A stretch of DNA of 64,000 bases from Microcystis wesenbergii NRERC-220. Lineage in GTDB: Bacteria > Cyanobacteriota > Cyanobacteriia > Cyanobacteriales > Microcystaceae. The position numbers and the translations under genes were made by a program. Shown here one piece after another: positions 1-64,000 of the stretch (positions within the stretch are counted from its first letter, which is position 1; each line of letters begins with the position of its first letter). The stretch spans positions 2,183,501 to 2,247,500 of the forward strand of contig NZ_JAVSJA010000001.1 of NCBI RefSeq assembly GCF_032027425.1, given 5' to 3'. The notes under the pieces were generated by a model. That model was not told the DNA's origin. It did not search any database and saw only the letters and a list, made by a program, of their open reading frames with translations.

Positions 1-966
1 CAGCGGATATTTATTACTGGAGGTACAGGCTTTTTTGGCTGTTGGCTTCTGGAGAGTTTTATTTGGGCCAATGATCAGCTAGACTTAAAAGCATCGGCAG
101 TTGTTTTAACCAGAAATCCTGATAGTTTCAGGCAAAAAGCTCCTCATTTAGCCAATCATCCCGCTATTCAATTCCATAGCGGTGATGTTAGGTCATTTCA
201 GTTTCCTGAAGGGGAGTTTTCTTATATTATTCATGGTGCAACTGAAGCCAGTGCCAAGCTCAATCAAGAAGATCCCTTACTAATGTTTGATACGATTATT
301 GAGGGAACAAGGCATACTTTAGAATTTGCTAAATTTTGTCAGGCTAAAAAGTTCTTATTAACTAGTTCCGGTGCCGTTTATGGCAAGCAGCCATCAGAAA
401 TCACCCATGTTTCCGAAGACTATTTAGGCTCTCCTGATTTAACTAATCCGGGTTATGCTTATGCAGAAGGAAAACGGGCAGCAGAAATGCTCTGTACTCT
501 CTATGCTAAACAACAGGGCTTAGAAACTAAAATTGCTCGTTGCTTTGCCTTTGTCGGTCCCTATTTGCCACTGGATACCCATTTTGCTATTGGTAATTTC
601 ATTCGAGATGGTATGACGGGGAGTCCGATTCTCATCCAGGGGGATGGTACTCCTTATCGTTCTTACCTCTATGCGGCGGATTTGGCAATTTGGCTGTGGA
701 CAATTTTGTTTAAGGGGAAATCATGCTACCCTTACAATGTCGGTTCAGATGAGGATTTAACTATCGCTGAACTGGCGGAAGTTGTTGCCAGTACATTTGC
801 ATCAAAAGTCGAGGTAGTTATAGCAAAAGAACCTATCCCCGGTAAACCTGTTGAACGTTATGTACCCTCAGTCCAGAGGGCTTTTGCTGAGTTACAACTT
901 AAGCCATTAATTTCTTTGTCAGACTCAATCATCCGAACGGCTAGTTATAATTCATCAAAATTTTAG
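1..966 (+). CDS. NAD-dependent epimerase/dehydratase (5' end outside window)
   Basis: The frame is open from base 1 to the stop at 966 (321 codons visible), so the start lies just upstream of the window. An N-terminal Rossmann loop GGTGFFG is visible at residues 7-13, followed by the extended-SDR catalytic Tyr-x3-Lys (YAEGK) around residue 155 and a downstream GDGTPYRSYLYAADLA segment typical of nucleotide-sugar epimerases. Members of this family act on NDP-sugars (4-epimerisation, dehydration or reduction). The neighbouring methyltransferase and sugar-type enzymes support a role in making an activated sugar for surface glycan. The exact substrate cannot be read from the sequence. Confidence 0.85.
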   Translation, partial: QRIFITGGTGFFGCWLLESFIWANDQLDLKASAVVLTRNPDSFRQKAPHLANHPAIQFHSGDVRSFQFPEGEFSYIIHGATEASAKLNQEDPLLMFDTIIEGTRHTLEFAKFCQAKKFLLTSSGAVYGKQPSEITHVSEDYLGSPDLTNPGYAYAEGKRAAEMLCTLYAKQQGLETKIARCFAFVGPYLPLDTHFAIGNFIRDGMTGSPILIQGDGTPYRSYLYAADLAIWLWTILFKGKSCYPYNVGSDEDLTIAELAEVVASTFASKVEVVIAKEPIPGKPVERYVPSVQRAFAELQLKPLISLSDSIIRTASYNSSKF

Positions 967-976
967 TATTTACATC

Positions 977-2167
977 ATGAATCAGAAAAAATCACTGCGA
1001 AATTGTCCAATTTGTCAAGAAGAAAATGGGGAAATTATTCACACACAAAATTTCGTTTTACCTGAAGGTCATCCCCTCTCAAATGGATATGATATACTGT
1101 GTTGTGATCGCTGTGGTTTCGTCTATGCTGATACAACAGTAAGTCAGAAAGATTACGATATTTTTTACACCAAATTATCCAAATACGAGGACAAAAAAAC
1201 CGCTACGGGAGGAGGGGAATCTCCCTATGATGCCGCCCGAATTCAAAAAACGGCTGAATGTATTGCTGAATTTTTACCGGATAAGAGCGTTCGCATTTTA
1301 GATATTGGCTGTGCCAATGGTGGCTTATTAGGCTATCTTAAAAAACTAGGATATAACAATTTATGTGGTTTAGATCCATCTCCTATCTGTGCCGAAACTA
1401 CAAAACAAAAGTATGACATAGAAACTTATACTGGTTCAATGTTTGAACTGCCCCATAGTTTGGGTGTGTTTGATGTTATTATTCTTTCCCACGTATTAGA
1501 ACATATACAAGATGTGTCTACTGCATTAACTAATCTTAAAGATATACTGGATAAAAATGGGATTCTGTATGCCGAAGTTCCCGATGCTAAAAGATACTTA
1601 AATTTTTATGTTTCCCCATTTCATTATTTTGACACTGAACACATCAATCACTTCTCCTTAAAGTTCCTAGAAAAATTACTAATGCTTGCTAACTTTACTA
1701 TCATTGGTAGGGGAGAGAAAGAATTTGAGTTACATTCAGGGACTATTTATCCAGCTATTTGGGTAATGGCTAGATTGTTAAATAGAAAAATACCATTGAA
1801 TTTAGATTTAGATTCAGAACTTTGCAATAATATAATTAAATACCTAAAACATTCAGAGGAATATCTTGATACCCAAGCGATAGATGAGTTGGTTTTAAAT
1901 TGCGAAAAAATAATCGTTTGGGGAATTGGCAGTTCTACAATGAGACTTTTGGCTAATTCAAGTCTCAGTCAAGCCAATATAATTGCATTTGTTGATAGTA
2001 ATCCCAAGTATTGGGGAGAATATTTAATGGACAAGCCTATTATTTCTCCCGAAGAATTAAAAAAGAAAACAGAAACAATTTTGATAACATCTAAAATTTA
2101 TGGCCAAGAAATTCTAACACAAATAATTAATGAACTTAACCTGAAAAATAAAGTAGTGAGTGCATAG
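977..2167 (+). CDS. Class I SAM-dependent methyltransferase with N-terminal zinc motif (sugar C-methyltransferase type)
   Basis: 396 aa. The N-terminus has two Cys pairs (CPIC near residue 10 and CDRC near residue 43), as in the zinc-binding domain of NDP-hexose C-methyltransferases. The SAM-binding motif VRILDIGCANGG follows near residue 110, and SHVLEHI is typical post-motif sequence. The C-terminal third (IIVWGIGSSTMRLLA... FVDSNPKYWG) resembles the Rossmann-like tail domain of the same family. The gene starts 10 bases after the epimerase stop, so they are probably cotranscribed. Known relatives methylate a carbon of a keto-sugar nucleotide, giving branched sugars; which sugar is used here is unknown. 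Confidence 0.8.
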   Translation: MNQKKSLRNCPICQEENGEIIHTQNFVLPEGHPLSNGYDILCCDRCGFVYADTTVSQKDYDIFYTKLSKYEDKKTATGGGESPYDAARIQKTAECIAEFLPDKSVRILDIGCANGGLLGYLKKLGYNNLCGLDPSPICAETTKQKYDIETYTGSMFELPHSLGVFDVIILSHVLEHIQDVSTALTNLKDILDKNGILYAEVPDAKRYLNFYVSPFHYFDTEHINHFSLKFLEKLLMLANFTIIGRGEKEFELHSGTIYPAIWVMARLLNRKIPLNLDLDSELCNNIIKYLKHSEEYLDTQAIDELVLNCEKIIVWGIGSSTMRLLANSSLSQANIIAFVDSNPKYWGEYLMDKPIISPEELKKKTETILITSKIYGQEILTQIINELNLKNKVVSA

Positions 2168-2382
2168 ATAATTTGAATATACTAACTCTATTCGGTGGCA
2201 AAACATATCAAGTAAGGTAAAGCTTATAACCAAGCATCGTAAGCATGGCCGTCTAGATATGCTCAGTGTTGATAACACGACACGAGAAACCAGAGAGCCA
2301 AACAATGTATACCTGCACTAATTCATAATCTATCAACTATAATAATGTCAACCAAATTAGCGAATCTAAGAGCGAAACCCCG

Positions 2383-4185
2383 ATGAGAGTTGCCGACTAT
2401 ATCGCCCAAACCCTTGTGAAACATGGCATCCATGATGTTTTTTTGCTTACTGGTGGTGGGGCGATGCACCTGAATGATGCTTTCGGGCGCTGTCCAGGAC
2501 TATCCTACACCTGTTGCCACCACGAACAAGCTTGTGCTATGGCGGCCGAAAGCTACTATCGGTTAACCAATCGCCTAGCCGCTCTGAATGTAACCACAGG
2601 ACCGGGGGGAACCAATGCCATTACCGGAGTCTATGGAGCGTGGACAGATTCCATCGGTATGATCGTTATTTCCGGACAGGTAAAATGGGAAACCGTGGTC
2701 AGAAGTACAGACTTACCCCTCAGACAATTGGGAGATCAGGAAATTGACATTGTTAAATTGGTGGAACCGATCACCAAATACGCGGTGATGGTGACAGAGC
2801 CCCAGTCAATTCGCTACCATCTCGAAAGAGCATTACATCTGGCTCAATCTGGCCGTCCCGGTCCTTGCTGGTTGGATATCCCGATGAATGTTCAAGGAGC
2901 TAAGATTGATCCCACATCTCTACCGGGCTACGACCCCAAAGAAGATGCGATCAAATATACTACCCCCGATCTAGCAGCCACCTGTGAACAAGTTATCAAC
3001 CGACTGAAAACCGCCGAACGCCCGGTTATCTACGCCGGCTCGGGAATTCGTTTAGGGAGGGCTTATGAAGACTTCCTGCGCTTGGTCAATACTTGGAAAA
3101 TCCCTGTAGTTACAGCTTGGAACGCTCACGATCTGATCTGGAACGATCATCCTTACTATATTGGTAGGCCAGGGACTATCGGCGATCGCCCTGGTAATTT
3201 TGCCGTCCAAAATGCTGATTTCTTATTAGTTTTAGGTTGCCGGCTCAACATCCGCCAGGTGAGCTATAACTGGGAAAATTTTGCCCGGGAAGCCTATAAG
3301 ATTATCGTGGATATTGACGAATCAGAACTGAAAAAGCCAACGCTCAGGCCGGATTTACCTGTTCATGCCGATGTAGCCGACTTTTTGGCGCATTTACTGC
3401 AACATCAAGTTGAGCCAACACAACACCATCAACAGTGGCTAGACTGGTGTTTGATTCGTAAGGAAAAATATCCCACTGTCTTACCCGAATATTGGCTAAC
3501 ACAAGGGGCAGTTAACCCTTATTGCTTTGCCCAAGCACTCTTTAAGGAACTCCCTCCGGGAGAAATAGTCGTGACCGGTGATGGAACCGCCTGTGTGACG
3601 ACATTTCAAGCGGCATCAATCAAAGAGGGACAGCGCCTCTACACTAACTCTGGTTGTGCCTCCATGGGATACGATCTACCGGCGGCGATCGGGGCCTGTA
3701 TTGCCAGTGGTAAGCGGCGAGTGATTTGTATTGCGGGAGATGGCAGCATTCAATTAAACCTACAAGAATTACAAACCCTGGTGGGATATCAACTGCCTAT
3801 CAAGATTTTTGTCCTCAATAATCAAGGCTATCACTCGATTCGTCAAACTCAGCAGAATTTCTTTGCCGATAATATTGTCGGTTGTGGACCTGAAAGTGGC
3901 GTGACCTTTCCCAGTTTTGAAAAGTTAGCTGCGGCCTATGGGATTCCTTACCGACTTTGCCGAGAACACGCAACTATGAAGCAAGCTATTCAAGAAACCA
4001 TTGAAGGAGAAGGTTCTCAGATCTGTGAAGTGTTTCTTGACCTCAATCAACCCTTTGCTCCTAAGTTGTCTTCTCGTCGCTTGGATGATGGGCGCATGGT
4101 ATCTTCTCCCTTAGAAGATTTGTCCCCCTTCCTAGATCGGGATGAGTTTATGAGTAATATGATTGTTGCGCCCATGACTGAATAG
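2383..4185 (+). CDS. Thiamine-diphosphate-dependent enzyme, acetolactate synthase-like
   Basis: 600 aa, full length for the family. The N-terminal pyrimidine-binding domain carries the conserved Glu48 (HHEQACAMAAE) and a GPGGTNAITG loop. The C-terminal domain carries the diphosphate/Mg motif GDGSIQLNLQEL ending in the NN pair of VLNNQGYHS. Relatives include acetolactate synthase, IolD and YerE, the last of which adds a two-carbon branch to a keto-sugar. The location inside a glycan cluster, directly before an aldolase and an SDR, argues for a specialised sugar pathway, not branched-chain amino acid synthesis. A 215-base gap precedes it, and its base composition is visibly more GC-rich than the preceding gene, so it may have its own promoter and origin. 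Confidence 0.85.
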   Translation: MRVADYIAQTLVKHGIHDVFLLTGGGAMHLNDAFGRCPGLSYTCCHHEQACAMAAESYYRLTNRLAALNVTTGPGGTNAITGVYGAWTDSIGMIVISGQVKWETVVRSTDLPLRQLGDQEIDIVKLVEPITKYAVMVTEPQSIRYHLERALHLAQSGRPGPCWLDIPMNVQGAKIDPTSLPGYDPKEDAIKYTTPDLAATCEQVINRLKTAERPVIYAGSGIRLGRAYEDFLRLVNTWKIPVVTAWNAHDLIWNDHPYYIGRPGTIGDRPGNFAVQNADFLLVLGCRLNIRQVSYNWENFAREAYKIIVDIDESELKKPTLRPDLPVHADVADFLAHLLQHQVEPTQHHQQWLDWCLIRKEKYPTVLPEYWLTQGAVNPYCFAQALFKELPPGEIVVTGDGTACVTTFQAASIKEGQRLYTNSGCASMGYDLPAAIGACIASGKRRVICIAGDGSIQLNLQELQTLVGYQLPIKIFVLNNQGYHSIRQTQQNFFADNIVGCGPESGVTFPSFEKLAAAYGIPYRLCREHATMKQAIQETIEGEGSQICEVFLDLNQPFAPKLSSRRLDDGRMVSSPLEDLSPFLDRDEFMSNMIVAPMTE

Positions 4186-4241
4186 GTTATACTTCTTTCA
4201 AGTTCAAACTTAAAACTAGCTAATCAAGGAGCAGGAAAACT

Positions 4242-5066
4242 ATGAACTCGATGGAAAAACGAATGGTGGAACTTTTATTGGAATTAAAGGAGAACTATAA
4301 CGTTTGTGGAGTCAAAGCCGAATTTGAAGCGGAAGGCACCCGCATGGAAGAAGCAATGCGCCTCAAAGAGGTTAGTCTTACAGCCGGCTTGGGTTTAAAC
4401 TTAAAAATTGGTGGCTGTGAGGCCATCAAAGATATGTTTGATGCTACTAGCTTAGGGGCTGAACGGGTAATTGCTCCCATGGTAGAAACGGCCTACGCCT
4501 TGAAAAAATACTTGAATGCGATCAATATCGGCTTTAGCAGTGATCAAAAACAAGATGTGGAATTTCTGATTAACTTAGAAACGATTACAGCTTTTAAAAA
4601 CTTTGATGAAATGTTATCCTTGCCCGAAATCAAGTCTTTAAGTGGGGTGGTGATTGGGCGAGTTGACTTGTCTGGTTCTATGGGATTGACTCGTGAAGAT
4701 ATTAATAGCGATCAAGTCCTAGATATTGCCTTGAAAATTGCTGAAAAAGCGAAATCAGCCGGGTTAAAGGTGGTTGTAGGCGGTGGGGTTTCCGTTCATT
4801 CATTACCTTTCTTTAAAGCCTTTCCTGAAGGACATCTTGATCGCTTTGAAACCCGAAAGGTTGTCTTCCGTTGTCCGGAAGCCATCAATAACCCGGAGGA
4901 GGCTTTTTTGAAGGCGGTTGAATTTGAGCTTATGTGGCTGAAGAATAAAAAGAATTACTATGGGGCAATTCATCGAGAAGATGATAGTCGCTTAGAAATG
5001 ATGGAAGAACGCTACCGCAGTTCAATTAATAAATTACTCTATGGTAAATCTAACAAAGCATCATAA
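4242..5066 (+). CDS. HpcH/HpaI aldolase / citrate lyase family protein
   Basis: 274 aa TIM-barrel protein. Visible family features are the LGAERVIAPMVET segment near residue 75, INLET near residue 110 (the metal-binding Glu strand) and the GVVIGRVDLSGSMG loop near residue 145 (metal-binding Asp). These enzymes perform metal-dependent aldol cleavage or condensation with pyruvate- or acetyl-type donors. A good ribosome binding site (AAGGAGCAGG) lies just upstream of the start. The coding sequence overlaps the next gene by 26 bases, which suggests translational coupling. Substrate unknown; the context suggests a carbon-chain building step in an unusual sugar or cyclitol. Confidence 0.75.
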   Translation: MNSMEKRMVELLLELKENYNVCGVKAEFEAEGTRMEEAMRLKEVSLTAGLGLNLKIGGCEAIKDMFDATSLGAERVIAPMVETAYALKKYLNAINIGFSSDQKQDVEFLINLETITAFKNFDEMLSLPEIKSLSGVVIGRVDLSGSMGLTREDINSDQVLDIALKIAEKAKSAGLKVVVGGGVSVHSLPFFKAFPEGHLDRFETRKVVFRCPEAINNPEEAFLKAVEFELMWLKNKKNYYGAIHREDDSRLEMMEERYRSSINKLLYGKSNKAS

Positions 5067-5724
5067 AGCCTTGATTACTGGAGGTTCTCGCGGACTTGGG
5101 GCTGCCATGGCCTCATTATTGGAAGACCAAGGCGTTGAAGTAATTGCCCCAACACGGGATGTCTTGGATCTTTCCCGCATGGAGTCCATTGCCGCTTATA
5201 TCGCTTCCGAGCAGGGGAAGGGGTTTGACATAATCATCAATAATGCTGGGATTAATCTTCTCAATGAACTTACCCATGTCAAAGATGAGGACTGGCAAAT
5301 TATGCTTCAGGTGAATTTGACCGCCCCCATGGCCCTAATTAGAGGGTTCTCTCCCTATATGAAAGCCCAAAAGTGGGGAAGGATAGTCAATATAAGCTCT
5401 ATCTTTAGTTTAGTCACCAGAGAAAACCGCTCTGCTTACTCGGCAACTAAAGCAGGTTTAAACGGTTTGACCCGAACTGCGGCAGTGGAATTGGCTCCCT
5501 ATGGTATTCTCGTAAACGCGGTTTGTCCGGGATATGTCGAAACCGAGTTAACCTTTGTCAATAATTCTCCTGAACAGTTAGCGGCAATTACTGCTACCAT
5601 TCCCTTACAACGTCTTGCCCAACCCCATGAAATTGCCAAGCTAGTTAGTTTTTTGTGTTCGGAAGAAAATACCTATCTCACTGGACAAAATCTAGTGATT
5701 GATGGCGGCTTCACCTGTAAATAA
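5041..5724 (+). CDS. Short-chain dehydrogenase/reductase
   Basis: 227 aa classical SDR. The cofactor loop TGGSRGLG is at residues 13-20, NNAG follows near residue 68, the catalytic Ser lies in NISSIFS, and the active-site Tyr and Lys are in YSATK. The PGYVETELT segment closes the substrate loop. It is an NAD(P)-dependent oxidoreductase, probably interconverting a hydroxyl and a keto group on the product of the preceding TPP enzyme/aldolase pair. The start lies inside the 3' end of the aldolase gene. The substrate is not identifiable. Confidence 0.85.
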   Translation: MVNLTKHHKALITGGSRGLGAAMASLLEDQGVEVIAPTRDVLDLSRMESIAAYIASEQGKGFDIIINNAGINLLNELTHVKDEDWQIMLQVNLTAPMALIRGFSPYMKAQKWGRIVNISSIFSLVTRENRSAYSATKAGLNGLTRTAAVELAPYGILVNAVCPGYVETELTFVNNSPEQLAAITATIPLQRLAQPHEIAKLVSFLCSEENTYLTGQNLVIDGGFTCK

Positions 5725-5749
5725 ACCCTGATTTTAAGGTTCTTGAGTT

Positions 5750-6814
5750 ATGCTAGAAATCCAAAGTCAATTTCACCCCTACTGTGTTGAAGTCAAGGAA
5801 GGCTTAAAAGATGCTTTAACACAAGCTGTCAAAGACAAGACTGTTTTTACTTTAGTTGATAGTAACGTTTTCCACCTGTACTCACAGCCAATAGAAGAAG
5901 TTTTGTCCGATCGCCCTATCTTAAAAATAGAGGCTACGGAGGAACAAAAATCTTTTGAACGACTCACACCAATTTTTTTAAACCTCTTGGAATTAGGTTT
6001 TAGGAAAGACTGTACCTTGCTAGTAATTGGAGGTGGAGTTATTCAAGATATTGGCTGTTTTATAGCTTCCGTTTTATTTAGGGGGATTAAATGGATATTA
6101 ATTCCTACTACCTTATTAGCTCAATGTGATAGTTGTATTGGCAGTAAAAGCTCCATCAATATCCAAAACTTCAAAAACCAAATCGGGACATTTTATCCCC
6201 CCCATGAGATTATTCTTGTTTTTTCTGTATTGAAGACCTTACCCTCTGATGAAATTCGCTCTGGGTTGGGGGAAATTATCAAGCTAAATTTACTGGCTGG
6301 TCAATCTGAAGTTCAACAAATGAAAATTAATCTTCAAAAACTATCGTCGGATTTTCTAGAGATTCAAAATCTAATTTTAGATGCTCTAAATATCAAGAAA
6401 CGTTACATTGAGCGGGATGAGTTTGACAAGGGAATTAGAAATATTTTAAATTATGGGCATACTTTCGGACACGCTTATGAATCGGCCACTAACTATAAAA
6501 TTCCCCATGGAATTGCTGTAACTTTAGGGGTGCTTACGGCTACCTTCTTTTCCGAAAGACTAGGAATGGTAGAATCGGGATATTTTGATAATTTGGAAGA
6601 GTTTTTGAAACCTTATTATCAGCCTTATAACCAGGAGTTAACCTCTAATATTTTAGAGCTTATTTTAGGAGCAATTAAACTGGACAAGAAAAATACTGGA
6701 AGATCAATTAACTGCATCCTAACACGAGGAGAAGGTAAAATGGAGAAGGTTTCGCTAGAGTTAGAGAATCAAGTGAGACCTCTACTCAATGAATTTTTGA
6801 CAGTTATCTGTTAA
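5750..6814 (+). CDS. 3-dehydroquinate synthase-like sugar cyclase
   Basis: 354 aa, AroB superfamily. The NAD loop GGGVIQDIGCF is near residue 95. All three metal ligands of the family can be placed: Glu in LGEIIKLNL, His in LNYGHTFGHA and His in PHGIAVTLG. Two positions differ from canonical AroB: Q in place of G in the GGGVxxD loop, and Ile where AroB has Glu in HGEAV. It is therefore probably not the housekeeping shikimate enzyme but a paralogue that cyclises or redox-processes another sugar phosphate. It lies 25 bases behind the SDR in the same operon. Confidence 0.75.
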   Translation: MLEIQSQFHPYCVEVKEGLKDALTQAVKDKTVFTLVDSNVFHLYSQPIEEVLSDRPILKIEATEEQKSFERLTPIFLNLLELGFRKDCTLLVIGGGVIQDIGCFIASVLFRGIKWILIPTTLLAQCDSCIGSKSSINIQNFKNQIGTFYPPHEIILVFSVLKTLPSDEIRSGLGEIIKLNLLAGQSEVQQMKINLQKLSSDFLEIQNLILDALNIKKRYIERDEFDKGIRNILNYGHTFGHAYESATNYKIPHGIAVTLGVLTATFFSERLGMVESGYFDNLEEFLKPYYQPYNQELTSNILELILGAIKLDKKNTGRSINCILTRGEGKMEKVSLELENQVRPLLNEFLTVIC

Positions 6815-6873
6815 AATTGGGCAACAATAATCTAATCAATAATTAATGACTTGCGGGGGAATGAACTAAGAAA

Positions 6874-7299
6874 ATGTATCTGATCAAAAAGCATAGATTG
6901 GTTAACCTGATTAAAAAACATGAATTTGCCAGGTTTGTGTTAGTTGGCGTACTGAATACCTTATTCAGTTATTTTTTATATGGTAGTCTTATACTGATAG
7001 GACTAAATTATAAATATGCTGTCTTGCTGGCTACTATTCTGGGGGTTTTATTTAACTTTCAAACCACGGGAAAGTTAGTTTTTGGTAGCCAAAACAATAA
7101 ATTAATCTTTCGTTTTGTCTTAGTTTATGTGGTGACTTTTCTCTTGAACGTTGAGGCCCTGAGAATTGTTGATGCTATTGATATTGGCATCGAGCAAAAA
7201 ACTAAAATGTTAATCGCTGGTGCTATCTTGGTTCTTCCCATGGCTGTCATCTCTTTTATTTTAATGAAACTATTTGTTTTTAGAGAAAGATCACAATGA
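6874..7299 (+). CDS. GtrA family membrane protein (putative lipid-linked sugar flippase)
   Basis: 141 aa, four predicted transmembrane segments. The first helix carries the family signature FARFVLVGVLNTLFSYFLYG, and FNFQTTGKLVFG in the loop after helix 2 matches the conserved GtrA loop that contains the FxxxxxxVF pattern. GtrA proteins are thought to flip undecaprenyl-phosphate-linked sugars across the membrane. The gene overlaps the following GT2 gene by four bases (ATGA), a tight coupling typical of gtrA-gtrB pairs. Confidence 0.85.
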   Translation: MYLIKKHRLVNLIKKHEFARFVLVGVLNTLFSYFLYGSLILIGLNYKYAVLLATILGVLFNFQTTGKLVFGSQNNKLIFRFVLVYVVTFLLNVEALRIVDAIDIGIEQKTKMLIAGAILVLPMAVISFILMKLFVFRERSQ

Positions 7300-8228
7300 A
7301 GAAAATTACTGTAATGACTCCTTGTTATAATGAGGAAGGAAATGTTGAAGACCTTTACCTGCGGGTTAAAGAAGTCTTTAATCAGTTACCTAACTATGAG
7401 TATGAACATCTTTTTATCGATAACGCTTCCCAAGATAAAACTGTAGATGAATTAAAAAAAATTGCTCAAAAAGACTCCAGGGTAAAAGTCATCGTTAATG
7501 CTAGAAATTTCGGTCCCGTTCGTTCTGGTTACTATGGGATTCTTCAGTGTTACGGAGATGCGGTTATTCCTATCGTAGCAGATCTGCAAGATCCTCCCGA
7601 ATTAATCCTAGAATTTGTCAAGAAGTGGGAGGAAGGCTATAAAGTTGTTAAAGCGGTTAAAACTCCGATGAAAGAAGGAGCTTTTTTCTATTTCGCTAGA
7701 CAAATTTTTTATTATTTAATGGACAATCTTTCGGATATAAAAGTTACTAGAAATTTTACAGGTTTCGGGTTATATGATCAGAAAGTCATCAATGTTCTAC
7801 GAGAGATTAACGATCCCTATCCCTATTTTAGGGGACTCATTGAAGAGTTAGGTTTTGAAAGTTTCTCTTTTGAGTATCAACAACAACGGCGAAAACGGGG
7901 TATTAGTAGTTACAACTTCTATCGATACTATAGCGAGGCGATGCTGGGTATTACCAGTCACTCCCAAGTTCCCCTCAGACTGGCCACCATGTTAGGCTTT
8001 GCTTTGTCCCTCTTGAGTCTGGTAGTGGCGTTAGGTTATTTAATCGCCAAATTGTTGTTCTGGGATTATTTTCCTTTAGGAACCGCACCAATCATGGTCG
8101 GACTATTTTTACTCGCTTCTGTGCAACTATTTTTTATCGGTATTATTGGGGAATATATCGGATTAATGCACATGAGAATTTTAAAAAGGCCTTTAGTTGT
8201 CGAACGAGAACGGATTAACTTTTATTAA
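7296..8228 (+). CDS. GT2 glycosyltransferase, GtrB/DPM1-like
   Basis: 310 aa. The N-terminal GT-A domain starts with TVMTPCYNEEGNV and continues with FIDNASQDKT and the metal/nucleotide motif VADLQDPPEL. Two C-terminal membrane helices (LATMLGFALSLLSLVVALGYLI and LFLLASVQLFFIGIIGEYIG regions) anchor it, as in bactoprenol glucosyltransferases of the GtrB type. It would move a sugar from an NDP donor to undecaprenyl phosphate on the cytoplasmic face. With GtrA just before it and a GT-C protein gene just after it, it forms a complete Gtr-type three-gene cassette. Confidence 0.88.
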   Translation: MKKITVMTPCYNEEGNVEDLYLRVKEVFNQLPNYEYEHLFIDNASQDKTVDELKKIAQKDSRVKVIVNARNFGPVRSGYYGILQCYGDAVIPIVADLQDPPELILEFVKKWEEGYKVVKAVKTPMKEGAFFYFARQIFYYLMDNLSDIKVTRNFTGFGLYDQKVINVLREINDPYPYFRGLIEELGFESFSFEYQQQRRKRGISSYNFYRYYSEAMLGITSHSQVPLRLATMLGFALSLLSLVVALGYLIAKLLFWDYFPLGTAPIMVGLFLLASVQLFFIGIIGEYIGLMHMRILKRPLVVERERINFY

Positions 8229-8735
8229 TCTATAACTGTCGAACCAATGCCCCTATTGATCATGGAAAATTTTGACTTACGCTTATCTTTATTAAATACA
8301 ATAGAAAACCAATCTGGATTACCTAATCTATATAGGATAAGTCTAATTCTTGTATTATTCATATTTGTCGTTCTAGCGCTTTCTCCTACAATCTTCAACG
8401 AGTCGAAGGTTAGTAGATTTATCTTGCGGGTTTTCTCGGAACCTGTTTTTTTAGCGTGGACGGGGTTAGCGATTCTCGCTGCTCGTTGGCCAGTTTTACT
8501 CGCGCCCTCTATTAATTCGGATGAAGATATCTTCATTGCCGCCGCGATGAAACTGTTTAAAGATGCAGCTTTCTGGCGTTCGGTTGATACTGGCTCATCG
8601 GGTCCGCTGAATATTATACCCCTGACTATTCCTAAACTATTGAATATTCGCATCGATTACGCCAGCGATCGAGTTATCGGCTTATTTTTAGTTATTCTGT
8701 CCGTTATCTTTTTCTATTACTCGCTTAAATATTTA

Positions 8736-10157
8736 GGCTCTTCGGTAATTGTTATGCAAATAATTAACTTAAAATAAAATTCGATGATAGTGCTTACGCT
8801 CAAAAATAGCTGAAATCTATACAGGGAGAAATTTTAGACACAAACAGGTTAATACCAAAAGATAGACAATTGAGTTAAGATTTAATATAATAGCCAAAAA
8901 CCAGAGTATTTTACTTATGATACTTGACAAATTTTTGAACCTAGAAGGAACCTCTATTCAAGGCTATCGACACCTAGAAAATGTCGGTATAGTTTGACGA
9001 ATCGAATCGAAAAAGAAAAAAGCAATCTGTCCTCGTTGTGGGTTAGAGAGCGATAAACTACACCAAAATCATCGACATTTAGTCAAAGATTTACCGCTCT
9101 CAGGCCAACCAGTGTACCTACAAGTTAATCGTCGTCAATTTAAGTGCGATAATTGTCAGAAGCCCTTTAGCGAAGAGTTAGATTTTGTCGCCAGTAAACG
9201 AACCTATACGAAAAGACTAGCCGAGAATATACTTGAACAATTAAAATCAGGAGATATTTTAAATGTTAGCCGAAGAAATGACGTAACGGAAGAAGAGATT
9301 CAAAGAATGCTAGAGGACATCGCTGAAGAAATTACCGAGCCAGATTTATCGGAATTAAAAAGACTAGGAATTGATGAAATCGCTCTAGTGAAGGGACAAA
9401 AAAATTACTGTGCAGTTTTAGTAAATTTAGATACGGGAAAACTAATAGCTATTCTGGAGAAGCGAACACAAGAAGAGTTTAAGAAAACCCTTACGGGCTG
9501 GGGAAAAGAGGTGTTAGAGCCAATTGAAGAAGTAAGCATAGATCTTTGGTTGTCCTATAAAAATCTGGTAAAAGAATTGATGCCGTCGGCCGAGGTAGTC
9601 GCTGATAGATTCCATGTAATGAAACAAATTAATCAAGAGTTAGACGAACAGAGAAGAGCGGAAAAAAGAGCCGTAGAAGCGCGGAAAAATAAAAAACAGA
9701 AAGCGGAAAAAGAAGCGAAGCTAGAAGTTTTAAAGCGAAGTAAATATAGCCTGTTAAAAAATGAAGAAGATTTAACGGAACCCCAAAAAATCAAACTAGA
9801 AGCTATCAAAAAAACTTGGCTAAATTTGAAAGAGATGCACGAATTAAAGGAAGAATTCAGAAGGATTTACGAAACCTCAAAGAATCCGACAGAGGGAATG
9901 CTATCCATCTCGGAATGGTTGGCAAAATCCTCCAGTGTTTTTACCAAGAGTTGTCAAACAATCCGAAACTGGTTTGGAGAAATCATTAGTTATTTCGAGC
10001 GAAGGACAACGAATGGATTAGTCGAGGGAATCAACAATAAACTTAAACTAATAAAACGAAGAGGCTATGGCTTTAGAAACTTTCGGAATTTTTGGGTTAG
10101 AAGTATGTTGTCTTGGCATCTTGTCTGTTGATTTAGCATAAAGAGTAACGAAGAGCC
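8736..10157 (+). mobile_element. ISL3-family insertion sequence (1422 bp) with 8-bp target duplication
   Basis: The terminal inverted repeats begin GGCTCTTCG at both ends and continue imperfectly to ATGC, typical of ISL3 ends. The target duplication AATATTTA is at 8728-8735 and 10158-10165; ISL3 elements make 8-bp duplications. The element sits inside the GT-C gene and carries one transposase gene in the same orientation. The exact duplication shows that the insertion has not been rearranged since it occurred. Confidence 0.92.
8917..10131 (+). pseudogene. ISL3 transposase with one in-frame stop
   Basis: The frame opens at ATG 8917 and runs 404 codons, but codon 27 is TGA (8995-8997). After it the protein is intact: zinc-finger N-terminus (CPRCG, later CDNCQKPF), helix-turn-helix, then the DDE_Tnp_ISL3 catalytic domain with VADRFHVMKQIN and a C-terminal SxxxGLVEGINNKLKLIKRRGYG segment that contains the catalytic Glu. 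TGA is one transition away from TGG, so a Trp codon may have been lost. A downstream GTG (9112) could start a shortened protein that lacks the DNA-binding finger. Confidence 0.85.
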
Positions 10158-11192
10158 AATATTTATACGATAATCGAGTCGCCCGTATTGCGACTATCCC
10201 AGTTGTTTTATTTTTCTCTTTGGCAGTCCATAGTAATTTTGTTCATTATAGCGGCGAACATTTCCCGATCGCTATTTTAAGTACTGCTCTTTGGATTACC
10301 TGCTACGTTTACACCCGCGAGTTTAGCGATCGCATGGTTTTTATTTTTGGTGCAGTTATCGGAATGATGCCCTACGCAAAAATGCAGGGTCTTCCCGTCG
10401 CGCTGGCAATCACTTTAATTTTCGCTCACATACTTTGGACAAGAAAAGAAAGTATCCGACAATTTCTCAAAAGTTTAGCTACGCTTGCCTTAGGCTTATT
10501 GCTGTTTTCTGCTATCAATCTCTTTTTTCTAATTCTTTTTTCAACCTCTGAGGATTTCTGGAGAAGGTATACCCTCCAGAATTTATTAATTTATGCCGAT
10601 GTAAAGAACCTAGCCTTCGGGGAAAAGTTCAGCCAATTTATATCAATGGCTATAGCAAAGAGCGGGATAGTTAGGACATAATAGAGAAAAAGAAATGAGG
10701 AGAAGCTTTCATGGCAGCACCCTATAGTGATGATTTAAGACAGAAAGCAGTGAGTGCCGTAGAGCGAGGGGAGAAAAAAAGCCATGTCTGTCGCACCCTC
10801 AATATTAGTCGTAATACATTAGACATCTGGCTGAAACGGAAGAAACAAACTGGGACGGTGGCCGCTAAAACTAACTATCGTCGAGGGCCGAAGCCCCAAA
10901 TTGACGATTTAGAAGCCTTTCAAAAGTTGGCCGAACAATATGGGCATTTGACCCAAGAAAAAATGGCGCAAAAATGGGCTAACCCAGTCAGTAGGATGAG
11001 AATTGGTCAAGCCCTCAAAAGAATTGGATTTACTAGAAAAAAAAAACTTATGGCTACAGAGAAAGAGATGAAGAAGCCCGAAAAGAGTTTCTCCAAAAAA
11101 TCAGAGGTTATGCCCCGGAAAGATTTGTCTATATTGATGAAGCTGGAATAGATAAGTACCTAAGCAAAATTAATTACACATATCTAAACACC

Positions 11193-12367
11193 CAGAAACG
11201 TTGAATCCTGTAATAAAACTTTACATTGACAAGCATAATACCCCTATAACATCAAATTTTAAATTGAATAGACAATCCTCCGGAACCAGTGTACATAGCT
11301 AATATGTTGACACATGAAACTCTGTAAATAGCGCAGTTTGTCTAATAAGCTTTTCCCAAATCCTTCTTCAATATCTATTAGCTGTAGAATCAGATAAGCG
11401 ATAATGCAACTATAGATCTGTAGGCGGATTCCGTTCTCGTTTTTAGTGATTAGATTATCCAACTTTAGATGCATTTTTAAAAATTTCCACAGCAGTTCTA
11501 TTTGCCATCTTTGGATGTAAATTTCGGCAACTTCTTCATTACTAACTGCTCCTTCTCCTTCTAGAGGTAAATCTGTCGCCAGCCGAAATTCTGTTTGACT
11601 TTCTAGGTCGCAAAAAGCGACTACTCTTACTTCTATTTGTCTTTTATCTTTTCCGAGTTTACACTTGCCATTTTCGAGCATCTCTAGGCTAATATTATTT
11701 TTCACTCTCAAGACAAAATGCTTGTCACTACTCTCTAATAATTCGGTGATTCTTTGATTAGACGCAAATCCTCTATCCATTGCTCCAACTCCATTTACAG
11801 GAATTGCTTCTATCGTTTTTCCTCCTTCTTTTGAGTCATGACCTTGACCAAAATGGATGAGTATTCCGACCACCTCTGTTGTGATACTATTAAGACCAGA
11901 GAATAGTTTTACTTGATGCCATCCCTGGGACCATAGTAATTTACTGGTTAAGCTAATTATTGTTGAGTCAATAGGAAATAAAGCTCGCGCATTCTCTATT
12001 CCTTTTTTGGCAACTAAACGCTTATTTAATTCGACAATGACTTTCTCAAATGGACTTGTTTCTCTAATTTTGCTTGCCTTAGAAAATGTGGATAAATTTA
12101 CATTAATTCCTTGAAGTACCATTCTACTGCATAAGTCCCTCATACTGACGATGCTTTTATCTAAAGCAAAACCAATCCAACAGGACAAAAATGTAAAAGT
12201 ATCTAAAGCGGGGTAGTCATTTTTAGGCAGTGGTTTGAGAAGCTCTTTTATGAGTTTTGAAAAATTCGTCATCAGGGCAAACTCCCTATTGTGAGGGGAA
12301 TAAGTTGTCTAGATTCTATCTATAATAGCATTTTTTTTCTGACTTTTCTCAACGTTCAACACTTCTG
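11193..12367 (-). mobile_element. IS4-family insertion sequence, copy 1 (1175 bp) with 9-bp target duplication
   Basis: The ends are inverted repeats that start CAGAAGTGTTGAACG and CAGAAACGTTGAATC (imperfect). The target duplication, CTAAACACC on the + strand, is at 11184-11192 and 12368-12376. It is the same length as the copy at 16025-17199, encodes an identical transposase, and matches in all flanking element sequence compared by eye. It is inserted inside the MITE, so it is the youngest layer of the nest. Confidence 0.92.
11259..12272 (-). CDS. IS4-family transposase (copy 1)
   Basis: 337 aa, intact. The first catalytic Asp is in FPIDSTIISL, the second in VGAMDRGFASN, and the C-terminal YREK signature is exact: Tyr-x2-Arg-x3-Glu-x6-Lys in IYIQRWQIELLWKFLK (around residue 255). 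It catalyses cut-and-paste movement of its own element. The protein is identical to the one encoded at 16120-17133. No frameshift or stop is present, so the element is potentially active. Confidence 0.93.
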   Translation of the reverse strand: MTNFSKLIKELLKPLPKNDYPALDTFTFLSCWIGFALDKSIVSMRDLCSRMVLQGINVNLSTFSKASKIRETSPFEKVIVELNKRLVAKKGIENARALFPIDSTIISLTSKLLWSQGWHQVKLFSGLNSITTEVVGILIHFGQGHDSKEGGKTIEAIPVNGVGAMDRGFASNQRITELLESSDKHFVLRVKNNISLEMLENGKCKLGKDKRQIEVRVVAFCDLESQTEFRLATDLPLEGEGAVSNEEVAEIYIQRWQIELLWKFLKMHLKLDNLITKNENGIRLQIYSCIIAYLILQLIDIEEGFGKSLLDKLRYLQSFMCQHISYVHWFRRIVYSI

Positions 12368-13654
12368 CTAAACACCTCTTGCAAGAGGCAAGAGCGCCTC
12401 TTGCCTATCTTCACTAGGAAATTAATTTTGCACGACTACTTAACACCATCGATTACCCTTATGGATATTGTCACAAATCAGAAAGATTTGAGGCTTTAAA
12501 GTTAGGTCACTGTAGCGAAAGAGTTAGTGTGATCAGCGGTTGGTGGCGTGGTTCCACTATCGCGCCAATGGTGTTTGAGGGGTACTGTAATACAGAGTTG
12601 GTGTGTGAGTGGATAGAACAATTGCTATTACCCGAACTACTACCCGGTCAAATTATCATCATTGATAACGCCAGTTTTCATCCCAAAGAGAGAATCAAAA
12701 AATTGTTAGCTAAAGCGGGATGTGAAGTGCTATTTTTACCCGCCTATTCTCCAGATATCAACAAAATTGAAAAGTTCTGGGCTAGATTGAAAAACTATGT
12801 TAGTCAGATTATCAATGATAGTGAAAACCTTGTGGATGCTGTGAGTAAAGCCTTCAGGCATCTGTCCTAACTAACTCGTTCTATGCCATAGTAGTAAACG
12901 ATTAAACTCAAGTTCACTATTTCAAATTACCTCGATTTTTCTCATCGCCGCAACGATTTTGTTTTTCAGGGAAAGTATGGTGCGGCGAAAGCTATTTTTC
13001 ACAAATACTTTTATCTTCTTCTTCTACAGCCTGTTTATCCTAGTAGTTTCTATTTATGTCGCCGTTCGCCCTGGTAATCCTTTCCCGCATTATCTTCTTT
13101 TTCTTGTCTTCCCCTGTGGTTTTTTGATCGGTGTGGTAATCGGAGAAATTTTTAAATTGTCGGAGAATAATGCTTTTTATAAACAGATACAGTTTTTGAT
13201 ATTGCTGTTGATGATCGCAGCCAGCTTCCTACAGGGCTATACGTTGATCAGAAGCGAACACCCCTATCTCTCTCAACGCCAAAAATATCTTCAGGACTAT
13301 CAAACTCCCCTCGTGCGGACAATCTTACAATACGCTTCACCGAATGATTCAATGGCGATCTGGGGCAAGAGGGGTGATCTATATATAGAGACTGGACTGT
13401 ATCAGGGAGTTAGAGACGTTGGGATTAAATGGATGGTTTTTAAAAGTCCCCAGCAGGCTTATTATCTAAAAAGCTTCGCAGACGATCTATTAAAGTCAAA
13501 ATCAAAGGTTTTTGTAGATGCGATGGCTGGCGAGAAGAAGATTTATCGTTACGATGCCTATCCCGAAATCGCCACTGTGATTGAAAATAACTATCGCATG
13601 GTGGATGAAGTTGAGGGCATTCGGATTTATGTTAGAAAATAGAGTAGTGAAAAA

Positions 13655-15430
13655 ATGGTAAATAACCAAATTGATTTACGGTGGTGGCTACTGAGTAATT
13701 TGGCGACTATTCAATCTTTGTCAATTATTTACAGAATATCAGTAATAGTCACTTTTATTATCTTCATTTTTTTCACTTTTTCTCCTCTCATATTCCTGAG
13801 AACTCCCACGAGTAAGCTCCAGAAATTTTTATTGTCAAATATAATATTTATTACATCTTTAGTGACTTTTATTTTAGCAGCACGCTGGCCAGGTTTCTTG
13901 CCACCAATGCTAAACCCCGATGAGGCACTATTTACCGCAGGTGCAATAAAACTGTTGAAAGATCCAGTTTTCTGGCGTGCAGTAGATGCAGGTTCATCTG
14001 GACCTCTCAATGTCTATCCTCTGACTCTACCAGCTTTTTTCGGGTTCAGAATTGAATATGCTAGTAGTCGCGTGATCGGCTTAATCATGATAATTGCTGC
14101 TATTGTTTGTCTTTATTATGCTTTATCCACTCTCTACAATAAGAGCCTTTCTCGCCTAGCAATAGTTCCCGTTGTTACCACTGTCGCCTTAATGACATTT
14201 TTTGACTATGTGCATTATACAAGTGAACATTTTTCAATTGCAATATTAAGTGTGGCTTTGTTAATCGTTTGTAAATATTATACTGGTAATTCATCTAATC
14301 CTAATCACCTGATATTTGCCTTGGGTTTTATACTGGGAACTACTCCCTTTGCCAAAATGCAGTCAGTTCCTATAGCTTTCTCAATTGCTTGTATATTTTT
14401 GCACATACTCTGGCTAAAAAGCAGAGGGAGAGGTCAATTAATCAGGAGTCTTGCTGCTTTCTTTCTTGGGGGAATGTTGTTCTCGGCTTTAGTTATACTA
14501 TATCTAACAATTTTCTCAATATATGATGCTTTCTGGACATCTTACATACAACAGAATTTATTGATGTATTCTACCCATGGTTTGATGGGAGACGTAAATA
14601 AAATGAGCTTTTTCCGAAAAATTCTCAGATTTCTTAATATGTTAAGAAAAGCGCAAGATACACATATATTATTTTTATTAACAGCAATTGTCTTGATATT
14701 AGGAGTACCATTTCTAGTATTAAAGCGTGTTTCCTTAAACCTAAATCAAGAAAAGTCCAAGACATTTTGCTTTGTCTATTACAGTTTATTTATTTTGGCT
14801 GCGTCGAGTTATTCAATTATTAGACCAGGGAACGGGTTTACTCATTATTTACTGTTTCTAATCATACCTAGTGGATTTCTCATCGGCGTTTTTTTAGGTG
14901 AACTGGCAAAAGTCTTACAGCTGTCGCAATTAACCCTTTCAAACTTAAAGTTCTCTCTTTTAACAGGTGTCATTTTTATTGCAGTTGCTAGTAGTTTTTT
15001 ACAATTTGCCGTAACAATAACATCAGATAATTTTTACCTCAATAATCGCAGAAGATTTGCTAGAAATTATCTCAGTCCGATTGCAAAAACTATTCTCAAG
15101 TATGCTTCTCCTGGTGAATCTATGGCTGTCTGGGGATGGGCCTCAGAGTTATATGTTGACACAAGCCTGGTACAAGCGACAAGGGATAGTGTTTCTGTTT
15201 GGCCAATCCTACCAGGTTCACTGCAAGAATATTTTCTGAAAAGATACACAGACGATCTTATTAATTCTAATGCTAAGTTATTTGTTGATGCTGTAGCTCC
15301 AAGAAGGTTTTTATTTACCGATAGAAAAACTCATGGACACGAAGTTTTTCCTGAAATTGCTAGGGTTATCAAGGAAAATTATCGGCTAGTTGATGAAGTT
15401 CAAGGAGTTCGTATTTATCTTAAAAAATAG
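13655..15430 (+). CDS. GT-C-like membrane glycosyltransferase, paralogue 2
   Basis: 591 aa, hydrophobic, about ten membrane segments. LAARWPGF precedes the acidic motif NPDEA (near residue 90), the place where GT-C enzymes hold their metal/donor-binding acidic residues, and AGSSGPLNVYPLTLP follows. The last 150 residues (KYASPGESMAVWGW... VIKENYRLVDEVQGVRIYLKK) form a soluble tail. It starts 12 bases after the end of the broken paralogue. Compared with the copy at 19001 it is near-identical over most of its length but diverges in a central block around residues 295-345, and it lacks one Ile before NPDEA. It probably transfers a lipid-linked sugar to surface glycan; the acceptor is unknown. 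Confidence 0.75.
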   Translation: MVNNQIDLRWWLLSNLATIQSLSIIYRISVIVTFIIFIFFTFSPLIFLRTPTSKLQKFLLSNIIFITSLVTFILAARWPGFLPPMLNPDEALFTAGAIKLLKDPVFWRAVDAGSSGPLNVYPLTLPAFFGFRIEYASSRVIGLIMIIAAIVCLYYALSTLYNKSLSRLAIVPVVTTVALMTFFDYVHYTSEHFSIAILSVALLIVCKYYTGNSSNPNHLIFALGFILGTTPFAKMQSVPIAFSIACIFLHILWLKSRGRGQLIRSLAAFFLGGMLFSALVILYLTIFSIYDAFWTSYIQQNLLMYSTHGLMGDVNKMSFFRKILRFLNMLRKAQDTHILFLLTAIVLILGVPFLVLKRVSLNLNQEKSKTFCFVYYSLFILAASSYSIIRPGNGFTHYLLFLIIPSGFLIGVFLGELAKVLQLSQLTLSNLKFSLLTGVIFIAVASSFLQFAVTITSDNFYLNNRRRFARNYLSPIAKTILKYASPGESMAVWGWASELYVDTSLVQATRDSVSVWPILPGSLQEYFLKRYTDDLINSNAKLFVDAVAPRRFLFTDRKTHGHEVFPEIARVIKENYRLVDEVQGVRIYLKK

Positions 15431-15614
15431 TTATATGCTGCCTTTTTCCTGATTTGAGAACTGCGTAAAAGCTCCGAATAAGTTTGTGCATCACGACCCC
15501 AACTATCTGCATCTTACAGTATTTTTATACTACCCCACACTTTTCTAGATCGATTGAGTCTGATTGACGATTCGATCATAAAATAGCAACAGATCAAGAG
15601 AGTACAGGTCAAAT

Positions 15615-16007
15615 ATGCCAAAATTTGTTGTCTGGGGTAGTTATTGTGAAAACGTGGTGGAAAAACGCGCACCCTATCGTCAAGCGCATCTAGAGGGATT
15701 AAATCCACAGAAAGAACGGGGAATTCTCATTACTATCGGACCAACGGCAGATTTAAGCCAAGTTTTCGCAATTTATCAGGCAGCCAGCGAGTCAGAAGTG
15801 GGAGAATTATACCGTTTTTCTTTATTCGTGGCAGGCATTCTACTACCCTCTCCCACCCCCCTCACAAGTGTAGGTTTTTTACAAAAGGGTGTAAATCAAG
15901 ACAAGGAAGACAAGGTGGGAAAGTGGACAAGGAAGTTTTTTGATACCACAAAAATCAGACTAGGAAGTATTAAGAGCAAGAGCATATCTTGTCGGGTACT
16001 GTTGTGA
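15615..16007 (+). pseudogene. YciI-like gene, 3' end replaced
   Basis: The first 67 codons or so match the intact YciI-like gene at 20964 almost exactly (MPKFVVWGSYCENV... AASESEV). Homology stops at about 15814 (GAGAATTA), after which the frame runs into unrelated sequence that includes low-complexity text, giving a nominal 130-aa product. The last 20 or more residues of the normal protein (WQNGIWTEYQVKEWIQAI) are missing. The junction coincides with the beginning of the inserted block that separates the two GT-C copies. Confidence 0.75.
15851..15935 (+). repeat. Left arm of an ~85-bp inverted repeat
   Basis: This stretch (CACAAGTGTAGGTTTTTTAC core and a run of GACAAGG-type text) is the imperfect reverse complement of 18716-18806. 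The two arms enclose the decayed transposase, IS4 copy 2 and the four-helix-bundle gene, so the block may have arrived as one mobile unit. Confidence 0.7.
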
Positions 16008-16024
16008 AAATAAACCAGTTAAAG

Positions 16025-17199
16025 CAGAAGTGTTGAACGTTGAGAAAAGTCAGAAAAAAAATGCTATTATAGATAGAATCTAGACAACTTATTCCCCTCA
16101 CAATAGGGAGTTTGCCCTGATGACGAATTTTTCAAAACTCATAAAAGAGCTTCTCAAACCACTGCCTAAAAATGACTACCCCGCTTTAGATACTTTTACA
16201 TTTTTGTCCTGTTGGATTGGTTTTGCTTTAGATAAAAGCATCGTCAGTATGAGGGACTTATGCAGTAGAATGGTACTTCAAGGAATTAATGTAAATTTAT
16301 CCACATTTTCTAAGGCAAGCAAAATTAGAGAAACAAGTCCATTTGAGAAAGTCATTGTCGAATTAAATAAGCGTTTAGTTGCCAAAAAAGGAATAGAGAA
16401 TGCGCGAGCTTTATTTCCTATTGACTCAACAATAATTAGCTTAACCAGTAAATTACTATGGTCCCAGGGATGGCATCAAGTAAAACTATTCTCTGGTCTT
16501 AATAGTATCACAACAGAGGTGGTCGGAATACTCATCCATTTTGGTCAAGGTCATGACTCAAAAGAAGGAGGAAAAACGATAGAAGCAATTCCTGTAAATG
16601 GAGTTGGAGCAATGGATAGAGGATTTGCGTCTAATCAAAGAATCACCGAATTATTAGAGAGTAGTGACAAGCATTTTGTCTTGAGAGTGAAAAATAATAT
16701 TAGCCTAGAGATGCTCGAAAATGGCAAGTGTAAACTCGGAAAAGATAAAAGACAAATAGAAGTAAGAGTAGTCGCTTTTTGCGACCTAGAAAGTCAAACA
16801 GAATTTCGGCTGGCGACAGATTTACCTCTAGAAGGAGAAGGAGCAGTTAGTAATGAAGAAGTTGCCGAAATTTACATCCAAAGATGGCAAATAGAACTGC
16901 TGTGGAAATTTTTAAAAATGCATCTAAAGTTGGATAATCTAATCACTAAAAACGAGAACGGAATCCGCCTACAGATCTATAGTTGCATTATCGCTTATCT
17001 GATTCTACAGCTAATAGATATTGAAGAAGGATTTGGGAAAAGCTTATTAGACAAACTGCGCTATTTACAGAGTTTCATGTGTCAACATATTAGCTATGTA
17101 CACTGGTTCCGGAGGATTGTCTATTCAATTTAAAATTTGATGTTATAGGGGTATTATGCTTGTCAATGTAAAGTTTTATTACAGGATTCAACGTTTCTG
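16025..17199 (+). mobile_element. IS4-family insertion sequence, copy 2 (1175 bp) with 9-bp target duplication
   Basis: Same termini and length as copy 1. The target duplication CAGTTAAAG is at 16016-16024 and 17200-17208. The element is inserted in the opposite orientation to copy 1, inside the dead transposase on the other strand. Two identical copies with different exact 9-bp duplications show two independent, recent transpositions. Confidence 0.93.
16120..17133 (+). CDS. IS4-family transposase (copy 2)
   Basis: 337 aa, identical to the product of 11259-12272, with the same Asp residues (FPIDSTII, GAMDRGF) and an intact YREK signature in IYIQRWQIELLWKFLK. The 95-base leader between element start and ATG and the 66-base trailer are the same in both copies. 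It is presumably expressed from a promoter inside the left end; TATTATAGATAGAATCTAG in the leader contains a candidate -10 box. Confidence 0.93.
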   Translation: MTNFSKLIKELLKPLPKNDYPALDTFTFLSCWIGFALDKSIVSMRDLCSRMVLQGINVNLSTFSKASKIRETSPFEKVIVELNKRLVAKKGIENARALFPIDSTIISLTSKLLWSQGWHQVKLFSGLNSITTEVVGILIHFGQGHDSKEGGKTIEAIPVNGVGAMDRGFASNQRITELLESSDKHFVLRVKNNISLEMLENGKCKLGKDKRQIEVRVVAFCDLESQTEFRLATDLPLEGEGAVSNEEVAEIYIQRWQIELLWKFLKMHLKLDNLITKNENGIRLQIYSCIIAYLILQLIDIEEGFGKSLLDKLRYLQSFMCQHISYVHWFRRIVYSI

Positions 17200-18334
17200 C
17201 AGTTAAAGAAATAGCCTTGCCGTTAAGTAAGTCGGCTATAATTTTGATTAAACCTTGAAGAAAACAGGAAATCTGACGAACTGTTTTTCGGCGAATATGT
17301 GGTTTTTTCGCAATAGGATTTGTCGGAAGTTGCTCGTCATTAAGATCAGGGGGATGTTGCTCATGCTCAGTGCCAACTGTTAGAGTCCAGAGCGTAGCTA
17401 CGGCCATAGCTAACCATAGTCTTTCGGCTCTAGAAGGCTCTCGTCAACGAGTTTTCTGCCATTGCCAACCATCACTTTTAATGTCTCGATAACTACACTC
17501 AATCCAAGAACGTAAAGAATACCATAAGGCCTCACCTTGTTGTGGTAGTAAATCTGTAACAATTAACCAAGGTTCTTTATAACCATTATCCCAACGAGCT
17601 AATCAAGTACAATTCAAGGGATTAGTTTTAAAACCGGTAACTATTCCTGACCAACTCATTCCTGTATTTGGTACTACTGTTTCTAAAAATCGCCATTCTT
17701 TCTCACCTCTAATTTGATAAGTTCCTTGATGATTAATTCGTAAAAAAGGAGGTCAATTCAAGGCACAAATTGCCTCAAATAACCAATCAGCCTAGAGTCC
17801 TCTGTCTGCTGATACAACTACTAGCCAATCAGGAGGAACCACATTTTTCAAAGATTGAAATAATTCTTGCCAATGAGGTTTCCCTGCTCCTTTTTCTGTT
17901 CCTTTGACAATTTTCCCAGCTACAGGAATACCACATCCTTGATCAAGAACGTGAACAGAAAGAACAGTAAAATTTTGGCCAATATTAGTAGTATCTATGG
18001 CTAGAGGTAGCCATTTTTCTTCACTATTCCACCGACTCAAAATCCATTTAAGTAGGGAGGCAAAGCATTCATTTACCTCTAATTGATTTCTTTTTTTTCC
18101 AGTTTTTGCCTCTGCTTGGAGATACCATTCCCTTAGTCTTTGTTTCACTGTATTTGTCTTTTCTTGATTGAGTCTGCCGATAAATTCTGATACCCTAGTT
18201 AGACTACTTGAGCTTGTCATCACCATCCCAAAACTCCAAGTAGCTAACCCTGCTACTTCGGGTAAAGATAGATGAGGAAAATGATCACTGACAATTTTTG
18301 CCCACTCTTTGAGATGTTTATTCTTCAGCATTGT

Positions 18335-18769
18335 TCAACCAACTAACCAATTTTCTGGCTGACCAATCATTTTGACTAATCCACTTAAAACTTGACTATA
18401 TGTACTGGATAATTCTCTTCCCTTTTCTGCTGGCCAATAATTACATTTCATCGCCAAATTTAACCCTACCTGTGTCTCAGCCGCTTCGGCTTCACAGTCA
18501 TTTAATTTGGCGACAAAGGAGGCTTTATACCGTCTTTTTCTCCATGCCTCCGCTAAATTAGCACAAACCGAGCGAGAAGAGCGACGTATTTGGTCTGTAA
18601 GAGAGTATCTTTCTACATCAGGAAACTTTTTTGATAACTCAAAAATAGTCATAGCCGCCTGAAATACTTTTTGGTAGATAATCAAATCTTCATGGGTTTG
18701 GATTGTTCTGCGTTCTTCCTCCTTGTCCACTTTCCCTCCTTGTCTACCTTGTCTCACCCCATTATACAT
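18335..18769 (-). CDS. Four-helix-bundle protein (23S rRNA intervening-sequence protein family)
   Basis: 144 aa. From residue 22 onward (QTHEDLIIYQKVFQ... FELSKKFPDVERYSLTDQIRRSSRSVCANLAEAWRKRRYKASFVAKLNDCEAEAAETQVGL) it matches the S23/IVP four-helix family, including the hallmark LTDQIRRSSRSVCANLAEAW. The first 20 residues fall in the inverted repeat arm and are probably not part of the ancestral protein; a GTG at codon 14 could be the real start. The biochemical role of this family is unknown; it is often found in mobile settings. Confidence 0.8.
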   Translation of the reverse strand: MYNGVRQGRQGGKVDKEEERRTIQTHEDLIIYQKVFQAAMTIFELSKKFPDVERYSLTDQIRRSSRSVCANLAEAWRKRRYKASFVAKLNDCEAEAAETQVGLNLAMKCNYWPAEKGRELSSTYSQVLSGLVKMIGQPENWLVG

Positions 18770-18806
18770 CTAATTGTAAAAAACCTACACTTGTAAGCTC
18801 CCACCC
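18716..18806 (-). repeat. Right arm of the ~85-bp inverted repeat
   Basis: Imperfect reverse complement of 15851-15935: shared TTGTAAAAAACCTACACTTG and CTTGTCCACTTTCCC text. It is followed by a C-run/G-run hairpin (CCCACCCCCCC ... GGGGGGGGTGGG, about 18801-18840), a type of structure also present at 41377-41431. Confidence 0.7.
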
Positions 18807-19000
18807 CCCCTTGCCTGACAGGTGTCGGGGGGGGGTGGGGGTGAGGGTAATTAACCATCTCTGCCATTACTTTAGAAAAATGGTATTAGACGATGAGGGT
18901 TCAGTTGTCATTATTCTCAGTTGTAAACATCGAAAAAATGCTTACAGCGGACTATAATATAAGTCCATCTCCTCTAGATTGATCCCTAAAGAGTGAAAAA

Positions 19001-20779
19001 ATGGTAAATAACCAAATTGATTTACGGTGGTGGCTACTGAGTAACTCGGCCAGTATTCAATCTTTGTCAATTATTTACAGAATATCGGTAATAGTCACTT
19101 TTATTATCTTCATTTTTTTAGCTTTTTCTCCTCTCATATTCCTGAGAACTCCCACGAGTAAGCTCCAGAAATTTTTATTGTCAAATATAATATTTATTAC
19201 ATCTTTAGTGACTTTTATTTTAGCAGCACGCTGGCCAGGTTTCTTGCCACCAATGCTAATCAACCCAGATGAGGCATTATTTATCGCAGGTGCAATCAAA
19301 CTGTTGAAAGACCCAGTTTTCTGGCGTGCAGTAGATGCAGGTTCATCTGGACCGCTCAATGTCTATCCTCTGACTCTGCCAGCTTTTTTCGGGTTCAGAA
19401 TTGAATATGCTAGTAGTCGTGTGATCGGCTTAATCATGATCATTGCTGCTATTGTTTGTCTTTATTATGCTTTATCCACTCTCTACGATAAGAGCCTTTC
19501 TCGTCTAGCAATAGTTCCCGTTGTCACCACTGTCGCCTTAATGACATTTTTTGACTATGTGCATTATACAAGTGAACATTTTTCAATTGCAATATTAAGT
19601 GTGGCTTTGTTAATCGTTTGTAAATATTATACTGGTAATTCATCTAATCCTAATCCCCTGATATTTGCCTTGGGTTTTATCCTAGGACTTACTCCCTTTG
19701 CCAAAATGCAGTCAGTTCCTATAGCTTTCTCAATTGCTTGTATATTTTTGCACATACTCTGGCTAAAAAGCATCGCAAGAGGTCAATTTATCAGGAGTCT
19801 TGCTGCTTTCTTTCTTGGGGGAATGTTGTTCTCGGCTATGGTCGTACTATATCTAACAATTTTCTCAATATATGATGCTTTTTGGAAATCTTATATACAA
19901 CAGAATTTATTGATTTATGCTACCCATGGTTTGGGAGGAAATCTAACGCAAGTAAGCTTTTTAGCAAAAATTAACATATTTATTAATATGTTAATAAATG
20001 TGAAAGATACACAGATATTATTTTTATTGACAGCAATTGCCTTGATAGTAGGAATACCATTTTTAATAATAAAGCGTTTTTCTTTAAGCCCACATCAAGA
20101 TAATTCTAACACATTTTGTTTTGTCTATTACAGTTTATTTATTTTGGCTGCGTCGAGTTATTCAATTATTAAACCAGGGAACGGGTTTCCTCATTATTTA
20201 CTGTTTCTAATTATACCTAGTGGATTTCTCCTCGGCGTTTTTATAGGTGAACTAGCAAAAGTTTTACAAGGGGCAAAATTAAATCGTTCAAACTTAAAGT
20301 TGTCTCTTTTGACAGGTGTAGTTTTCATTACAGTTGCTAGTAGTTTTTTACAATTTACTATAACAATAATATCAGATAATTTTCACCTCGATAATCGCAG
20401 AAGATTTGCTAAAAATTATCTCAGTCCGATTGCTAAAACTATACTAAAGTATGCTTCTCCTGGTGAATCTATGGCTGTTTGGGGGTTGGAACCAGAGTTA
20501 TATGTTGACACGGGCGTGGTACAAGCGACAAGAGATAGTGTTCCTCTTTGGCAAATCCTACCAGGTTCACTGCAAGAATATTTTCTGAAAAGATATGCAG
20601 ACGATCTGATTAATTCTAATGCTAGGTTATTTGTTGATGCTGTAGCTCCACGAATGACTGGAATTAAAGATAGAAAAACTCATGGACACGAAGTTTTTCC
20701 TGAAATTGCTAGGGTTATCAAGGAAAATTATCGGCTAGTTGATGAAGTTCAAGGAGTTCGTATTTATCTTAAAAAATAA
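19001..20779 (+). CDS. GT-C-like membrane glycosyltransferase, paralogue 3
   Basis: 592 aa, full length, the most regular of the three paralogues: LAARWPGFLPPMLINPDEALF holds the acidic GT-C motif, and the soluble C-terminal tail ends VDEVQGVRIYLKK. DNA identity with 13655-15430 is very high in the first ~290 codons and the last ~50, with a divergent middle (about 19925-20110) and scattered differences at 20260-20680. This is a mosaic pattern expected from gene conversion or recombination between tandem copies. The following YciI-like gene belongs to the duplicated unit. No promoter could be assigned; the upstream 60 bases differ from those of paralogue 2. Confidence 0.75.
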   Translation: MVNNQIDLRWWLLSNSASIQSLSIIYRISVIVTFIIFIFLAFSPLIFLRTPTSKLQKFLLSNIIFITSLVTFILAARWPGFLPPMLINPDEALFIAGAIKLLKDPVFWRAVDAGSSGPLNVYPLTLPAFFGFRIEYASSRVIGLIMIIAAIVCLYYALSTLYDKSLSRLAIVPVVTTVALMTFFDYVHYTSEHFSIAILSVALLIVCKYYTGNSSNPNPLIFALGFILGLTPFAKMQSVPIAFSIACIFLHILWLKSIARGQFIRSLAAFFLGGMLFSAMVVLYLTIFSIYDAFWKSYIQQNLLIYATHGLGGNLTQVSFLAKINIFINMLINVKDTQILFLLTAIALIVGIPFLIIKRFSLSPHQDNSNTFCFVYYSLFILAASSYSIIKPGNGFPHYLLFLIIPSGFLLGVFIGELAKVLQGAKLNRSNLKLSLLTGVVFITVASSFLQFTITIISDNFHLDNRRRFAKNYLSPIAKTILKYASPGESMAVWGLEPELYVDTGVVQATRDSVPLWQILPGSLQEYFLKRYADDLINSNARLFVDAVAPRMTGIKDRKTHGHEVFPEIARVIKENYRLVDEVQGVRIYLKK

Positions 20780-20963
20780 TTATATGCTGCCTTTTTCCTG
20801 ATTTGAGAACTGCGTAAAAGCTCCGAATAAGTTTGTGCATCACGACCCCAACTATCTGCATCTTACAGTATTTTTATACTACCCACCACTTTTCCATAGC
20901 GATTTAGTCTGATTGACGATTCGATCGTAAAATAGCAACAGATCAAGAGAGTACAGGTCAAAT

Positions 20964-21233
20964 ATGCCGAAATTTGTTGTCTGGGGTAGTTATTGTGAAA
21001 ATGTGCTGGAAAAACGCGCACCCTATCGTCAAGCGCATCTAGAGGGATTAAATCAACAGAAAGAACGGGGAATTCTCGTTACTATCGGACCAACGGCAGA
21101 TTTAAGCCAAGTTTTCGCAATTTATCAGGCAGCCAGCGAGTCAGAAGTGCGAGAATTAATCGAAGCGGATACCTACTGGCAAAATGGCATCTGGACAGAG
21201 TACCAAGTCAAGGAATGGATTCAAGCCATTTAA
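20964..21233 (+). CDS. YciI-like protein
   Basis: 89 aa, intact. The family pattern is visible: N-terminal beta strand (MPKFVVWGSYCENV), RAPYRQAHLEGL with the conserved His-Leu, then GPTADLSQVFAIYQAASESEVREL and a C-terminal YWQNGIWTEYQVKEW. YciI-like proteins are small dimeric ferredoxin-like-fold enzymes with few assigned reactions. The 180-base stretch between the GT-C stop and this gene is almost the same as in the first duplicate unit, so the two genes were duplicated together. Confidence 0.75.
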   Translation: MPKFVVWGSYCENVLEKRAPYRQAHLEGLNQQKERGILVTIGPTADLSQVFAIYQAASESEVRELIEADTYWQNGIWTEYQVKEWIQAI

Positions 21234-21406
21234 GGGGACTATCAGCTATATTTTTCTATAAGGGTGTTGTCATAAAATTTTCCAACTACGCAACTAATCA
21301 AACTCATCTCCGGTCAAGTCTGAGGATATTGTCAAGGATAAACCGGAGTTATCCCTTATCGATTCAAGCTGACAGCTGATAGCTTGCCTACTTTTTGCTT
21401 ATCGCC

Positions 21407-24400
21407 ATGGTTTACATCAAAAAGGTCGAACTCTCACACTTCAAATCCTTCGGGGGAACGACTCCTATACCCTTTTTGCCGGGGTTTACGGTGGTTTCCG
21501 GTCCAAATGGTTCGGGAAAGTCGAATATCCTTGACGCATTGCTATTTTGCTTGGGATTAGCTACTTCCAAGGGAATGCGGGCCGAAAGATTACCGGATTT
21601 AGTCAATCATAGCTATAACAGTCAACGTCATAGCACCGAAGCGAGCGTTTCGGTGACTTTTGATGTTAGCGATATTCCCGACGCAACCGATAGGGATTGG
21701 ACGGTTTCCCGACGCTTAAAAGTGGCTAAGGGTGGCAGCTATACTTCTACCTACTATATCAATGGGGAAACCTGTACGGTTAGCGAACTTCACGACCAAT
21801 TAAACCGTTTACGCATCTATCCCGAAGGGTATAACGTGGTGTTACAGGGGGACGTAACCCGAATTATCAGCATGAATGCCAAGGAAAGACGGGAAATTAT
21901 CGACGAATTGGCAGGAGTAGCCGAATTTGACCGCAAAATTGAGAAAACTAAGGAGAATATCGATTCGGTTAAAGAAAGGGAAGAACGCTGCCAAATTATT
22001 GCCACAGAATTGCAAAAATCTCTGGAGAAATTAGCACTCGATCGCATTAAAGCCGAAAAATACCAAAAACTCAAGGCCCAAGTCCAAGAAAAACAACAAT
22101 GGGAAATTGTCCTGCATTGGCAAAATCTCCAGCAGCGCTGCCAGCAAGTACAAGGACAAATTCAAGCTGGGGAAAGGGAAAAACAGGTTTTAACCGAGAA
22201 TATCGCCAATTTATCCGAACAAATCGCCCAAAATAGTCAAGAATTAGAGAAACTCAATCAACAGGTTAAAGCTTTTGGGGAAGATGAACACCTGTCCCTA
22301 ACTTCCCGATTAGCGAGTCAACAGGCCAAACGACAACAACAGCAACAACGACAAAAAGAGTTAGAAAACCTCGAAAAAGAATCTCAGGCACAGAAAACCA
22401 GACTTTTAGAGGAAATTAATCGCTATAATCGCGAATTAAACCAGATTACTGCCCAAAAAAGCCGTTTAGAAACTGAAATTTTACCCAATCTCCTACGGAC
22501 AACCCAAACCGCAAGGGAAACCCTAGAAAACCATCGTCTGCAAGCAAGTAGTCTCGCGGAAGCGTCAGAAGCTTGGGTAAAAGAACAAAGTGACCTTTCC
22601 CGCAATATTACCCGTCTTCAGGAACAATTAAACCCCTACCGTAGCCAACGGGCCCAATTGACCGAAAGATGCGATCGATTGCAAACTAATATAGTAGAAG
22701 CTGGTCAACGTCTGCAAGAATTAGAGCAAGTTATTAGCACAAAAACCGAAGAAAGTCAAGAAATATTACAAAAAATTAATCAATCGGACCCCGATATCCA
22801 AAATTTAGCCCAAAAACTCACCATTGCCGAACAAAATCGCGTTATCAGTCAGGACACCCAAAAACGTCTGCTCAAGGAACAACGGGACAAACAGAGGGAA
22901 TTAGATAAACTGGAAGCGACCAAGCAAGCACAACAGGAGGCCCAGGGAACCTATGCCACTCAAATATTATTACAGTCAGATTTGCCCGGAATCTGCGGAT
23001 TAGTGGCACAATTGGGGGAAGTAGAGGAACGTTATCAAATTGCTCTGGAAATCGCCGCCGGAGGTCGTTTAGGTCATGTAGTCGTCCAAGATGATAGCGT
23101 CGCGGCTGCCGGAATTGCCTTACTAAAACAGCGTCGCATCGGTAGGGCCACTTTTTTACCCCTGAATAAAATTCGTCCTCCCCGTCCCCAGGATATTTCC
23201 TCTCTGCGTCATGCGCGGGGTTATCTGGATTTAGCGGTGAATTTAGTTAAGTTTCAACCCCAGTATCGGGAGGTTTTTAACTATATTTTTGGCAGTACGG
23301 TGGTTTTCGAGGATATAGATTCTGCCCGTTATTATATCAATCAATATCGCATCGTTACTTTGGATGGCGAGTTATTAGAGATGACTGGCGCTATGACCGG
23401 AGGCAGCCAACCGACGCGATCGGGGCTGCGTTTTGGTAAAATTTCTCCGAAGGAGTCTAGTGAAGCGGAATCTCTACGGGAAAGATTAGCAGAAATCGAT
23501 CGCATTCTTACCCGCAACGAGGAAAAAATCACCCAAGTTAATCATCTTATCAGTCAGTTAACCCAACAGTTAACCGAAACCCGTCAAAGTCATCGGGAAA
23601 ATCAATTATCTCTACAACAATTAAGCAAGGATTTACAACGTTTAACCACAGAAAAAGAGGATTTAACCCGTCAATTATCGGGACAGCAAGAGGAAATTAG
23701 TATTTCTAGTCAACGGTTAGAGGTATTAACTAGAGAAATTCCTGAGTTAGAGTTATCTTTACAGCAAGAACAGGAGAAATTAACTGCTTTAGAGGCCAAT
23801 CATACCCATAGCGAATGGCAACAGGTACAGGGAATAATTCGCAGTCAAGAATTAGAGTTACAAACCCAAGAAAATCACCTCGCTACAGTCCGCGAACAGT
23901 TAAAAGATTTACAAAATCAACAAATCAGACTAGAGGAAAAAAGTCAAGAGTCTGCGGATAGAATTATTGAGATTGAGAAAATAATTACCGATGCAGTTAA
24001 TCAGAGAAATATCGGTAATCTGGAGATAGAAAAACTTGATCACCATATTTTAGAAATCAATCAAGCTTTACAGCAATTATCCCGACAACTAGGGGAAACC
24101 AAGCAAAAAAGAGACCAATTAGAGACAGTTTTGCGACAACAACAAAACCAACAACAACAGGCTATCTGGCAATCGGAAAAGTTAGTCAACAATCAAGAGG
24201 AAAGACAAGCATTACTAACCACTTTACAGACAGAAATTAGTCAACTAGAAAGCGACTTACCCAATCCCTTGCCCGAAATTCCCGAAAGCGAACGAGATTT
24301 CGAGAAAATTCAAAGCGATATTCGGCAGTTACAAAAGAAATTAGCAGCTTTAGAACCTGTGAATATGTTAGCTTTAGAAGAACACCAAAAAACTAAAGAG

Positions 24401-24937
24401 AGATTAGATGAACTATCAGAAAAACTGCAAACTCTAGAAGGAGAAAGAACCGAACTACTTTTACGGATAGAAAACTTTACCACCCTCAGATTTAATGCTT
24501 TTCAGGAAGCATTTACTGCCGTTAACGAAAACTTTAAGAATATATTTGCCACCCTGTCCGATGGCGATGGTTACTTACAACTAGAAGACGAAAATGACCC
24601 CTTTAATGGTGGCTTAAATCTGGTGGCACATCCGAAAGGAAAACCCGTACAGCGATTAAGTTCCATGTCTGGAGGTGAAAAATCTTTAACCGCTTTAAGC
24701 TTTATTTTTTCCCTACAAAGATATCGTCCTTCTCCCTTTTATGCCTTTGATGAAGTGGATATGTTTTTAGATGGGGCCAATGTAGAGAAATTGGCCAAAA
24801 TGATTCAAAAACAAGCACAACAAGCGCAGTTTATTGTCGTTAGTTTGCGTCGGCCCATGATTGAAGCATCGGAAAGAACCATCGGTGTCACCCAAGCGCG
24901 GGGAACCCATACACAGGTACTAGGAATTAAAGTTTAA
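21407..24937 (+). CDS. smc: Chromosome segregation protein SMC
   Basis: 1176 aa from ATG 21407 (MVYIKKVELSHFKSFGG); a TTG at 21395 would add four residues but the ATG fits the cyanobacterial family. Walker A GPNGSGKSN lies near residue 34. Long coiled coils rich in Gln/Glu/Leu flank the hinge (GICGLVAQLGEV... GRATFLPLNKI, residues ~520-640). The C-terminal head has the signature LSSMSGGEKSLTALS and Walker B PFYAFDEVDMFLDG. SMC forms the condensin-like complex that organises and separates the chromosome. It is a single-gene unit here, without scpA or scpB beside it. Confidence 0.97.
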   Translation: MVYIKKVELSHFKSFGGTTPIPFLPGFTVVSGPNGSGKSNILDALLFCLGLATSKGMRAERLPDLVNHSYNSQRHSTEASVSVTFDVSDIPDATDRDWTVSRRLKVAKGGSYTSTYYINGETCTVSELHDQLNRLRIYPEGYNVVLQGDVTRIISMNAKERREIIDELAGVAEFDRKIEKTKENIDSVKEREERCQIIATELQKSLEKLALDRIKAEKYQKLKAQVQEKQQWEIVLHWQNLQQRCQQVQGQIQAGEREKQVLTENIANLSEQIAQNSQELEKLNQQVKAFGEDEHLSLTSRLASQQAKRQQQQQRQKELENLEKESQAQKTRLLEEINRYNRELNQITAQKSRLETEILPNLLRTTQTARETLENHRLQASSLAEASEAWVKEQSDLSRNITRLQEQLNPYRSQRAQLTERCDRLQTNIVEAGQRLQELEQVISTKTEESQEILQKINQSDPDIQNLAQKLTIAEQNRVISQDTQKRLLKEQRDKQRELDKLEATKQAQQEAQGTYATQILLQSDLPGICGLVAQLGEVEERYQIALEIAAGGRLGHVVVQDDSVAAAGIALLKQRRIGRATFLPLNKIRPPRPQDISSLRHARGYLDLAVNLVKFQPQYREVFNYIFGSTVVFEDIDSARYYINQYRIVTLDGELLEMTGAMTGGSQPTRSGLRFGKISPKESSEAESLRERLAEIDRILTRNEEKITQVNHLISQLTQQLTETRQSHRENQLSLQQLSKDLQRLTTEKEDLTRQLSGQQEEISISSQRLEVLTREIPELELSLQQEQEKLTALEANHTHSEWQQVQGIIRSQELELQTQENHLATVREQLKDLQNQQIRLEEKSQESADRIIEIEKIITDAVNQRNIGNLEIEKLDHHILEINQALQQLSRQLGETKQKRDQLETVLRQQQNQQQQAIWQSEKLVNNQEERQALLTTLQTEISQLESDLPNPLPEIPESERDFEKIQSDIRQLQKKLAALEPVNMLALEEHQKTKERLDELSEKLQTLEGERTELLLRIENFTTLRFNAFQEAFTAVNENFKNIFATLSDGDGYLQLEDENDPFNGGLNLVAHPKGKPVQRLSSMSGGEKSLTALSFIFSLQRYRPSPFYAFDEVDMFLDGANVEKLAKMIQKQAQQAQFIVVSLRRPMIEASERTIGVTQARGTHTQVLGIKV

Positions 24938-24948
24938 CCTTAGACGCA

Positions 24949-25045
24949 AGTGGGAAGTGGGAAGTGGGGTGTAGGGTGTGGGGTGTGGGGTGTGGGGTGT
25001 GGGGTGTAGGGTGTGGGGTGTGGGGTGTGGGGAAGTGGGGAAGTG
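24949..25045. repeat. G-rich tandem repeat (GTGGGGT units)
   Basis: About a dozen imperfect 7-bp units (GTGGGGT / GTAGGGT), ending in GGAAGTGGGG-type text. It lies between smc and the radical SAM gene and has no coding capacity. Short tandemly repeated sequences of this kind are common in cyanobacteria. Confidence 0.85.
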
Positions 25046-25090
25046 GGAAGCTTTTCAGTAAACAGTAAACAGTGAACTGAAAACTCACAT

Positions 25091-25141
25091 CTGATAACTG
25101 ATAACTGATAACTGATAACTGATAACTGATAACTGATAACT
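25091..25141. repeat. (CTGATAA)n tandem repeat
   Basis: Seven uninterrupted 7-bp CTGATAA units. The same unit recurs at 47902-47949 and, reversed, at 44173-44224, always between genes. Confidence 0.92.
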
Positions 25142-25214
25142 GCCAGACAAGCCCAGCAAAGTTAAGTTATATTAAGATTACTCAGAATGCGTCCTCGTCC
25201 CATTCAGAAATCTC

Positions 25215-26795
25215 ATGACTCAACCGCAAGCGCAACGCATCCTCTACGTTAGACTCCCCTGTAACCCCATTTTCCCCATCGGTGTGGTTTATCTTTCCGA
25301 CCACGTTCATAAACTATTCCCCGACATCGAACAAAGGATTTTTGACCTTGGTACCGTCCCCCCCTTAGACTTTAACCAGTCCCTCGATCGCTGTGTTGAC
25401 GAATTTCGGCCCACCCTGCTAGTATTCTCCTGGCGGGATATTCAAATATATGCTCCCGTCGGTGGTCGCGGTGGCAATCCCCTGCAAAACGCCTTTGAAT
25501 TTTACTACGCTAAAAACCCCCTAATCAAGCTGCGAGGTGCTTTAGGAGGTTTAAAGGTGACAACCGCCTACTACGGCGAATTATGGCGCAATCAGGCACT
25601 AATTCGCCGCGGGTTGCAGCGGGCCAGAAAATACCATCCCGAAGCGCGAGTTATCGTCGGGGGTGGTGCCGTCAGTGTTTTCTACGAACAACTAAAAACC
25701 AAACTGCCCATAGGAACAATTGTATCAGTGGGAGAAGGGGAAACCCTGCTAGAAAAATTCCTCTCCGGCCGGGACTTTAGGGATGAACGTTGTTATGTCG
25801 TCGGAGAAACCACACCCCGGCCGCGTTTAATCCACGAATCCCCCACCCCTTTAGAAAAATCCGCTTGTAACTACGACTACATCGCCAGTATTTGGCCAGA
25901 ATTTTCCTACTATTTCCAAGAAAACGACTTTTATATCGGGGTACAAACCAAGCGCGGCTGTCCCCATAACTGCTGCTACTGCATCTATACCGTTGTCGAA
26001 GGGAAACAAGTACGCATTAATCCCGCCGATGAAGTAGTTAAGGAAATACGCCAATTATACGACCGCGGCATTCGCAATTTCTGGTTTACCGATGCCCAAT
26101 TTATCCCCGCCAGAAAATTTATCGACGATGTAGAAGAACTATTAAAAAAAATCCTCGCCGCTGGGATGAAAGATATACATTGGGCTGCCTATATTCGCGC
26201 CGATAATCTTACCCCGAAACTGTGCGATTTAATGGTAAAAACAGGCATGAACTACTTTGAAATTGGCATCACCAGTGGTTCTCAGGAATTAGTCCGCAAA
26301 ATGCGGATGGGCTATAATTTGCGGACAGTTCTACAAAATTGTCGAGACTTAAAAGCGGCGGGTTTTAATGATCTGGTTTCGGTAAATTATTCCTTTAATG
26401 TTATTGATGAAACCCTAGAAACTATTCGTCAAACTATCGCCTATCATCGGGAATTAGAAAATATTTTTGGAGTCGATAAAGTGGAACCAGCCATCTTTTT
26501 TATCGGACTACAACCCCACACCCATCTAGAAGAATACGCCCTCAAAAAAGAAATTCTTAAACCCGACTACGATCCCATGAGTTTAATGCCCTGGACAGCC
26601 AAAAAACTGCTCTGGAATCCCGAACCTTTGGGGTCATTCTTTGGCGAAGTTTGTCTGCAAGCATGGCGACAAAATCCCGATGATTTTGGACGGGAAGTGC
26701 TGAAAATTTTGGAAGCAAGACTAGGGAAAGCCGATTTAGAATCCGCTTTAACCGCACCGATAGAAACTAAGGAAAAAGTCTTAACTCCTGCTTAA
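25215..26795 (+). CDS. B12-binding-domain radical SAM protein
   Basis: 526 aa. The N-terminal part (LYVRLPCNPIFPIGVVYLSDHV) fits a cobalamin-binding fold, with GGGAVSVFYEQL and VGEGE further on. The radical SAM cluster motif is Cys-x3-Cys-x2-Cys in KRGCPHNCCYC near residue 255, followed by FWFTDAQFIP and an EIGITSGSQ strand typical of the barrel. It binds a 4Fe-4S cluster and SAM; the substrate cannot be read. A conserved cyanobacterial family of this size has been linked by annotation to high-light acclimation of photosystem II; that name is from memory and tentative. Confidence 0.8.
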   Translation: MTQPQAQRILYVRLPCNPIFPIGVVYLSDHVHKLFPDIEQRIFDLGTVPPLDFNQSLDRCVDEFRPTLLVFSWRDIQIYAPVGGRGGNPLQNAFEFYYAKNPLIKLRGALGGLKVTTAYYGELWRNQALIRRGLQRARKYHPEARVIVGGGAVSVFYEQLKTKLPIGTIVSVGEGETLLEKFLSGRDFRDERCYVVGETTPRPRLIHESPTPLEKSACNYDYIASIWPEFSYYFQENDFYIGVQTKRGCPHNCCYCIYTVVEGKQVRINPADEVVKEIRQLYDRGIRNFWFTDAQFIPARKFIDDVEELLKKILAAGMKDIHWAAYIRADNLTPKLCDLMVKTGMNYFEIGITSGSQELVRKMRMGYNLRTVLQNCRDLKAAGFNDLVSVNYSFNVIDETLETIRQTIAYHRELENIFGVDKVEPAIFFIGLQPHTHLEEYALKKEILKPDYDPMSLMPWTAKKLLWNPEPLGSFFGEVCLQAWRQNPDDFGREVLKILEARLGKADLESALTAPIETKEKVLTPA

Positions 26796-26837
26796 AAATT
26801 AATTTTAGTCAATCCCAAGGCGGCAATTAGAGTTACC

Positions 26838-28373
26838 ATGAGTCTGAAATCAGGAGATCATCAAAATCCCTTTACCGGTAACTGCAAAATGACCGACCAT
26901 CGCCCCCATTGGCTAGAATTAGCGGAATATATCGCCCTAGGATTAACCCTGCTTACCCTTATGGCCATGGGTGCGGGGTTTTTGCCTTTGTTCCTCCTAG
27001 TCGTAACTTTCGCGTTAAATATTCTCAATCGTCTCCGAGAAAGAACCCTGCAACGTCAACGCTTAACTGAGATGACCGGTCATTTACAGAGTCAGTGGGA
27101 AGAAGAAAAAGAAGCTTTATCGGCCCAAATACAGTCCCTCGATCCCGCGGTGGCCAGGGATAACGAACGTGCGGTCGCAACGCGCTCGCTACGCGAGATC
27201 GCAGAATTAGAGGAGAATATTCTCGTCCTCGAACAGTCCTACAATCAAATTATCCAATATATCAACCGTAACGGGCTGCTCGAACGCATCGAACATCTGG
27301 AAAAATCCTACGGTCGCTTACACAGAGAGATTTTGCCGATTAACGAAGAATCGGCGGATATTACCGCCACAAAAGCGGAAAATGAGCCACAAATCACCCT
27401 ACCCGCCCTTAATTTAACTCCCGCTTCCCCCCCCGTCCCTATCCCCCATTGGCATTATTATCGCCGTCTGACCGCCCATCGGGAAATGATTACAGCGATC
27501 GCAATTACCGAGGATCAACGGTTTTTAATTAGCGTTAGTTGGGATCGTACCCTAAAAATCTGGGATTTTGCGAGAGGAACCCTGATTAATACGGTGGAAG
27601 CTCATGATCAGGGCATTTTAGCCCTAGCAGTCACCGGAAACGGCGATTATCATCTAGCGACGGGAGGATTCGATCAAACCGTTAAATTATGGACTTTAGC
27701 CAGCGATGCCAGTAGTCTGGAATTAAATCAAATTTTCCTCGGTCATCTCGGTTCGATTCACGGCCTAGATTTTGCCCCTCGGTGGCATTTTTTGGTTAGT
27801 GGTAGTTACGATCAAACCCTAAAACAGTGGAATTTAGAGCAGGAAACCGAAGAATTTAGCTCCTATGACAGTCTGGGGGCAATTTATGCCCTAGCGGTGG
27901 CTCCTAATCAAGATTTTATCGCCGCAGCTGGGGGTGATGGCACTGTCACCCTCTGGCAATTGGGATCGGGAGAAAAAATCGCCGTCTTATCAGGTAACGT
28001 TTCTTCGGTAGAGAGTCTTGCGATCGCTGCCGATGGTCAGATTATTGCCGCCGGTTGTGTGGATGGGACAGTGAAAATCTGGCAATACGACCCCGAGAAA
28101 AGCGGTCATTTTGCGCCAATTCGGGTGATCAATGCCCATAATGGTCAGGTGACAAGCTTGGTATTCGCAGAGGAGGGTCAATGGTTATTTACCGGGGGAA
28201 CCGACGGAGAGATTAAAATCTGGTTAGCCAATTATCAACAGGCGATCGCAACTCTCACCCCTGCCGATGGGCGATCGTCGCCGATCTCCAGTTTAGTTCT
28301 CAGCCCCGATTATTGCCACCTAGCAGCGGCCGCGGCCGACGGTAGCATCACCATCTGGGAAAATATCACTTAA
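26838..28373 (+). CDS. Membrane-anchored WD40 repeat protein
   Basis: 511 aa. Residues ~30-65 hold hydrophobic stretches (LGLTLLTLMAMGAGFLPLF region) that anchor the protein; a coiled coil follows to about residue 170. Then come seven WD40-type blades, each ending in text such as KIWDF, KLWTL, KQWNL, TLWQL, KIWQY, KIWLA and TIWEN. It is a scaffold for protein-protein contacts at the membrane; its partners are unknown. A 28-bp dispersed repeat is inserted in frame in the coiled coil (27171-27198). A second in-frame ATG at 26889 (MTDHRPHWLEL) is an alternative start. Confidence 0.8.
   Translation: MSLKSGDHQNPFTGNCKMTDHRPHWLELAEYIALGLTLLTLMAMGAGFLPLFLLVVTFALNILNRLRERTLQRQRLTEMTGHLQSQWEEEKEALSAQIQSLDPAVARDNERAVATRSLREIAELEENILVLEQSYNQIIQYINRNGLLERIEHLEKSYGRLHREILPINEESADITATKAENEPQITLPALNLTPASPPVPIPHWHYYRRLTAHREMITAIAITEDQRFLISVSWDRTLKIWDFARGTLINTVEAHDQGILALAVTGNGDYHLATGGFDQTVKLWTLASDASSLELNQIFLGHLGSIHGLDFAPRWHFLVSGSYDQTLKQWNLEQETEEFSSYDSLGAIYALAVAPNQDFIAAAGGDGTVTLWQLGSGEKIAVLSGNVSSVESLAIAADGQIIAAGCVDGTVKIWQYDPEKSGHFAPIRVINAHNGQVTSLVFAEEGQWLFTGGTDGEIKIWLANYQQAIATLTPADGRSSPISSLVLSPDYCHLAAAAADGSITIWENIT
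27171..27198 (+). repeat. Dispersed 28-bp palindrome-like repeat inside the WD40 coding sequence
   Basis: The text begins GCGGTCGCAACGCGCTCG and ends CTACGCGAGA. Its exact reverse complement is at 52551-52578 in noncoding DNA. Here it is translated as AVATRSLRE without breaking the frame. Confidence 0.85.
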
Positions 28374-28397
28374 TGGTCGATCGAACTAGAAAAATTG

Positions 28398-28403
28398 TAT
28401 AAT
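28398..28403 (+). promoter_or_regulatory. Candidate -10 box for rpoC1
   Basis: A perfect TATAAT lies 150 bases before the rpoC1 start, in the only noncoding stretch between the WD40 gene and rpoC1. No good -35 box is seen at the right distance, so this is tentative. Confidence 0.35.
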
Positions 28404-28552
28404 GTAATGTCCCGGACTCGGTCGGGCTAGTTTGACCCCAAGAAAAAGTGACTGAGTTAATAGTCGTTTCTGCCCAATAGTTGTCATCGGGGCATCGAGA
28501 ACGCGAGAGCGATCGCTTATCCCAGATCATTACCCATAGTAAAAAATTCAGA

Positions 28553-30433
28553 ATGAAGACTCCAACAGATCAAAGATTTGATTACGTCAAAATCGGTTTA
28601 GCGTCCCCCGAGAGAATTCGGCAATGGGGAGAAAGAACCCTACCTAACGGTCAAGTCGTCGGAGAAGTAACCAAACCAGAAACGATCAACTATCGGACTC
28701 TCAAACCGGAAATGGATGGGTTATTCTGCGAGAAAATTTTTGGCCCCTCCAAAGACTGGGAATGTTGGTGCGGTAAATACAAGCGCGTCCGTCACCGGGG
28801 GATTGTCTGTGAACGTTGCGGGGTGGAAGTCACCGAGTCCCGGGTACGTCGTCATCGCATGGGTTTTATCAAATTAGCTGCCCCCGTCACCCACGTTTGG
28901 TATCTCAAAGGTATTCCCAGTTATCTCAGTATCCTGCTCGATATGCCCCTGCGGGACGTGGAGCAAATCGTCTATTTTAATGCCTATGTGGTTCTCGATC
29001 CGGGTAACGCAGGCAATCTTAGTTATAAACAACTCCTCAGCGAAGATCAATGGTTAGAGATCGAAGAAGAAATCTACGCGGAGGATTCGGAATTAGTCGG
29101 CATTGAAGTGGGTATCGGGGCCGAGGCTATCCAAAGACTCTTACAGGAAATTAACCTGGAAGAAGAAGCGGAAAGACTGCGGACGGAAATTGTCGAAAGT
29201 AAAGGGCAAAAACGGGCAAAATTAATTAAACGTCTCCGGGTAATCGATAACTTTATCGCCACGGGTTCTCAGGCAGAATGGATGGTTTTAAGCGTAATTC
29301 CCGTGATTCCTCCCGATTTACGCCCGATGGTGCAGTTGGACGGCGGCCGTTTTGCCACCTCTGACCTGAACGATCTCTACCGTCGGGTGATTAACCGCAA
29401 TAACCGTTTATCCCGTCTGCAAGAAATTCTCGCCCCCGAAATTATCGTCCGCAACGAAAAACGGATGTTACAGGAGGCCGTCGATGCTTTAATTGATAAC
29501 GGTCGTCGCGGTCGCACGGTGGTGGGGGCCAATAATCGCGCCCTGAAGTCTTTATCGGATATTATCGAGGGTAAACAGGGGCGTTTCCGTCAAAATCTCC
29601 TCGGTAAACGGGTTGACTATTCGGGACGTTCGGTTATCGTTGTCGGTCCGAAATTGAAGATCTATCAATGCGGTTTACCCCGGGAAATGGCGATCGAATT
29701 GTTCCAACCCTTCGTTATCCATCGTTTAATTAAATTAGGCATCGTCAATAATATCAAGGCGGCCAAGAAAATGATCCAACGGGGGGATGCCAATGTTTGG
29801 CACGTCTTGGATGAAGTGATCACGGGACACCCGGTGATGTTAAACCGCGCCCCCACCCTGCACCGTTTGGGCATTCAAGCGTTTGAACCGATATTGGTGG
29901 AGGGCCGGGCGATTCAGTTACATCCCCTCGTCTGTCCCGCTTTTAACGCTGACTTTGACGGCGACCAAATGGCCGTACATATTCCCCTCTCCCTGGAAGC
30001 ACAATCGGAAGCGCGATTATTGATGTTAGCTTGTCATAATATTCTCTCACCGGCGACCGGTCGCCCGATTGTTGCCCCTTCTCAGGATATGGTTTTGGGT
30101 TGTTATTATCTCACGGCCGAAAATCCCAAGGCCCAAAAGGGTGGGGGTCGTTATTTCGCCAGCATGGATGACGCTATTCGCGCTTTTGATCAGGGATTGG
30201 TGGATCTGCACGCTTCTGTGTGGTTGCGTTTACCAGTCGGAGAAAAGGTGAAAACCAATAAACCCGATGAGGAAGTCCTGGAAACGGAAACTCTCCCCGA
30301 TGGCAGCATCTGGAAATATTATCGGGAGCGCAAAACCCGCGAGAAGGATGGTGAGATAATTTCTCAGTATGTGCGTACTACTGTAGGGCGAATTATCTAC
30401 AATAAGACGATTCTAGAGGCTTTGGTGGTCTAG
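28553..30433 (+). CDS. rpoC1: DNA-directed RNA polymerase subunit gamma (RpoC1)
   Basis: 626 aa, the usual length for cyanobacterial RpoC1, the N-terminal half of the split beta' subunit. The start ATG 28553 ([22 protein letters not shown]) was chosen because all upstream residues of the longer open frame are unlike the family. The zinc site is visible (CWCGKY ... CERCGVEV), as are the rudder/lid region ([23 protein letters not shown]) and the catalytic Mg motif [12 protein letters not shown]. It is a core subunit of transcription. rpoB and rpoC2 are not adjacent. Confidence 0.97.
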
Positions 30434-30449
30434 AGAGAGATTCCCTTAG

Positions 30450-30475
30450 GGTGGGCATTGCCCACCTTAATTTTT
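30450..30475 (+). terminator. Intrinsic terminator after rpoC1
   Basis: The hairpin GGTGGGCATTGCCCACC (30450-30466) is followed by TTAATTTTT. It lies between the convergent rpoC1 and ridA genes and can serve rpoC1. Confidence 0.75.
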
Positions 30476-30863
30476 AGGCTAAAGCGGCAATACATTCTAT
30501 TTCCACTAGCACATCTTTGGGAAGACGGGCCACCTCCACACAGGCCCGGGCCGGGGCAGTTTCCGGGGGGAAATAACGGGCATAAACTTGATTCATCGCC
30601 CCGAAATTGGCTAAATCCGAGAGAAAGACGGTAGTTTTCACCACATTTGACCAATTAGCCCCGGCAGCGGTTAAAATGCCCTCTAGATTGGCCATAACTT
30701 GTTCGGTTTGGGCGCTAATTTCCCCGGAGACGATTTCACCCGTGACGGGATCTAGGGGAATTTGTCCCGCAACAAAGAGAAAAGGACCAGTAGCGGCGAT
30801 CGCTTGATTATAGGGACCCACAGGGGCCGGAGCTTTATCAGTACGGATGACCTGATTATTCAT
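30474..30863 (-). CDS. ridA: RidA family protein (enamine/imine deaminase)
   Basis: 129 aa from ATG 30863 ([22 protein letters not shown]), preferred over a start nine codons upstream because family members begin here. Motifs: [24 protein letters not shown], and the C-terminal [22 protein letters not shown] that holds the catalytic Arg and Glu. RidA trimers hydrolyse reactive 2-aminoacrylate-type imines formed by PLP enzymes. Convergent with rpoC1 and shares the hairpin between them. Confidence 0.92.
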
Positions 30864-31015
30864 GGGCAGGATAGTTAAAAAAGATGACATTGAATCAATT
30901 GAATATTTTCCCAGTTTTTCGATCGCTTGTAGTTAATTTTCGCTGGTTAGGGGGTTTAATTTTGACTGATTGTCTTTGTCGAAGGTGCGCTAAAAGCGAT
31001 TGTACGAGAAATAAG

Positions 31016-31519
31016 TCAACACTTATGACGCTGCAATTCTGCATCTAACTCTGTTAACAAAGCATATATTCTATCAAAATCATGTTGAGTTTTAGAAGGA
31101 GCGTCATAGGTTCTCAAAGTACCTTTAGTATGAGTATGAGCCGCTCGATTGCGACTTTTCTTTAGATTAACAAGATCACCTTTTAAAGCACTAATTTTAT
31201 CAGTTTTTTCTAACTTTTTTTCAATTTTTTCTAATGTTGCTAAACCAATAACTATCATCAACATTTTTCTAAAAGCTTCATATTGAAAGTTAGAGTTAGG
31301 CTTAATAATCTCGTCTTTGATGAATTTTTGGTTAGCTGGGGACTTTAAGCATCGTTTAGCACATCTTAAAACTATATCATCCATAGTTTCCTCGATCCAG
31401 CCACATAATTCTATAAGAGCTAGTTTAGAATAAAAAATCTTTTGATCATCACTTGTAGAGTCATTATAGAGTTTATCAAGCCTGTTTAGCGTCTTGAATA
31501 AATAACTTTTAGTAATCAT
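31016..31519 (-). CDS. HEPN-domain protein (candidate RNase toxin)
   Basis: 167 aa, mostly helical. The C-terminal half contains KKSRNRAAHTH, which fits the HEPN R-(N/D/H)-x3-H catalytic motif (RNRAAH); HEPN proteins with it are usually metal-independent RNases in toxin-antitoxin or defence systems. The start ATG 31519 overlaps the end of the DUF262 gene by 11 bases, so the two are translated together. The Microcystis-type HEPN families (MAE_28990/MAE_18760-like) would be the first comparison. Activity is inferred from the motif only. Confidence 0.65.
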   Translation of the reverse strand: MITKSYLFKTLNRLDKLYNDSTSDDQKIFYSKLALIELCGWIEETMDDIVLRCAKRCLKSPANQKFIKDEIIKPNSNFQYEAFRKMLMIVIGLATLEKIEKKLEKTDKISALKGDLVNLKKSRNRAAHTHTKGTLRTYDAPSKTQHDFDRIYALLTELDAELQRHKC

Positions 31520-32624
31520 TACCAGTAGAAGTAGATGAAAAAATTTTGATAGATGTATTAATTCTCTCTAAAGCCTTATCTTTTCGATACATACCACCAG
31601 ATAAATTTTCAGTTAAAAATGGTTCAGATTTTATTAATCTAGAATACTTGTCTTGTAATTCATCATTGGAGAGATTGACTAAAGTATCTAAATTTTTGGC
31701 AACTCCTAACAGAATTCCCTCAGCAATAACTTTACTGGTTTTGAGAGGTTCCTCTTTGAAGATTCTATCATAAATCAAGTCAACAGTTTGCTTAAATAAT
31801 TCATCTTTATCTTGAATAAAATCTTCATGAGCCAATCTATGTTTATACATATAATCATTTAAAAATCCGGTCAATTTCCCCTTGTAGTTCTGATATCCAT
31901 CATAAAAAGCAAAGAAACGAAGAACTAATTCTTCATCTTCAAATCGAGATGCTTTTTTCTGCTTTCGATCCATCAGCAAAAGCCAGTTTTCATATTGAGC
32001 GCATTCTTTTAAAAAAGTATTAAACTCGCCATTATAGATACAATTTCTGATCTCCTGATTATTAAGTTTTACTCCACCGGTATTTAAGCGATGGAAAATG
32101 TTAAAAATATAATTATTATGAGTTTTTTTGCTGGAGTCATAGCGAATCATGGTGATGGGAATAGTCATATTTTCTACGCGTTCATATAATTCTTCATGCT
32201 GAGTTTTTATTTCCTCAACTGTTTTTCCAGAAATAGACGAATCTACATCAGCTAATTTTGATAGCCTCCAATTTTCAGTAGTTAAAAATTTGACGATGGT
32301 ACTAATTCGTTGTAATCCATCGATGATATAGCGTTTATCTGTCTTATAGTCAAGACTAATACACATACTAGGAATCGGTAACTGTTTCATTAAACTATCA
32401 ATAAAACGAGTTTGTTGTGCCTCACTCCACACCACATCTCTTTGAAAATCTGGATCGATAACCAATTGTTTTTTTTGATACATTCTAACTAGATCAGAGC
32501 AGGATCGCTGCTCATTGTAAGCAATAATATCTACAGGAGGAAAATCCACATCATCTTCTTCCTCTAGATACTTTTCTTCTTCGGCTGCTAGTAATTTCTC
32601 TTCTTGACTGAGATAATTAACCAT
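31509..32624 (-). CDS. DUF262-domain protein
   Basis: 371 aa from ATG 32624 (MVNYLSQEEKLLAAEEEKYLEEED), chosen because a strong Shine-Dalgarno (AGGAGGGA) sits just before it. The DUF262 ParB-like N-domain is clear: FQRDVVWSEAQQTRFIDSLM and the nucleotide-contact motif YIIDGLQRISTI (D-G-x-Q-R) near residue 105. DUF262 proteins (also in GmrSD and related systems) act in restriction-like defence. Here the C-terminal HNH domain of GmrD is absent, and an HEPN gene follows with overlap, so the HEPN may supply the nuclease. Confidence 0.85.
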   Translation of the reverse strand: MVNYLSQEEKLLAAEEEKYLEEEDDVDFPPVDIIAYNEQRSCSDLVRMYQKKQLVIDPDFQRDVVWSEAQQTRFIDSLMKQLPIPSMCISLDYKTDKRYIIDGLQRISTIVKFLTTENWRLSKLADVDSSISGKTVEEIKTQHEELYERVENMTIPITMIRYDSSKKTHNNYIFNIFHRLNTGGVKLNNQEIRNCIYNGEFNTFLKECAQYENWLLLMDRKQKKASRFEDEELVLRFFAFYDGYQNYKGKLTGFLNDYMYKHRLAHEDFIQDKDELFKQTVDLIYDRIFKEEPLKTSKVIAEGILLGVAKNLDTLVNLSNDELQDKYSRLIKSEPFLTENLSGGMYRKDKALERINTSIKIFSSTSTGNDY

Positions 32625-32724
32625 AATTTTTATCCCTCCTAATATTGCCAATTCAAAAATGAAACGCACGACTCCTTAAGAGTTGACAGAAAAAGGATCA
32701 TCAGGTACTGTCTGATCAATACAA

Positions 32725-32908
32725 CAACAGATCAGAACCAAAAACGAAGCCACCAACATCTTAACATAGAACAAAGAAACTTGCTCTATCAACTTGGTCA
32801 AGAGGGAAATTTATCTCAATGGCAAATGGCAGCTGGGATGTCATCAAAGCACTACCAAAGCGAGAATTAAGAAGGAATCAAGGTTCCCTCGGATGCTATC
32901 TACTGAAA
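32725..32908 (+). pseudogene. Remnant of an IS30-type transposase N-terminus
   Basis: On the + strand one frame reads HLNIEQRNLLYQLGQEGNLS and, after a shift of frame near 32840, another reads KRELRRNQGSLGCYLL. Together these resemble the helix-turn-helix region of IS30 transposases (LxxEER... TISRELRRN). No start, catalytic domain or ends are preserved. It separates the two - strand gene pairs of the accessory island. Confidence 0.5.
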
Positions 32909-34111
32909 ATTGGTATCTTCATCGATTAAGCTAGCAATGGGAGTATAATAATCCAGTAATCCAGTGACAGGATAACGGTCTGCTAGAGCGATCGAGGGAA
33001 TATAAGGTATGATTAAATAGTCTTCTAAATCTATATCTAAATCATGATCGGTAGTTTCATCTATATCTATATTTTTGTCAATATATTTTTGTAAAATTTG
33101 CCAAGCATGAGTAACTTTAGCTATTCCTGTATCACTTAAATCGGGAACAGGTGAAAAAACAAAATTAAGCGAAAGTCGGCCAAAAGAAGTCAAAGATTGC
33201 AAAAGAAGCTCGATTCCTTTTTGATTTTGTTCGTTAGGAAATAAAAAAATAATTGCTTCGTTGGCTGCCTGTAGTAAAGATAAAGCTCCCCATTCATTGA
33301 TTCCAGTACACGAATCTACTAAGATAAGATCAGGTTTTAACTGATTTTGAATCTCTCGACTAAAAGTTGACCAGAGTGTTTCCCCATTATTGAGAATTGT
33401 TGTTGCTCGCAGATCATCAACTTTAGTAATGTAATCAAGACTCAAATAACCCGCAGGAACAATAAATAGTCTTCCCGTTGCATCGGGAATATTAACTTCT
33501 CCAAATATTTCAGTGATATTAATCTTTGCTGTTACACCTTCTGGTAAATAGGATTTTTCATAAAAATAGTCCACAATTCCGTATTTCGGTGAGGGATTTA
33601 AGGGAAAAGCTGTGCTTAACCCCGGTGCTTCTAAATCCAAGTCAACAGCTACTACTTTACGACCTCGCATCGCTAAAATCCAAGCAACATGAATTAAAGC
33701 AGTTGTCCTACCTACTCCCCCTTTAAAAGAATAAAAAGTTACGGTTCTAGGAAGACAAAGTTCAGGAGAAGACGGTGATTGATTTTGTGGATTAGTTGAC
33801 CACAAAGCTAAATCTTGCCAAGTGTGAATTGATTTTTCGTCCAGAAGTTGTGGAGCTTTTAGATCGAGAGAGGCTGCCTCCTGAATAGTATATAAAGATA
33901 TAAAACCTAAAGATTTATGCTGTTGTCCTATGTCATTTTTAACTGCTTCTATTCGCTGAGTTGTTGATAAATTTTCAAACTTATCACTGACGATAGTTAT
34001 ATTCAAAAGTCCAGCAGTAGATACATTGATATCAACCCATTCTTGTGCTTCTTTTTGAACATATATATCTGTTAATTTTTGTTTCAGTGATCTTAACCAA
34101 GTTTCTGACAT
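32900..34111 (-). CDS. ParA/MinD-type ATPase with N-terminal extension
   Basis: 403 aa. After a 120-residue N-terminal domain of unknown type the deviant Walker A FYSFKGGVGRTTALIH appears (near residue 133), then switch I/Walker A' VVAVDLDLEAPGLS and Walker B LILVDSCTG. The Thr-Thr pair and signature Lys of the KGGVGRTT family are present. It lacks chromosome-partition neighbours (no parB). It starts 10 bases after the stop of the HEPN-like gene, so they form an operon. Such ATPases in accessory loci are thought to be switches or sensors in defence systems; that role here is inferred. Confidence 0.75.
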   Translation of the reverse strand: MSETWLRSLKQKLTDIYVQKEAQEWVDINVSTAGLLNITIVSDKFENLSTTQRIEAVKNDIGQQHKSLGFISLYTIQEAASLDLKAPQLLDEKSIHTWQDLALWSTNPQNQSPSSPELCLPRTVTFYSFKGGVGRTTALIHVAWILAMRGRKVVAVDLDLEAPGLSTAFPLNPSPKYGIVDYFYEKSYLPEGVTAKINITEIFGEVNIPDATGRLFIVPAGYLSLDYITKVDDLRATTILNNGETLWSTFSREIQNQLKPDLILVDSCTGINEWGALSLLQAANEAIIFLFPNEQNQKGIELLLQSLTSFGRLSLNFVFSPVPDLSDTGIAKVTHAWQILQKYIDKNIDIDETTDHDLDIDLEDYLIIPYIPSIALADRYPVTGLLDYYTPIASLIDEDTNFQ

Positions 34112-34121
34112 AACTATCTCC

Positions 34122-34544
34122 TTAAAGTTGAGTAGCTTGTTTCTGAAGCCATTGTTTCAGACCTGTATAAGCTGATAACCACTCTTTGTATTTATCGTCA
34201 TTCGGTTCACTGCTGGAATAACGCATATCTATAAAATTTTGACTAGGATTTTCTACTATATTAATCCATTTTATCACGTCTGGATAATTTTGAACTCTCG
34301 AATAGAGACGATTATTACTTTTTAGAGCAGCTGTCAAACTGTGACCCGGATTAGTTATGGTATGTCCGGGGTTATTGGACTTAGTTTTCCATTCTTTATT
34401 GGATACCGAAGCTAAGATCATAGATTTCAGCAAACATTCGATCGTAATACCTCCAAAGTGCATAGCAGCTATTTTCCTATTAGATTTACAAAGTATTTCT
34501 GTATCTTGATGACGTTGTAAAAAAGCTGATTGGTAATCTTCCAT
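34122..34544 (-). CDS. Small helical protein, HEPN-like, partner of the ParA-type ATPase
   Basis: 140 aa, predicted all-helical. MHFGGITIECLLKSMI resembles the first core helix of HEPN/MNT-partner proteins, and FIDMRYSS near the end sits where HEPN proteins often carry a D-x-R-Y motif, but the canonical R-x4-H is not evident. It is the first gene of the two-gene operon with the ATPase. Function unknown; the HEPN assignment is a fold-level guess. Confidence 0.5.
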   Translation of the reverse strand: MEDYQSAFLQRHQDTEILCKSNRKIAAMHFGGITIECLLKSMILASVSNKEWKTKSNNPGHTITNPGHSLTAALKSNNRLYSRVQNYPDVIKWINIVENPSQNFIDMRYSSSEPNDDKYKEWLSAYTGLKQWLQKQATQL

Positions 34545-34607
34545 CCCTAATTATCTATTCGCTAGAGTTAATATCTGTGAATAAGTTTTTAGCTGAGGAT
34601 TAAACAA

Positions 34608-34635
34608 GGGTACTTTATTAGACAATAAAGCACCC
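34608..34635 (-). terminator. Hairpin terminator after ileS
   Basis: A 12-bp stem (GGGTGCTTTATT / AATAAAGTACCC on the - strand, with one mismatch) with a four-base loop lies 13 bases beyond the ileS stop. The + strand side is followed by TTTT, so the hairpin could work in both directions. Confidence 0.65.
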
Positions 34636-34647
34636 TTTTAGTTTAGC

Positions 34648-37506
34648 TTAGAACTCTCCTTTTAAAGCGGCATTACAGCGCTCGCAAATAGTGGGATCAT
34701 CGGCAAATTTTCCCACTTGAGTGGAATAATTCCAACAGCGATCGCATTTTTCGCCGTCTGCTTTGACAATTCCCACCGAAACAAAGTCTGATTCTCCCTT
34801 ATATTCTGCGGTTTGAATCGCGCTAATATCACTAACTAATTCCACCTGGGAAGAGAGAAATAGATAACGCAATTCATCGACTTTATTTCCCGTTAAACTA
34901 TCACAATTGTTGAATAATTCTAACTCCTGTTGTAAGGTTTCATCGGGAACATAAAGTAAAACTTTTGCCTCTAAAGAAGCACCGATCGCCTTATCATTTC
35001 TGGCAGTTTCCATCACCTTATTAACTTCGGTGCGTAGCTGCCGGAATTTGGCCCATTTATCGGCCAATTCGCGATTATTCCAAGCAGGATCGATGTTTAG
35101 CCATCCTGACTCAAATACCGATAAATAAGGAGTTTTGTAGGGGAGAAATTGCCATATATCTTCCGCTAGATGAGACAGGACAGGAGCGATCGCTTTAGCG
35201 AGATTTTCTAAAGCAATAGCATAGACTGTTTGACAACTGCGACGACGGAAAGAATTAGGATCAGAAATATATAAACGATCCTTAGCGATGTCGATATAAA
35301 AGTTAGATAAATCGACAACACAAAAATTCTGTACCGTCTGGAAAAAGCGGAAAAATTGGAAACTTTCAAAAGCTGCCGTTACTTCCGTAAACACCTCCGA
35401 GATACGATGTAACATATAGCGATCGATCTCCGGTAGCTCTTCATAAGCTACCGCATCTTTAACGGGATCAAAATCATTTAAACTCCCCAGTAAAAACCTG
35501 GCAGTATTACGGATTTTATTACGGATATCTACCAACTGTTTGAGAATATTTTGACCAATATTCACATCATTGGTATAGTCCACCGAGGACACCCATAACC
35601 GAATCACATCCACCCCATAAGCGGGTTCTTTTTTCTGGTCTTTACCACCATTAATGATCACATTGGGATCGATGACATTACCCAGAGATTTACTCATTTT
35701 TCGTCCCTGTTCATCCAAAACAAAACCGTGAGTTAACACCGTTTTATAGGGAGCAATACCATTAGCAGCCACACTGGTTAATAAACTCGATTGAAACCAT
35801 CCCCGATGCTGATCCGATCCTTCTAGATACATATCCGCAGGATAACTTAATTCTGGTCGAGCATTAGCCACCGCATTCCAACTAGAACCAGAATCAAACC
35901 ACACATCCATAGTATCCATTCCCTTGCGATAACTGCGACCATTATCACGATAACTGGGAGGCAATAATTCCTCTACCGATAACTCCCACCAAGCATTAGA
36001 ACCCTTGACCGCGAAGATAGCTTGAACGTGATTAATCGTCTTCTCGGTTAACAGAGGTTCATTCGTTTCTTCGTCATAAAAAACAGGAATAGGAACCCCC
36101 CAACTGCGCTGACGAGAGATACACCAATCACTTCTTTCACTAACCATAGAAGTGATGCGATTCTTACCCGTTGCAGGAATCCAACGCACCGAATCAATCG
36201 CTTCTAAAGCTAATTCCCGGAATCCTTCCACGGAAGCAAACCATTGTTCCGTTGCGCGAAAAATTGTCGGTTTTTTGGTTCTCCAATCGTAGGGATATTT
36301 ATGCTGATATGCTTCCTCTTTGAGTAACGCACCCTTTTCTGTCAGTGCTAAAATGATTGCTTCATTAGCATCTTTCAAGACATTTAAACCCGCAAATTGT
36401 CCCGCTTCTGCGGTAAAATTTCCCTGATCATCCACGGGAGAAAGTATCGGTAAACCGTAACGTTGACCGACGATATAATCCTCCTGACCATGACCGGGAG
36501 CAGTATGAACTAATCCGGTGCCGGAATCAGTGGTGACATAATCCCCACCGATAAGAATCGCACTTTCTCTGTCAAACAAAGGATGACGATATTTAGTATG
36601 TTCTAATTCCAGACCTTTAACCGTTGCTTTAATCGTCAAAGTTGTGTTAAAAGTGTCGGACAATTTTTCGACTAAATCCGTCGCTACGATTAGATAATTA
36701 GACTCGCTAGTTTCCACCACTGAATAGTTTAATTCTGGGTTCAATGCGACGGCCAAATTCCCGGGTAAAGTCCAGGGGGTAGTCGTCCAGATAGCCACGG
36801 ATAAATTAGGCAAAAATGGCCTTAAAACCGGGGTTGAAACTGACGTAATCGGAAAAGCAACATAGACACTGCGGGAAGTGTGACCTTCGGGATATTCTAA
36901 TTCTGCCTCAGCTAAAGCGGTTTGAGAACTAGGACTCCAGTGAACCGGTTTTAGTCCCCGATAAATATAACCTTTCAGGGCCATTTTTCCGAATACGGCA
37001 ATTTGAGCGGCCTCGTATTCTGGTTGTAGGGTTAAATAGGGATTTTCCCAGTCTCCCCAGACTCCATACCTTTTGAAACCTTCACACTGTTCTTTTTGCG
37101 TTTGAAGGGCAAAATCGTGGGCTTTCTGACGTAATTTCAAAGGGGTTAGACCCTCTTTTTCCGAGCTTTTGAGACTTTGTAAAACCTTCAGTTCGATCGG
37201 CAACCCGTGACAATCCCAACCCGGCACATAGCGCACTTTGTAGCCTTGCAGCAGTTTATATTTATTGATAATGTCTTTGAGAATTTTGTTTAAAGCATGA
37301 CCGATATGCAGAGACCCGTTAGCGTAGGGTGGTCCATCGTGGAGAATAAATAATTCTTTGGGGTTATTTTGCGCTAATTTCTCGTATATTTGCTCATCTT
37401 GCCAGAATTTCTGGATTTCTGGCTCACGTTTGCTGGCATTTGCTCGCATATCAAAGTCAGTTTGAGGCAAATTAACGGTATCTTTGTAACTTTTAGCGTT
37501 GGACAT
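34648..37506 (-). CDS. ileS: Isoleucine-tRNA ligase
   Basis: 952 aa, full length. The class I signature HIGH is in NGSLHIGHALNK (residues ~65-76) and KMSKS in GRKMSKSLGN (~residue 600). The editing domain region (TTPWTLPGNLAVAL; HTAPGHGQEDY) and C-terminal zinc site (CDRCWNYS ... CERCNAAL) are present. It charges tRNA-Ile with isoleucine and hydrolyses mischarged valine. Single-gene unit; the terminator hairpin is directly downstream. Confidence 0.97.
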   Translation of the reverse strand: MSNAKSYKDTVNLPQTDFDMRANASKREPEIQKFWQDEQIYEKLAQNNPKELFILHDGPPYANGSLHIGHALNKILKDIINKYKLLQGYKVRYVPGWDCHGLPIELKVLQSLKSSEKEGLTPLKLRQKAHDFALQTQKEQCEGFKRYGVWGDWENPYLTLQPEYEAAQIAVFGKMALKGYIYRGLKPVHWSPSSQTALAEAELEYPEGHTSRSVYVAFPITSVSTPVLRPFLPNLSVAIWTTTPWTLPGNLAVALNPELNYSVVETSESNYLIVATDLVEKLSDTFNTTLTIKATVKGLELEHTKYRHPLFDRESAILIGGDYVTTDSGTGLVHTAPGHGQEDYIVGQRYGLPILSPVDDQGNFTAEAGQFAGLNVLKDANEAIILALTEKGALLKEEAYQHKYPYDWRTKKPTIFRATEQWFASVEGFRELALEAIDSVRWIPATGKNRITSMVSERSDWCISRQRSWGVPIPVFYDEETNEPLLTEKTINHVQAIFAVKGSNAWWELSVEELLPPSYRDNGRSYRKGMDTMDVWFDSGSSWNAVANARPELSYPADMYLEGSDQHRGWFQSSLLTSVAANGIAPYKTVLTHGFVLDEQGRKMSKSLGNVIDPNVIINGGKDQKKEPAYGVDVIRLWVSSVDYTNDVNIGQNILKQLVDIRNKIRNTARFLLGSLNDFDPVKDAVAYEELPEIDRYMLHRISEVFTEVTAAFESFQFFRFFQTVQNFCVVDLSNFYIDIAKDRLYISDPNSFRRRSCQTVYAIALENLAKAIAPVLSHLAEDIWQFLPYKTPYLSVFESGWLNIDPAWNNRELADKWAKFRQLRTEVNKVMETARNDKAIGASLEAKVLLYVPDETLQQELELFNNCDSLTGNKVDELRYLFLSSQVELVSDISAIQTAEYKGESDFVSVGIVKADGEKCDRCWNYSTQVGKFADDPTICERCNAALKGEF

Positions 37507-37706
37507 TCTGGCAAACCTATGGATATCAATCGTTTTCGGGATTTATTCCTAAATAACGTCCCTTTGAGAGTCGTTATCTCTAGTCTGTCACATAACTGTA
37601 ATATAAATATTACAAGTGACAATCATTGATCTATAAGTCTAGCGAGATTGTGTCCAAGAGCGATGATTCCGAAAGGCTATAATTCAGTTATTCGAGGATA
37701 GGGAGC

Positions 37707-38288
37707 ATGAGGACGATGGTGACGAATCCTAATTTTTTTTATGTCTCTCCAGAAGTGTATCTAGAAGGGGAAAGAGTCAGTCCGATCAAGCACGAGTACC
37801 GAAAAGGACGGATTTATGCGATGGTAGGCGCAAAAAAGCCGCATATTGTCTTAAATACAAATCTAGCCACTTTATTAAGTATCCATCTCGATGATAGTCC
37901 CTGTCTTGTTCTCACTTCCGATATCAAAGTCCGGTTAGAGGAGGCAAATTGTTATTATTATCCCGATATTGCGGTGGTTTGTGACGAGAGAGAGATTAAC
38001 AATACCGATGATTTTATTCTCTATCCCGTTCTGATTATTGAAGTATTATCGAAATCTACGGAATCCTTTGATAGGGGTGATAAGTTTAGTGATTATCAAA
38101 CCTGTCCCACCTTAAAAGAATATATTCTTATTCATCAAAACCAGATGAAAATTGAATGTCACCGTCGCGAGGATTCGGGAGTTTGGCAAGAACAGATCTA
38201 TGAAGCGGGAGATGAGGTAGAATTTACCAGTGTAGGATTCCGGGGATCGATCGCTTCTATCTATCGCAAAGTCCCCGGTTTGGTATGA
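37707..38288 (+). CDS. Uma2-family putative endonuclease (DUF820)
   Basis: 193 aa. The PD-(D/E)xK-like core is visible: YYPDIAVVCDE and LIIEVLSKSTESFDRGDKFSDY, then TLKEYILIHQ. The family is strongly expanded in cyanobacteria; nuclease activity is predicted from the fold, but its role is unknown. An in-frame ATG four codons in (MVTNPNFFYVSPEVYL) is an equally likely start, with AGGGAGCATGAGG upstream. Confidence 0.85.
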   Translation: MRTMVTNPNFFYVSPEVYLEGERVSPIKHEYRKGRIYAMVGAKKPHIVLNTNLATLLSIHLDDSPCLVLTSDIKVRLEEANCYYYPDIAVVCDEREINNTDDFILYPVLIIEVLSKSTESFDRGDKFSDYQTCPTLKEYILIHQNQMKIECHRREDSGVWQEQIYEAGDEVEFTSVGFRGSIASIYRKVPGLV

Positions 38289-38558
38289 TTACAATTATTT
38301 TTTGACAGCGCACTTTTATGTCTCTAGGGATAGGGGTAGATCTGTCTCCCTTTGCCTAAAAACCGAGATTATCAAGCATTTAATTCTATTTGTCAAACCT
38401 CTAGGAAGTTTTCCTCTTGGGTAGCTGTTCGTCAATACCAAATTAGGTTATACTTTATGTTTATGGGAAGCGATCGCTGTTAGTTTTCAACTGCCCTAGG
38501 GAACAATAAACATAGCCGAAAGACAGCACTCGATCGTGTAAGGTCTGGTGAGGTAACA

Positions 38559-39562
38559 ATGGATAATTCAAACCTAAATAAGCAATTAGTAATTAATAAT
38601 ATTCAGGAATTTGCCGAGCTTGTTGGTAATTATGATCAAGCTTGGAAGCTTCTTGTGGGTAAAAAGGTAAGTCGTATTCGTGAAGAAGTGAAATACAAAG
38701 GGAAAAAGACGGGGATAAAAGGTACCAAGAATTATAAATATGGACAAATCATAAACATAAAATACGAGGATGATACTGTGTATGTGCATATTAAATATCA
38801 GCATAATTTTTTTTCTGAATATAAAATCGATAAAATTATTAATCAATTTAGTGATATATTTCCCTTTATTACCGTACAAGAAATTTTCCAAAAAGTACCA
38901 GAAATTAAAGATACAATACGACAAGAAACTTATCAGAAGCTTGAATATGATTTACTTAATGTCAATAAATTTTATCAGGAAAGATTGTATAAATATCTGA
39001 CTAAGGAAGAATTTTGGCAAGAAAAACATAGATTTGTGCAATCTTGGCTAGAAAAAAATCTAGGAAGAAAACCAGATTTAGAGCAGTCTGTAGCCATTGG
39101 AGAAGTCAATAATAATATCCAAGTCTTAGCGCGTGCGGGGAGTGGCAAAACTAGCACATTAGTCAAGAAAGCTTTATTTTTGCAGAAACATTGTGGTATT
39201 TTACCAAGTGAAATATTAATACTAGCTTTCAACCGCTTTTTTATGGGGCTCTCACCCGTGCGATCAAGCAACTTTATATAATTACAGAAAGTCCTAACTA
39301 TTCGCCCTTTCTTGCCCATTTAAATCTGAATAAAATCAATTGGCAAGAATATCCCATACTAGGAGATAAGTCAAAATATATAACTATTGAAATTGGCAAT
39401 CAAAAAGGGCAAGGTTCTCCCCCGACTATTCAGATTAGAGACTTGCTAAAAGCTCAAGGATATAAGTGGAATTCCTATCAACATCGACAAATTTGGTATC
39501 GTCATGATTTAAGGGCTAGTTTCACCACAAGGGAAGGAAACCTCTTTCATCTGTGGGGGTGA
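38559..39562 (+). pseudogene. UvrD/Rep-like helicase with a large internal deletion
   Basis: From 38559 the frame gives a 200-residue N-terminal region and then the Walker A ARAGSGKTSTLVKKA and LILAFNR (motif Ia). At about 39235 the text changes frame and continues as YGALTRAIKQLYIITES, which matches helicase motif VI (VALTRAxxQLYI), followed by a C-terminal tail that ends at TGA 39560-39562 (KAQGYKWNSYQHRQIWYRHD). Motifs II to V are absent, so several hundred codons have been deleted and the junction is out of frame. No functional helicase can be made. Confidence 0.8.
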
Positions 39563-39660
39563 AAATTTTTTCATCGGGACTGACTCCCCAGACTCCTAAC
39601 CCCACCAACAAACTTTTTGCCGCAAACCCTAGTTAACAGCTTATTATTTTCCCATTGTTT

Positions 39661-40161
39661 CTATTGAGCGATTACTATCACTGAAGTGCCGATTTGTACC
39701 TTTTCAAATAAAGCCTTTATATCTCGATCGCGCATCCTGACGCAACCGTGGCAGACGGCCCGACCGATGAGATTTTCTGGGGGTGTACCGTGAAAACCGA
39801 TAAAATTCTCGCCATCGGTCCAAAATCCGAGCCAACGCGCCCCTAAAGGGTTGTTTTTTCCCGATGGCACCAGTTGACCGGTTAAAGGATGTTCCCAGAC
39901 TGGTTCCCGCACCATCTGAATCACCCTAAATTGTCCCGTCGGGGTTTCCCAACCCCGACGACCGATCGCCCCTGGGTAAGAAGCAATTATTTTCTGTCCT
40001 TGGTAAACAAAAACCCGTCTTTTTTTTAAATTCAGCAGCAAACGGGTTTCCGTTCGGGTTGCCGTGGTTGCGGGAAGGGAATTGACGGGACTAATCGGGG
40101 GATTGAGGAAAAATTCCCCCATTCCTAGACATAAACAGAGAATCGGCAGCAAAACTCGCAT
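39661..40161 (-). CDS. L,D-transpeptidase (YkuD domain)
   Basis: 166 aa with an N-terminal hydrophobic signal sequence (LLPILCLCLGMGEFFL). The catalytic motif is GRAVCHGCVRMRDRDI, with His and Cys as in the YkuD SHGCxRM signature; an upstream FHGTP gives the second conserved His. These enzymes cross-link peptidoglycan (3-3 links) or attach proteins in the periplasm. Monocistronic as far as seen. Confidence 0.9.
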   Translation of the reverse strand: MRVLLPILCLCLGMGEFFLNPPISPVNSLPATTATRTETRLLLNLKKRRVFVYQGQKIIASYPGAIGRRGWETPTGQFRVIQMVREPVWEHPLTGQLVPSGKNNPLGARWLGFWTDGENFIGFHGTPPENLIGRAVCHGCVRMRDRDIKALFEKVQIGTSVIVIAQ

Positions 40162-40311
40162 CTGATACCAGCAAAGTCAAAATTTTTTATCTGCATTCTA
40201 GTCTGATTGTGACGATATATGATCACTGCGGGATGCTTCCGATCAAATCGGAGTCGAGTTAGGCTAATTCGGTTACACTAATCCATAGCTGGAATATTAA
40301 CTTTTGTAACT

Positions 40312-41187
40312 ATGACCGCCGCTATTGCTCTCGATCGCGTTTCTAAAATCTACAATAATCTCCCAGTAGTTAACGAGCTTTCCTTTGCTATCGAAAAAGG
40401 GGAAATCTTTGGTTTACTCGGTCCCAACGGTGCGGGAAAATCGACGACAATCCGCATGATTATCACCCTAACCGAAGCAAGTCAAGGAGAAATCGCAGTG
40501 GCGGGGTATGATGTGAAAAAATACCGCGATCAGGTGAAAAAAAATATAGGGGTAGTCTTGCAACAGATTAGCGTTGATGGGGAATTAACCGTCTGGGAAA
40601 ATATGGAATTTCACGGCCGGATGCACCATATCCCCAATCCCCAGAGACAGGAATTAATCGATCGCTATTTAGATTATGTCAGTTTAAGCGATCGAAAATC
40701 TGCCCTGGCCAAAACTCTTTCCGGAGGGATGAAACGACGTTTACAGATTGCTCGCGCCCTTCTTCACGAACCAAAAATCCTCTTTCTCGATGAACCAACT
40801 GTCGGTTTAGACCCCCAAAATCGTCGTCGTTTGTGGGAAGTAATTCGCGATTTAAACCGGCAAGGAATGACAATTTTATTAACCACTCACTACATGGAAG
40901 AAGTGGAATTTCTCTGTCAGGATAACGGCACAGGAAAAACGGGCAGAATTGGCATTATGGACGCGGGCAAATTAATCGAATTAGGAACTCTCACGGATTT
41001 TCGCGCTAAGTATGGCGAGGGATTAGTTATCAAACAAGTTGGCGATAAAATCGATTATAAATTCTTCCCCACTGTGGCTGATGCTAACTCCTATATGGAC
41101 AGTTTGAGCGATAAAACTGGGGTAATGTGTCGTCCTTCCAACCTCGAAGATATCTTTGTGGAACTGACGGGACATCAATTAGATTAG
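40312..41187 (+). CDS. ABC transporter ATP-binding protein (DrrA-like)
   Basis: 291 aa. Walker A GPNGAGKSTTIRM (residue ~40), signature LSGGMKRRLQIARAL, Walker B ILFLDEPTVGLDPQNRR, and the H-loop LLTTHYMEEVEFL. The C-terminal ~80 residues match the regulatory tail of daunorubicin-type exporters. No permease gene follows: a 527-base noncoding stretch separates it from the polysaccharide exporter, so its membrane partner must be encoded elsewhere. Confidence 0.9.
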   Translation: MTAAIALDRVSKIYNNLPVVNELSFAIEKGEIFGLLGPNGAGKSTTIRMIITLTEASQGEIAVAGYDVKKYRDQVKKNIGVVLQQISVDGELTVWENMEFHGRMHHIPNPQRQELIDRYLDYVSLSDRKSALAKTLSGGMKRRLQIARALLHEPKILFLDEPTVGLDPQNRRRLWEVIRDLNRQGMTILLTTHYMEEVEFLCQDNGTGKTGRIGIMDAGKLIELGTLTDFRAKYGEGLVIKQVGDKIDYKFFPTVADANSYMDSLSDKTGVMCRPSNLEDIFVELTGHQLD

Positions 41188-41376
41188 ATTCTTGGTTTGG
41201 CTGTTAGGAAGTTGTTCAGTTATCGGTTTTTGACTCCAGTTTTTCGGAGATTAGCTGTGTTTAAATCGCCATTTCTTGGCTTTTATCCGGTGTCTATTTT
41301 ATTGGCAAACTTGCTAAGCTAAGACGCATTTTAACTGCCTATCCTTAGATTAGCTGAATTTCCCCCGCCCCCCCTT

Positions 41377-41431
41377 GCCCCCCAACCCCCCCCGATGTCG
41401 GGGGGGCAGGGGGGGTGGGGGGTTGGGGGGC
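41377..41431. repeat. Long C/G-run inverted repeat
   Basis: GCCCCCCAACCCCCC (41377-) pairs with GGGGGGTTGGGGGGC (ending 41431) as a stem of about 15 bp; the interval contains CCCGATGTCGGG, a smaller hairpin. A related structure is at about 18801-18840. Confidence 0.85.
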
Positions 41432-41474
41432 TTGCCTGTTGCAAGAGTGCCTCATCTCAACAAGCAATTTAAAT
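41432..41474 (+). repeat. Dispersed repeat (TTGCAAGAGTGCCTCATCTC core)
   Basis: Its near-exact reverse complement occurs at 52081-52122, including the AATTTAAA end. The GCAAGAG core also resembles the centre of the MITE at 12377-12440. Confidence 0.8.
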
Positions 41475-41714
41475 ACGCGGGCAGCTTAGAGTCTAGGTCA
41501 ATTAGCTGAGGCTGTCCCTAAAAACCGAGTTCAACCCTAAAAAAAGAGGCTTTTAGCGGTTTTTAAGCTTTTTGAGCCGGATAAATGGCCTAGGGAGGGA
41601 ACTTTTTCCCGAGAGGGAGAGTCGTCGGGAACTGGATAAAAACTAGAGTCCCCCCTCGATCAATAGACAAAATTGACGGGAATCGTTTAGAATGAAGCAC
41701 TGAGTACTGACGAG

Positions 41715-42533
41715 ATGACAATTATCCCTATGACCGATCTCCAGGCAAAAACTAGATGGTCAACAGCGCGGCGATATTACGAATTGCTTAGTGTTTTAGT
41801 GGAACGTAATCTCAAGGGACGCTATCGGGGTTCTTTTCTGGGGGTTTACTGGTCTTTGTTAAATCCCGTGATTATGACTGCACTATACACGGCAATTTTC
41901 GGCACGGTTTTCGCCTCTTATTTTGATAATTCTCTAGTTAACTATGTCCTAGCTGCTTTCACTGGTTTAGTGGTAATAAATTTCTTTAATGCTTCCACTA
42001 ACCAAGCTTTACCTAGTATCGTTAGTAATGGCAGTATTTTAAATAAAATTCGTCTGCCGGTTAGCATCTTTCCCGTTTCCATGGTAGTGGCCAATATTTT
42101 TCAATTTGCTATTAGTATCTTTCCCCTTTTGGCTATAGTAACTCTCTGGAAGTCTCAAAGTTTAATTAATGTAATTGCTCTGATTTTTCCCGTGATCGGT
42201 CTTTCTCTGGTTTGCACGGGAGTGGGTTTCTTTATCAGTACCCTCTACGTTTTCTTCAGAGACTTACCCTATTTTTACGAAATTGTTTGTTTTGTCGCTT
42301 GGATTAGCAGCCCGATTTTCTATCCCCCAGAAATTATTCCTCCTTCCGTACAACCATTCCTCCTATTAAACCCATTATTACCGGTAATCGAAAGCATTCG
42401 CCAATTGTCCCTTTCCCCTGGATTACCAGATTTTGGTTTGATTTTTCAATCTCTACTTGGTGGGATCATCATCTTAGGAATTGGTTGGACTTGCTTCCGA
42501 CTCTGGCGACATTTATTTATGGATTTATTATAA
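41715..42533 (+). CDS. ABC-2 permease, Wzm-type polysaccharide exporter
   Basis: 272 aa, about six membrane segments. The N-terminal LLSVLVERNLKGRYRGSFLGVYWSLLNPVIMTALYTAIFGTVF region is characteristic of O-antigen/capsule ABC permeases, and ISSPIFYPPEIIP near residue 200 matches the conserved periplasmic gate. It moves lipid-linked polysaccharide across the inner membrane with the ATPase encoded next. The stop codon and the next ATG abut directly (TAAATG). Confidence 0.9.
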   Translation: MTIIPMTDLQAKTRWSTARRYYELLSVLVERNLKGRYRGSFLGVYWSLLNPVIMTALYTAIFGTVFASYFDNSLVNYVLAAFTGLVVINFFNASTNQALPSIVSNGSILNKIRLPVSIFPVSMVVANIFQFAISIFPLLAIVTLWKSQSLINVIALIFPVIGLSLVCTGVGFFISTLYVFFRDLPYFYEIVCFVAWISSPIFYPPEIIPPSVQPFLLLNPLLPVIESIRQLSLSPGLPDFGLIFQSLLGGIIILGIGWTCFRLWRHLFMDLL

Positions 42534-43289
42534 ATGACAGAAGTAATTCGACTCGATCAAGTGTCTCTCCAAAGACGTACTCAAGAAGAATTTTCTTACG
42601 ATCTGAAAAGGACAATCTTCTCTATTCTTGAAGGCAAATATCGTCAACCTGCCAAAAAATTAGTTCTAGATGATATAAATTTAGTCATTAATTCTGGAGC
42701 AAAATTAGGTATCATTGGAGCTAATGGCGCAGGAAAATCTACTCTTTTAAAAGTTATTTGTGGCATTCTAGAACCGACGAAGGGACAGGTGAGAGTCAGG
42801 GGACAAATTGCCTCTCTAATTGAATTAGGAGCGGGTTTTGATCCAGATTTACCAGTAAAAGATAATATTATTCTCTATGGGGTAATGCTGGGATTTTCTC
42901 GTCAGGAAATGAAGGAAAAAACCAAAGATATCCTCGACTTTGCTGAGTTAGAAGAATATATGGGAGCGCCAGTGAAATCTCTTTCTTCCGGGATGGTGGC
43001 TCGTTTAGGATTTGCGATCGCAACAGAGGTTCACCCCGATATTCTTATTCTTGATGAAGTCCTTTCCGTCGGGGATGAAAGTTTTAAAAATAAGTGTAAA
43101 CGACGTTTAAAAAAATTCTGGAATTCTAACGCTACTATTTTAGTAGTTTCCCACGATTTGACTTTAATTCAAGAGTCCTGTAACCAAGCAATTTGGCTGA
43201 ATAAAGGCCAGTTGCAATGTCAGGGTGCATCGGAAGATGTAATCAAGTTTTATTTGGATTCCGTGCATCAAAATGAAGTTAATTTTTAA
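42534..43289 (+). CDS. ABC ATPase, Wzt-type polysaccharide exporter
   Basis: 251 aa. Walker A GANGAGKSTLLKVICG, the Wzt-type loop IASLIELGAGFDPDLPVKDNI, signature KSLSSGMVARLGFA, and Walker B ILILDEVLSVGDESF. It powers the Wzm-type permease. The C-terminal carbohydrate-binding domain of longer Wzt proteins is absent, so export probably does not need a chain-end cap. Confidence 0.9.
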   Translation: MTEVIRLDQVSLQRRTQEEFSYDLKRTIFSILEGKYRQPAKKLVLDDINLVINSGAKLGIIGANGAGKSTLLKVICGILEPTKGQVRVRGQIASLIELGAGFDPDLPVKDNIILYGVMLGFSRQEMKEKTKDILDFAELEEYMGAPVKSLSSGMVARLGFAIATEVHPDILILDEVLSVGDESFKNKCKRRLKKFWNSNATILVVSHDLTLIQESCNQAIWLNKGQLQCQGASEDVIKFYLDSVHQNEVNF

Positions 43290-43746
43290 TTAAGTAGGTA
43301 ATCTCAATCAATTGTTAGATAGCGATAGTTCATCTACGTTTTACTTAGTCGAAAACGCTGTAACAAAATAAAAAACCCCGGTGTCCAGCCGAGGTAGCGC
43401 TAAGTTATGTAGGAGAACTCAAGCAAATCTGTCAAGGGGGTAAACCCAAACCCCGAAAACTTTTTTAAGCTAGTAGGCCAAGTTTTTTGCCGTTGTCTGG
43501 AGCTAAACGAATCATAAGCTGTCTGATACTCCTCGAGACAATCTGAACTGGCTTGCTGTCTTGGCTGTTTTGCTTTAACTTTTAGTTCATGTAAATAAAT
43601 GTAACAATATTTTTACGAATTGTAAAGAAGGATTGACAAAATAAAACTTATAGGTTCTATAAGCTAAGTTAATATTTTTCGCCGATCGAAGCGAGGGAGG
43701 TAATAATAGAGAGATTGGTTCACTAGCGTGACAAGGTGTACCCAGA
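43290..43746. other. Noncoding stretch with an orphan terminator
   Basis: These 457 bases contain no supportable gene. A - strand hairpin terminator at 43369-43394 has no gene that reads into it, and a G-run/C-run hairpin (GGGGTAAACCCAAACCCC, 43437-43456) followed by a T-run at 43463 could end the exporter transcript. AT-rich DNA fills the rest. Confidence 0.6.
43369..43394 (-). terminator. Orphan intrinsic terminator on the - strand
   Basis: On the - strand CCTCGG-CTGGACA-CCGGGG is followed by TTTTTTATTTTG. A candidate promoter lies directly upstream (TTGACA at 43435-43430, TACATA at 43411-43406, 18-base spacer). No gene on this strand reads into it. Confidence 0.55.
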
Positions 43747-44178
43747 ATGTCCTATTTGTTTTTGTTACCACTATTCACCGCTGCCTTGGCTGCCTATTTC
43801 TGGCAGAAGTCCAGCGATGAGATCGCTTATCTTGCCAGTGCCGCCACGGTCATTAGTTTAGTGTTGAGTCTGGTTTTAGCTCCTTGGCAGATTCAGCTAT
43901 TAATTCTCTTGACAGTTGTGATTGTTGTCACCTTTTTCTGGCAAGGACAAGAAGAGCAGAAGAATGTCCCCGTCCCCACTCCAGAAACCGCCGGCGAGAA
44001 AAAGTATCGTGGCGCCGCCTATATGGAGCCAACAGTCGCCGAGGCTCCTGTCAAGGAGCGAGGGGGTAAATATCGCGGTGCGGAGGTTAAAATCACCAAT
44101 AATCCCACGGTGGCTAACCCAATTCGCTCCTCATCTCTCAAATATCGCGGTGCCGGTTCAGCAAACAAAGACCAGTAA
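43747..44178 (+). CDS. Small membrane protein with three KYRGA repeats
   Basis: 143 aa. Two hydrophobic segments occupy residues 1-20 and ~30-65 (LASAATVISLVLSLVLA, IQLLILLTVVIVVTFFW). The polar C-terminal half has three copies of a KYRGA motif: KKYRGAAYMEP, GGKYRGAEVKI, SLKYRGAGSAN, spaced 32-40 residues apart by Pro-rich linkers. YRG-type short motifs also occur in cyanobacterial DUF4278 proteins; whether these are the same is unknown. Function not recognised. The linker text suggests a flexible cytoplasmic tail with repeated binding sites. Confidence 0.75.
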   Translation: MSYLFLLPLFTAALAAYFWQKSSDEIAYLASAATVISLVLSLVLAPWQIQLLILLTVVIVVTFFWQGQEEQKNVPVPTPETAGEKKYRGAAYMEPTVAEAPVKERGGKYRGAEVKITNNPTVANPIRSSSLKYRGAGSANKDQ

Positions 44179-44224
44179 TCAGTAATCAGTTATCAGTTAT
44201 CAGTTATCAGTTATCAGTTATCAG
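44173..44224. repeat. (TTATCAG)n tandem repeat
   Basis: About seven 7-bp units, the reverse of the CTGATAA repeat seen elsewhere; it overlaps the stop of the KYRGA protein gene. Confidence 0.9.
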
Positions 44225-44272
44225 ATTTGAGTTTTAAGTGAGCAGTATTAAATAGAAGTTTCCTACTGTCTT

Positions 44273-44308
44273 TTCACTGTTGACTGTTGACTGTTCACTG
44301 TTCACTGA
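44273..44308. repeat. CACTGTTGACTGTT tandem repeat
   Basis: Five alternating 7-bp units (CACTGTT/GACTGTT). It lies between convergent genes. Confidence 0.85.
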
Positions 44309-44321
44309 AACTTCCCACTTC

Positions 44322-45815
44322 CTACTGGTCTTGAATATAAGGTTGATTATTCTTGAGACAGTTGTATGCCTTTTGTAACTCGATTCCCAGATAACCGATA
44401 TGTTCGGGAATAATCGCAGGATTAGTAGTTGCAAGCTCGCGGATTAATTTCAGGGGATTTTTGCCTTGATAACAAGCGACAATTTCCCCGCTGCCGGGGG
44501 TAGTTTGTTGGACAAGAATTTGTTCTTCTTCCACAGAAATCAAAAAGTTACCGCTAGGGTCAAAAAAGTCGCGCTGATTGACAATTTTATCGTACTGGGT
44601 GGCGATTAATCGTTCGACATTTTCCCAAGTATCATCGTATATATGGGCCGATTGACTGATAGTAATCAGTGGACCCATTGATAAATTGTAGTCGGAGCGC
44701 TTGCTAATCTCATCCCTAATATGTTGCTGTAAAGCACGCAATCCCATGGCATTTGCCGGCCAAGCGGCAAACATATCATTACTTCTAAATATTGCAGTGA
44801 GAGATAATTCATTTTCCACCACTCGCACCCAAATATGATTTAAACAGGGACTACCTCCCTTTTCGTGGTCTTTCACATCCCAGAGGGACATGACTGCACT
44901 AGCTGCGTCAATTTCTGAGATTAATTTATTGATAACCTGTGCAATTTGGTCTCGGTCAAACCAAGAGCGCAATCTTTGACCGTAGGTGTATTTAACTCCT
45001 TGGTGTATAGGAGAATCATCGAGAATTTGTCCGATATATTCGGTGAGAAAAGGTCTATCTATAGGCAAATAATTAGGTTCGGGAAAATAAAAGTCTGGGG
45101 GTTCATCGGTGACAACGGCCATTAGGTCAATTAATTCTTGCCATTTACCATCATATCCTGTCGGTCTAATTGTGCCGGTGGTTTTAATCTTTTGGAGAAT
45201 TTTTACCCAAGTTTCGGCAATAGTTTTTCCTTCAATGCGATGACCGTATCTTGTCCCAGGTAGCAGAGAAGGAAGATTTTCTAAGAGAGGAAAGATTAAG
45301 GGTTCTCCCCAAGTTGGTAAGGGAGATTGTTCTGCATAATTTTTGACAGTTTCAATCGCTTCTTGAATGGATTTAACTGGTTGATATTGAATCGATTGAC
45401 GTAATTTTTCAAGGGTTTCTCGGTCAATTTCTTTGTCAATATATCCCGTGATAGAAGAATTAATTAGCCAACATTCTCTACCTGTGTCACTTTTTCCTAG
45501 CTGGAATCCTTGACTAAAAAAGTCTAGTAAACATTGACAGCTACCGGAGTTTTTATCTTCCTTAGTCGCGTTGAGAATAACTAAATATCTAACGTGGGGA
45601 TTTGCTATTAAGTTTCTCAGCAGGGGATTAATTCCTCTGCTGGGACTATAAAGATTGCCAATTACTGCGTATTGGTCGGGATTTAAATGTTTAGCAAGGG
45701 ACTGTTTTACTGTCCATCCCGTGATAATTGCCGTTTGGCCGTGACCGCAGATTAATTGATTGGGTTTATAGTGGGGTTGGTAGATGAATTTAGGGGTGGT
45801 TTCTATACTGAGCAT
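44322..45815 (-). CDS. Thymidylate synthase with archaeal-type accessory domains (DUF4346)
   Basis: 497 aa, about twice a standard ThyA. The N-terminal ~190 residues (QTAIITGWTVKQSLAKHL... YLVILNATKEDKNSG) and C-terminal ~50 (QGKNPLKLIRELATTN... YLGIELQKAY) resemble the MtrA-like/DUF4346 domain attached to thymidylate synthases in methanogens. The middle contains the synthase core: GSPCLNHIWVRV (candidate nucleophile Cys) and FRSNDMFAAWPANAMGLRALQ. It would make dTMP from dUMP. The gene lies 4 bases after the dTMP kinase gene, so the two consecutive steps are cotranscribed. The domain assignment is from sequence resemblance. Confidence 0.75.
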   Translation of the reverse strand: MLSIETTPKFIYQPHYKPNQLICGHGQTAIITGWTVKQSLAKHLNPDQYAVIGNLYSPSRGINPLLRNLIANPHVRYLVILNATKEDKNSGSCQCLLDFFSQGFQLGKSDTGRECWLINSSITGYIDKEIDRETLEKLRQSIQYQPVKSIQEAIETVKNYAEQSPLPTWGEPLIFPLLENLPSLLPGTRYGHRIEGKTIAETWVKILQKIKTTGTIRPTGYDGKWQELIDLMAVVTDEPPDFYFPEPNYLPIDRPFLTEYIGQILDDSPIHQGVKYTYGQRLRSWFDRDQIAQVINKLISEIDAASAVMSLWDVKDHEKGGSPCLNHIWVRVVENELSLTAIFRSNDMFAAWPANAMGLRALQQHIRDEISKRSDYNLSMGPLITISQSAHIYDDTWENVERLIATQYDKIVNQRDFFDPSGNFLISVEEEQILVQQTTPGSGEIVACYQGKNPLKLIRELATTNPAIIPEHIGYLGIELQKAYNCLKNNQPYIQDQ

Positions 45816-45819
45816 AGAT

Positions 45820-46443
45820 TTAAATTAATCGGTCAAGATAATTAATAATATTTTGGTGAAGGTGTTCTATTGTATCATTGCCATCCAGTTGTAAACAATT
45901 ATCTTTATATTCTTTAAATATCTGGAGAAACATCTGACGAACTTTCATTAACTTTTCTTGTTTTTCGTACACTTCTGTGATGGCTCGGTTTTTAATTCTT
46001 GCCAGAGAAATATCGGGAAGAACATCGATATAAATGACTAAATCGGGATTGGGAAAATGTTGATTTAACTGCCGAATAAAAGCCAATTCTTCGGGATTAT
46101 TGCCATTGTAGGCCAGGGAAGAAAAATAATAACGCGTAGTGATAACGTGGGTTTGTTCTTGCTGAATAAGTTTAAAAACGCCATCATGATCATTATATAA
46201 GTGATAATGGCGATCAGCTGCAAATAAATAAGCCATTTGTCGGTCAAATTTATTTTGATCTTCGATAGAAATAAGATTAGTTTGCATTATTTCTCGAATC
46301 AAACGACCGATAACTCCCTCGGAAGGTTCCGGACTTAAAACTGCTTTTTCCCCGCGCTTGAAAAAATATTCTTGTAGGAGTTTTGCTTGGGTACTTGTCC
46401 CCGATCCGTCAATACCTTCAAAGACAATAAATTTCGGTTTCAT
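45820..46443 (-). CDS. tmk: dTMP kinase
   Basis: 207 aa. P-loop FEGIDGSGTSTQAKLL (residues 8-23), the DRx-type motif in DRHYHLY, and TTRYYFSSLAYNG in the thymidylate-binding region. Converts dTMP to dTDP. It is the first gene of the operon with the thymidylate synthase. GTST in the P-loop, where common bacterial enzymes have GKST/GKTT, and the Y-rich LID region make it look divergent from the usual bacterial Tmk. Confidence 0.85.
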   Translation of the reverse strand: MKPKFIVFEGIDGSGTSTQAKLLQEYFFKRGEKAVLSPEPSEGVIGRLIREIMQTNLISIEDQNKFDRQMAYLFAADRHYHLYNDHDGVFKLIQQEQTHVITTRYYFSSLAYNGNNPEELAFIRQLNQHFPNPDLVIYIDVLPDISLARIKNRAITEVYEKQEKLMKVRQMFLQIFKEYKDNCLQLDGNDTIEHLHQNIINYLDRLI

Positions 46444-46468
46444 AATTTAATCTTCTTTCTCGATCTAA

Positions 46469-47854
46469 TTATCTGAATAATTGTTTTAGCCAAGTTAACC
46501 AAGATTTTTTCTGGGGGATTAATAGCGTCATTTCTCCGATAATCTCTCCCATACTTCCCCAAGTATAAATATTTTTATTGAGGGATTGTATGGTTAAATT
46601 TTCTTGTAAAGCTAAACTGATAATACTAATCATTTCTGCTGCTTGATTACCGACTATTTGCGCTCCCAGTATTTTACCATCTTGTCGGTAGATTAATTGA
46701 CAAAATCCCGTGGTTTCCCCCCAGATTTGTTGTGGGATCATATTTTTGATTGGATAGTTGATCATCTTTACCTCCTCACCATAGCTCTCCCAGGCCGCTT
46801 TTCCGGTTAAACCCACCCAAGCAATAGCCGGATCAAAAGCAATAAATGAGGGAATTTGATCGGGATTAAAGTTAAATTTTTCTCCCGTGAGCAGATGCTT
46901 GACTAACCCAAAAGCGGCCCGGTGATTTAAAGTAGGATCGGGATAATTATTTCTGAGCAAATTTAGGGCATAAATGCGGGAATTATCGGTTTGTAATTGC
47001 CGATTAACCCTAATTAGTCCTTGCTCTAGTTTAACTCCCACCCCAGCCAAATTTAATCCCTGTTCATTGACTTGATAATTACCGGCAAAAATCAGATCAT
47101 CAACTTCGATAACACGATTGCCTAATTGTAGCCATTTTTGACCCTCGATCGCTTTCACTTGACTAGGACAATAGCCGGGTAAAATCTTAATTCCTTCCGC
47201 TTCTAAAATGGCAGTAACTAAATGGGAGATTTCCCGATCAATATCCGGCAGCAGATAATTATCCTCGATAATTAAGCTAATTTCTTTCCCCAAACGTCGG
47301 AGAATTTGCGCTAAACTCACAGCCATGCTGCTGTTGCCAATAATCGCTAAATGTTGTCCCAACTTGTCTAAATTTGGCTCTTGCCAAAGGGTTTGAGCGG
47401 TAAAATAATTAACTTCATCTAAGCCGAAAATTTTCGGGACTTGCGGATAAAAACCAGTAGCGATAAGATAGTGTTTAGCCAACAATTGCCGACCGTTAAC
47501 CACGAATCCCAAATGGGGCAGCCGGACAAATTCCCCCCCACCCAGGATAACATCTATTCCTTCCGTGGCTAATCTCGCTAAAGAATGATGTTTATTAATA
47601 GTTTTATCTACTTCCTCTAACCATTGCCGCAACCGTTGCCATTGGGGATAAATAGCCGTTTCTTGCCAATGATTAAGCAGTTTATAGAGATGGATAATTT
47701 GGCTGTAGCCCTTGCTAAAAATGTCCTCAGATGCCTCTAAATTGTCCCTAGAAGGCTGTTGCACTAAAGCCACCCTTTTTTTGAGGTGAACAGCCAACAA
47801 AGCCGCTTCTATCCCCGCAGGAGTGGCACCGATAATTACTAAGTCGTAAACCAC
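46469..47854 (-). CDS. FAD-dependent pyridine nucleotide oxidoreductase (lipoamide dehydrogenase-like) without redox disulfide
   Basis: 461 aa. FAD-binding start VYDLVIIGATPAGIEAALLAVHLKK (residues 2-26), an NAD-type loop LAIIGNSSMAVSLAQIL, and a C-terminal dimerisation domain (VGLTGKAAWESYGEEV... ILGAQIVGNQAAEMI). The CxxxxC active-site pair expected about residue 40 is absent (SRDNLEASEDIF), so it cannot do classical disulfide chemistry. Substrate unknown. It ends 25 bases before the dTMP kinase start, so it may be in the same transcript. Confidence 0.85.
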   Translation of the reverse strand: MVYDLVIIGATPAGIEAALLAVHLKKRVALVQQPSRDNLEASEDIFSKGYSQIIHLYKLLNHWQETAIYPQWQRLRQWLEEVDKTINKHHSLARLATEGIDVILGGGEFVRLPHLGFVVNGRQLLAKHYLIATGFYPQVPKIFGLDEVNYFTAQTLWQEPNLDKLGQHLAIIGNSSMAVSLAQILRRLGKEISLIIEDNYLLPDIDREISHLVTAILEAEGIKILPGYCPSQVKAIEGQKWLQLGNRVIEVDDLIFAGNYQVNEQGLNLAGVGVKLEQGLIRVNRQLQTDNSRIYALNLLRNNYPDPTLNHRAAFGLVKHLLTGEKFNFNPDQIPSFIAFDPAIAWVGLTGKAAWESYGEEVKMINYPIKNMIPQQIWGETTGFCQLIYRQDGKILGAQIVGNQAAEMISIISLALQENLTIQSLNKNIYTWGSMGEIIGEMTLLIPQKKSWLTWLKQLFR

Positions 47855-47901
47855 AAATATTCGGTCGTCAGGAGCCGGAAACTTAACAATAAAAACTCAA
47901 A

Positions 47902-47949
47902 TCTGATAACTGATAACTGATAACTGATAACTGATAACTGATAACTGAT
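47902..47949. repeat. (CTGATAA)n tandem repeat
   Basis: Six or seven 7-bp units reaching to the hisIE stop codon. Confidence 0.9.
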
Positions 47950-48584
47950 TACCGGCGCCGGTCTTGCAGTTTTTTATAGACATCTCGCAGGGGGACTTGG
48001 TGATAGGCGAGGGCGACGAGGGTATGATAAAAAAGATCGGCCACTTCTGCGGTAATAGCATCGCCATCATTATCTTTGCAGGCCATGACCACTTCTGCCG
48101 ATTCTTCGCCGATTTTCTTGAGAATTTTGTTATCTCCTCCGGCCAAAAGTTTACAGGTGTAGGATTCCGGATGAGGATCGTCTCTGCGATCGCAAATTAC
48201 CTTAAACAATTCCGAGAGAGTGTCGGCCGCTGGCGGTGATTTTTGCCAGTTTACTTGGTGAAAACAGCTTCTTTCGCCGGTATGACAGGCGATATCACCG
48301 ATTTGCTCAATAGTCAGTAAGATAGCATCACTATCGCAATCGTAGCGAATTTGACGCACTTTTTGGATATGGCCGGAAGTGGCTCCCTTGTGCCACAATT
48401 CTTGACGAGAACGACTCCAATACCACGCTTCCCCAGTGGTGAGGGTTTTTTCGAGGGATTCCCGATTCATCCAGGCCATCATTAACACTGTAGCATCAAG
48501 ATAGTCTTGAGCGATCGCTGGTACTAAACCCTGGGGATTATAAGCGATCGCGTCGAGGGGAATAGCGGAGAGTAAAGAGGACAT
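47949..48584 (-). CDS. hisIE: Bifunctional phosphoribosyl-AMP cyclohydrolase / phosphoribosyl-ATP pyrophosphatase
   Basis: 211 aa from ATG 48584 ([19 protein letters not shown]); 27 codons of upstream open frame are AT-rich and unlike the family. The HisI half has [18 protein letters not shown] and the zinc-binding CDSDAILL ... [13 protein letters not shown]. The HisE half has [16 protein letters not shown] and [13 protein letters not shown]. It carries out steps 2 and 3 of histidine synthesis. Other his genes are not nearby, as usual in cyanobacteria. Confidence 0.95.
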
Positions 48585-48752
48585 CAGTTTTTCGCGGTCA
48601 AGAATTATGGTGAGATAAATTACCCAAAGCTTAATTATATAGCGATGATATCGCCAGGGCTTCATTATCCCTGTCTAAAACCCAAAACCCGCTAACGACC
48701 CTTAAAAACAACAATTAGGTCTTGGCTCGCGTTAGCATCAATAATTAAGAAA

Positions 48753-48802
48753 AAGCTAAAAGTCAGAAACCCTGCCAGGGCATCTAACCTTTAGCTATTA
48801 AT
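48753..48802 (-). terminator. Conserved 3' hairpin of PEP-CTERM gene 1
   Basis: On the - strand AGCTAAAGGTTAGATGCCCT pairs its start with CTTTTAGCT about 30 bases on, followed by TTTTTCTTAATT. Similar hairpins lie after the other two PEP-CTERM genes (52694-52745 and 54416-54465). Confidence 0.6.
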
Positions 48803-48830
48803 GTCTTGACCATATTGGCAGCTGTTATTT

Positions 48831-49502
48831 TCATCTCTTGAAGCGGGAAACTAATCCTAGACCACCAACGGTGAGCAGTCCGAGAATAGTACCCGGTTCG
48901 GGTACTTCAGTACCTTGTGTGAATTTATTCGACGAAGACATCAGAGTTCCACCAGGATTAGGGGCAAGTGTATTCGTGACCGTGAGCTTCTTGAGATCAC
49001 CAGTAATAGGGTTGAAAGAACCAGGAGCAGGCGGGGCAGGCCAGCCGTTAAGTGATATTAAGGTGAGATTGGGTTCCTGAAGGAATGTGGTTACAGTCCC
49101 GTAGCCGAGGGGAGGGTTGACATTTACGTCTGAATCCACTTGAGCCCCTGTAAAATGAAAGTTGGGGTCTAGGATCTCGATTGTGTAGGTGAAAGACCCA
49201 GCCGCAGAGAGCATACCCACTGGATCGAATTCAAAGGCATACTCTTGTCCAGCCTCGCTCAAGGTAATGAAGGTGGTCGTGCCTGGTATCGCACCAGTAG
49301 CAAATGTATCACTGACGTATGTAACTTTTTTGTCGCCCACTTGGAGGGTAGTTCCAGCCTTGAATTGGTCCCAGTTAATCGATACTGTTGCTGCACTGGC
49401 ACTGGTAGCGGTAAGCACTGAGCCGGCGAGAACGCCGATGGCGGCGGCTCCCGTGGCGATGGGAAAAGCAAGAGTTTTGGTTAATTTGTTTCTTCTAAGC
49501 AT
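48831..49502 (-). CDS. PEP-CTERM sorting-domain protein 1
   Basis: 223 aa. A signal peptide (residues 1-37, ending TSASAA) leads to a beta-rich secreted body. The C-terminal sorting signal is complete: VPEPGTILGLLTVGGLGLVSRFKR, i.e. PEP motif, hydrophobic helix, basic tail. An exosortase would cut there and anchor or release the protein at the envelope. The N-terminal 12 residues and the C-terminal 25 are near-identical to the two paralogues downstream in this region, but the bodies differ. Confidence 0.88.
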   Translation of the reverse strand: MLRRNKLTKTLAFPIATGAAAIGVLAGSVLTATSASAATVSINWDQFKAGTTLQVGDKKVTYVSDTFATGAIPGTTTFITLSEAGQEYAFEFDPVGMLSAAGSFTYTIEILDPNFHFTGAQVDSDVNVNPPLGYGTVTTFLQEPNLTLISLNGWPAPPAPGSFNPITGDLKKLTVTNTLAPNPGGTLMSSSNKFTQGTEVPEPGTILGLLTVGGLGLVSRFKR

Positions 49503-50089
49503 AACTGAATTGTCCAGCGTTAGTTTTGTGTACTATGGTGAATCACTCTCAACGTAGTTGGGAGCTTCCTGCTTCAATGGGATGCAAGATAGCAAGTCTT
49601 ACCTTCCCGACCCGGGCAGGAGTCCTAGTTCCTAAGACCCATACTTTTTCTTGCAACACGACCCGTTGAGCTTGTTTATCGCACAAGGAATAGTGGTCAA
49701 GATATGCTTGTTATAGCACAGTTTTTGAGAATTGTCTAAGTAGGGGGGCACAATTATTTGTAGGATGGGTCAGCGGTAGCGTAACATGAGCGGGCGTTGG
49801 GTTTCATGCTTCAACCGTTCGGACCTCGGCGTGAGACTTCGGCGTGAGCTTTTGTCGAACGCTCGGTCGAACGCTGATCTCACGGCCGAAGCCCAACCTA
49901 CGTTCTATGTTAAAGTCAACAGAAAGCTTAAAAAAACCTTAAGATTTTTGATAACTTTTCGTTTGACCTGATAAAAGTCTAGCTAAGTTTTTCAAAAAAA
50001 ACAAGTGTTGACAAAAGTTGCTCTTTTCTTAATTTTTCATCAAGACAATTTGACGCTCCCATCGCACTAAGCACTTCGGGATTCCGGGT
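49503..50089. other. Noncoding stretch with IS605-type remnant and GC-rich repeats
   Basis: At 49503-49540 is the upstream element shared by the PEP-CTERM genes (CCAGCG... TGTGTACTAT). On the - strand about 49560-49690 carries text (CATTGAAGCAGGAAGCTCCC) like the right end of IS200/IS605-type tnpB elements, without a tnpB. 49790-49905 is a cluster of TTCGGCGTGAG/GTCGAACGCT palindromic repeats that recur at 52150-52320. No gene is supported. Confidence 0.5.
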
Positions 50090-50175
50090 TCATCCAGTTA
50101 CCTTGTCTAACAATTTCGCCTGTTGACTCTCCCCCGCTAACCGCTCGCGCGGTGTAGCAAGGGATTCTTGATTCA
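50090..50175 (-). ncRNA. Candidate right-end (omega) RNA region of the tnpB element
   Basis: Just after the tnpB stop the - strand reads GAATCAAGAATCCC, then a CCGCGCGAGCGG hairpin and GGGGGAGAGTCAAC, the usual layout at the 3' end of cyanobacterial IS605 tnpB elements, where the guide scaffold RNA is processed from the transcript. Since the tnpB is interrupted, the RNA may be orphaned. Boundaries are approximate. Confidence 0.4.
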
Positions 50176-51536
50176 TAGGCTCTTGACTAGATCGAACAGA
50201 TTTAACTGAACGACCCCCGTCAAATCGCCTCCGCAAGCATTTTCTAACACGGTCAGTCCGACCGCGTTTTTGCCTCGGTTCTCGATTACTTTTGCTGATG
50301 CCGTATCTCTTGGTTCGATGTGACCGCAAGAATCACACCGGTGAACTCTTTCCGATAACGACTTTTTGCCGGTAATCGCGCCACAATTCGGACACTCCTG
50401 GGAAGTTCCGTTTTTATCGACCTTAAGATAATATTTCCCCCGTTTCCAAACAACAAACGGTAGTAAGTAGCTGGTTATAATTAAATTAAAAATGGATTTT
50501 AGGTTCGATCCCCCCTGCCCTCCTTGATAAGGTAGGGTTGATTCATGAATCAACCCTACCCTTGATAAGGGGGGTGTCTGACAACTTTTAACGCCTACCT
50601 ACTTATCTCGTTAATAAAACTACCGATACCTGAATCCAGAGATTGTTTTCTAACGATCCCTCTAGACCAGGAAACGAAGTTAATATCTTCGACAAAGATA
50701 TTATCAGCAATATCACAAAGGTAATGAGCTAGTTTAAAGTGCCAATCTCTACGAGTATTAGACACTTTTTCAGGTAATCTTGCTATCTTCTCTTGGAGTT
50801 TCAACCAATTGTTCGAGCCTTTGACTTGATGTTTCAAGCGTCTTTGTAGCAATTTAAGCTTACTCTGTACTTTCAACAAAAATCGAGGGGCTTTGATTAA
50901 ATCTCCCCGTGAAGTAGCGACAAAACTCTCAATCCCCGCGTCGATTCCTAAACAGGTTTTCCCCACTGTCATATCGGGAACTAATTCCGGAGATTGGAAA
51001 GAAACCGAAACGTAAAATCCCGACGCTTTTTGGATAATTTGAGCTTGTTTAGGCTCAAACCCAGACGGGTACTCCCTAGATTTCCTAATCCGAATTTTTC
51101 CTAATTGCGGAAAATTCAAGCATCCATCCCCTAGAAAGTTTTTTGACAGCGCAGGAAAAACCAAACTCCGCATCTTTTTCTTAAATCTAGGAAAGCCGAA
51201 GCCTTTCGATTTCATGTCAGAAAAAGCTTTATCTACAGTTTTTAAGACTTGCTGTAAAACTTGAGCGTTAACCGTCTTTAATATCGGGTAAACTTTTTTA
51301 GCTTCCGTTAGATTTTTAGCTTGAACGAAGTAATTTGGATAGGGTTCATCCGCAGGAATTATGTACTCGGAAACTAGCGAACAGTGATCCGCAAGACACT
51401 TTCGAGAGTTTAGCCAATCTTTCCGTTCTGAAAGAGCGTAATTATAAACGCTCTTGCCAACATCAAGAATGTGGATTATCTCCCGTTCCTGTTGTCTGTT
51501 TACCTTTAGTTTGTACTGGTAGGTAAGCGTTATCAC
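50173..51536 (-). pseudogene. tnpB: TnpB (IS200/IS605 RNA-guided nuclease), split by a MITE
   Basis: The two parts are 50595-51536 and 50173-50463. Removing 50466-50605 restores a continuous 407-aa frame (..INEILPFVVWKRGKYY..). RuvC motifs are visible: CLGIDAGIESF (Asp), FVEDINF (Glu) and PRDTASAKVI (Asp), as well as the zinc ribbon CPNCG ... CDSCG. TnpB is an omega-RNA-guided DNA nuclease that promotes retention of its element. The interrupted N-terminal product stops before the zinc ribbon and the last catalytic Asp, so it should be inactive. Confidence 0.9.
50466..50603. mobile_element. MITE (138 bp) in tnpB with TA target duplication
   Basis: The ends are AGTAGCTGGTTATAATTAAA and, reversed, AGTAGGTAGGCGTTAAAAG: imperfect inverted repeats that share the AGTAG start with the other MITE in this window but differ further in. 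TA flanks it at 50464-50465 and 50604-50605. The centre is a perfect 30-bp palindrome around TTGATTCATGAATCAA plus CTTGATAAGG arms. No coding capacity. Confidence 0.85.
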
Positions 51537-51585
51537 TGTCGTTAGTTTCGTGATGTATAGTTAAATTGTCACACTTACTGCCTAA

Positions 51586-51816
51586 TATGTCAACCGATTA
51601 CAATCATGGACCAAACTAATCGCTAACCTTAAAACAGTTAGTAGTCGCTTAATTAGAAAGGAATTTCTGGATTTGGCGGCCAAGTATTTCCACAACAAAC
51701 CCTATTTTTGGACGGGAGGTTATTTCGTGGCTAGTTGTGGCGGCGTTACTGTCGAACAACTAAAAAAATACGTCGAGAACCAAAACTCCCCAAAAGTGGA
51801 AACGCTACTGCGTTAG
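51586..51816 (+). pseudogene. TnpA (Y1 transposase) C-terminal fragment
   Basis: The + strand frame reads LIANLKTVSSRLIRKEF... KPYFWTGGYFVASCGGVTVEQLKKYVENQ, the C-terminal half of IS200/IS605 HUH transposases. The N-terminal half with the HUH motif is missing, and a stop (51583-51585) lies directly upstream. It is divergent from the tnpB at 51536, as in complete IS605 elements, so both belonged to one element. Confidence 0.8.
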
Positions 51817-51839
51817 TTTCATTCTGGTGGCGATTTATA

Positions 51840-52003
51840 CGCAGTTTAACGGGAGTCCTCTCGCTCCATTGAGATAGACGGTAGGTAGTCTGTAGTCGGG
51901 CTTGAATTTCTGTCCGCGGCTCGACTGATCTCGCCGAACGTCCCGACAGTGTTGATGGCGGCGTTTTTATCTCTATCTAGAACACAACATAGCATAGTTT
52001 ACT
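51840..52003 (-). pseudogene. TnpB C-terminal fragment (second element)
   Basis: The - strand reads LCCVLDRDKNAAINTVGTFGEISRAADRN, the segment just after the zinc ribbon in TnpB (VxDRDxNAAxNI), followed by a short unrelated tail. Nothing upstream matches TnpB, so it is a 3' scrap of another copy. Confidence 0.55.
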
Positions 52004-52080
52004 CTATTTTCTTTCCCAGAGTCCATCCATCCTCAAGAATGCCCATTCTGATAGCTTCTTCAATGGCTAAGCTGTTCGTA

Positions 52081-52122
52081 ATTTAAATTGCCTGTTGAGA
52101 TGAGGCACTCTTGCAAGAGGCA
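52081..52122 (-). repeat. Dispersed repeat, second copy
   Basis: Near-exact reverse complement of 41432-41474. Confidence 0.8.
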
Positions 52123-52366
52123 ACCCCCCCCTGACTTGAAAGAGGGTGTAGGGCGCCGAACGTCCGAAGTCTCACGCGGCGGTTCGGCGGTTCGGCGGTT
52201 CGGCTGAGATCACCGTCGAAGCCTCACCGTCCGCTCGACTGAGCGTTCGACAAAAGCTCACGCGGCTCGACTGAGCTCGCCGAACGTCCGAAGTCTCGCC
52301 GAACGTCCGATGTCCGAACGGCAAAAGGAAAGAAAAATCGGTGTACCTCACTAGCTTAGGAAACGC

Positions 52367-52470
52367 TATAGTAATAGCCATCTAAAAAATGCCGACAAGC
52401 GTTAAGCTCGCTGATAACTTTTTATTTGACCTGACAGAAGCATAACCAACTTTTCCCAAAGAAACAAGTG
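52367..52470 (-). repeat. Orphan copy of the PEP-CTERM upstream element
   Basis: AATGCCGACAAGCGTTAAGC, then GCTCGCTGATAACTTTT and GACCTGACAGAAGCATAAC match the region directly upstream of the PEP-CTERM genes at 53473 and 55241, but no PEP-CTERM gene follows on the - strand here. Confidence 0.7.
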
Positions 52471-52550
52471 TTTTAGAAAAAATCTCAAACCTGAAAACCT
52501 TGTATGATAAGTTTAACTTATATAGGAGTGATCAATCTCGTTCCACTCGG

Positions 52551-52578
52551 TCTCGCGTAGCGAGCGCGTTGCGACCGC
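52551..52578 (-). repeat. Dispersed 28-bp repeat, second copy
   Basis: Exact reverse complement of 27171-27198. Confidence 0.85.
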
Positions 52579-52693
52579 CCGCAGGAATGTATCTTAGAAT
52601 ACATTTTACCCAGCAAACCTAAGAGACCCTTAGGCAAGAACTCTACCAAAAACAAAAATTAGGCCTTGACTTGTGTTATAGTCAATACCTAAG

Positions 52694-52745
52694 GGAAAGC
52701 TAAAGGCTAGAAAACCAAACAGGGCATCTAACCTTATAGCTATTT
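52694..52745 (-). terminator. Conserved 3' hairpin of PEP-CTERM gene 2
   Basis: AGCTATAAGGTTAGATGCCC at one side pairs imperfectly with CCTTTAGCTTTCCC text at the other; same position and sequence as the hairpins after the other two paralogues. Confidence 0.5.
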
Positions 52746-52786
52746 CAACGTCACAGTTATCAATGTGTGCGAGACATTGGTAACTG

Positions 52787-53473
52787 TTATTTTTGTTTTT
52801 TGAAGCGGGACACCAATCCTAAACCACCCACTGCCAGAAGTCCGAGGATAGTACCCGGTTCGGGGACGTGAGGGGCTTCTCGGAAATTATTGGACAGGAC
52901 GCTTAGACCTTCATTGGTACTTCCTGGATTAGTAGGAATGAAGGTATCTGTGATGCGCAATGCTTTGGTGAGGGGGATATCGAGGAAACCGTTAGGAAAA
53001 GGGTCGGGGTCGCCGTTAAATGAAGTTAAGGTGCGGGAGAACTCAGGCTCTCCTTGCTTGGTTACACTCCCGTAGGTCTCTGTTGTGTCTGAATCTATTG
53101 AAACCCCATTAACGAACGTAGGGAACGTAATGTCATATATTAAAGTCCCGGCATTACTATCGGTCGCAAGAGTACCGGGTATAGCACTGTATGTGAATTC
53201 ATACTCATCACCGGCTTTGAACAGAGTAACTGTATCAAAACCGGGTTGACTCGGAACAAACGTACTATCGACGACGTACGTAGCTGTTGCTCCGTTACCA
53301 GGAATTACAAGAGGATTTCCGGCCACCCATGCCGCCCAAGTTGAGGTCACAGAGCCATTAGGACTAGGAGTCGTCGCACTGGCACTGGTAGCGGCAAGCA
53401 CCGCGCCGGCGAGAACACCGATGGCTAGAGAGCCAGAAGCAAAGGTTTTGGTTAATTTGTTGGTTGTCATCAT
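52787..53473 (-). CDS. PEP-CTERM sorting-domain protein 2
   Basis: 228 aa. Begins MMTTNKLTKTFASGSLAIGV with a signal peptide ending near ATSASA; ends VPEPGTILGLLAVGGLGLVSRFKKQK. Body layout parallels protein 1 (YVVDSTF... GFDTVTLFKAGDEYEF versus YVSDTFA... TTTFITLSEAGQEYAF), so these two are true paralogues. Probably anchored in the outer envelope through exosortase processing. Upstream DNA is a near-copy of that of protein 3. Confidence 0.88.
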   Translation of the reverse strand: MMTTNKLTKTFASGSLAIGVLAGAVLAATSASATTPSPNGSVTSTWAAWVAGNPLVIPGNGATATYVVDSTFVPSQPGFDTVTLFKAGDEYEFTYSAIPGTLATDSNAGTLIYDITFPTFVNGVSIDSDTTETYGSVTKQGEPEFSRTLTSFNGDPDPFPNGFLDIPLTKALRITDTFIPTNPGSTNEGLSVLSNNFREAPHVPEPGTILGLLAVGGLGLVSRFKKQK

Positions 53474-54512
53474 AACTGAATTATCCAGCTGTAATTGTGT
53501 GTACTAATAGCCATCAAAAAAATGCAGACAAGCGTTAAGCTCGCTAATAAATTTTTGTTTGACTTAACAGAACTATAACAAACCTTTCCCAAAAAAACAA
53601 GTATTTTAAAAAACTTTTTTTGAGGAATATTTAGATATTTTTTGTCCAATTTATAGGAGTTTTTTTTGAGCATAATTACCCAAAAGGTAACAAATATACC
53701 CAAGCTTTTTGGTGAAAGTTGGACAAATAAACAAGCTCTAGTTTAAAAAAAATTTTGGCTATTGACAAAAATTAATCAAGAGAGTTACAAAAGATAAAAC
53801 TTAACAGTTTTGAGCGTCAAAACTTCAGTTCGACGAATCAATTCCCTAGGGGTGGAAACCGGGGAAAACGGGGAAACTGAGGAAAAATAGGGAAAGGAGG
53901 CGGGCAATTTGCCCCCACAGCAACGTCTTTTTGCTTTGCCCCTATAACACCAAATCCGTTTTTAATAGTGTGATTAATCCTAGTCCAGCTTTAAAAACCC
54001 AGTCCCTTCTCCCCACTTCCCACTCCCCTAGATCTTTTAAACAGGATTTAGTATAACTAAGATACTCCGTGCGACCCGGAAACAAACTCAGGTTTGAGAA
54101 AAACAAAAAATCCCGTTTAATACCTCTATCTAAAGGGGTACTATTAATTAATTTTCCTAACTCATCTACCATCACCAGTGCGAGTAAGTCCGTTGATGCC
54201 AAATTCCGTCATTCTTCATCTTTAAAAGTGGACAACTGACCGTCTCACGTTGGACAATTCTCCCCCCATAAATTTCTTTAATTTAAAACCGAGTTATATA
54301 TTCGATGTCTAGTTTTTATGCGCCAGAATTGCTAGAAAACCCCAAAACCCTCTAACGACCCGTTGATCAAAAACAAAAATTAGGTCTTGGCTTGTGCTAG
54401 AATCAGTACTAAAGAGAAAGCTAAAAGCTATAAACCCTCACAGGGCATCTAACCTTTAGCTGTTTTTTGTTCAACGTCACAGTTATCAATGTGTGCAAGA
54501 CATTGGTAACTG
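53474..54512 (-). repeat. Upstream repeat unit of PEP-CTERM gene 2 and adjoining noncoding DNA
   Basis: From 53480 to about 53800 the DNA repeats nearly word for word at 55242-55590 and 55618-55940 (shared CCAAGCTTTTTGGTGAAAGT and AACAAGCTCTAGTTTAAAAA). A further block (about 54060-54305) resembles 56068-56280, ending in AATTTAAAACCGAGTTATAT, which is also the leader of the resolvase-like gene at 56606. No gene is supported: a 86-codon - strand frame (53942-54202) is part of the repeat. Confidence 0.75.
54416..54465 (-). terminator. Conserved 3' hairpin of PEP-CTERM gene 3
   Basis: CAGCTAAAGGTTAGATGCCC on the - strand folds with TATAGCTTTTAGCTT, followed by TCTCTTT. Same structure as after genes 1 and 2. 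Confidence 0.55.
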
Positions 54513-55241
54513 TTATTTTTGTTTCTTAAAGCGGGAAATCAATCCTAAACCACCCACTGCCAGAAGTCCGAGGATAGTACCCGGTTCGGGGATTTCAGCA
54601 GGGGGGGGGTCTAGGTCTTGAGTGAAGTTGTTAGTGGAAAATTGTAACAGAGAACTACCATTGTCAAGGCTTGTATAGGTATCGATCACTTTGATGGTAT
54701 TAGCATTGGAAGACAGAATACTGCCGAAGTCCTCAGAGCCGTTCGTGGACGTTAGGGTGATAAGCGGAGTATTATCTAGTTTGAAAATCCCCCTGGTAGC
54801 GAGATAATTCTCGTTTCCAGGCGGTCCAGATATATTTGTCTCGAATGCAACCTGAGCGAAAACTAGCTTGGGGTCAGAAATATCGACTTCGTATTGCAAT
54901 GTACCATTATGAACACCGAGGCTAGTTTCTTCACTGAAATTTACAGTCCAAACACCATTATTGAGAATGAATCTCAGTTCATCGCCTAGGCTAACATCGC
55001 CATTGATACTGAAATTGTAGAAAGAGTTGTCGCCGAGGATAACGGAATCATAGAAAACACCGTCAATCTTAACACCAACGGTCTCATCTTCTTCGGCAAT
55101 TTCACTACTGACAAAACCATTGCCATTTGTATCGAGTTCAACGGTAAAATGAATAGCTTGAGCGGGAGCGGCCATAGCGGTGGCGATACCGAGGGTGGCT
55201 GCACCGCAGAGGATTTTGGTTAATTTGTTTGTTGTCATCAT
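54513..55241 (-). CDS. PEP-CTERM sorting-domain protein 3
   Basis: 242 aa. Signal peptide MMTTNKLTKILCGAATLGIATAMAAPAQA, then a beta-rich body (VELDTNGNGFVSSEIAEEDE at its start) unlike proteins 1 and 2, and the sorting signal IPEPGTILGLLAVGGLGLISRFKKQK. The first seven residues and the last 25 are nearly the same as in protein 2, while the centre is unrelated, so the genes share conserved export and anchoring ends around different cargo. Confidence 0.88.
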   Translation of the reverse strand: MMTTNKLTKILCGAATLGIATAMAAPAQAIHFTVELDTNGNGFVSSEIAEEDETVGVKIDGVFYDSVILGDNSFYNFSINGDVSLGDELRFILNNGVWTVNFSEETSLGVHNGTLQYEVDISDPKLVFAQVAFETNISGPPGNENYLATRGIFKLDNTPLITLTSTNGSEDFGSILSSNANTIKVIDTYTSLDNGSSLLQFSTNNFTQDLDPPPAEIPEPGTILGLLAVGGLGLISRFKKQK

Positions 55242-55600
55242 GACTAAATTATCCAGCGTTGACTGTGTGTACTATAGCCGTCAAAAAAATGCAGATAAGC
55301 GTTAAGCTCGCTGATAAATTTTGGTTTGACTTAACAGAAGTATAACAAAGTTTTCAGAAAAAAAAGATGTTTAGATAACTTATTATTCTGTAATATCTGA
55401 AATATTTTTGTCCAATTTAGAGCAGTTTTTCCTGAACATAATTACCCACGCTTGACAAATATACCCAAGCTTTTTGGTGAAAGTTGGACAAATAAACAAG
55501 CTCTAGTTTAAAAAATTTTTTGTAAATATCCAAAAATTAATCAAGAGAGATAAAATCGATAAAACTTAATAGTTCTGACCGTTAGAACTGGAGTTCCATA
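55242..55600 (-). repeat. Upstream repeat unit of PEP-CTERM gene 3
   Basis: Near-copy of 53474-53830; includes the leader CCAGCGTTGACTGTGTGTAC, the TTAAGCTCGCTGATAAATTT segment and GGACAAATAAACAAGCTC. It probably contains the promoter, since all three genes keep the first ~100 bases. Confidence 0.75.
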
Positions 55601-55617
55601 AGAATCAATTCCCTAAA

Positions 55618-55985
55618 CTGAATTATCCAGCTTTGATTGTGTGTAGTAATAGCCGTCAAACAAATGCAGACAAGCGTTAAGCTCGCTGATAAATTTTTGT
55701 TTGGCTTGACAGAAGCATAACAAACCCTTCCCAAAAAAGCAACTGTTTGATAGAATTATTTTTCGGCAATATTTTCATTTTTTTTTGTATAGTTTAGGGC
55801 AGTTTTTTCTTAAAATAATTACCCACGCTTGACAAATATACCCAAGCTTTTTGGTGAAAGTTGGACAAATAAACAAGCTCTAGTTTAAAAAATTTTTTGT
55901 ATAGTGACAAAACTTAATCAAGAGAGATAAAATACATAAAAATTAATAGTTCTGACCGTTAGAACTGGAGTTCCATAAGAATCAA
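55618..55985 (-). repeat. Orphan tandem copy of the upstream repeat unit
   Basis: Directly behind 55242-55600 and nearly the same over its whole ~350 bases, starting CTGAATTATCCAGCTTTGAT, but with no PEP-CTERM gene downstream on the - strand. It ends in AGAACTGGAGTTCCATAAGA, as does the preceding copy. Confidence 0.8.
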
Positions 55986-56605
55986 TTCCCTAAAAGGGGG
56001 AAATGGGGTAAATGGGACAAGGAAATTCATCCCTACACCAAGGTCTTTTTGCTTTGCTGCTATAAAAGTGTCACCCGTGCGACCCAAAAACAAACTCAGG
56101 TTTGAAAAAGACACAAAATTACACTTAATATGTTTATCTAAAGGAGTATCATTAATTCTTATCAATCACCTACAATCACGGGTGGGAGCTAATCACAGGA
56201 TGAAAATGGACAACTATCTGTCTAAAATTGGACAATTCTACCCTATAAAATTTTTAAATTTAAAAACGATTCATATATATGGATAATTTAATCACCACTG
56301 GAAAAGCTTGGGATTGGCTTCGGGTTAGCCTTAAGACTCTACATTCTTGGAACAAACAGGTTAAAATTTTTTCAATTCTTACCCATGATGCCCATAGTAG
56401 GACAAAAGTGTACAAATACCTGTCTAAAGGTGGACAATTATACCCCAATAAATTTTCTTTTAGCGTTTCCTAAGCTAGTGAGGTACAACTATTTTTCTTC
56501 CCTTTTGCCTTTTGCCTTTATGCCTTTATGCCTTTTGCCTAAAACCCATAACTTTTGTACCTCAACAGACTGAAAAATCCTATAATTTAAAACCGAGTTA
56601 TATCT
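55986..56605. other. Noncoding stretch before the resolvase-like gene
   Basis: Besides the decayed copy it contains a block similar to 54060-54305, two GTCTAAAATTGGACAATT-type repeats, the reversed GTACCTCACTAGCTTAGGAA repeat and a run of CTTTTGCCTTTATGCC repeats (56500-56541). No gene is supported. Confidence 0.65.
56279..56400 (+). pseudogene. Decayed copy of the resolvase-like gene's 5' end
   Basis: ATGGATAATTTAATCACC... corresponds codon by codon to the start of the gene at 56606 (MDNLITTGKAWDWLRVSLKTLHSWNKQVKIFSI versus MDNLITIREASDLLGVSIKTLRRWEQQGKISSI), including the same leader. Homology ends around codon 40 and the frame then runs into repeats. Confidence 0.75.
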
Positions 56606-57211
56606 ATGGATAACCTAATCACTATTCGAGAAGCCTCGGATTTGCTGGGAGTTAGCATTAAAACTCTCCGACGCTGGGAACAACAGGGTAAAATTAGCTC
56701 AATTCGTACCCCCGGTGGTCATCGCCGCTATCGACGGGAAGCTCTCTTACAATCTGGTCAAGCAACCCGATACATTATTGGCTATGCTCGTGTTAATCGA
56801 CCTGAACAACAACAACAATTAGAAGCTCAGATAAAAGCGCTAGAAGAATTTTGTAGTCAGCAGGGTCAACCCTTTGAAATTCTCACCGATATCGGCAACG
56901 GAGTCAGCCACAATCACCCTAATCTTATGCGTCTAGTGCAGATGATGTGTGACGGTGGGTTGGAACGTCTAGTTTTAATCCATCCGGAAAGTGTTGGCCG
57001 CTTTTGTCATGATTTTATTTGGGGTTTGTGCGGTTTCTTTAAAATCCAAGTCATTCTCCTCAATCGATCCCATGAATTCATTGGTGCTGAGGATTTAGTG
57101 GAGGATCTGCAAGCCCTGATCACCATCTGTTACAATCGTCTCTACCCACTACATAACCCAGATCATCAGCAATTACTGGAATACCTAGAGATGCTTAAGA
57201 ATGTCCGCTGA
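56606..57211 (+). CDS. MerR-HTH / IS607-type serine recombinase homologue lacking the catalytic serine
   Basis: 201 aa. The MerR-like HTH (LITIREASDLLGVSIKTLRRWEQQGKI... TPGGHRRY) fills residues 4-45. The resolvase domain follows, but where active IS607 enzymes read YARVSS with the nucleophilic Ser, this protein has YARVNRPEQQ, and the downstream DRLARF-type Arg motif reads PESVGRF. It therefore should bind DNA but not cut it. No tnpB is adjacent. It lies 29 bases before thiE on the same strand. It is either a dying element or a captured transcription regulator; the open frame favours the latter. Confidence 0.75.
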   Translation: MDNLITIREASDLLGVSIKTLRRWEQQGKISSIRTPGGHRRYRREALLQSGQATRYIIGYARVNRPEQQQQLEAQIKALEEFCSQQGQPFEILTDIGNGVSHNHPNLMRLVQMMCDGGLERLVLIHPESVGRFCHDFIWGLCGFFKIQVILLNRSHEFIGAEDLVEDLQALITICYNRLYPLHNPDHQQLLEYLEMLKNVR

Positions 57212-57240
57212 CGGCGATAATAACTCCACATTGACTTTTC

Positions 57241-58266
57241 ATGAAACTAGAAACTACGGCGATTAAACGGATTCTCGATGCTAACCTTGACCGGGCCAGA
57301 GAAGGACTGCGAATTATCGAAGAATGGTGTCGTTTTGGCTTAGATAATCCCGATTTAGCCCAAGAATGTAAAGAAATGCGCCATCAGTTGGCTAGTTGGC
57401 ACTCGATCGATCTGAAACTACATCGGGACACGGCCGGGGATATCGGTAGGGATTTAAGCCATCCCAGGGAAGAAATCCGGGAGACTGTCGAGGGACTGCT
57501 GCAGGCCAATCTGGCTCGCGTACAGGAGGCTTTCAGGGTTTTAGAAGAATACGGTAAACTCTATGATCTGGAGCTAGGGATAGCCTGTAAACGGCTGCGC
57601 TATCGGGTTTATCAGCTAGAGAGTAAACTATTAATCTCTCCACCCCTAGAAAAACTGCAAGCATCTCCTCTCTATTTAGTCACTTCTCCCGCCGAAAATC
57701 TGCTAGAAATCGTCGAATTGGCCCTAAAAGGGGGTTTAAAATTGGTGCAGTACCGCCATAAAACCGCCGCTGATACGATTCGTTTAGAAGAAGCCGCTAA
57801 ACTGTGTGAGTTATGCCACCGTTACGATGCTTTGTTTATTATGAACGATCGCGTCGATATTGCTCAGGCCATTCATGCCGATGGTGTTCATCTCGGTCAA
57901 CAGGATGTACCGATTTCCCTAGCGCGGCAATTTCTCGGCCCCGGGGCAATTATCGGTCGGTCCACCACTAATCCCCAAGAGATGGCCAAAGCAATCCAAG
58001 AAAAGGCCGATTATGTGGGAGTGGGGCCGGTTTATGCCACCCCCACGAAAGCGGGAAAAACCCCGGCAGGATTGGAATATGTCCGTTATGCGCGGGAAAA
58101 TTGCCCTTTACCCTGGTTTGCGATCGGTGGTATTGATAGTAATAACATTAAAGAGGTTTTAGAGGCAGGAGCGCAACGGGTGGCTGTAGTCCGGGCGATC
58201 ATGGAAGCGCAGCATCCCGATGTGGTGACACAACAATTATTAAACCAATTAGGGCTGGCTGAATAA
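57241..58266 (+). CDS. thiE: Thiamine phosphate synthase with cyanobacterial N-terminal extension
   Basis: 341 aa. The N-terminal ~130 residues (ILDANLDRAREGLRIIEEWCRF... RVQEAFRVLEEYGK) form the extra helical domain seen in cyanobacterial ThiE. The ThiE barrel follows: LYLVTSP, GGLKLVQYRHK, MNDRVDIAQAIHADGVHLGQQD, GRSTTNPQEM, and YVGVGPVYATPTKAG. It joins HMP diphosphate and thiazole phosphate to form thiamine phosphate. The end product feeds TPP enzymes such as the one in the left cluster. Confidence 0.95.
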   Translation: MKLETTAIKRILDANLDRAREGLRIIEEWCRFGLDNPDLAQECKEMRHQLASWHSIDLKLHRDTAGDIGRDLSHPREEIRETVEGLLQANLARVQEAFRVLEEYGKLYDLELGIACKRLRYRVYQLESKLLISPPLEKLQASPLYLVTSPAENLLEIVELALKGGLKLVQYRHKTAADTIRLEEAAKLCELCHRYDALFIMNDRVDIAQAIHADGVHLGQQDVPISLARQFLGPGAIIGRSTTNPQEMAKAIQEKADYVGVGPVYATPTKAGKTPAGLEYVRYARENCPLPWFAIGGIDSNNIKEVLEAGAQRVAVVRAIMEAQHPDVVTQQLLNQLGLAE

Positions 58267-58510
58267 ATCTTATCCACGAGACTGGGTTTCAGCGATTTTG
58301 GGGTTCTTCAAGTAAATCGCAAGTAGGGATTGGAGTTGAGGCTTTTCTCGTCCGCAGCAATCGGGGACTGAGGGGGGAAGACCATATAACAAATCCTTAC
58401 TTTCTTCATAACTTTAGATTAATTAAGATAATGTTACAAAACTTTATGAAAAAGCCGTAGTATGATAATTTACGCCAGTAAAGCGAACACAATAAGGAGC
58501 AACACCCATA

Positions 58511-59404
58511 ATGCAGTCGGCCGAGATGTTGCTGACAGTCCCCAAAGAGTATTTAAAACCACCGGGGGGCTTCAACCCAAACGTTACCATGTTTTTTAGT
58601 GCCTTGAGCCTAATAACCCTATCTACCTGTGGCTATTGGCTATGGTCTTGGCCCGACTGGATTTGTTTTAGTGCTAATGTCCTCGCTTTACATTTATCGG
58701 GGACAGTTATCCACGATGCCTCTCATAATTCTGCCCATAGCAATCGGATATTTAATGCTATTTTAGGTCATGGCAGTGCTTTAATGCTCGGTTTTGCCTT
58801 TCCGGTCTTCACGAGAGTCCATTTACAGCACCACGCGCACGTTAACGATCCCGAAAATGATCCGGATCATTTTGTCTCCACTGGTGGCCCTTTGTGGATG
58901 ATTGCGGCCAGATTTTTTTATCACGAGATTTTCTTTTTTAAGCGGCAACTCTGGCGGAAATACGAACTGCTGGAATGGTTCCTCAGTCGTCTTTTTGTGG
59001 CTACCATAGTCATCGTCGCCTGTCAATACGGTTTTATTGGCTATGTGATGAATTTTTGGTTTGTTCCCGCTTTAGTGGTGGGAATTGCCCTCGGTTTATT
59101 TTTCGATTATCTCCCCCATCGTCCTTTCCAAGAGCGCAATCGTTGGAAAAATGCCCGCGTTTACCCCAGTTCCCTCTTAAATCTGCTGATTTTAGGCCAG
59201 AATTATCATCTCGTGCATCATCTCTGGCCGTCGATTCCTTGGTACAAATACCAACCGGCATACTATGCCACTAAACCGCTTTTAGATGCGAAAGAGTGTG
59301 AACAGTCTTTAGGTTTACTGCAAGGTAAGAATTTCTGGAGTTTCCTCTACGATGTCTTCTTGGGGATTCGCTTTCACTCCCATTCTTCTAAATCTAGCTC
59401 ATAG
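58511..59404 (+). CDS. crtR: Beta-carotene hydroxylase (CrtR-type)
   Basis: 297 aa membrane desaturase-fold protein. Three histidine boxes: HDASHNSAHSNR (HxxxH), RVHLQHHAHVNDPENDPDH, and NYHLVHHLWPSIPWYKYQ; DYLPHRPF is another conserved His motif. These bind a di-iron centre. Length and boxes match cyanobacterial CrtR, which makes zeaxanthin from beta-carotene in the membrane. An AATAAGGAG ribosome site lies upstream. Confidence 0.88.
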   Translation: MQSAEMLLTVPKEYLKPPGGFNPNVTMFFSALSLITLSTCGYWLWSWPDWICFSANVLALHLSGTVIHDASHNSAHSNRIFNAILGHGSALMLGFAFPVFTRVHLQHHAHVNDPENDPDHFVSTGGPLWMIAARFFYHEIFFFKRQLWRKYELLEWFLSRLFVATIVIVACQYGFIGYVMNFWFVPALVVGIALGLFFDYLPHRPFQERNRWKNARVYPSSLLNLLILGQNYHLVHHLWPSIPWYKYQPAYYATKPLLDAKECEQSLGLLQGKNFWSFLYDVFLGIRFHSHSSKSSS

Positions 59405-59523
59405 CAGTTATCGTAATGGTGAGGTACAAGGTTTTCGTTTTGGCAAGTCGGGGGTCGATTTTATGAGAAACTCTGTATCTGTACTGGTTTTGTTGTCAAC
59501 TTGATTTTTTGAAGGAGGATTTT

Positions 59524-59841
59524 ATGGGTCAACATTGGGGAAAAGCCTTAATTTTAACAACAACTTTCTTGACAATTAACATCGATTATGCTAAGTCTTT
59601 AACCTTTGGTGAGGCCGTGGGTATTGGAGCGGGGGCCTTGTTAATCAACCGGGCGGTACAAGATAATAGACAACGTTATCGATTTGTGCCACCAGAGCAA
59701 GAATTCCAGCGCGGACTAGAGGACGGGTTTAACTTTGCCCGCTATGATAATCCGCGCAATTCCAGAGACTACGATGACGGTTTTATCGAGGGACGAAGAC
59801 GGCGGGAGTCGGGTTGGTCCAGTCCCAATCGGAGAGGTTGA
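59524..59841 (+). CDS. Small secreted protein of unknown function
   Basis: 105 aa from ATG 59524, chosen because GAAGGAGGATTTT precedes it at proper spacing. An N-terminal hydrophobic stretch (ALILTTTFLTINIDYA) suggests export. The mature part has a Gly/Ala-rich hydrophobic segment (GEAVGIGAGALLINRAV) and an Arg/Asp/Tyr-rich tail with DDGFIEGRRRRESG. No family recognised. Convergent with the next gene, with no gap between the two stops. Confidence 0.7.
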   Translation: MGQHWGKALILTTTFLTINIDYAKSLTFGEAVGIGAGALLINRAVQDNRQRYRFVPPEQEFQRGLEDGFNFARYDNPRNSRDYDDGFIEGRRRRESGWSSPNRRG

Positions 59842-60396
59842 TTATTTTTTCGGTCTGCGTCCCACTTCGGCGGTTTCTTGAATGGAAAAGATCCTCAATT
59901 TGCCGTCGATGGGAGCGACTTTAGCCACCGCTTCCGATGCCACTATATAGTTATCACCCTCGGTGTTGGTAATATTGACTACCCGCTCGCGAGTGATCAT
60001 CGCCATCTCGTTATTTGCAAGAATATCCACATCCCAATTCTCAGAAAGAACCTCCATACTTTTAATATTTTTGTAGGATTCCTCTAAAAATATTTTATGT
60101 TCCGTGATGCCATTTAACTCAAAAATTTCGGTACTAGCATCGGTTTTAATGGTCAATTGCGAGGAAATAAACGGGGCATAGTGTTTGAGGATTAGGGCGA
60201 TATTTTTATCTTTAATAGCAGTTTCAATGTCTTGAATCATTGCTTTAATTTCCGCTTCCTTGATTGTTTGTCCCCCATCGCGATTACTCGATTGTTTCAC
60301 TGGCACTATCGAGGGATTAGCATGGACAAAAGGGGGGGAGATGCTAGGGAGAAGGGATAAACCGAGCAATAGAACAATTAATTGGGGAGAACGCAT
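59842..60396 (-). CDS. Secreted protein with NTF2/SnoaL-like fold
   Basis: 184 aa. Signal peptide LIVLLLGLSLLPSISPPFVHA. The remainder (IKAMIQDIETAIKDKNIALILKHYAPFISSQL... VLSENWDVDILANNEMAMITRERVVNITNTEGDNYIVASEAVAKVAPIDGKLRIF) has the helix-beta pattern of SnoaL/DUF4440-type NTF2-like domains: a helix with ALILKHYAP, then several strands. Ligand unknown. The fold call is by pattern only. Confidence 0.6.
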   Translation of the reverse strand: MRSPQLIVLLLGLSLLPSISPPFVHANPSIVPVKQSSNRDGGQTIKEAEIKAMIQDIETAIKDKNIALILKHYAPFISSQLTIKTDASTEIFELNGITEHKIFLEESYKNIKSMEVLSENWDVDILANNEMAMITRERVVNITNTEGDNYIVASEAVAKVAPIDGKLRIFSIQETAEVGRRPKK

Positions 60397-60534
60397 AATT
60401 TAATAAACTTGGTAAATTCAACCCGAATCATAGCATTTTCTCGTTACCGAATAAATCCTCAAGCTGAAAGTCCCCGGTTAGGGAAGCTAAGAGAGCAAAA
60501 TTCTGGCTGTGCAAAGTCTAGGTTGATCCTTTAG

Positions 60535-61335
60535 CTATTTTTGGCTTGATATTTCCAGAATAACGGGGGTATGATCGCTAGGTTTTTCTTGTTTTCTGGG
60601 TTCTCGATCAATCAGACAATTAACGGCTTTTTCGTATAGCTGAGGAGTTAAATAAAGATGATCGATTCGCCAACCTCGGTTACGAGCAAAACCGCCGCTG
60701 CGATAATCCCACCAACTATAATGTCCTGGGTCCGATGTGAATTTTCTAAAGGCATCTTGTAAGCCAATTTCTAAGACCTTTTCTAAAGCTTCTCTTTCTT
60801 TAGCTGAAGACATAATATGATTTTCTTTGCCCTTGGCATCATAAATATCTTTATCTTCTAAGGCAATATTAAAATCTCCGCAGATACATAATTCTTCAGG
60901 TTGATAATTAATAATTTTATCTAGATATTTCCTAAGAGTTTCTAACCATTTAAGCTTATAAATATACTTGTCACTATCTAGGGAAGAACCATTAGGAACG
61001 TAGAGATTGATAATCCTAATATCGCCGATTACTCCAGTAATTAGCCGTTTCTGTTCGTCCAGTTCTCCCGTTAAATTTTCGCCGATAATTGGACTAAATC
61101 CCACAGTGATATCCTCCAGGGGTTTTTGGCTAAAAATCGCCACACCATTATAGGATTTTTGTCCAGAAATATAGAGATGATAACCCAAAGATTCAAAAGC
61201 TTCTCTGGGAAAATCTCGATCGATTACCTTAGTTTCTTGCAAGCATAAAACCTCAACGGGATTGAGTTGTAACCAGTTAATTACCTGCTCTTGTCGGCTG
61301 CGAATCGAGTTGACATTCCATGTGGCGATTTTCAT
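60535..61335 (-). CDS. xth: Exodeoxyribonuclease III
   Basis: 266 aa from ATG 61335 (MKIATWNVNSIRSRQEQV). Motifs of the EEP nuclease fold: CLQETKV (metal Glu), INLYVPNGSSLDSDKYIYKL, CGDFNIALEDKDI, and C-terminal RIDHLYLTPQL and PSDHTPVI (catalytic Asp-His). It is a base-excision repair AP endonuclease. The start lies 22 bases beyond the cpcT stop, and the longer frame that overlaps cpcT is not supported. Confidence 0.95.
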   Translation of the reverse strand: MKIATWNVNSIRSRQEQVINWLQLNPVEVLCLQETKVIDRDFPREAFESLGYHLYISGQKSYNGVAIFSQKPLEDITVGFSPIIGENLTGELDEQKRLITGVIGDIRIINLYVPNGSSLDSDKYIYKLKWLETLRKYLDKIINYQPEELCICGDFNIALEDKDIYDAKGKENHIMSSAKEREALEKVLEIGLQDAFRKFTSDPGHYSWWDYRSGGFARNRGWRIDHLYLTPQLYEKAVNCLIDREPRKQEKPSDHTPVILEISSQK

Positions 61336-61357
61336 AGCTAAAAACCGAGAATTTTTC

Positions 61358-61942
61358 TCACACTTCCTCAGCAAAACTACTGCGACGCACAAACTCAAAG
61401 GGACCGGCGATCGAACCCCAGACTAATTGATCGGTTTCGGGATCTAAACCGCGATCAACGCTAATTAATCCCCGTTCACTAATTTCAAAACTATTATCTA
61501 AATAAGTCATTCTATCTTTGCGAAAGACTAAACATTGTTTACCCGGTTTCACCACCCCTTTAAAACTGTTACCTGTCCAAGTGACATTCATATCACAACC
61601 CGCCATCGGTTCTAATAGTTCTAAGCTGAGATTTTTGAGACGCTGGGGTTCTCTAGAAGCACCAAAAAAGTTAGCTTCCTCTTTAACTTTAAAGTTTTCT
61701 AGTTCAATATGGTCATCGACTACCGACAATTTAAATACTCGCAAACGATAGGGAGTATTGAGCATAAAATCGTAGGCCTGCTCTAAAAATAAACTGGTTC
61801 CCCCCAGTAATTCATCGGGTAAAGGACGCATACACACGCGAATATGGGCGAAAAAAGGCGGATTAGCAAAAGCTTGTTCTTGATTACTAAAATCCGCCGC
61901 CATCCAGCGTGCTAGGGTTTTTAGATCCGTGGGATGAGTCAT
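61358..61942 (-). CDS. cpcT: Phycobilin lyase CpcT/CpeT family
   Basis: 194 aa. Strong family text: TLARWMAADFSNQEQAFANPPFFAHIRVCMRPLP, LFLEQAYDFML, YRLRVFKL, FFGASREPQRL, PMAGCDMNVTWTGNSFKG, VKPGKQCLVFRKDRMTYLDNSF and SVDRGLDPETDQLVWGSIAGPFEF. CpcT attaches phycocyanobilin to the second Cys of the phycocyanin beta subunit; CpeT relatives act on phycoerythrin. Presence of this gene shows that the organism makes phycobilisomes. It lies just upstream of xth on the same strand. Confidence 0.9.
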   Translation of the reverse strand: MTHPTDLKTLARWMAADFSNQEQAFANPPFFAHIRVCMRPLPDELLGGTSLFLEQAYDFMLNTPYRLRVFKLSVVDDHIELENFKVKEEANFFGASREPQRLKNLSLELLEPMAGCDMNVTWTGNSFKGVVKPGKQCLVFRKDRMTYLDNSFEISERGLISVDRGLDPETDQLVWGSIAGPFEFVRRSSFAEEV

Positions 61943-62041
61943 AGTTTTTGAGATGTGAATGGCTATTAGCTATCAGCCATCAGCTAGTTAATTGCTCTGA
62001 TAAGTTTTCACCGATTACTGATAACTATGCCCCGATAATTG

Positions 62042-62500
62042 TTATTGTGCGATTACTTTAATTTCGATATCGGCACTCACTTCGGGATGGAGTTTGACTT
62101 GTACTTTATAGACTCCCAATTGACCGATATCGGGGACGGTAAGACCACGGCGATCGATTTCTAATTTAGCATTTTCTAGAATAACCGTAGCCACATCTTG
62201 ACTGGTGACAGTACCGAAAATTGCCTCGTTTTCACCCACCTGTTTAGGGATGGTGTAGGGACTGAGTTTTTCGATCGCAGTTTTTCTGGTTTCCGCTTCT
62301 TGTTTTTCAGCGAGGAGACGTTGACGCTCTTTTTCTTTCCTAAATTCTGCCTGTTTAATCGCGCCCTTGGTGGCTAAAACGGCCACACCTTGGGGGATAA
62401 GGTAATTGCGCGCATAACCGGGGGCCACTTCCACCACATCGCCATTTTCACCTAATTTGCTGACTTTTTGATTGAGGATAACCTGCATTCGTTTCGCCAT
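62042..62500 (-). CDS. rplI: 50S ribosomal protein L9
   Basis: 152 aa, full length. N-domain MQVILNQKVSKLGENGDVVEVAPGYARNYLIPQGVA with the family GYxRNxLxPxG signature, a helical linker, and the C-domain ending HPEVSADIEIKVIAQ. It binds 23S rRNA domain V at the base of the L1 stalk. Monocistronic. Confidence 0.97.
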   Translation of the reverse strand: MAKRMQVILNQKVSKLGENGDVVEVAPGYARNYLIPQGVAVLATKGAIKQAEFRKEKERQRLLAEKQEAETRKTAIEKLSPYTIPKQVGENEAIFGTVTSQDVATVILENAKLEIDRRGLTVPDIGQLGVYKVQVKLHPEVSADIEIKVIAQ

Positions 62501-62569
62501 GATCTTGACCTAAAACAATAGTTCCAAAACCCCTATCATACCATGCAATCGTCAAGTGTTGATCACAAG

Positions 62570-62875
62570 TTAGTTATTGCCGGCGGCGATGATCTGGGTT
62601 AATAGGGGGCCGATTGCCTGAAAGGCCGAGGGTAAAACCGCTACGGTGGCGGCCGCGATAATAATTGTCGTGGCTAATCTCAGCACTTTCTCGGAGGCTT
62701 TTTCGTAGGTGTCAAATTTATAGTCGAGCTTGTCTAATCTTTGGTCTATTTCCTGAAAGCGTTGGTCTATTTCCTCAAAACGTTGGTCTATCGCTTCAAA
62801 ACGTTGATTTACTGCTGTTTGGAAGCTTTTCAATTCGTTGAGAACATCGGTTAGGGTGGGTTCTTGAGTGGACAT
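62570..62875 (-). CDS. Small coiled-coil membrane protein of unknown function
   Basis: 101 aa from ATG 62875 (MSTQEPTLTDVLNELK). A heptad repeat QRFEAIDQRFEEIDQRFQEI and QRLDKLDYKFD spans residues 25-55 in 7-residue steps; a C-terminal hydrophobic helix (LATTIIIAAATVAVLPSAFQAI) can anchor it. DNA of the heptads is itself a 21-bp repeat. Similar coiled-coil/TM proteins are frequent in cyanobacteria; role not known. Confidence 0.7.
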   Translation of the reverse strand: MSTQEPTLTDVLNELKSFQTAVNQRFEAIDQRFEEIDQRFQEIDQRLDKLDYKFDTYEKASEKVLRLATTIIIAAATVAVLPSAFQAIGPLLTQIIAAGNN

Positions 62876-63002
62876 GGTGACACCTAGGGGAATTTGATCG
62901 CCTAGCACAATTATAACCTTAAGTCAAGCTTTTTTGATAAAAATTAACTTTTTTGTCGGTAATATTTTGACCTTGTTCAAGTGTTGGAGACAACCAGTAT
63001 TT

Positions 63003-63581
63003 CTATTCTAATAAGGTCTCTTTAATTGTTGTTAAGACTTTGCTATCTTTGACCATCCAAGCATGAAGCAATACGGGAATCGAAATTTCTTTGCCCACCG
63101 ATAAACGGGAACTATGGGCGGGAAATATCATTAAATCGTAGGGAGTCCAGATAATTGTGGTTTTAATTTTATTTAAAATTTGTTGACAATCTTGATTTAA
63201 ATCCTCTAGAAATTGACTCCCCGGCTGCATTTGTCTAATCCCATCTAAGGGTAAACTATACGCGGTTAAAGTGCCTCGATTCGGGGCAGAAATATTTAGG
63301 TAACGTTGCACTCTTGCCACCCCTCCTAATCTTTGCAGGTAGTAGCGGGTAATTAATCCTCCCATACTAAACCCAATCAGATCTACTTTCTGCTCTTTAG
63401 CAAAGTTTTTCTCGATATAATTGTCCACCTGACCGGCTAAAACTTCTAACTTTTCGTAACCATGATTGGGAATTAGGTTAAAACTATGCACCTGCCAACC
63501 ATGATAGTTTAAATACTCGCTCATCGGTTTAAAAACAGCCGTAGTGTCCAGAAAACCATGCACCAAAACAACGGGATTCAT
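63003..63581 (-). CDS. Alpha/beta hydrolase, lipase-like
   Basis: 192 aa from ATG 63581 (MNPVVLVHGFLDTTAVF); the upstream open frame extends to 63680, which enters the MITE and is not supported. The oxyanion loop VHGF and nucleophile elbow GFSMGG (Ser) are present, with the Asp/His part of the triad likely at YDLMIFPAHS and LLHAWM. Family members hydrolyse lipid or short-ester bonds. Substrate unknown. Confidence 0.85.
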   Translation of the reverse strand: MNPVVLVHGFLDTTAVFKPMSEYLNYHGWQVHSFNLIPNHGYEKLEVLAGQVDNYIEKNFAKEQKVDLIGFSMGGLITRYYLQRLGGVARVQRYLNISAPNRGTLTAYSLPLDGIRQMQPGSQFLEDLNQDCQQILNKIKTTIIWTPYDLMIFPAHSSRLSVGKEISIPVLLHAWMVKDSKVLTTIKETLLE

Positions 63582-63667
63582 AGATGAGGTTTTATCCTTG
63601 AATTCTGAATCTATTCTAACAAATGATCGGGGTAATGAGCGAAAAATTTTTGGGGAGAGCCTATCTA

Positions 63668-63883
63668 AGTATCTAAGCACAATTAATTACACATCTAAGC
63701 CACTACTCCGTCAGACTTCTGCTGTGATCAGTAAACAGTGAACTGAAAACTCAAATCCGATCCCTAATAGCTGTATCCCTTATCCCGTATCCTGTCTCAT
63801 GTCTCCTGACGACCGTCTCCTGTCTCCTGACGACCGTCTCCTGACGACCGTCTCGACTAGGAAATTAATTTTGCACGACTACT
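63668..63883. mobile_element. MITE (216 bp), second copy, TA target duplication
   Basis: Left end AGTATCTAAGCACAATTAAT and right end, reversed, AGTAGTCGTGCAAAATTAAT match the element at 11155-12440. TA flanks both sides (63666-63667 and 63884-63885). Its centre is different and longer: CAGTAAACAGTGAACTGAAA text and CTCCTGACGACCGT tandem repeats (63799-63853). Noncoding. Confidence 0.85.
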
Positions 63884-63908
63884 TACTAGGTACGGCTGCC
63901 GGCAACTT

Positions 63909-64000
63909 CTAAGGATTAGGGAAAAAACCAAAAAGTTTAGCGGCACCTCCTAAAATAGCGACCACCAATGCTATCAGAATCCCTCGATTGGTGAATTCCT
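63909..64000 (-). CDS. C-terminal end of a membrane protein (5' end outside window)
   Basis: The - strand frame from 64000 to the stop at 63909-63911 reads EFTNRGILIALVVAILGGAAKLFGFFPNP, one hydrophobic helix and a short tail. Only about 30 codons are visible, so the family is not recognisable. Confidence 0.4.
   Translation of the reverse strand, partial: EFTNRGILIALVVAILGGAAKLFGFFPNP

Follow-up and report, generated by a model that had tools for sequence, protein, structure and literature searches.

Two insertions split a membrane-protein gene of Microcystis wesenbergii, and the nested IS630 element most likely arrived already carrying its MITE

We found that a 575-codon membrane-protein gene (8247-13642) of Microcystis wesenbergii NRERC-220 is split by two insertions, an ISL3-family element and an IS630 block, within the stretch of 64,000 nucleotides analysed here (contig NZ_JAVSJA010000001.1, positions 2,183,501 to 2,247,500, forward strand; hereafter the window). 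The IS630-family element contains a 102-bp MITE, this MITE contains an IS4-family element, and the ISL3 element lies separately in the same gene. We consider it highly probable that this gene, which follows a gtrA-gtrB-like pair, was inactivated by the two insertions, with the IS630 element most likely pre-loaded with the MITE.

Structure of the nest

The ISL3-family element (8736..10157, plus strand, 1422 bp) has a transposase frame starting from an ATG at 8917 and is flanked by exact copies of its target repeat, AATATTTA, at 8728..8735 and 10158..10165. The IS630-family element, identified by its transposase domains and ends and including the MITE and IS4, occupies 10653..12888 on the plus strand between exact TA targets at 10651-10652 and 12889-12890. 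Inside it the MITE, interrupted by IS4, spans 11155..12440 (plus strand; exact TA repeats at 11153-11154 and 12441-12442), and the 1175-bp IS4-family element lies on the minus strand at 11193..12367 (transposase frame 12272-11259) between exact 9-bp target repeats of CTAAACACC at 11184-11192 and 12368-12376. The inverted ends matched at 20/25 of the bases compared for ISL3, 22/30 for IS630, 17/24 for the MITE and 13/20 for IS4.

The family assignments were supported by NCBIfam models for the ISL3 transposase (NF033550, 304.6 bits against a cut-off of 180, in the part downstream of a TGA codon described below) and the IS4 transposase (NF033592, 151.2 bits against 115). The two IS630 fragments scored 88.5 and 40.7 bits, each alone below the whole-protein cut-off of 100, as expected for a transposase in pieces; between them they carry the HTH and DDE_3 domains (PF01710 and PF13358). 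A chance origin of the nest boundaries is excluded, since each of the 24 full-length IS4 copies detected in the regions analysed is flanked by exact 9-bp repeats and the sites in the gene are empty to the base in relatives. The first-pass annotation had described four layers with exact target duplications, and all four duplications and their boundaries were confirmed. Nesting does not, as had been supposed, date the ISL3 element relative to the IS630 element: the two lie side by side in the gene and neither is inside the other.

The broken gene and its neighbourhood

The broken gene consists of a 5′ piece of 163 codons (8247..8735, plus strand), which ends with one copy of the ISL3 target repeat, a middle piece (10166..10652, plus strand), which ends with the IS630 target TA, and a 3′ piece (12891..13642, plus strand). 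All three are open frames, the first also recognised from its orthologues, and no internal stop or frame lesion was found in any of them. Joined together, the pieces give a frame of 489 + 487 + 752 = 1728 bases, or 575 codons and a stop, and an uninterrupted orthologue in genome G004 is likewise exactly 575 codons long; those in G005 and G009 have 587 and 572. When the 5′ part of the gene was searched against 12 genomes of the genus, including the strain's own, nine gave matches, which were strong in five (G000, G003, G004, G005 and G009). The ISL3 site was empty, with flanks abutting without a gap, in 4/4 genomes reaching the site (G003 among them), and the IS630 site was empty to the base in 3/3. 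Both the restored frame and the view that the lesions are clean insertions, as put forward in the first-pass annotation, are upheld.

When the broken gene was compared with its orthologues in G004, G005 and G009, Nei-Gojobori dN/dS came to 0.44, 0.60 and 0.44, compared to 0.47, 0.33 and 0.49 among these three intact orthologues. This similarity speaks for a recent breakage of the gene; 0.60 is the top value in the set, but the values give no clear indication of a long period of decay.

Upstream of the gene are a GtrA-like membrane-protein gene (6874..7299, plus strand; PF04138, 46.3 bits against a cut-off of 26.1) and a GtrB-like family-2 glycosyltransferase gene (7296..8228, plus strand; PF00535), neighbours which are a feature of gtrABC-type cassettes. 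Two intact paralogues of the broken gene are also open frames on the plus strand, encoding 591 aa (13655..15430) and 592 aa (19001..20779), and both share 42–43% identity with the 575-codon G004 orthologue. At E 0.001 no Pfam family was matched by one window paralogue and two of the gene pieces; at E 1, seven family members gave four weak matches, the best being PMP22_Claudin at 0.00069 in one member. A PDB sequence search at E 1 returned no relatives of the gene family, and AlphaFold run on seven family sequences gave a poor model (pLDDT 40.2). The broken gene probably encodes a sugar-transferring enzyme, and the putative GT-C label given in the first-pass annotation is plausible in view of gene order and membrane-protein character. 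The insertions would mean the loss of a probable surface-glycan modifying protein, a function suggested by gene order.

Among the 12 genomes the gene was intact in three and broken in the window strain; G003 has it broken at another place, and three genomes have no more than short traces of it. In G003 the sequence leaves the gene at about window position 10500, and an ISL3-like end follows approximately 60 bases on, where the contig stops. G001, G010 and G011 retain the gtrA-like and gtrB-like genes, with the gene itself reduced to matches of 43–52 bases; G011 belongs to the same species as the window strain. There was no match to the 5′ part of the gene in G002, G007 or G008, and the match in G006 falls in a paralogue. 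Relatives in which the gene is broken at other places, named in the first-pass annotation as telling against its reading, are thus represented in part by G003, which indicates that the gene has been lost repeatedly, but the nest itself stands. Repeated loss beside a kept gtrAB-like pair marks this as a variable, probably surface-modifying, locus of Microcystis.

The insertions could also be viewed as a selected switch, in which phages, for example, would select for loss of a surface gene and excision could undo that loss. This repeated loss while the gtrAB-like genes remain would suit such a switch, as would the interruption of another glycosyltransferase gene by different transposase genes in lines of M. 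aeruginosa PCC 7806, described in the portion of PMC11448079 consulted. However, reversion would require two precise excisions, and the dN/dS values, being similar to those of intact orthologues, are no argument for selection. We regard a selected switch as doubtful, and inactivation by two insertions as the better account of the gene.

Copies of the elements

The transposase frame of the window ISL3 copy has an in-frame TGA at codon 27 (8995). In the strain's own genome TGA was present at this codon in 20/22 distinct copies sampled, the window copy included, and the remaining two have TTC there and a frame break further downstream. In a sample of 30 rows (loci L104-L133), equal to 29 distinct ISL3 copies of which three are from the strain's own genome, codon 27 was TGA in 15, TTC in nine and TGC in five. 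Four TGA-bearing copies in the strain's own genome have exact 8-bp target repeats, indicating that TGA copies have moved. An exact 8-bp duplication was found at 5/18 full-length ISL3 copies, including the one in the window; eight of the 13 copies lacking it have common flanks inside composites.

Of the 24 full-length IS4 copies, 17 are identical to the window's nested one (itself counted). A second window copy, also identical to the nested one, lies between the paralogues at 16025-17199, with its own 9-bp repeats. IS4 was also observed at one base in both orientations, at CTAAACACC (the window and locus L009, whose IS630 is very close to that of the window) and at CCCTTATGG (L012-L015 and L023). 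A matrix built from 19 IS4 sites departed clearly from randomness (mean leave-one-out percentile 0.973). A preference for certain sites would account for these double IS4 hits only in part: CTAAACACC ranks no higher than 123rd of 1038 positions when the matrix is trained on 16 of the 19 sites.

The IS630 element is approximately 950 bp without its passengers. At least 30 full-length left halves are present in the strain's own genome (40 of 75 candidates scored), whereas none of the 11 other genomes of the genus has more than two matches, whatever their length, and the count falls as low as 0. Together with the identical IS4 copies, this agrees with the recency proposed for the layers, as regards the IS4 and IS630 expansions. 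MITE-free IS630 copies with adjacent halves occur in the strain's own genome; four of these, when translated, each gave two frames, the second of which reads on through the MITE site, in line with the claim that removal of the MITE restores the IS630 frame. The two frames would need to be joined by frameshifting, which occurs in IS630-type elements.

The junction between IS630 and the MITE was found, at the identical base and in the same orientation, in 14 exact copies in the strain's own genome. The 13 besides the window copy sit in IS630 copies or fragments, and at least 11 of the 30 full-length left halves bear the junction; it was absent from the 11 other genomes of the genus with up to three mismatches allowed. 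The element fits the description of a MITE, being short (102 bp), non-coding and inverted at its ends (17/24 bases) and having many copies: a query holding a related MITE was matched over the MITE stretch in 12/12 genomes of the genus.

Right-half variant columns were scored in six MITE carriers, of which three were covered just at positions 1-362, and in 11 MITE-free copies from the strain's own genome. Columns 16, 80, 316 and 317 read C, A, T and A in all six carriers; the same type was present in three of the MITE-free copies (L020, L095 and L097), and eight differed. In the left half, MITE carriers have a mixture of haplotypes, indicating that IS630 copies also recombine with one another. 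The window IS630 has no private base in the variant columns, each being found in another MITE carrier. The core of the window MITE has five adjacent bases unlike those of nine other intact IS630-borne MITEs compared, which a 10-base inversion and one substitution would account for. It should also be noted that IS630 right ends occur as tandem 265-bp repeats, two to four in a row, in L012, L019, L023, L088, L093 and the composites described below, and that L021 (3541-5665) has an IS630 inside an IS4 copy, reversing the nesting of the window.

Four IS630::MITE::IS4 units of 2239 bp (L012-L015) showed 0 differences in six pairwise comparisons. They lie at unrelated sites with four different flanks and have TA at both ends, the target also seen in the window copy; their IS4 sits at another base than that of the window, with the target CCCTTATGG. 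Composites, in which IS630::MITE holds a second IS630 with ISL3, were found in L009, L016, L017 and L018, each with different flanks. The composite is 3990 bp in L016, L017 and L018 (pairwise differences 0, 29 and 29, with L018 differing) and 5174 bp in L009, where its MITE holds an IS4. All four composites have the IS630 left end at both ends, in inverted orientation. Searches for empty sites of two units gave none: the upstream flank of L014 matches the strain's own genome alone of the 12, and the downstream flank of L013 matches G002, but without the upstream flank beside it in the stretch compared. Exact junction searches in viral contigs gave no hits, and when the 2240-bp block was compared with a plasmid collection, allowing near matches, there was no match.

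Origin of the nest

The four identical 2239-bp units are best read as the product of whole-unit transposition. We read the junction and haplotype data as one insertion of the MITE into an IS630 element which would then have multiplied by transposition while its copies exchanged some sequence. As the same junction is present 14 times in the strain's own genome and not at all in the 11 others, the MITE most likely inserted into an IS630 at another site, before the arrival here, and the pair would have come into the gene together. The distinct core of the window MITE leaves some room for a separate MITE insertion.

Under this reading, the ISL3 insertion is one of two separate hits to the gene, and the other would be an IS630 that already had the 102-bp MITE at a fixed TA in its transposase frame. 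IS4, located inside the MITE, may have entered it either at the gene or in a donor copy. Since the transposase frame of the loaded units is split, an intact copy would have to supply the enzyme, and IS630::MITE would presumably move when transposase made by MITE-free copies acts on its ends. The sister nest, in four identical copies at unrelated sites, suggests that nests are not dead ends.

It is unlikely that a plain IS630 landed in the gene and that gene conversion with another IS630 copy later gave it the MITE. The mixed left halves of MITE carriers do show exchange between IS630 copies, but transposition is the simpler explanation for four 2239-bp units that are identical throughout and lie at unrelated sites. 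Gene conversion would also require a donor having the window MITE core, which was absent among the nine MITEs compared. Assembly of the nest wholly on site, from a plain IS630, then the MITE and then IS4, is the order which had been regarded as fixed by the nesting; the physical layers stand, but the claim that they fix the whole order is not supported, given a MITE at the same base in 14 places. Although every boundary has its own exact repeat and the window MITE core is distinct, such on-site assembly is very improbable, as it implies many independent hits to one TA to produce the identical junction 13 more times; nor does the window IS630 have any private base in the variant columns.

Our preferred reading is that some of the load was most likely already in the nest when it arrived, in a genome where whole loaded nests appear to be mobile. 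We think it probable that nests in this strain are mobile elements in their own right, spreading whole on the enzyme of intact relatives, and that the stack in this gene was a delivered package; just as probably, the packages would be IS630 elements disabled by the MITE, some of which also took up IS4, or a second IS630 together with ISL3. The disruption of a variable, surface-type gene by insertion sequences is an ordinary class of event; the uncommon feature is the arrival, most likely, of a loaded nest. No description of whole-nest transposition in Microcystis was found in the literature searched, which included portions of PMC11448079, PMC10969869 and PMC3542288.

Nested insertion sequences are often taken to have accumulated on the spot, with every layer marking the time of a local event. 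If, as is most likely here, at least one inner layer was assembled elsewhere and moved with its carrier, the dating of such nests changes. These nests would also be a natural case of internally loaded, self-disabled elements multiplying, presumably on the enzyme of intact relatives.

Comparison with known systems

The gtrA-gtrB-gtr cassette is an O-antigen glucosylation system, and the locus here resembles it in having a GtrA-like protein, a family-2 transferase and a large membrane protein in order. It differs in having three tandem third genes without a family match. The window IS630 element shares with the IS630 family (IS630-Tc1-mariner group) a TA target, a length of approximately 950 bp once its passengers are discounted, HTH and DDE domains and inverted ends, but it has a MITE and an IS4 in its transposase frame and is part of a multi-copy nested form. 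Microcystis ISL3 elements, according to the portion of PMC11448079 consulted, have ends starting GGCTCTTCG and 8-nt target repeats; the ends of the window ISL3 likewise start GGCTCTTCG and its repeats are 8 nt, but its transposase frame carries a TGA as codon 27. The MITEs of Microcystis and Anabaena are described in parts of PMC11448079 and PMC3542288 as short, non-coding, with inverted ends and able to disrupt genes. The MITE here is also short and non-coding with inverted ends; in contrast to the 187-nt ISL3-type MITE of Microcystis in that portion of PMC11448079, it is 102 bp long, has TA repeats, and lies inside an insertion sequence with which it has multiplied.
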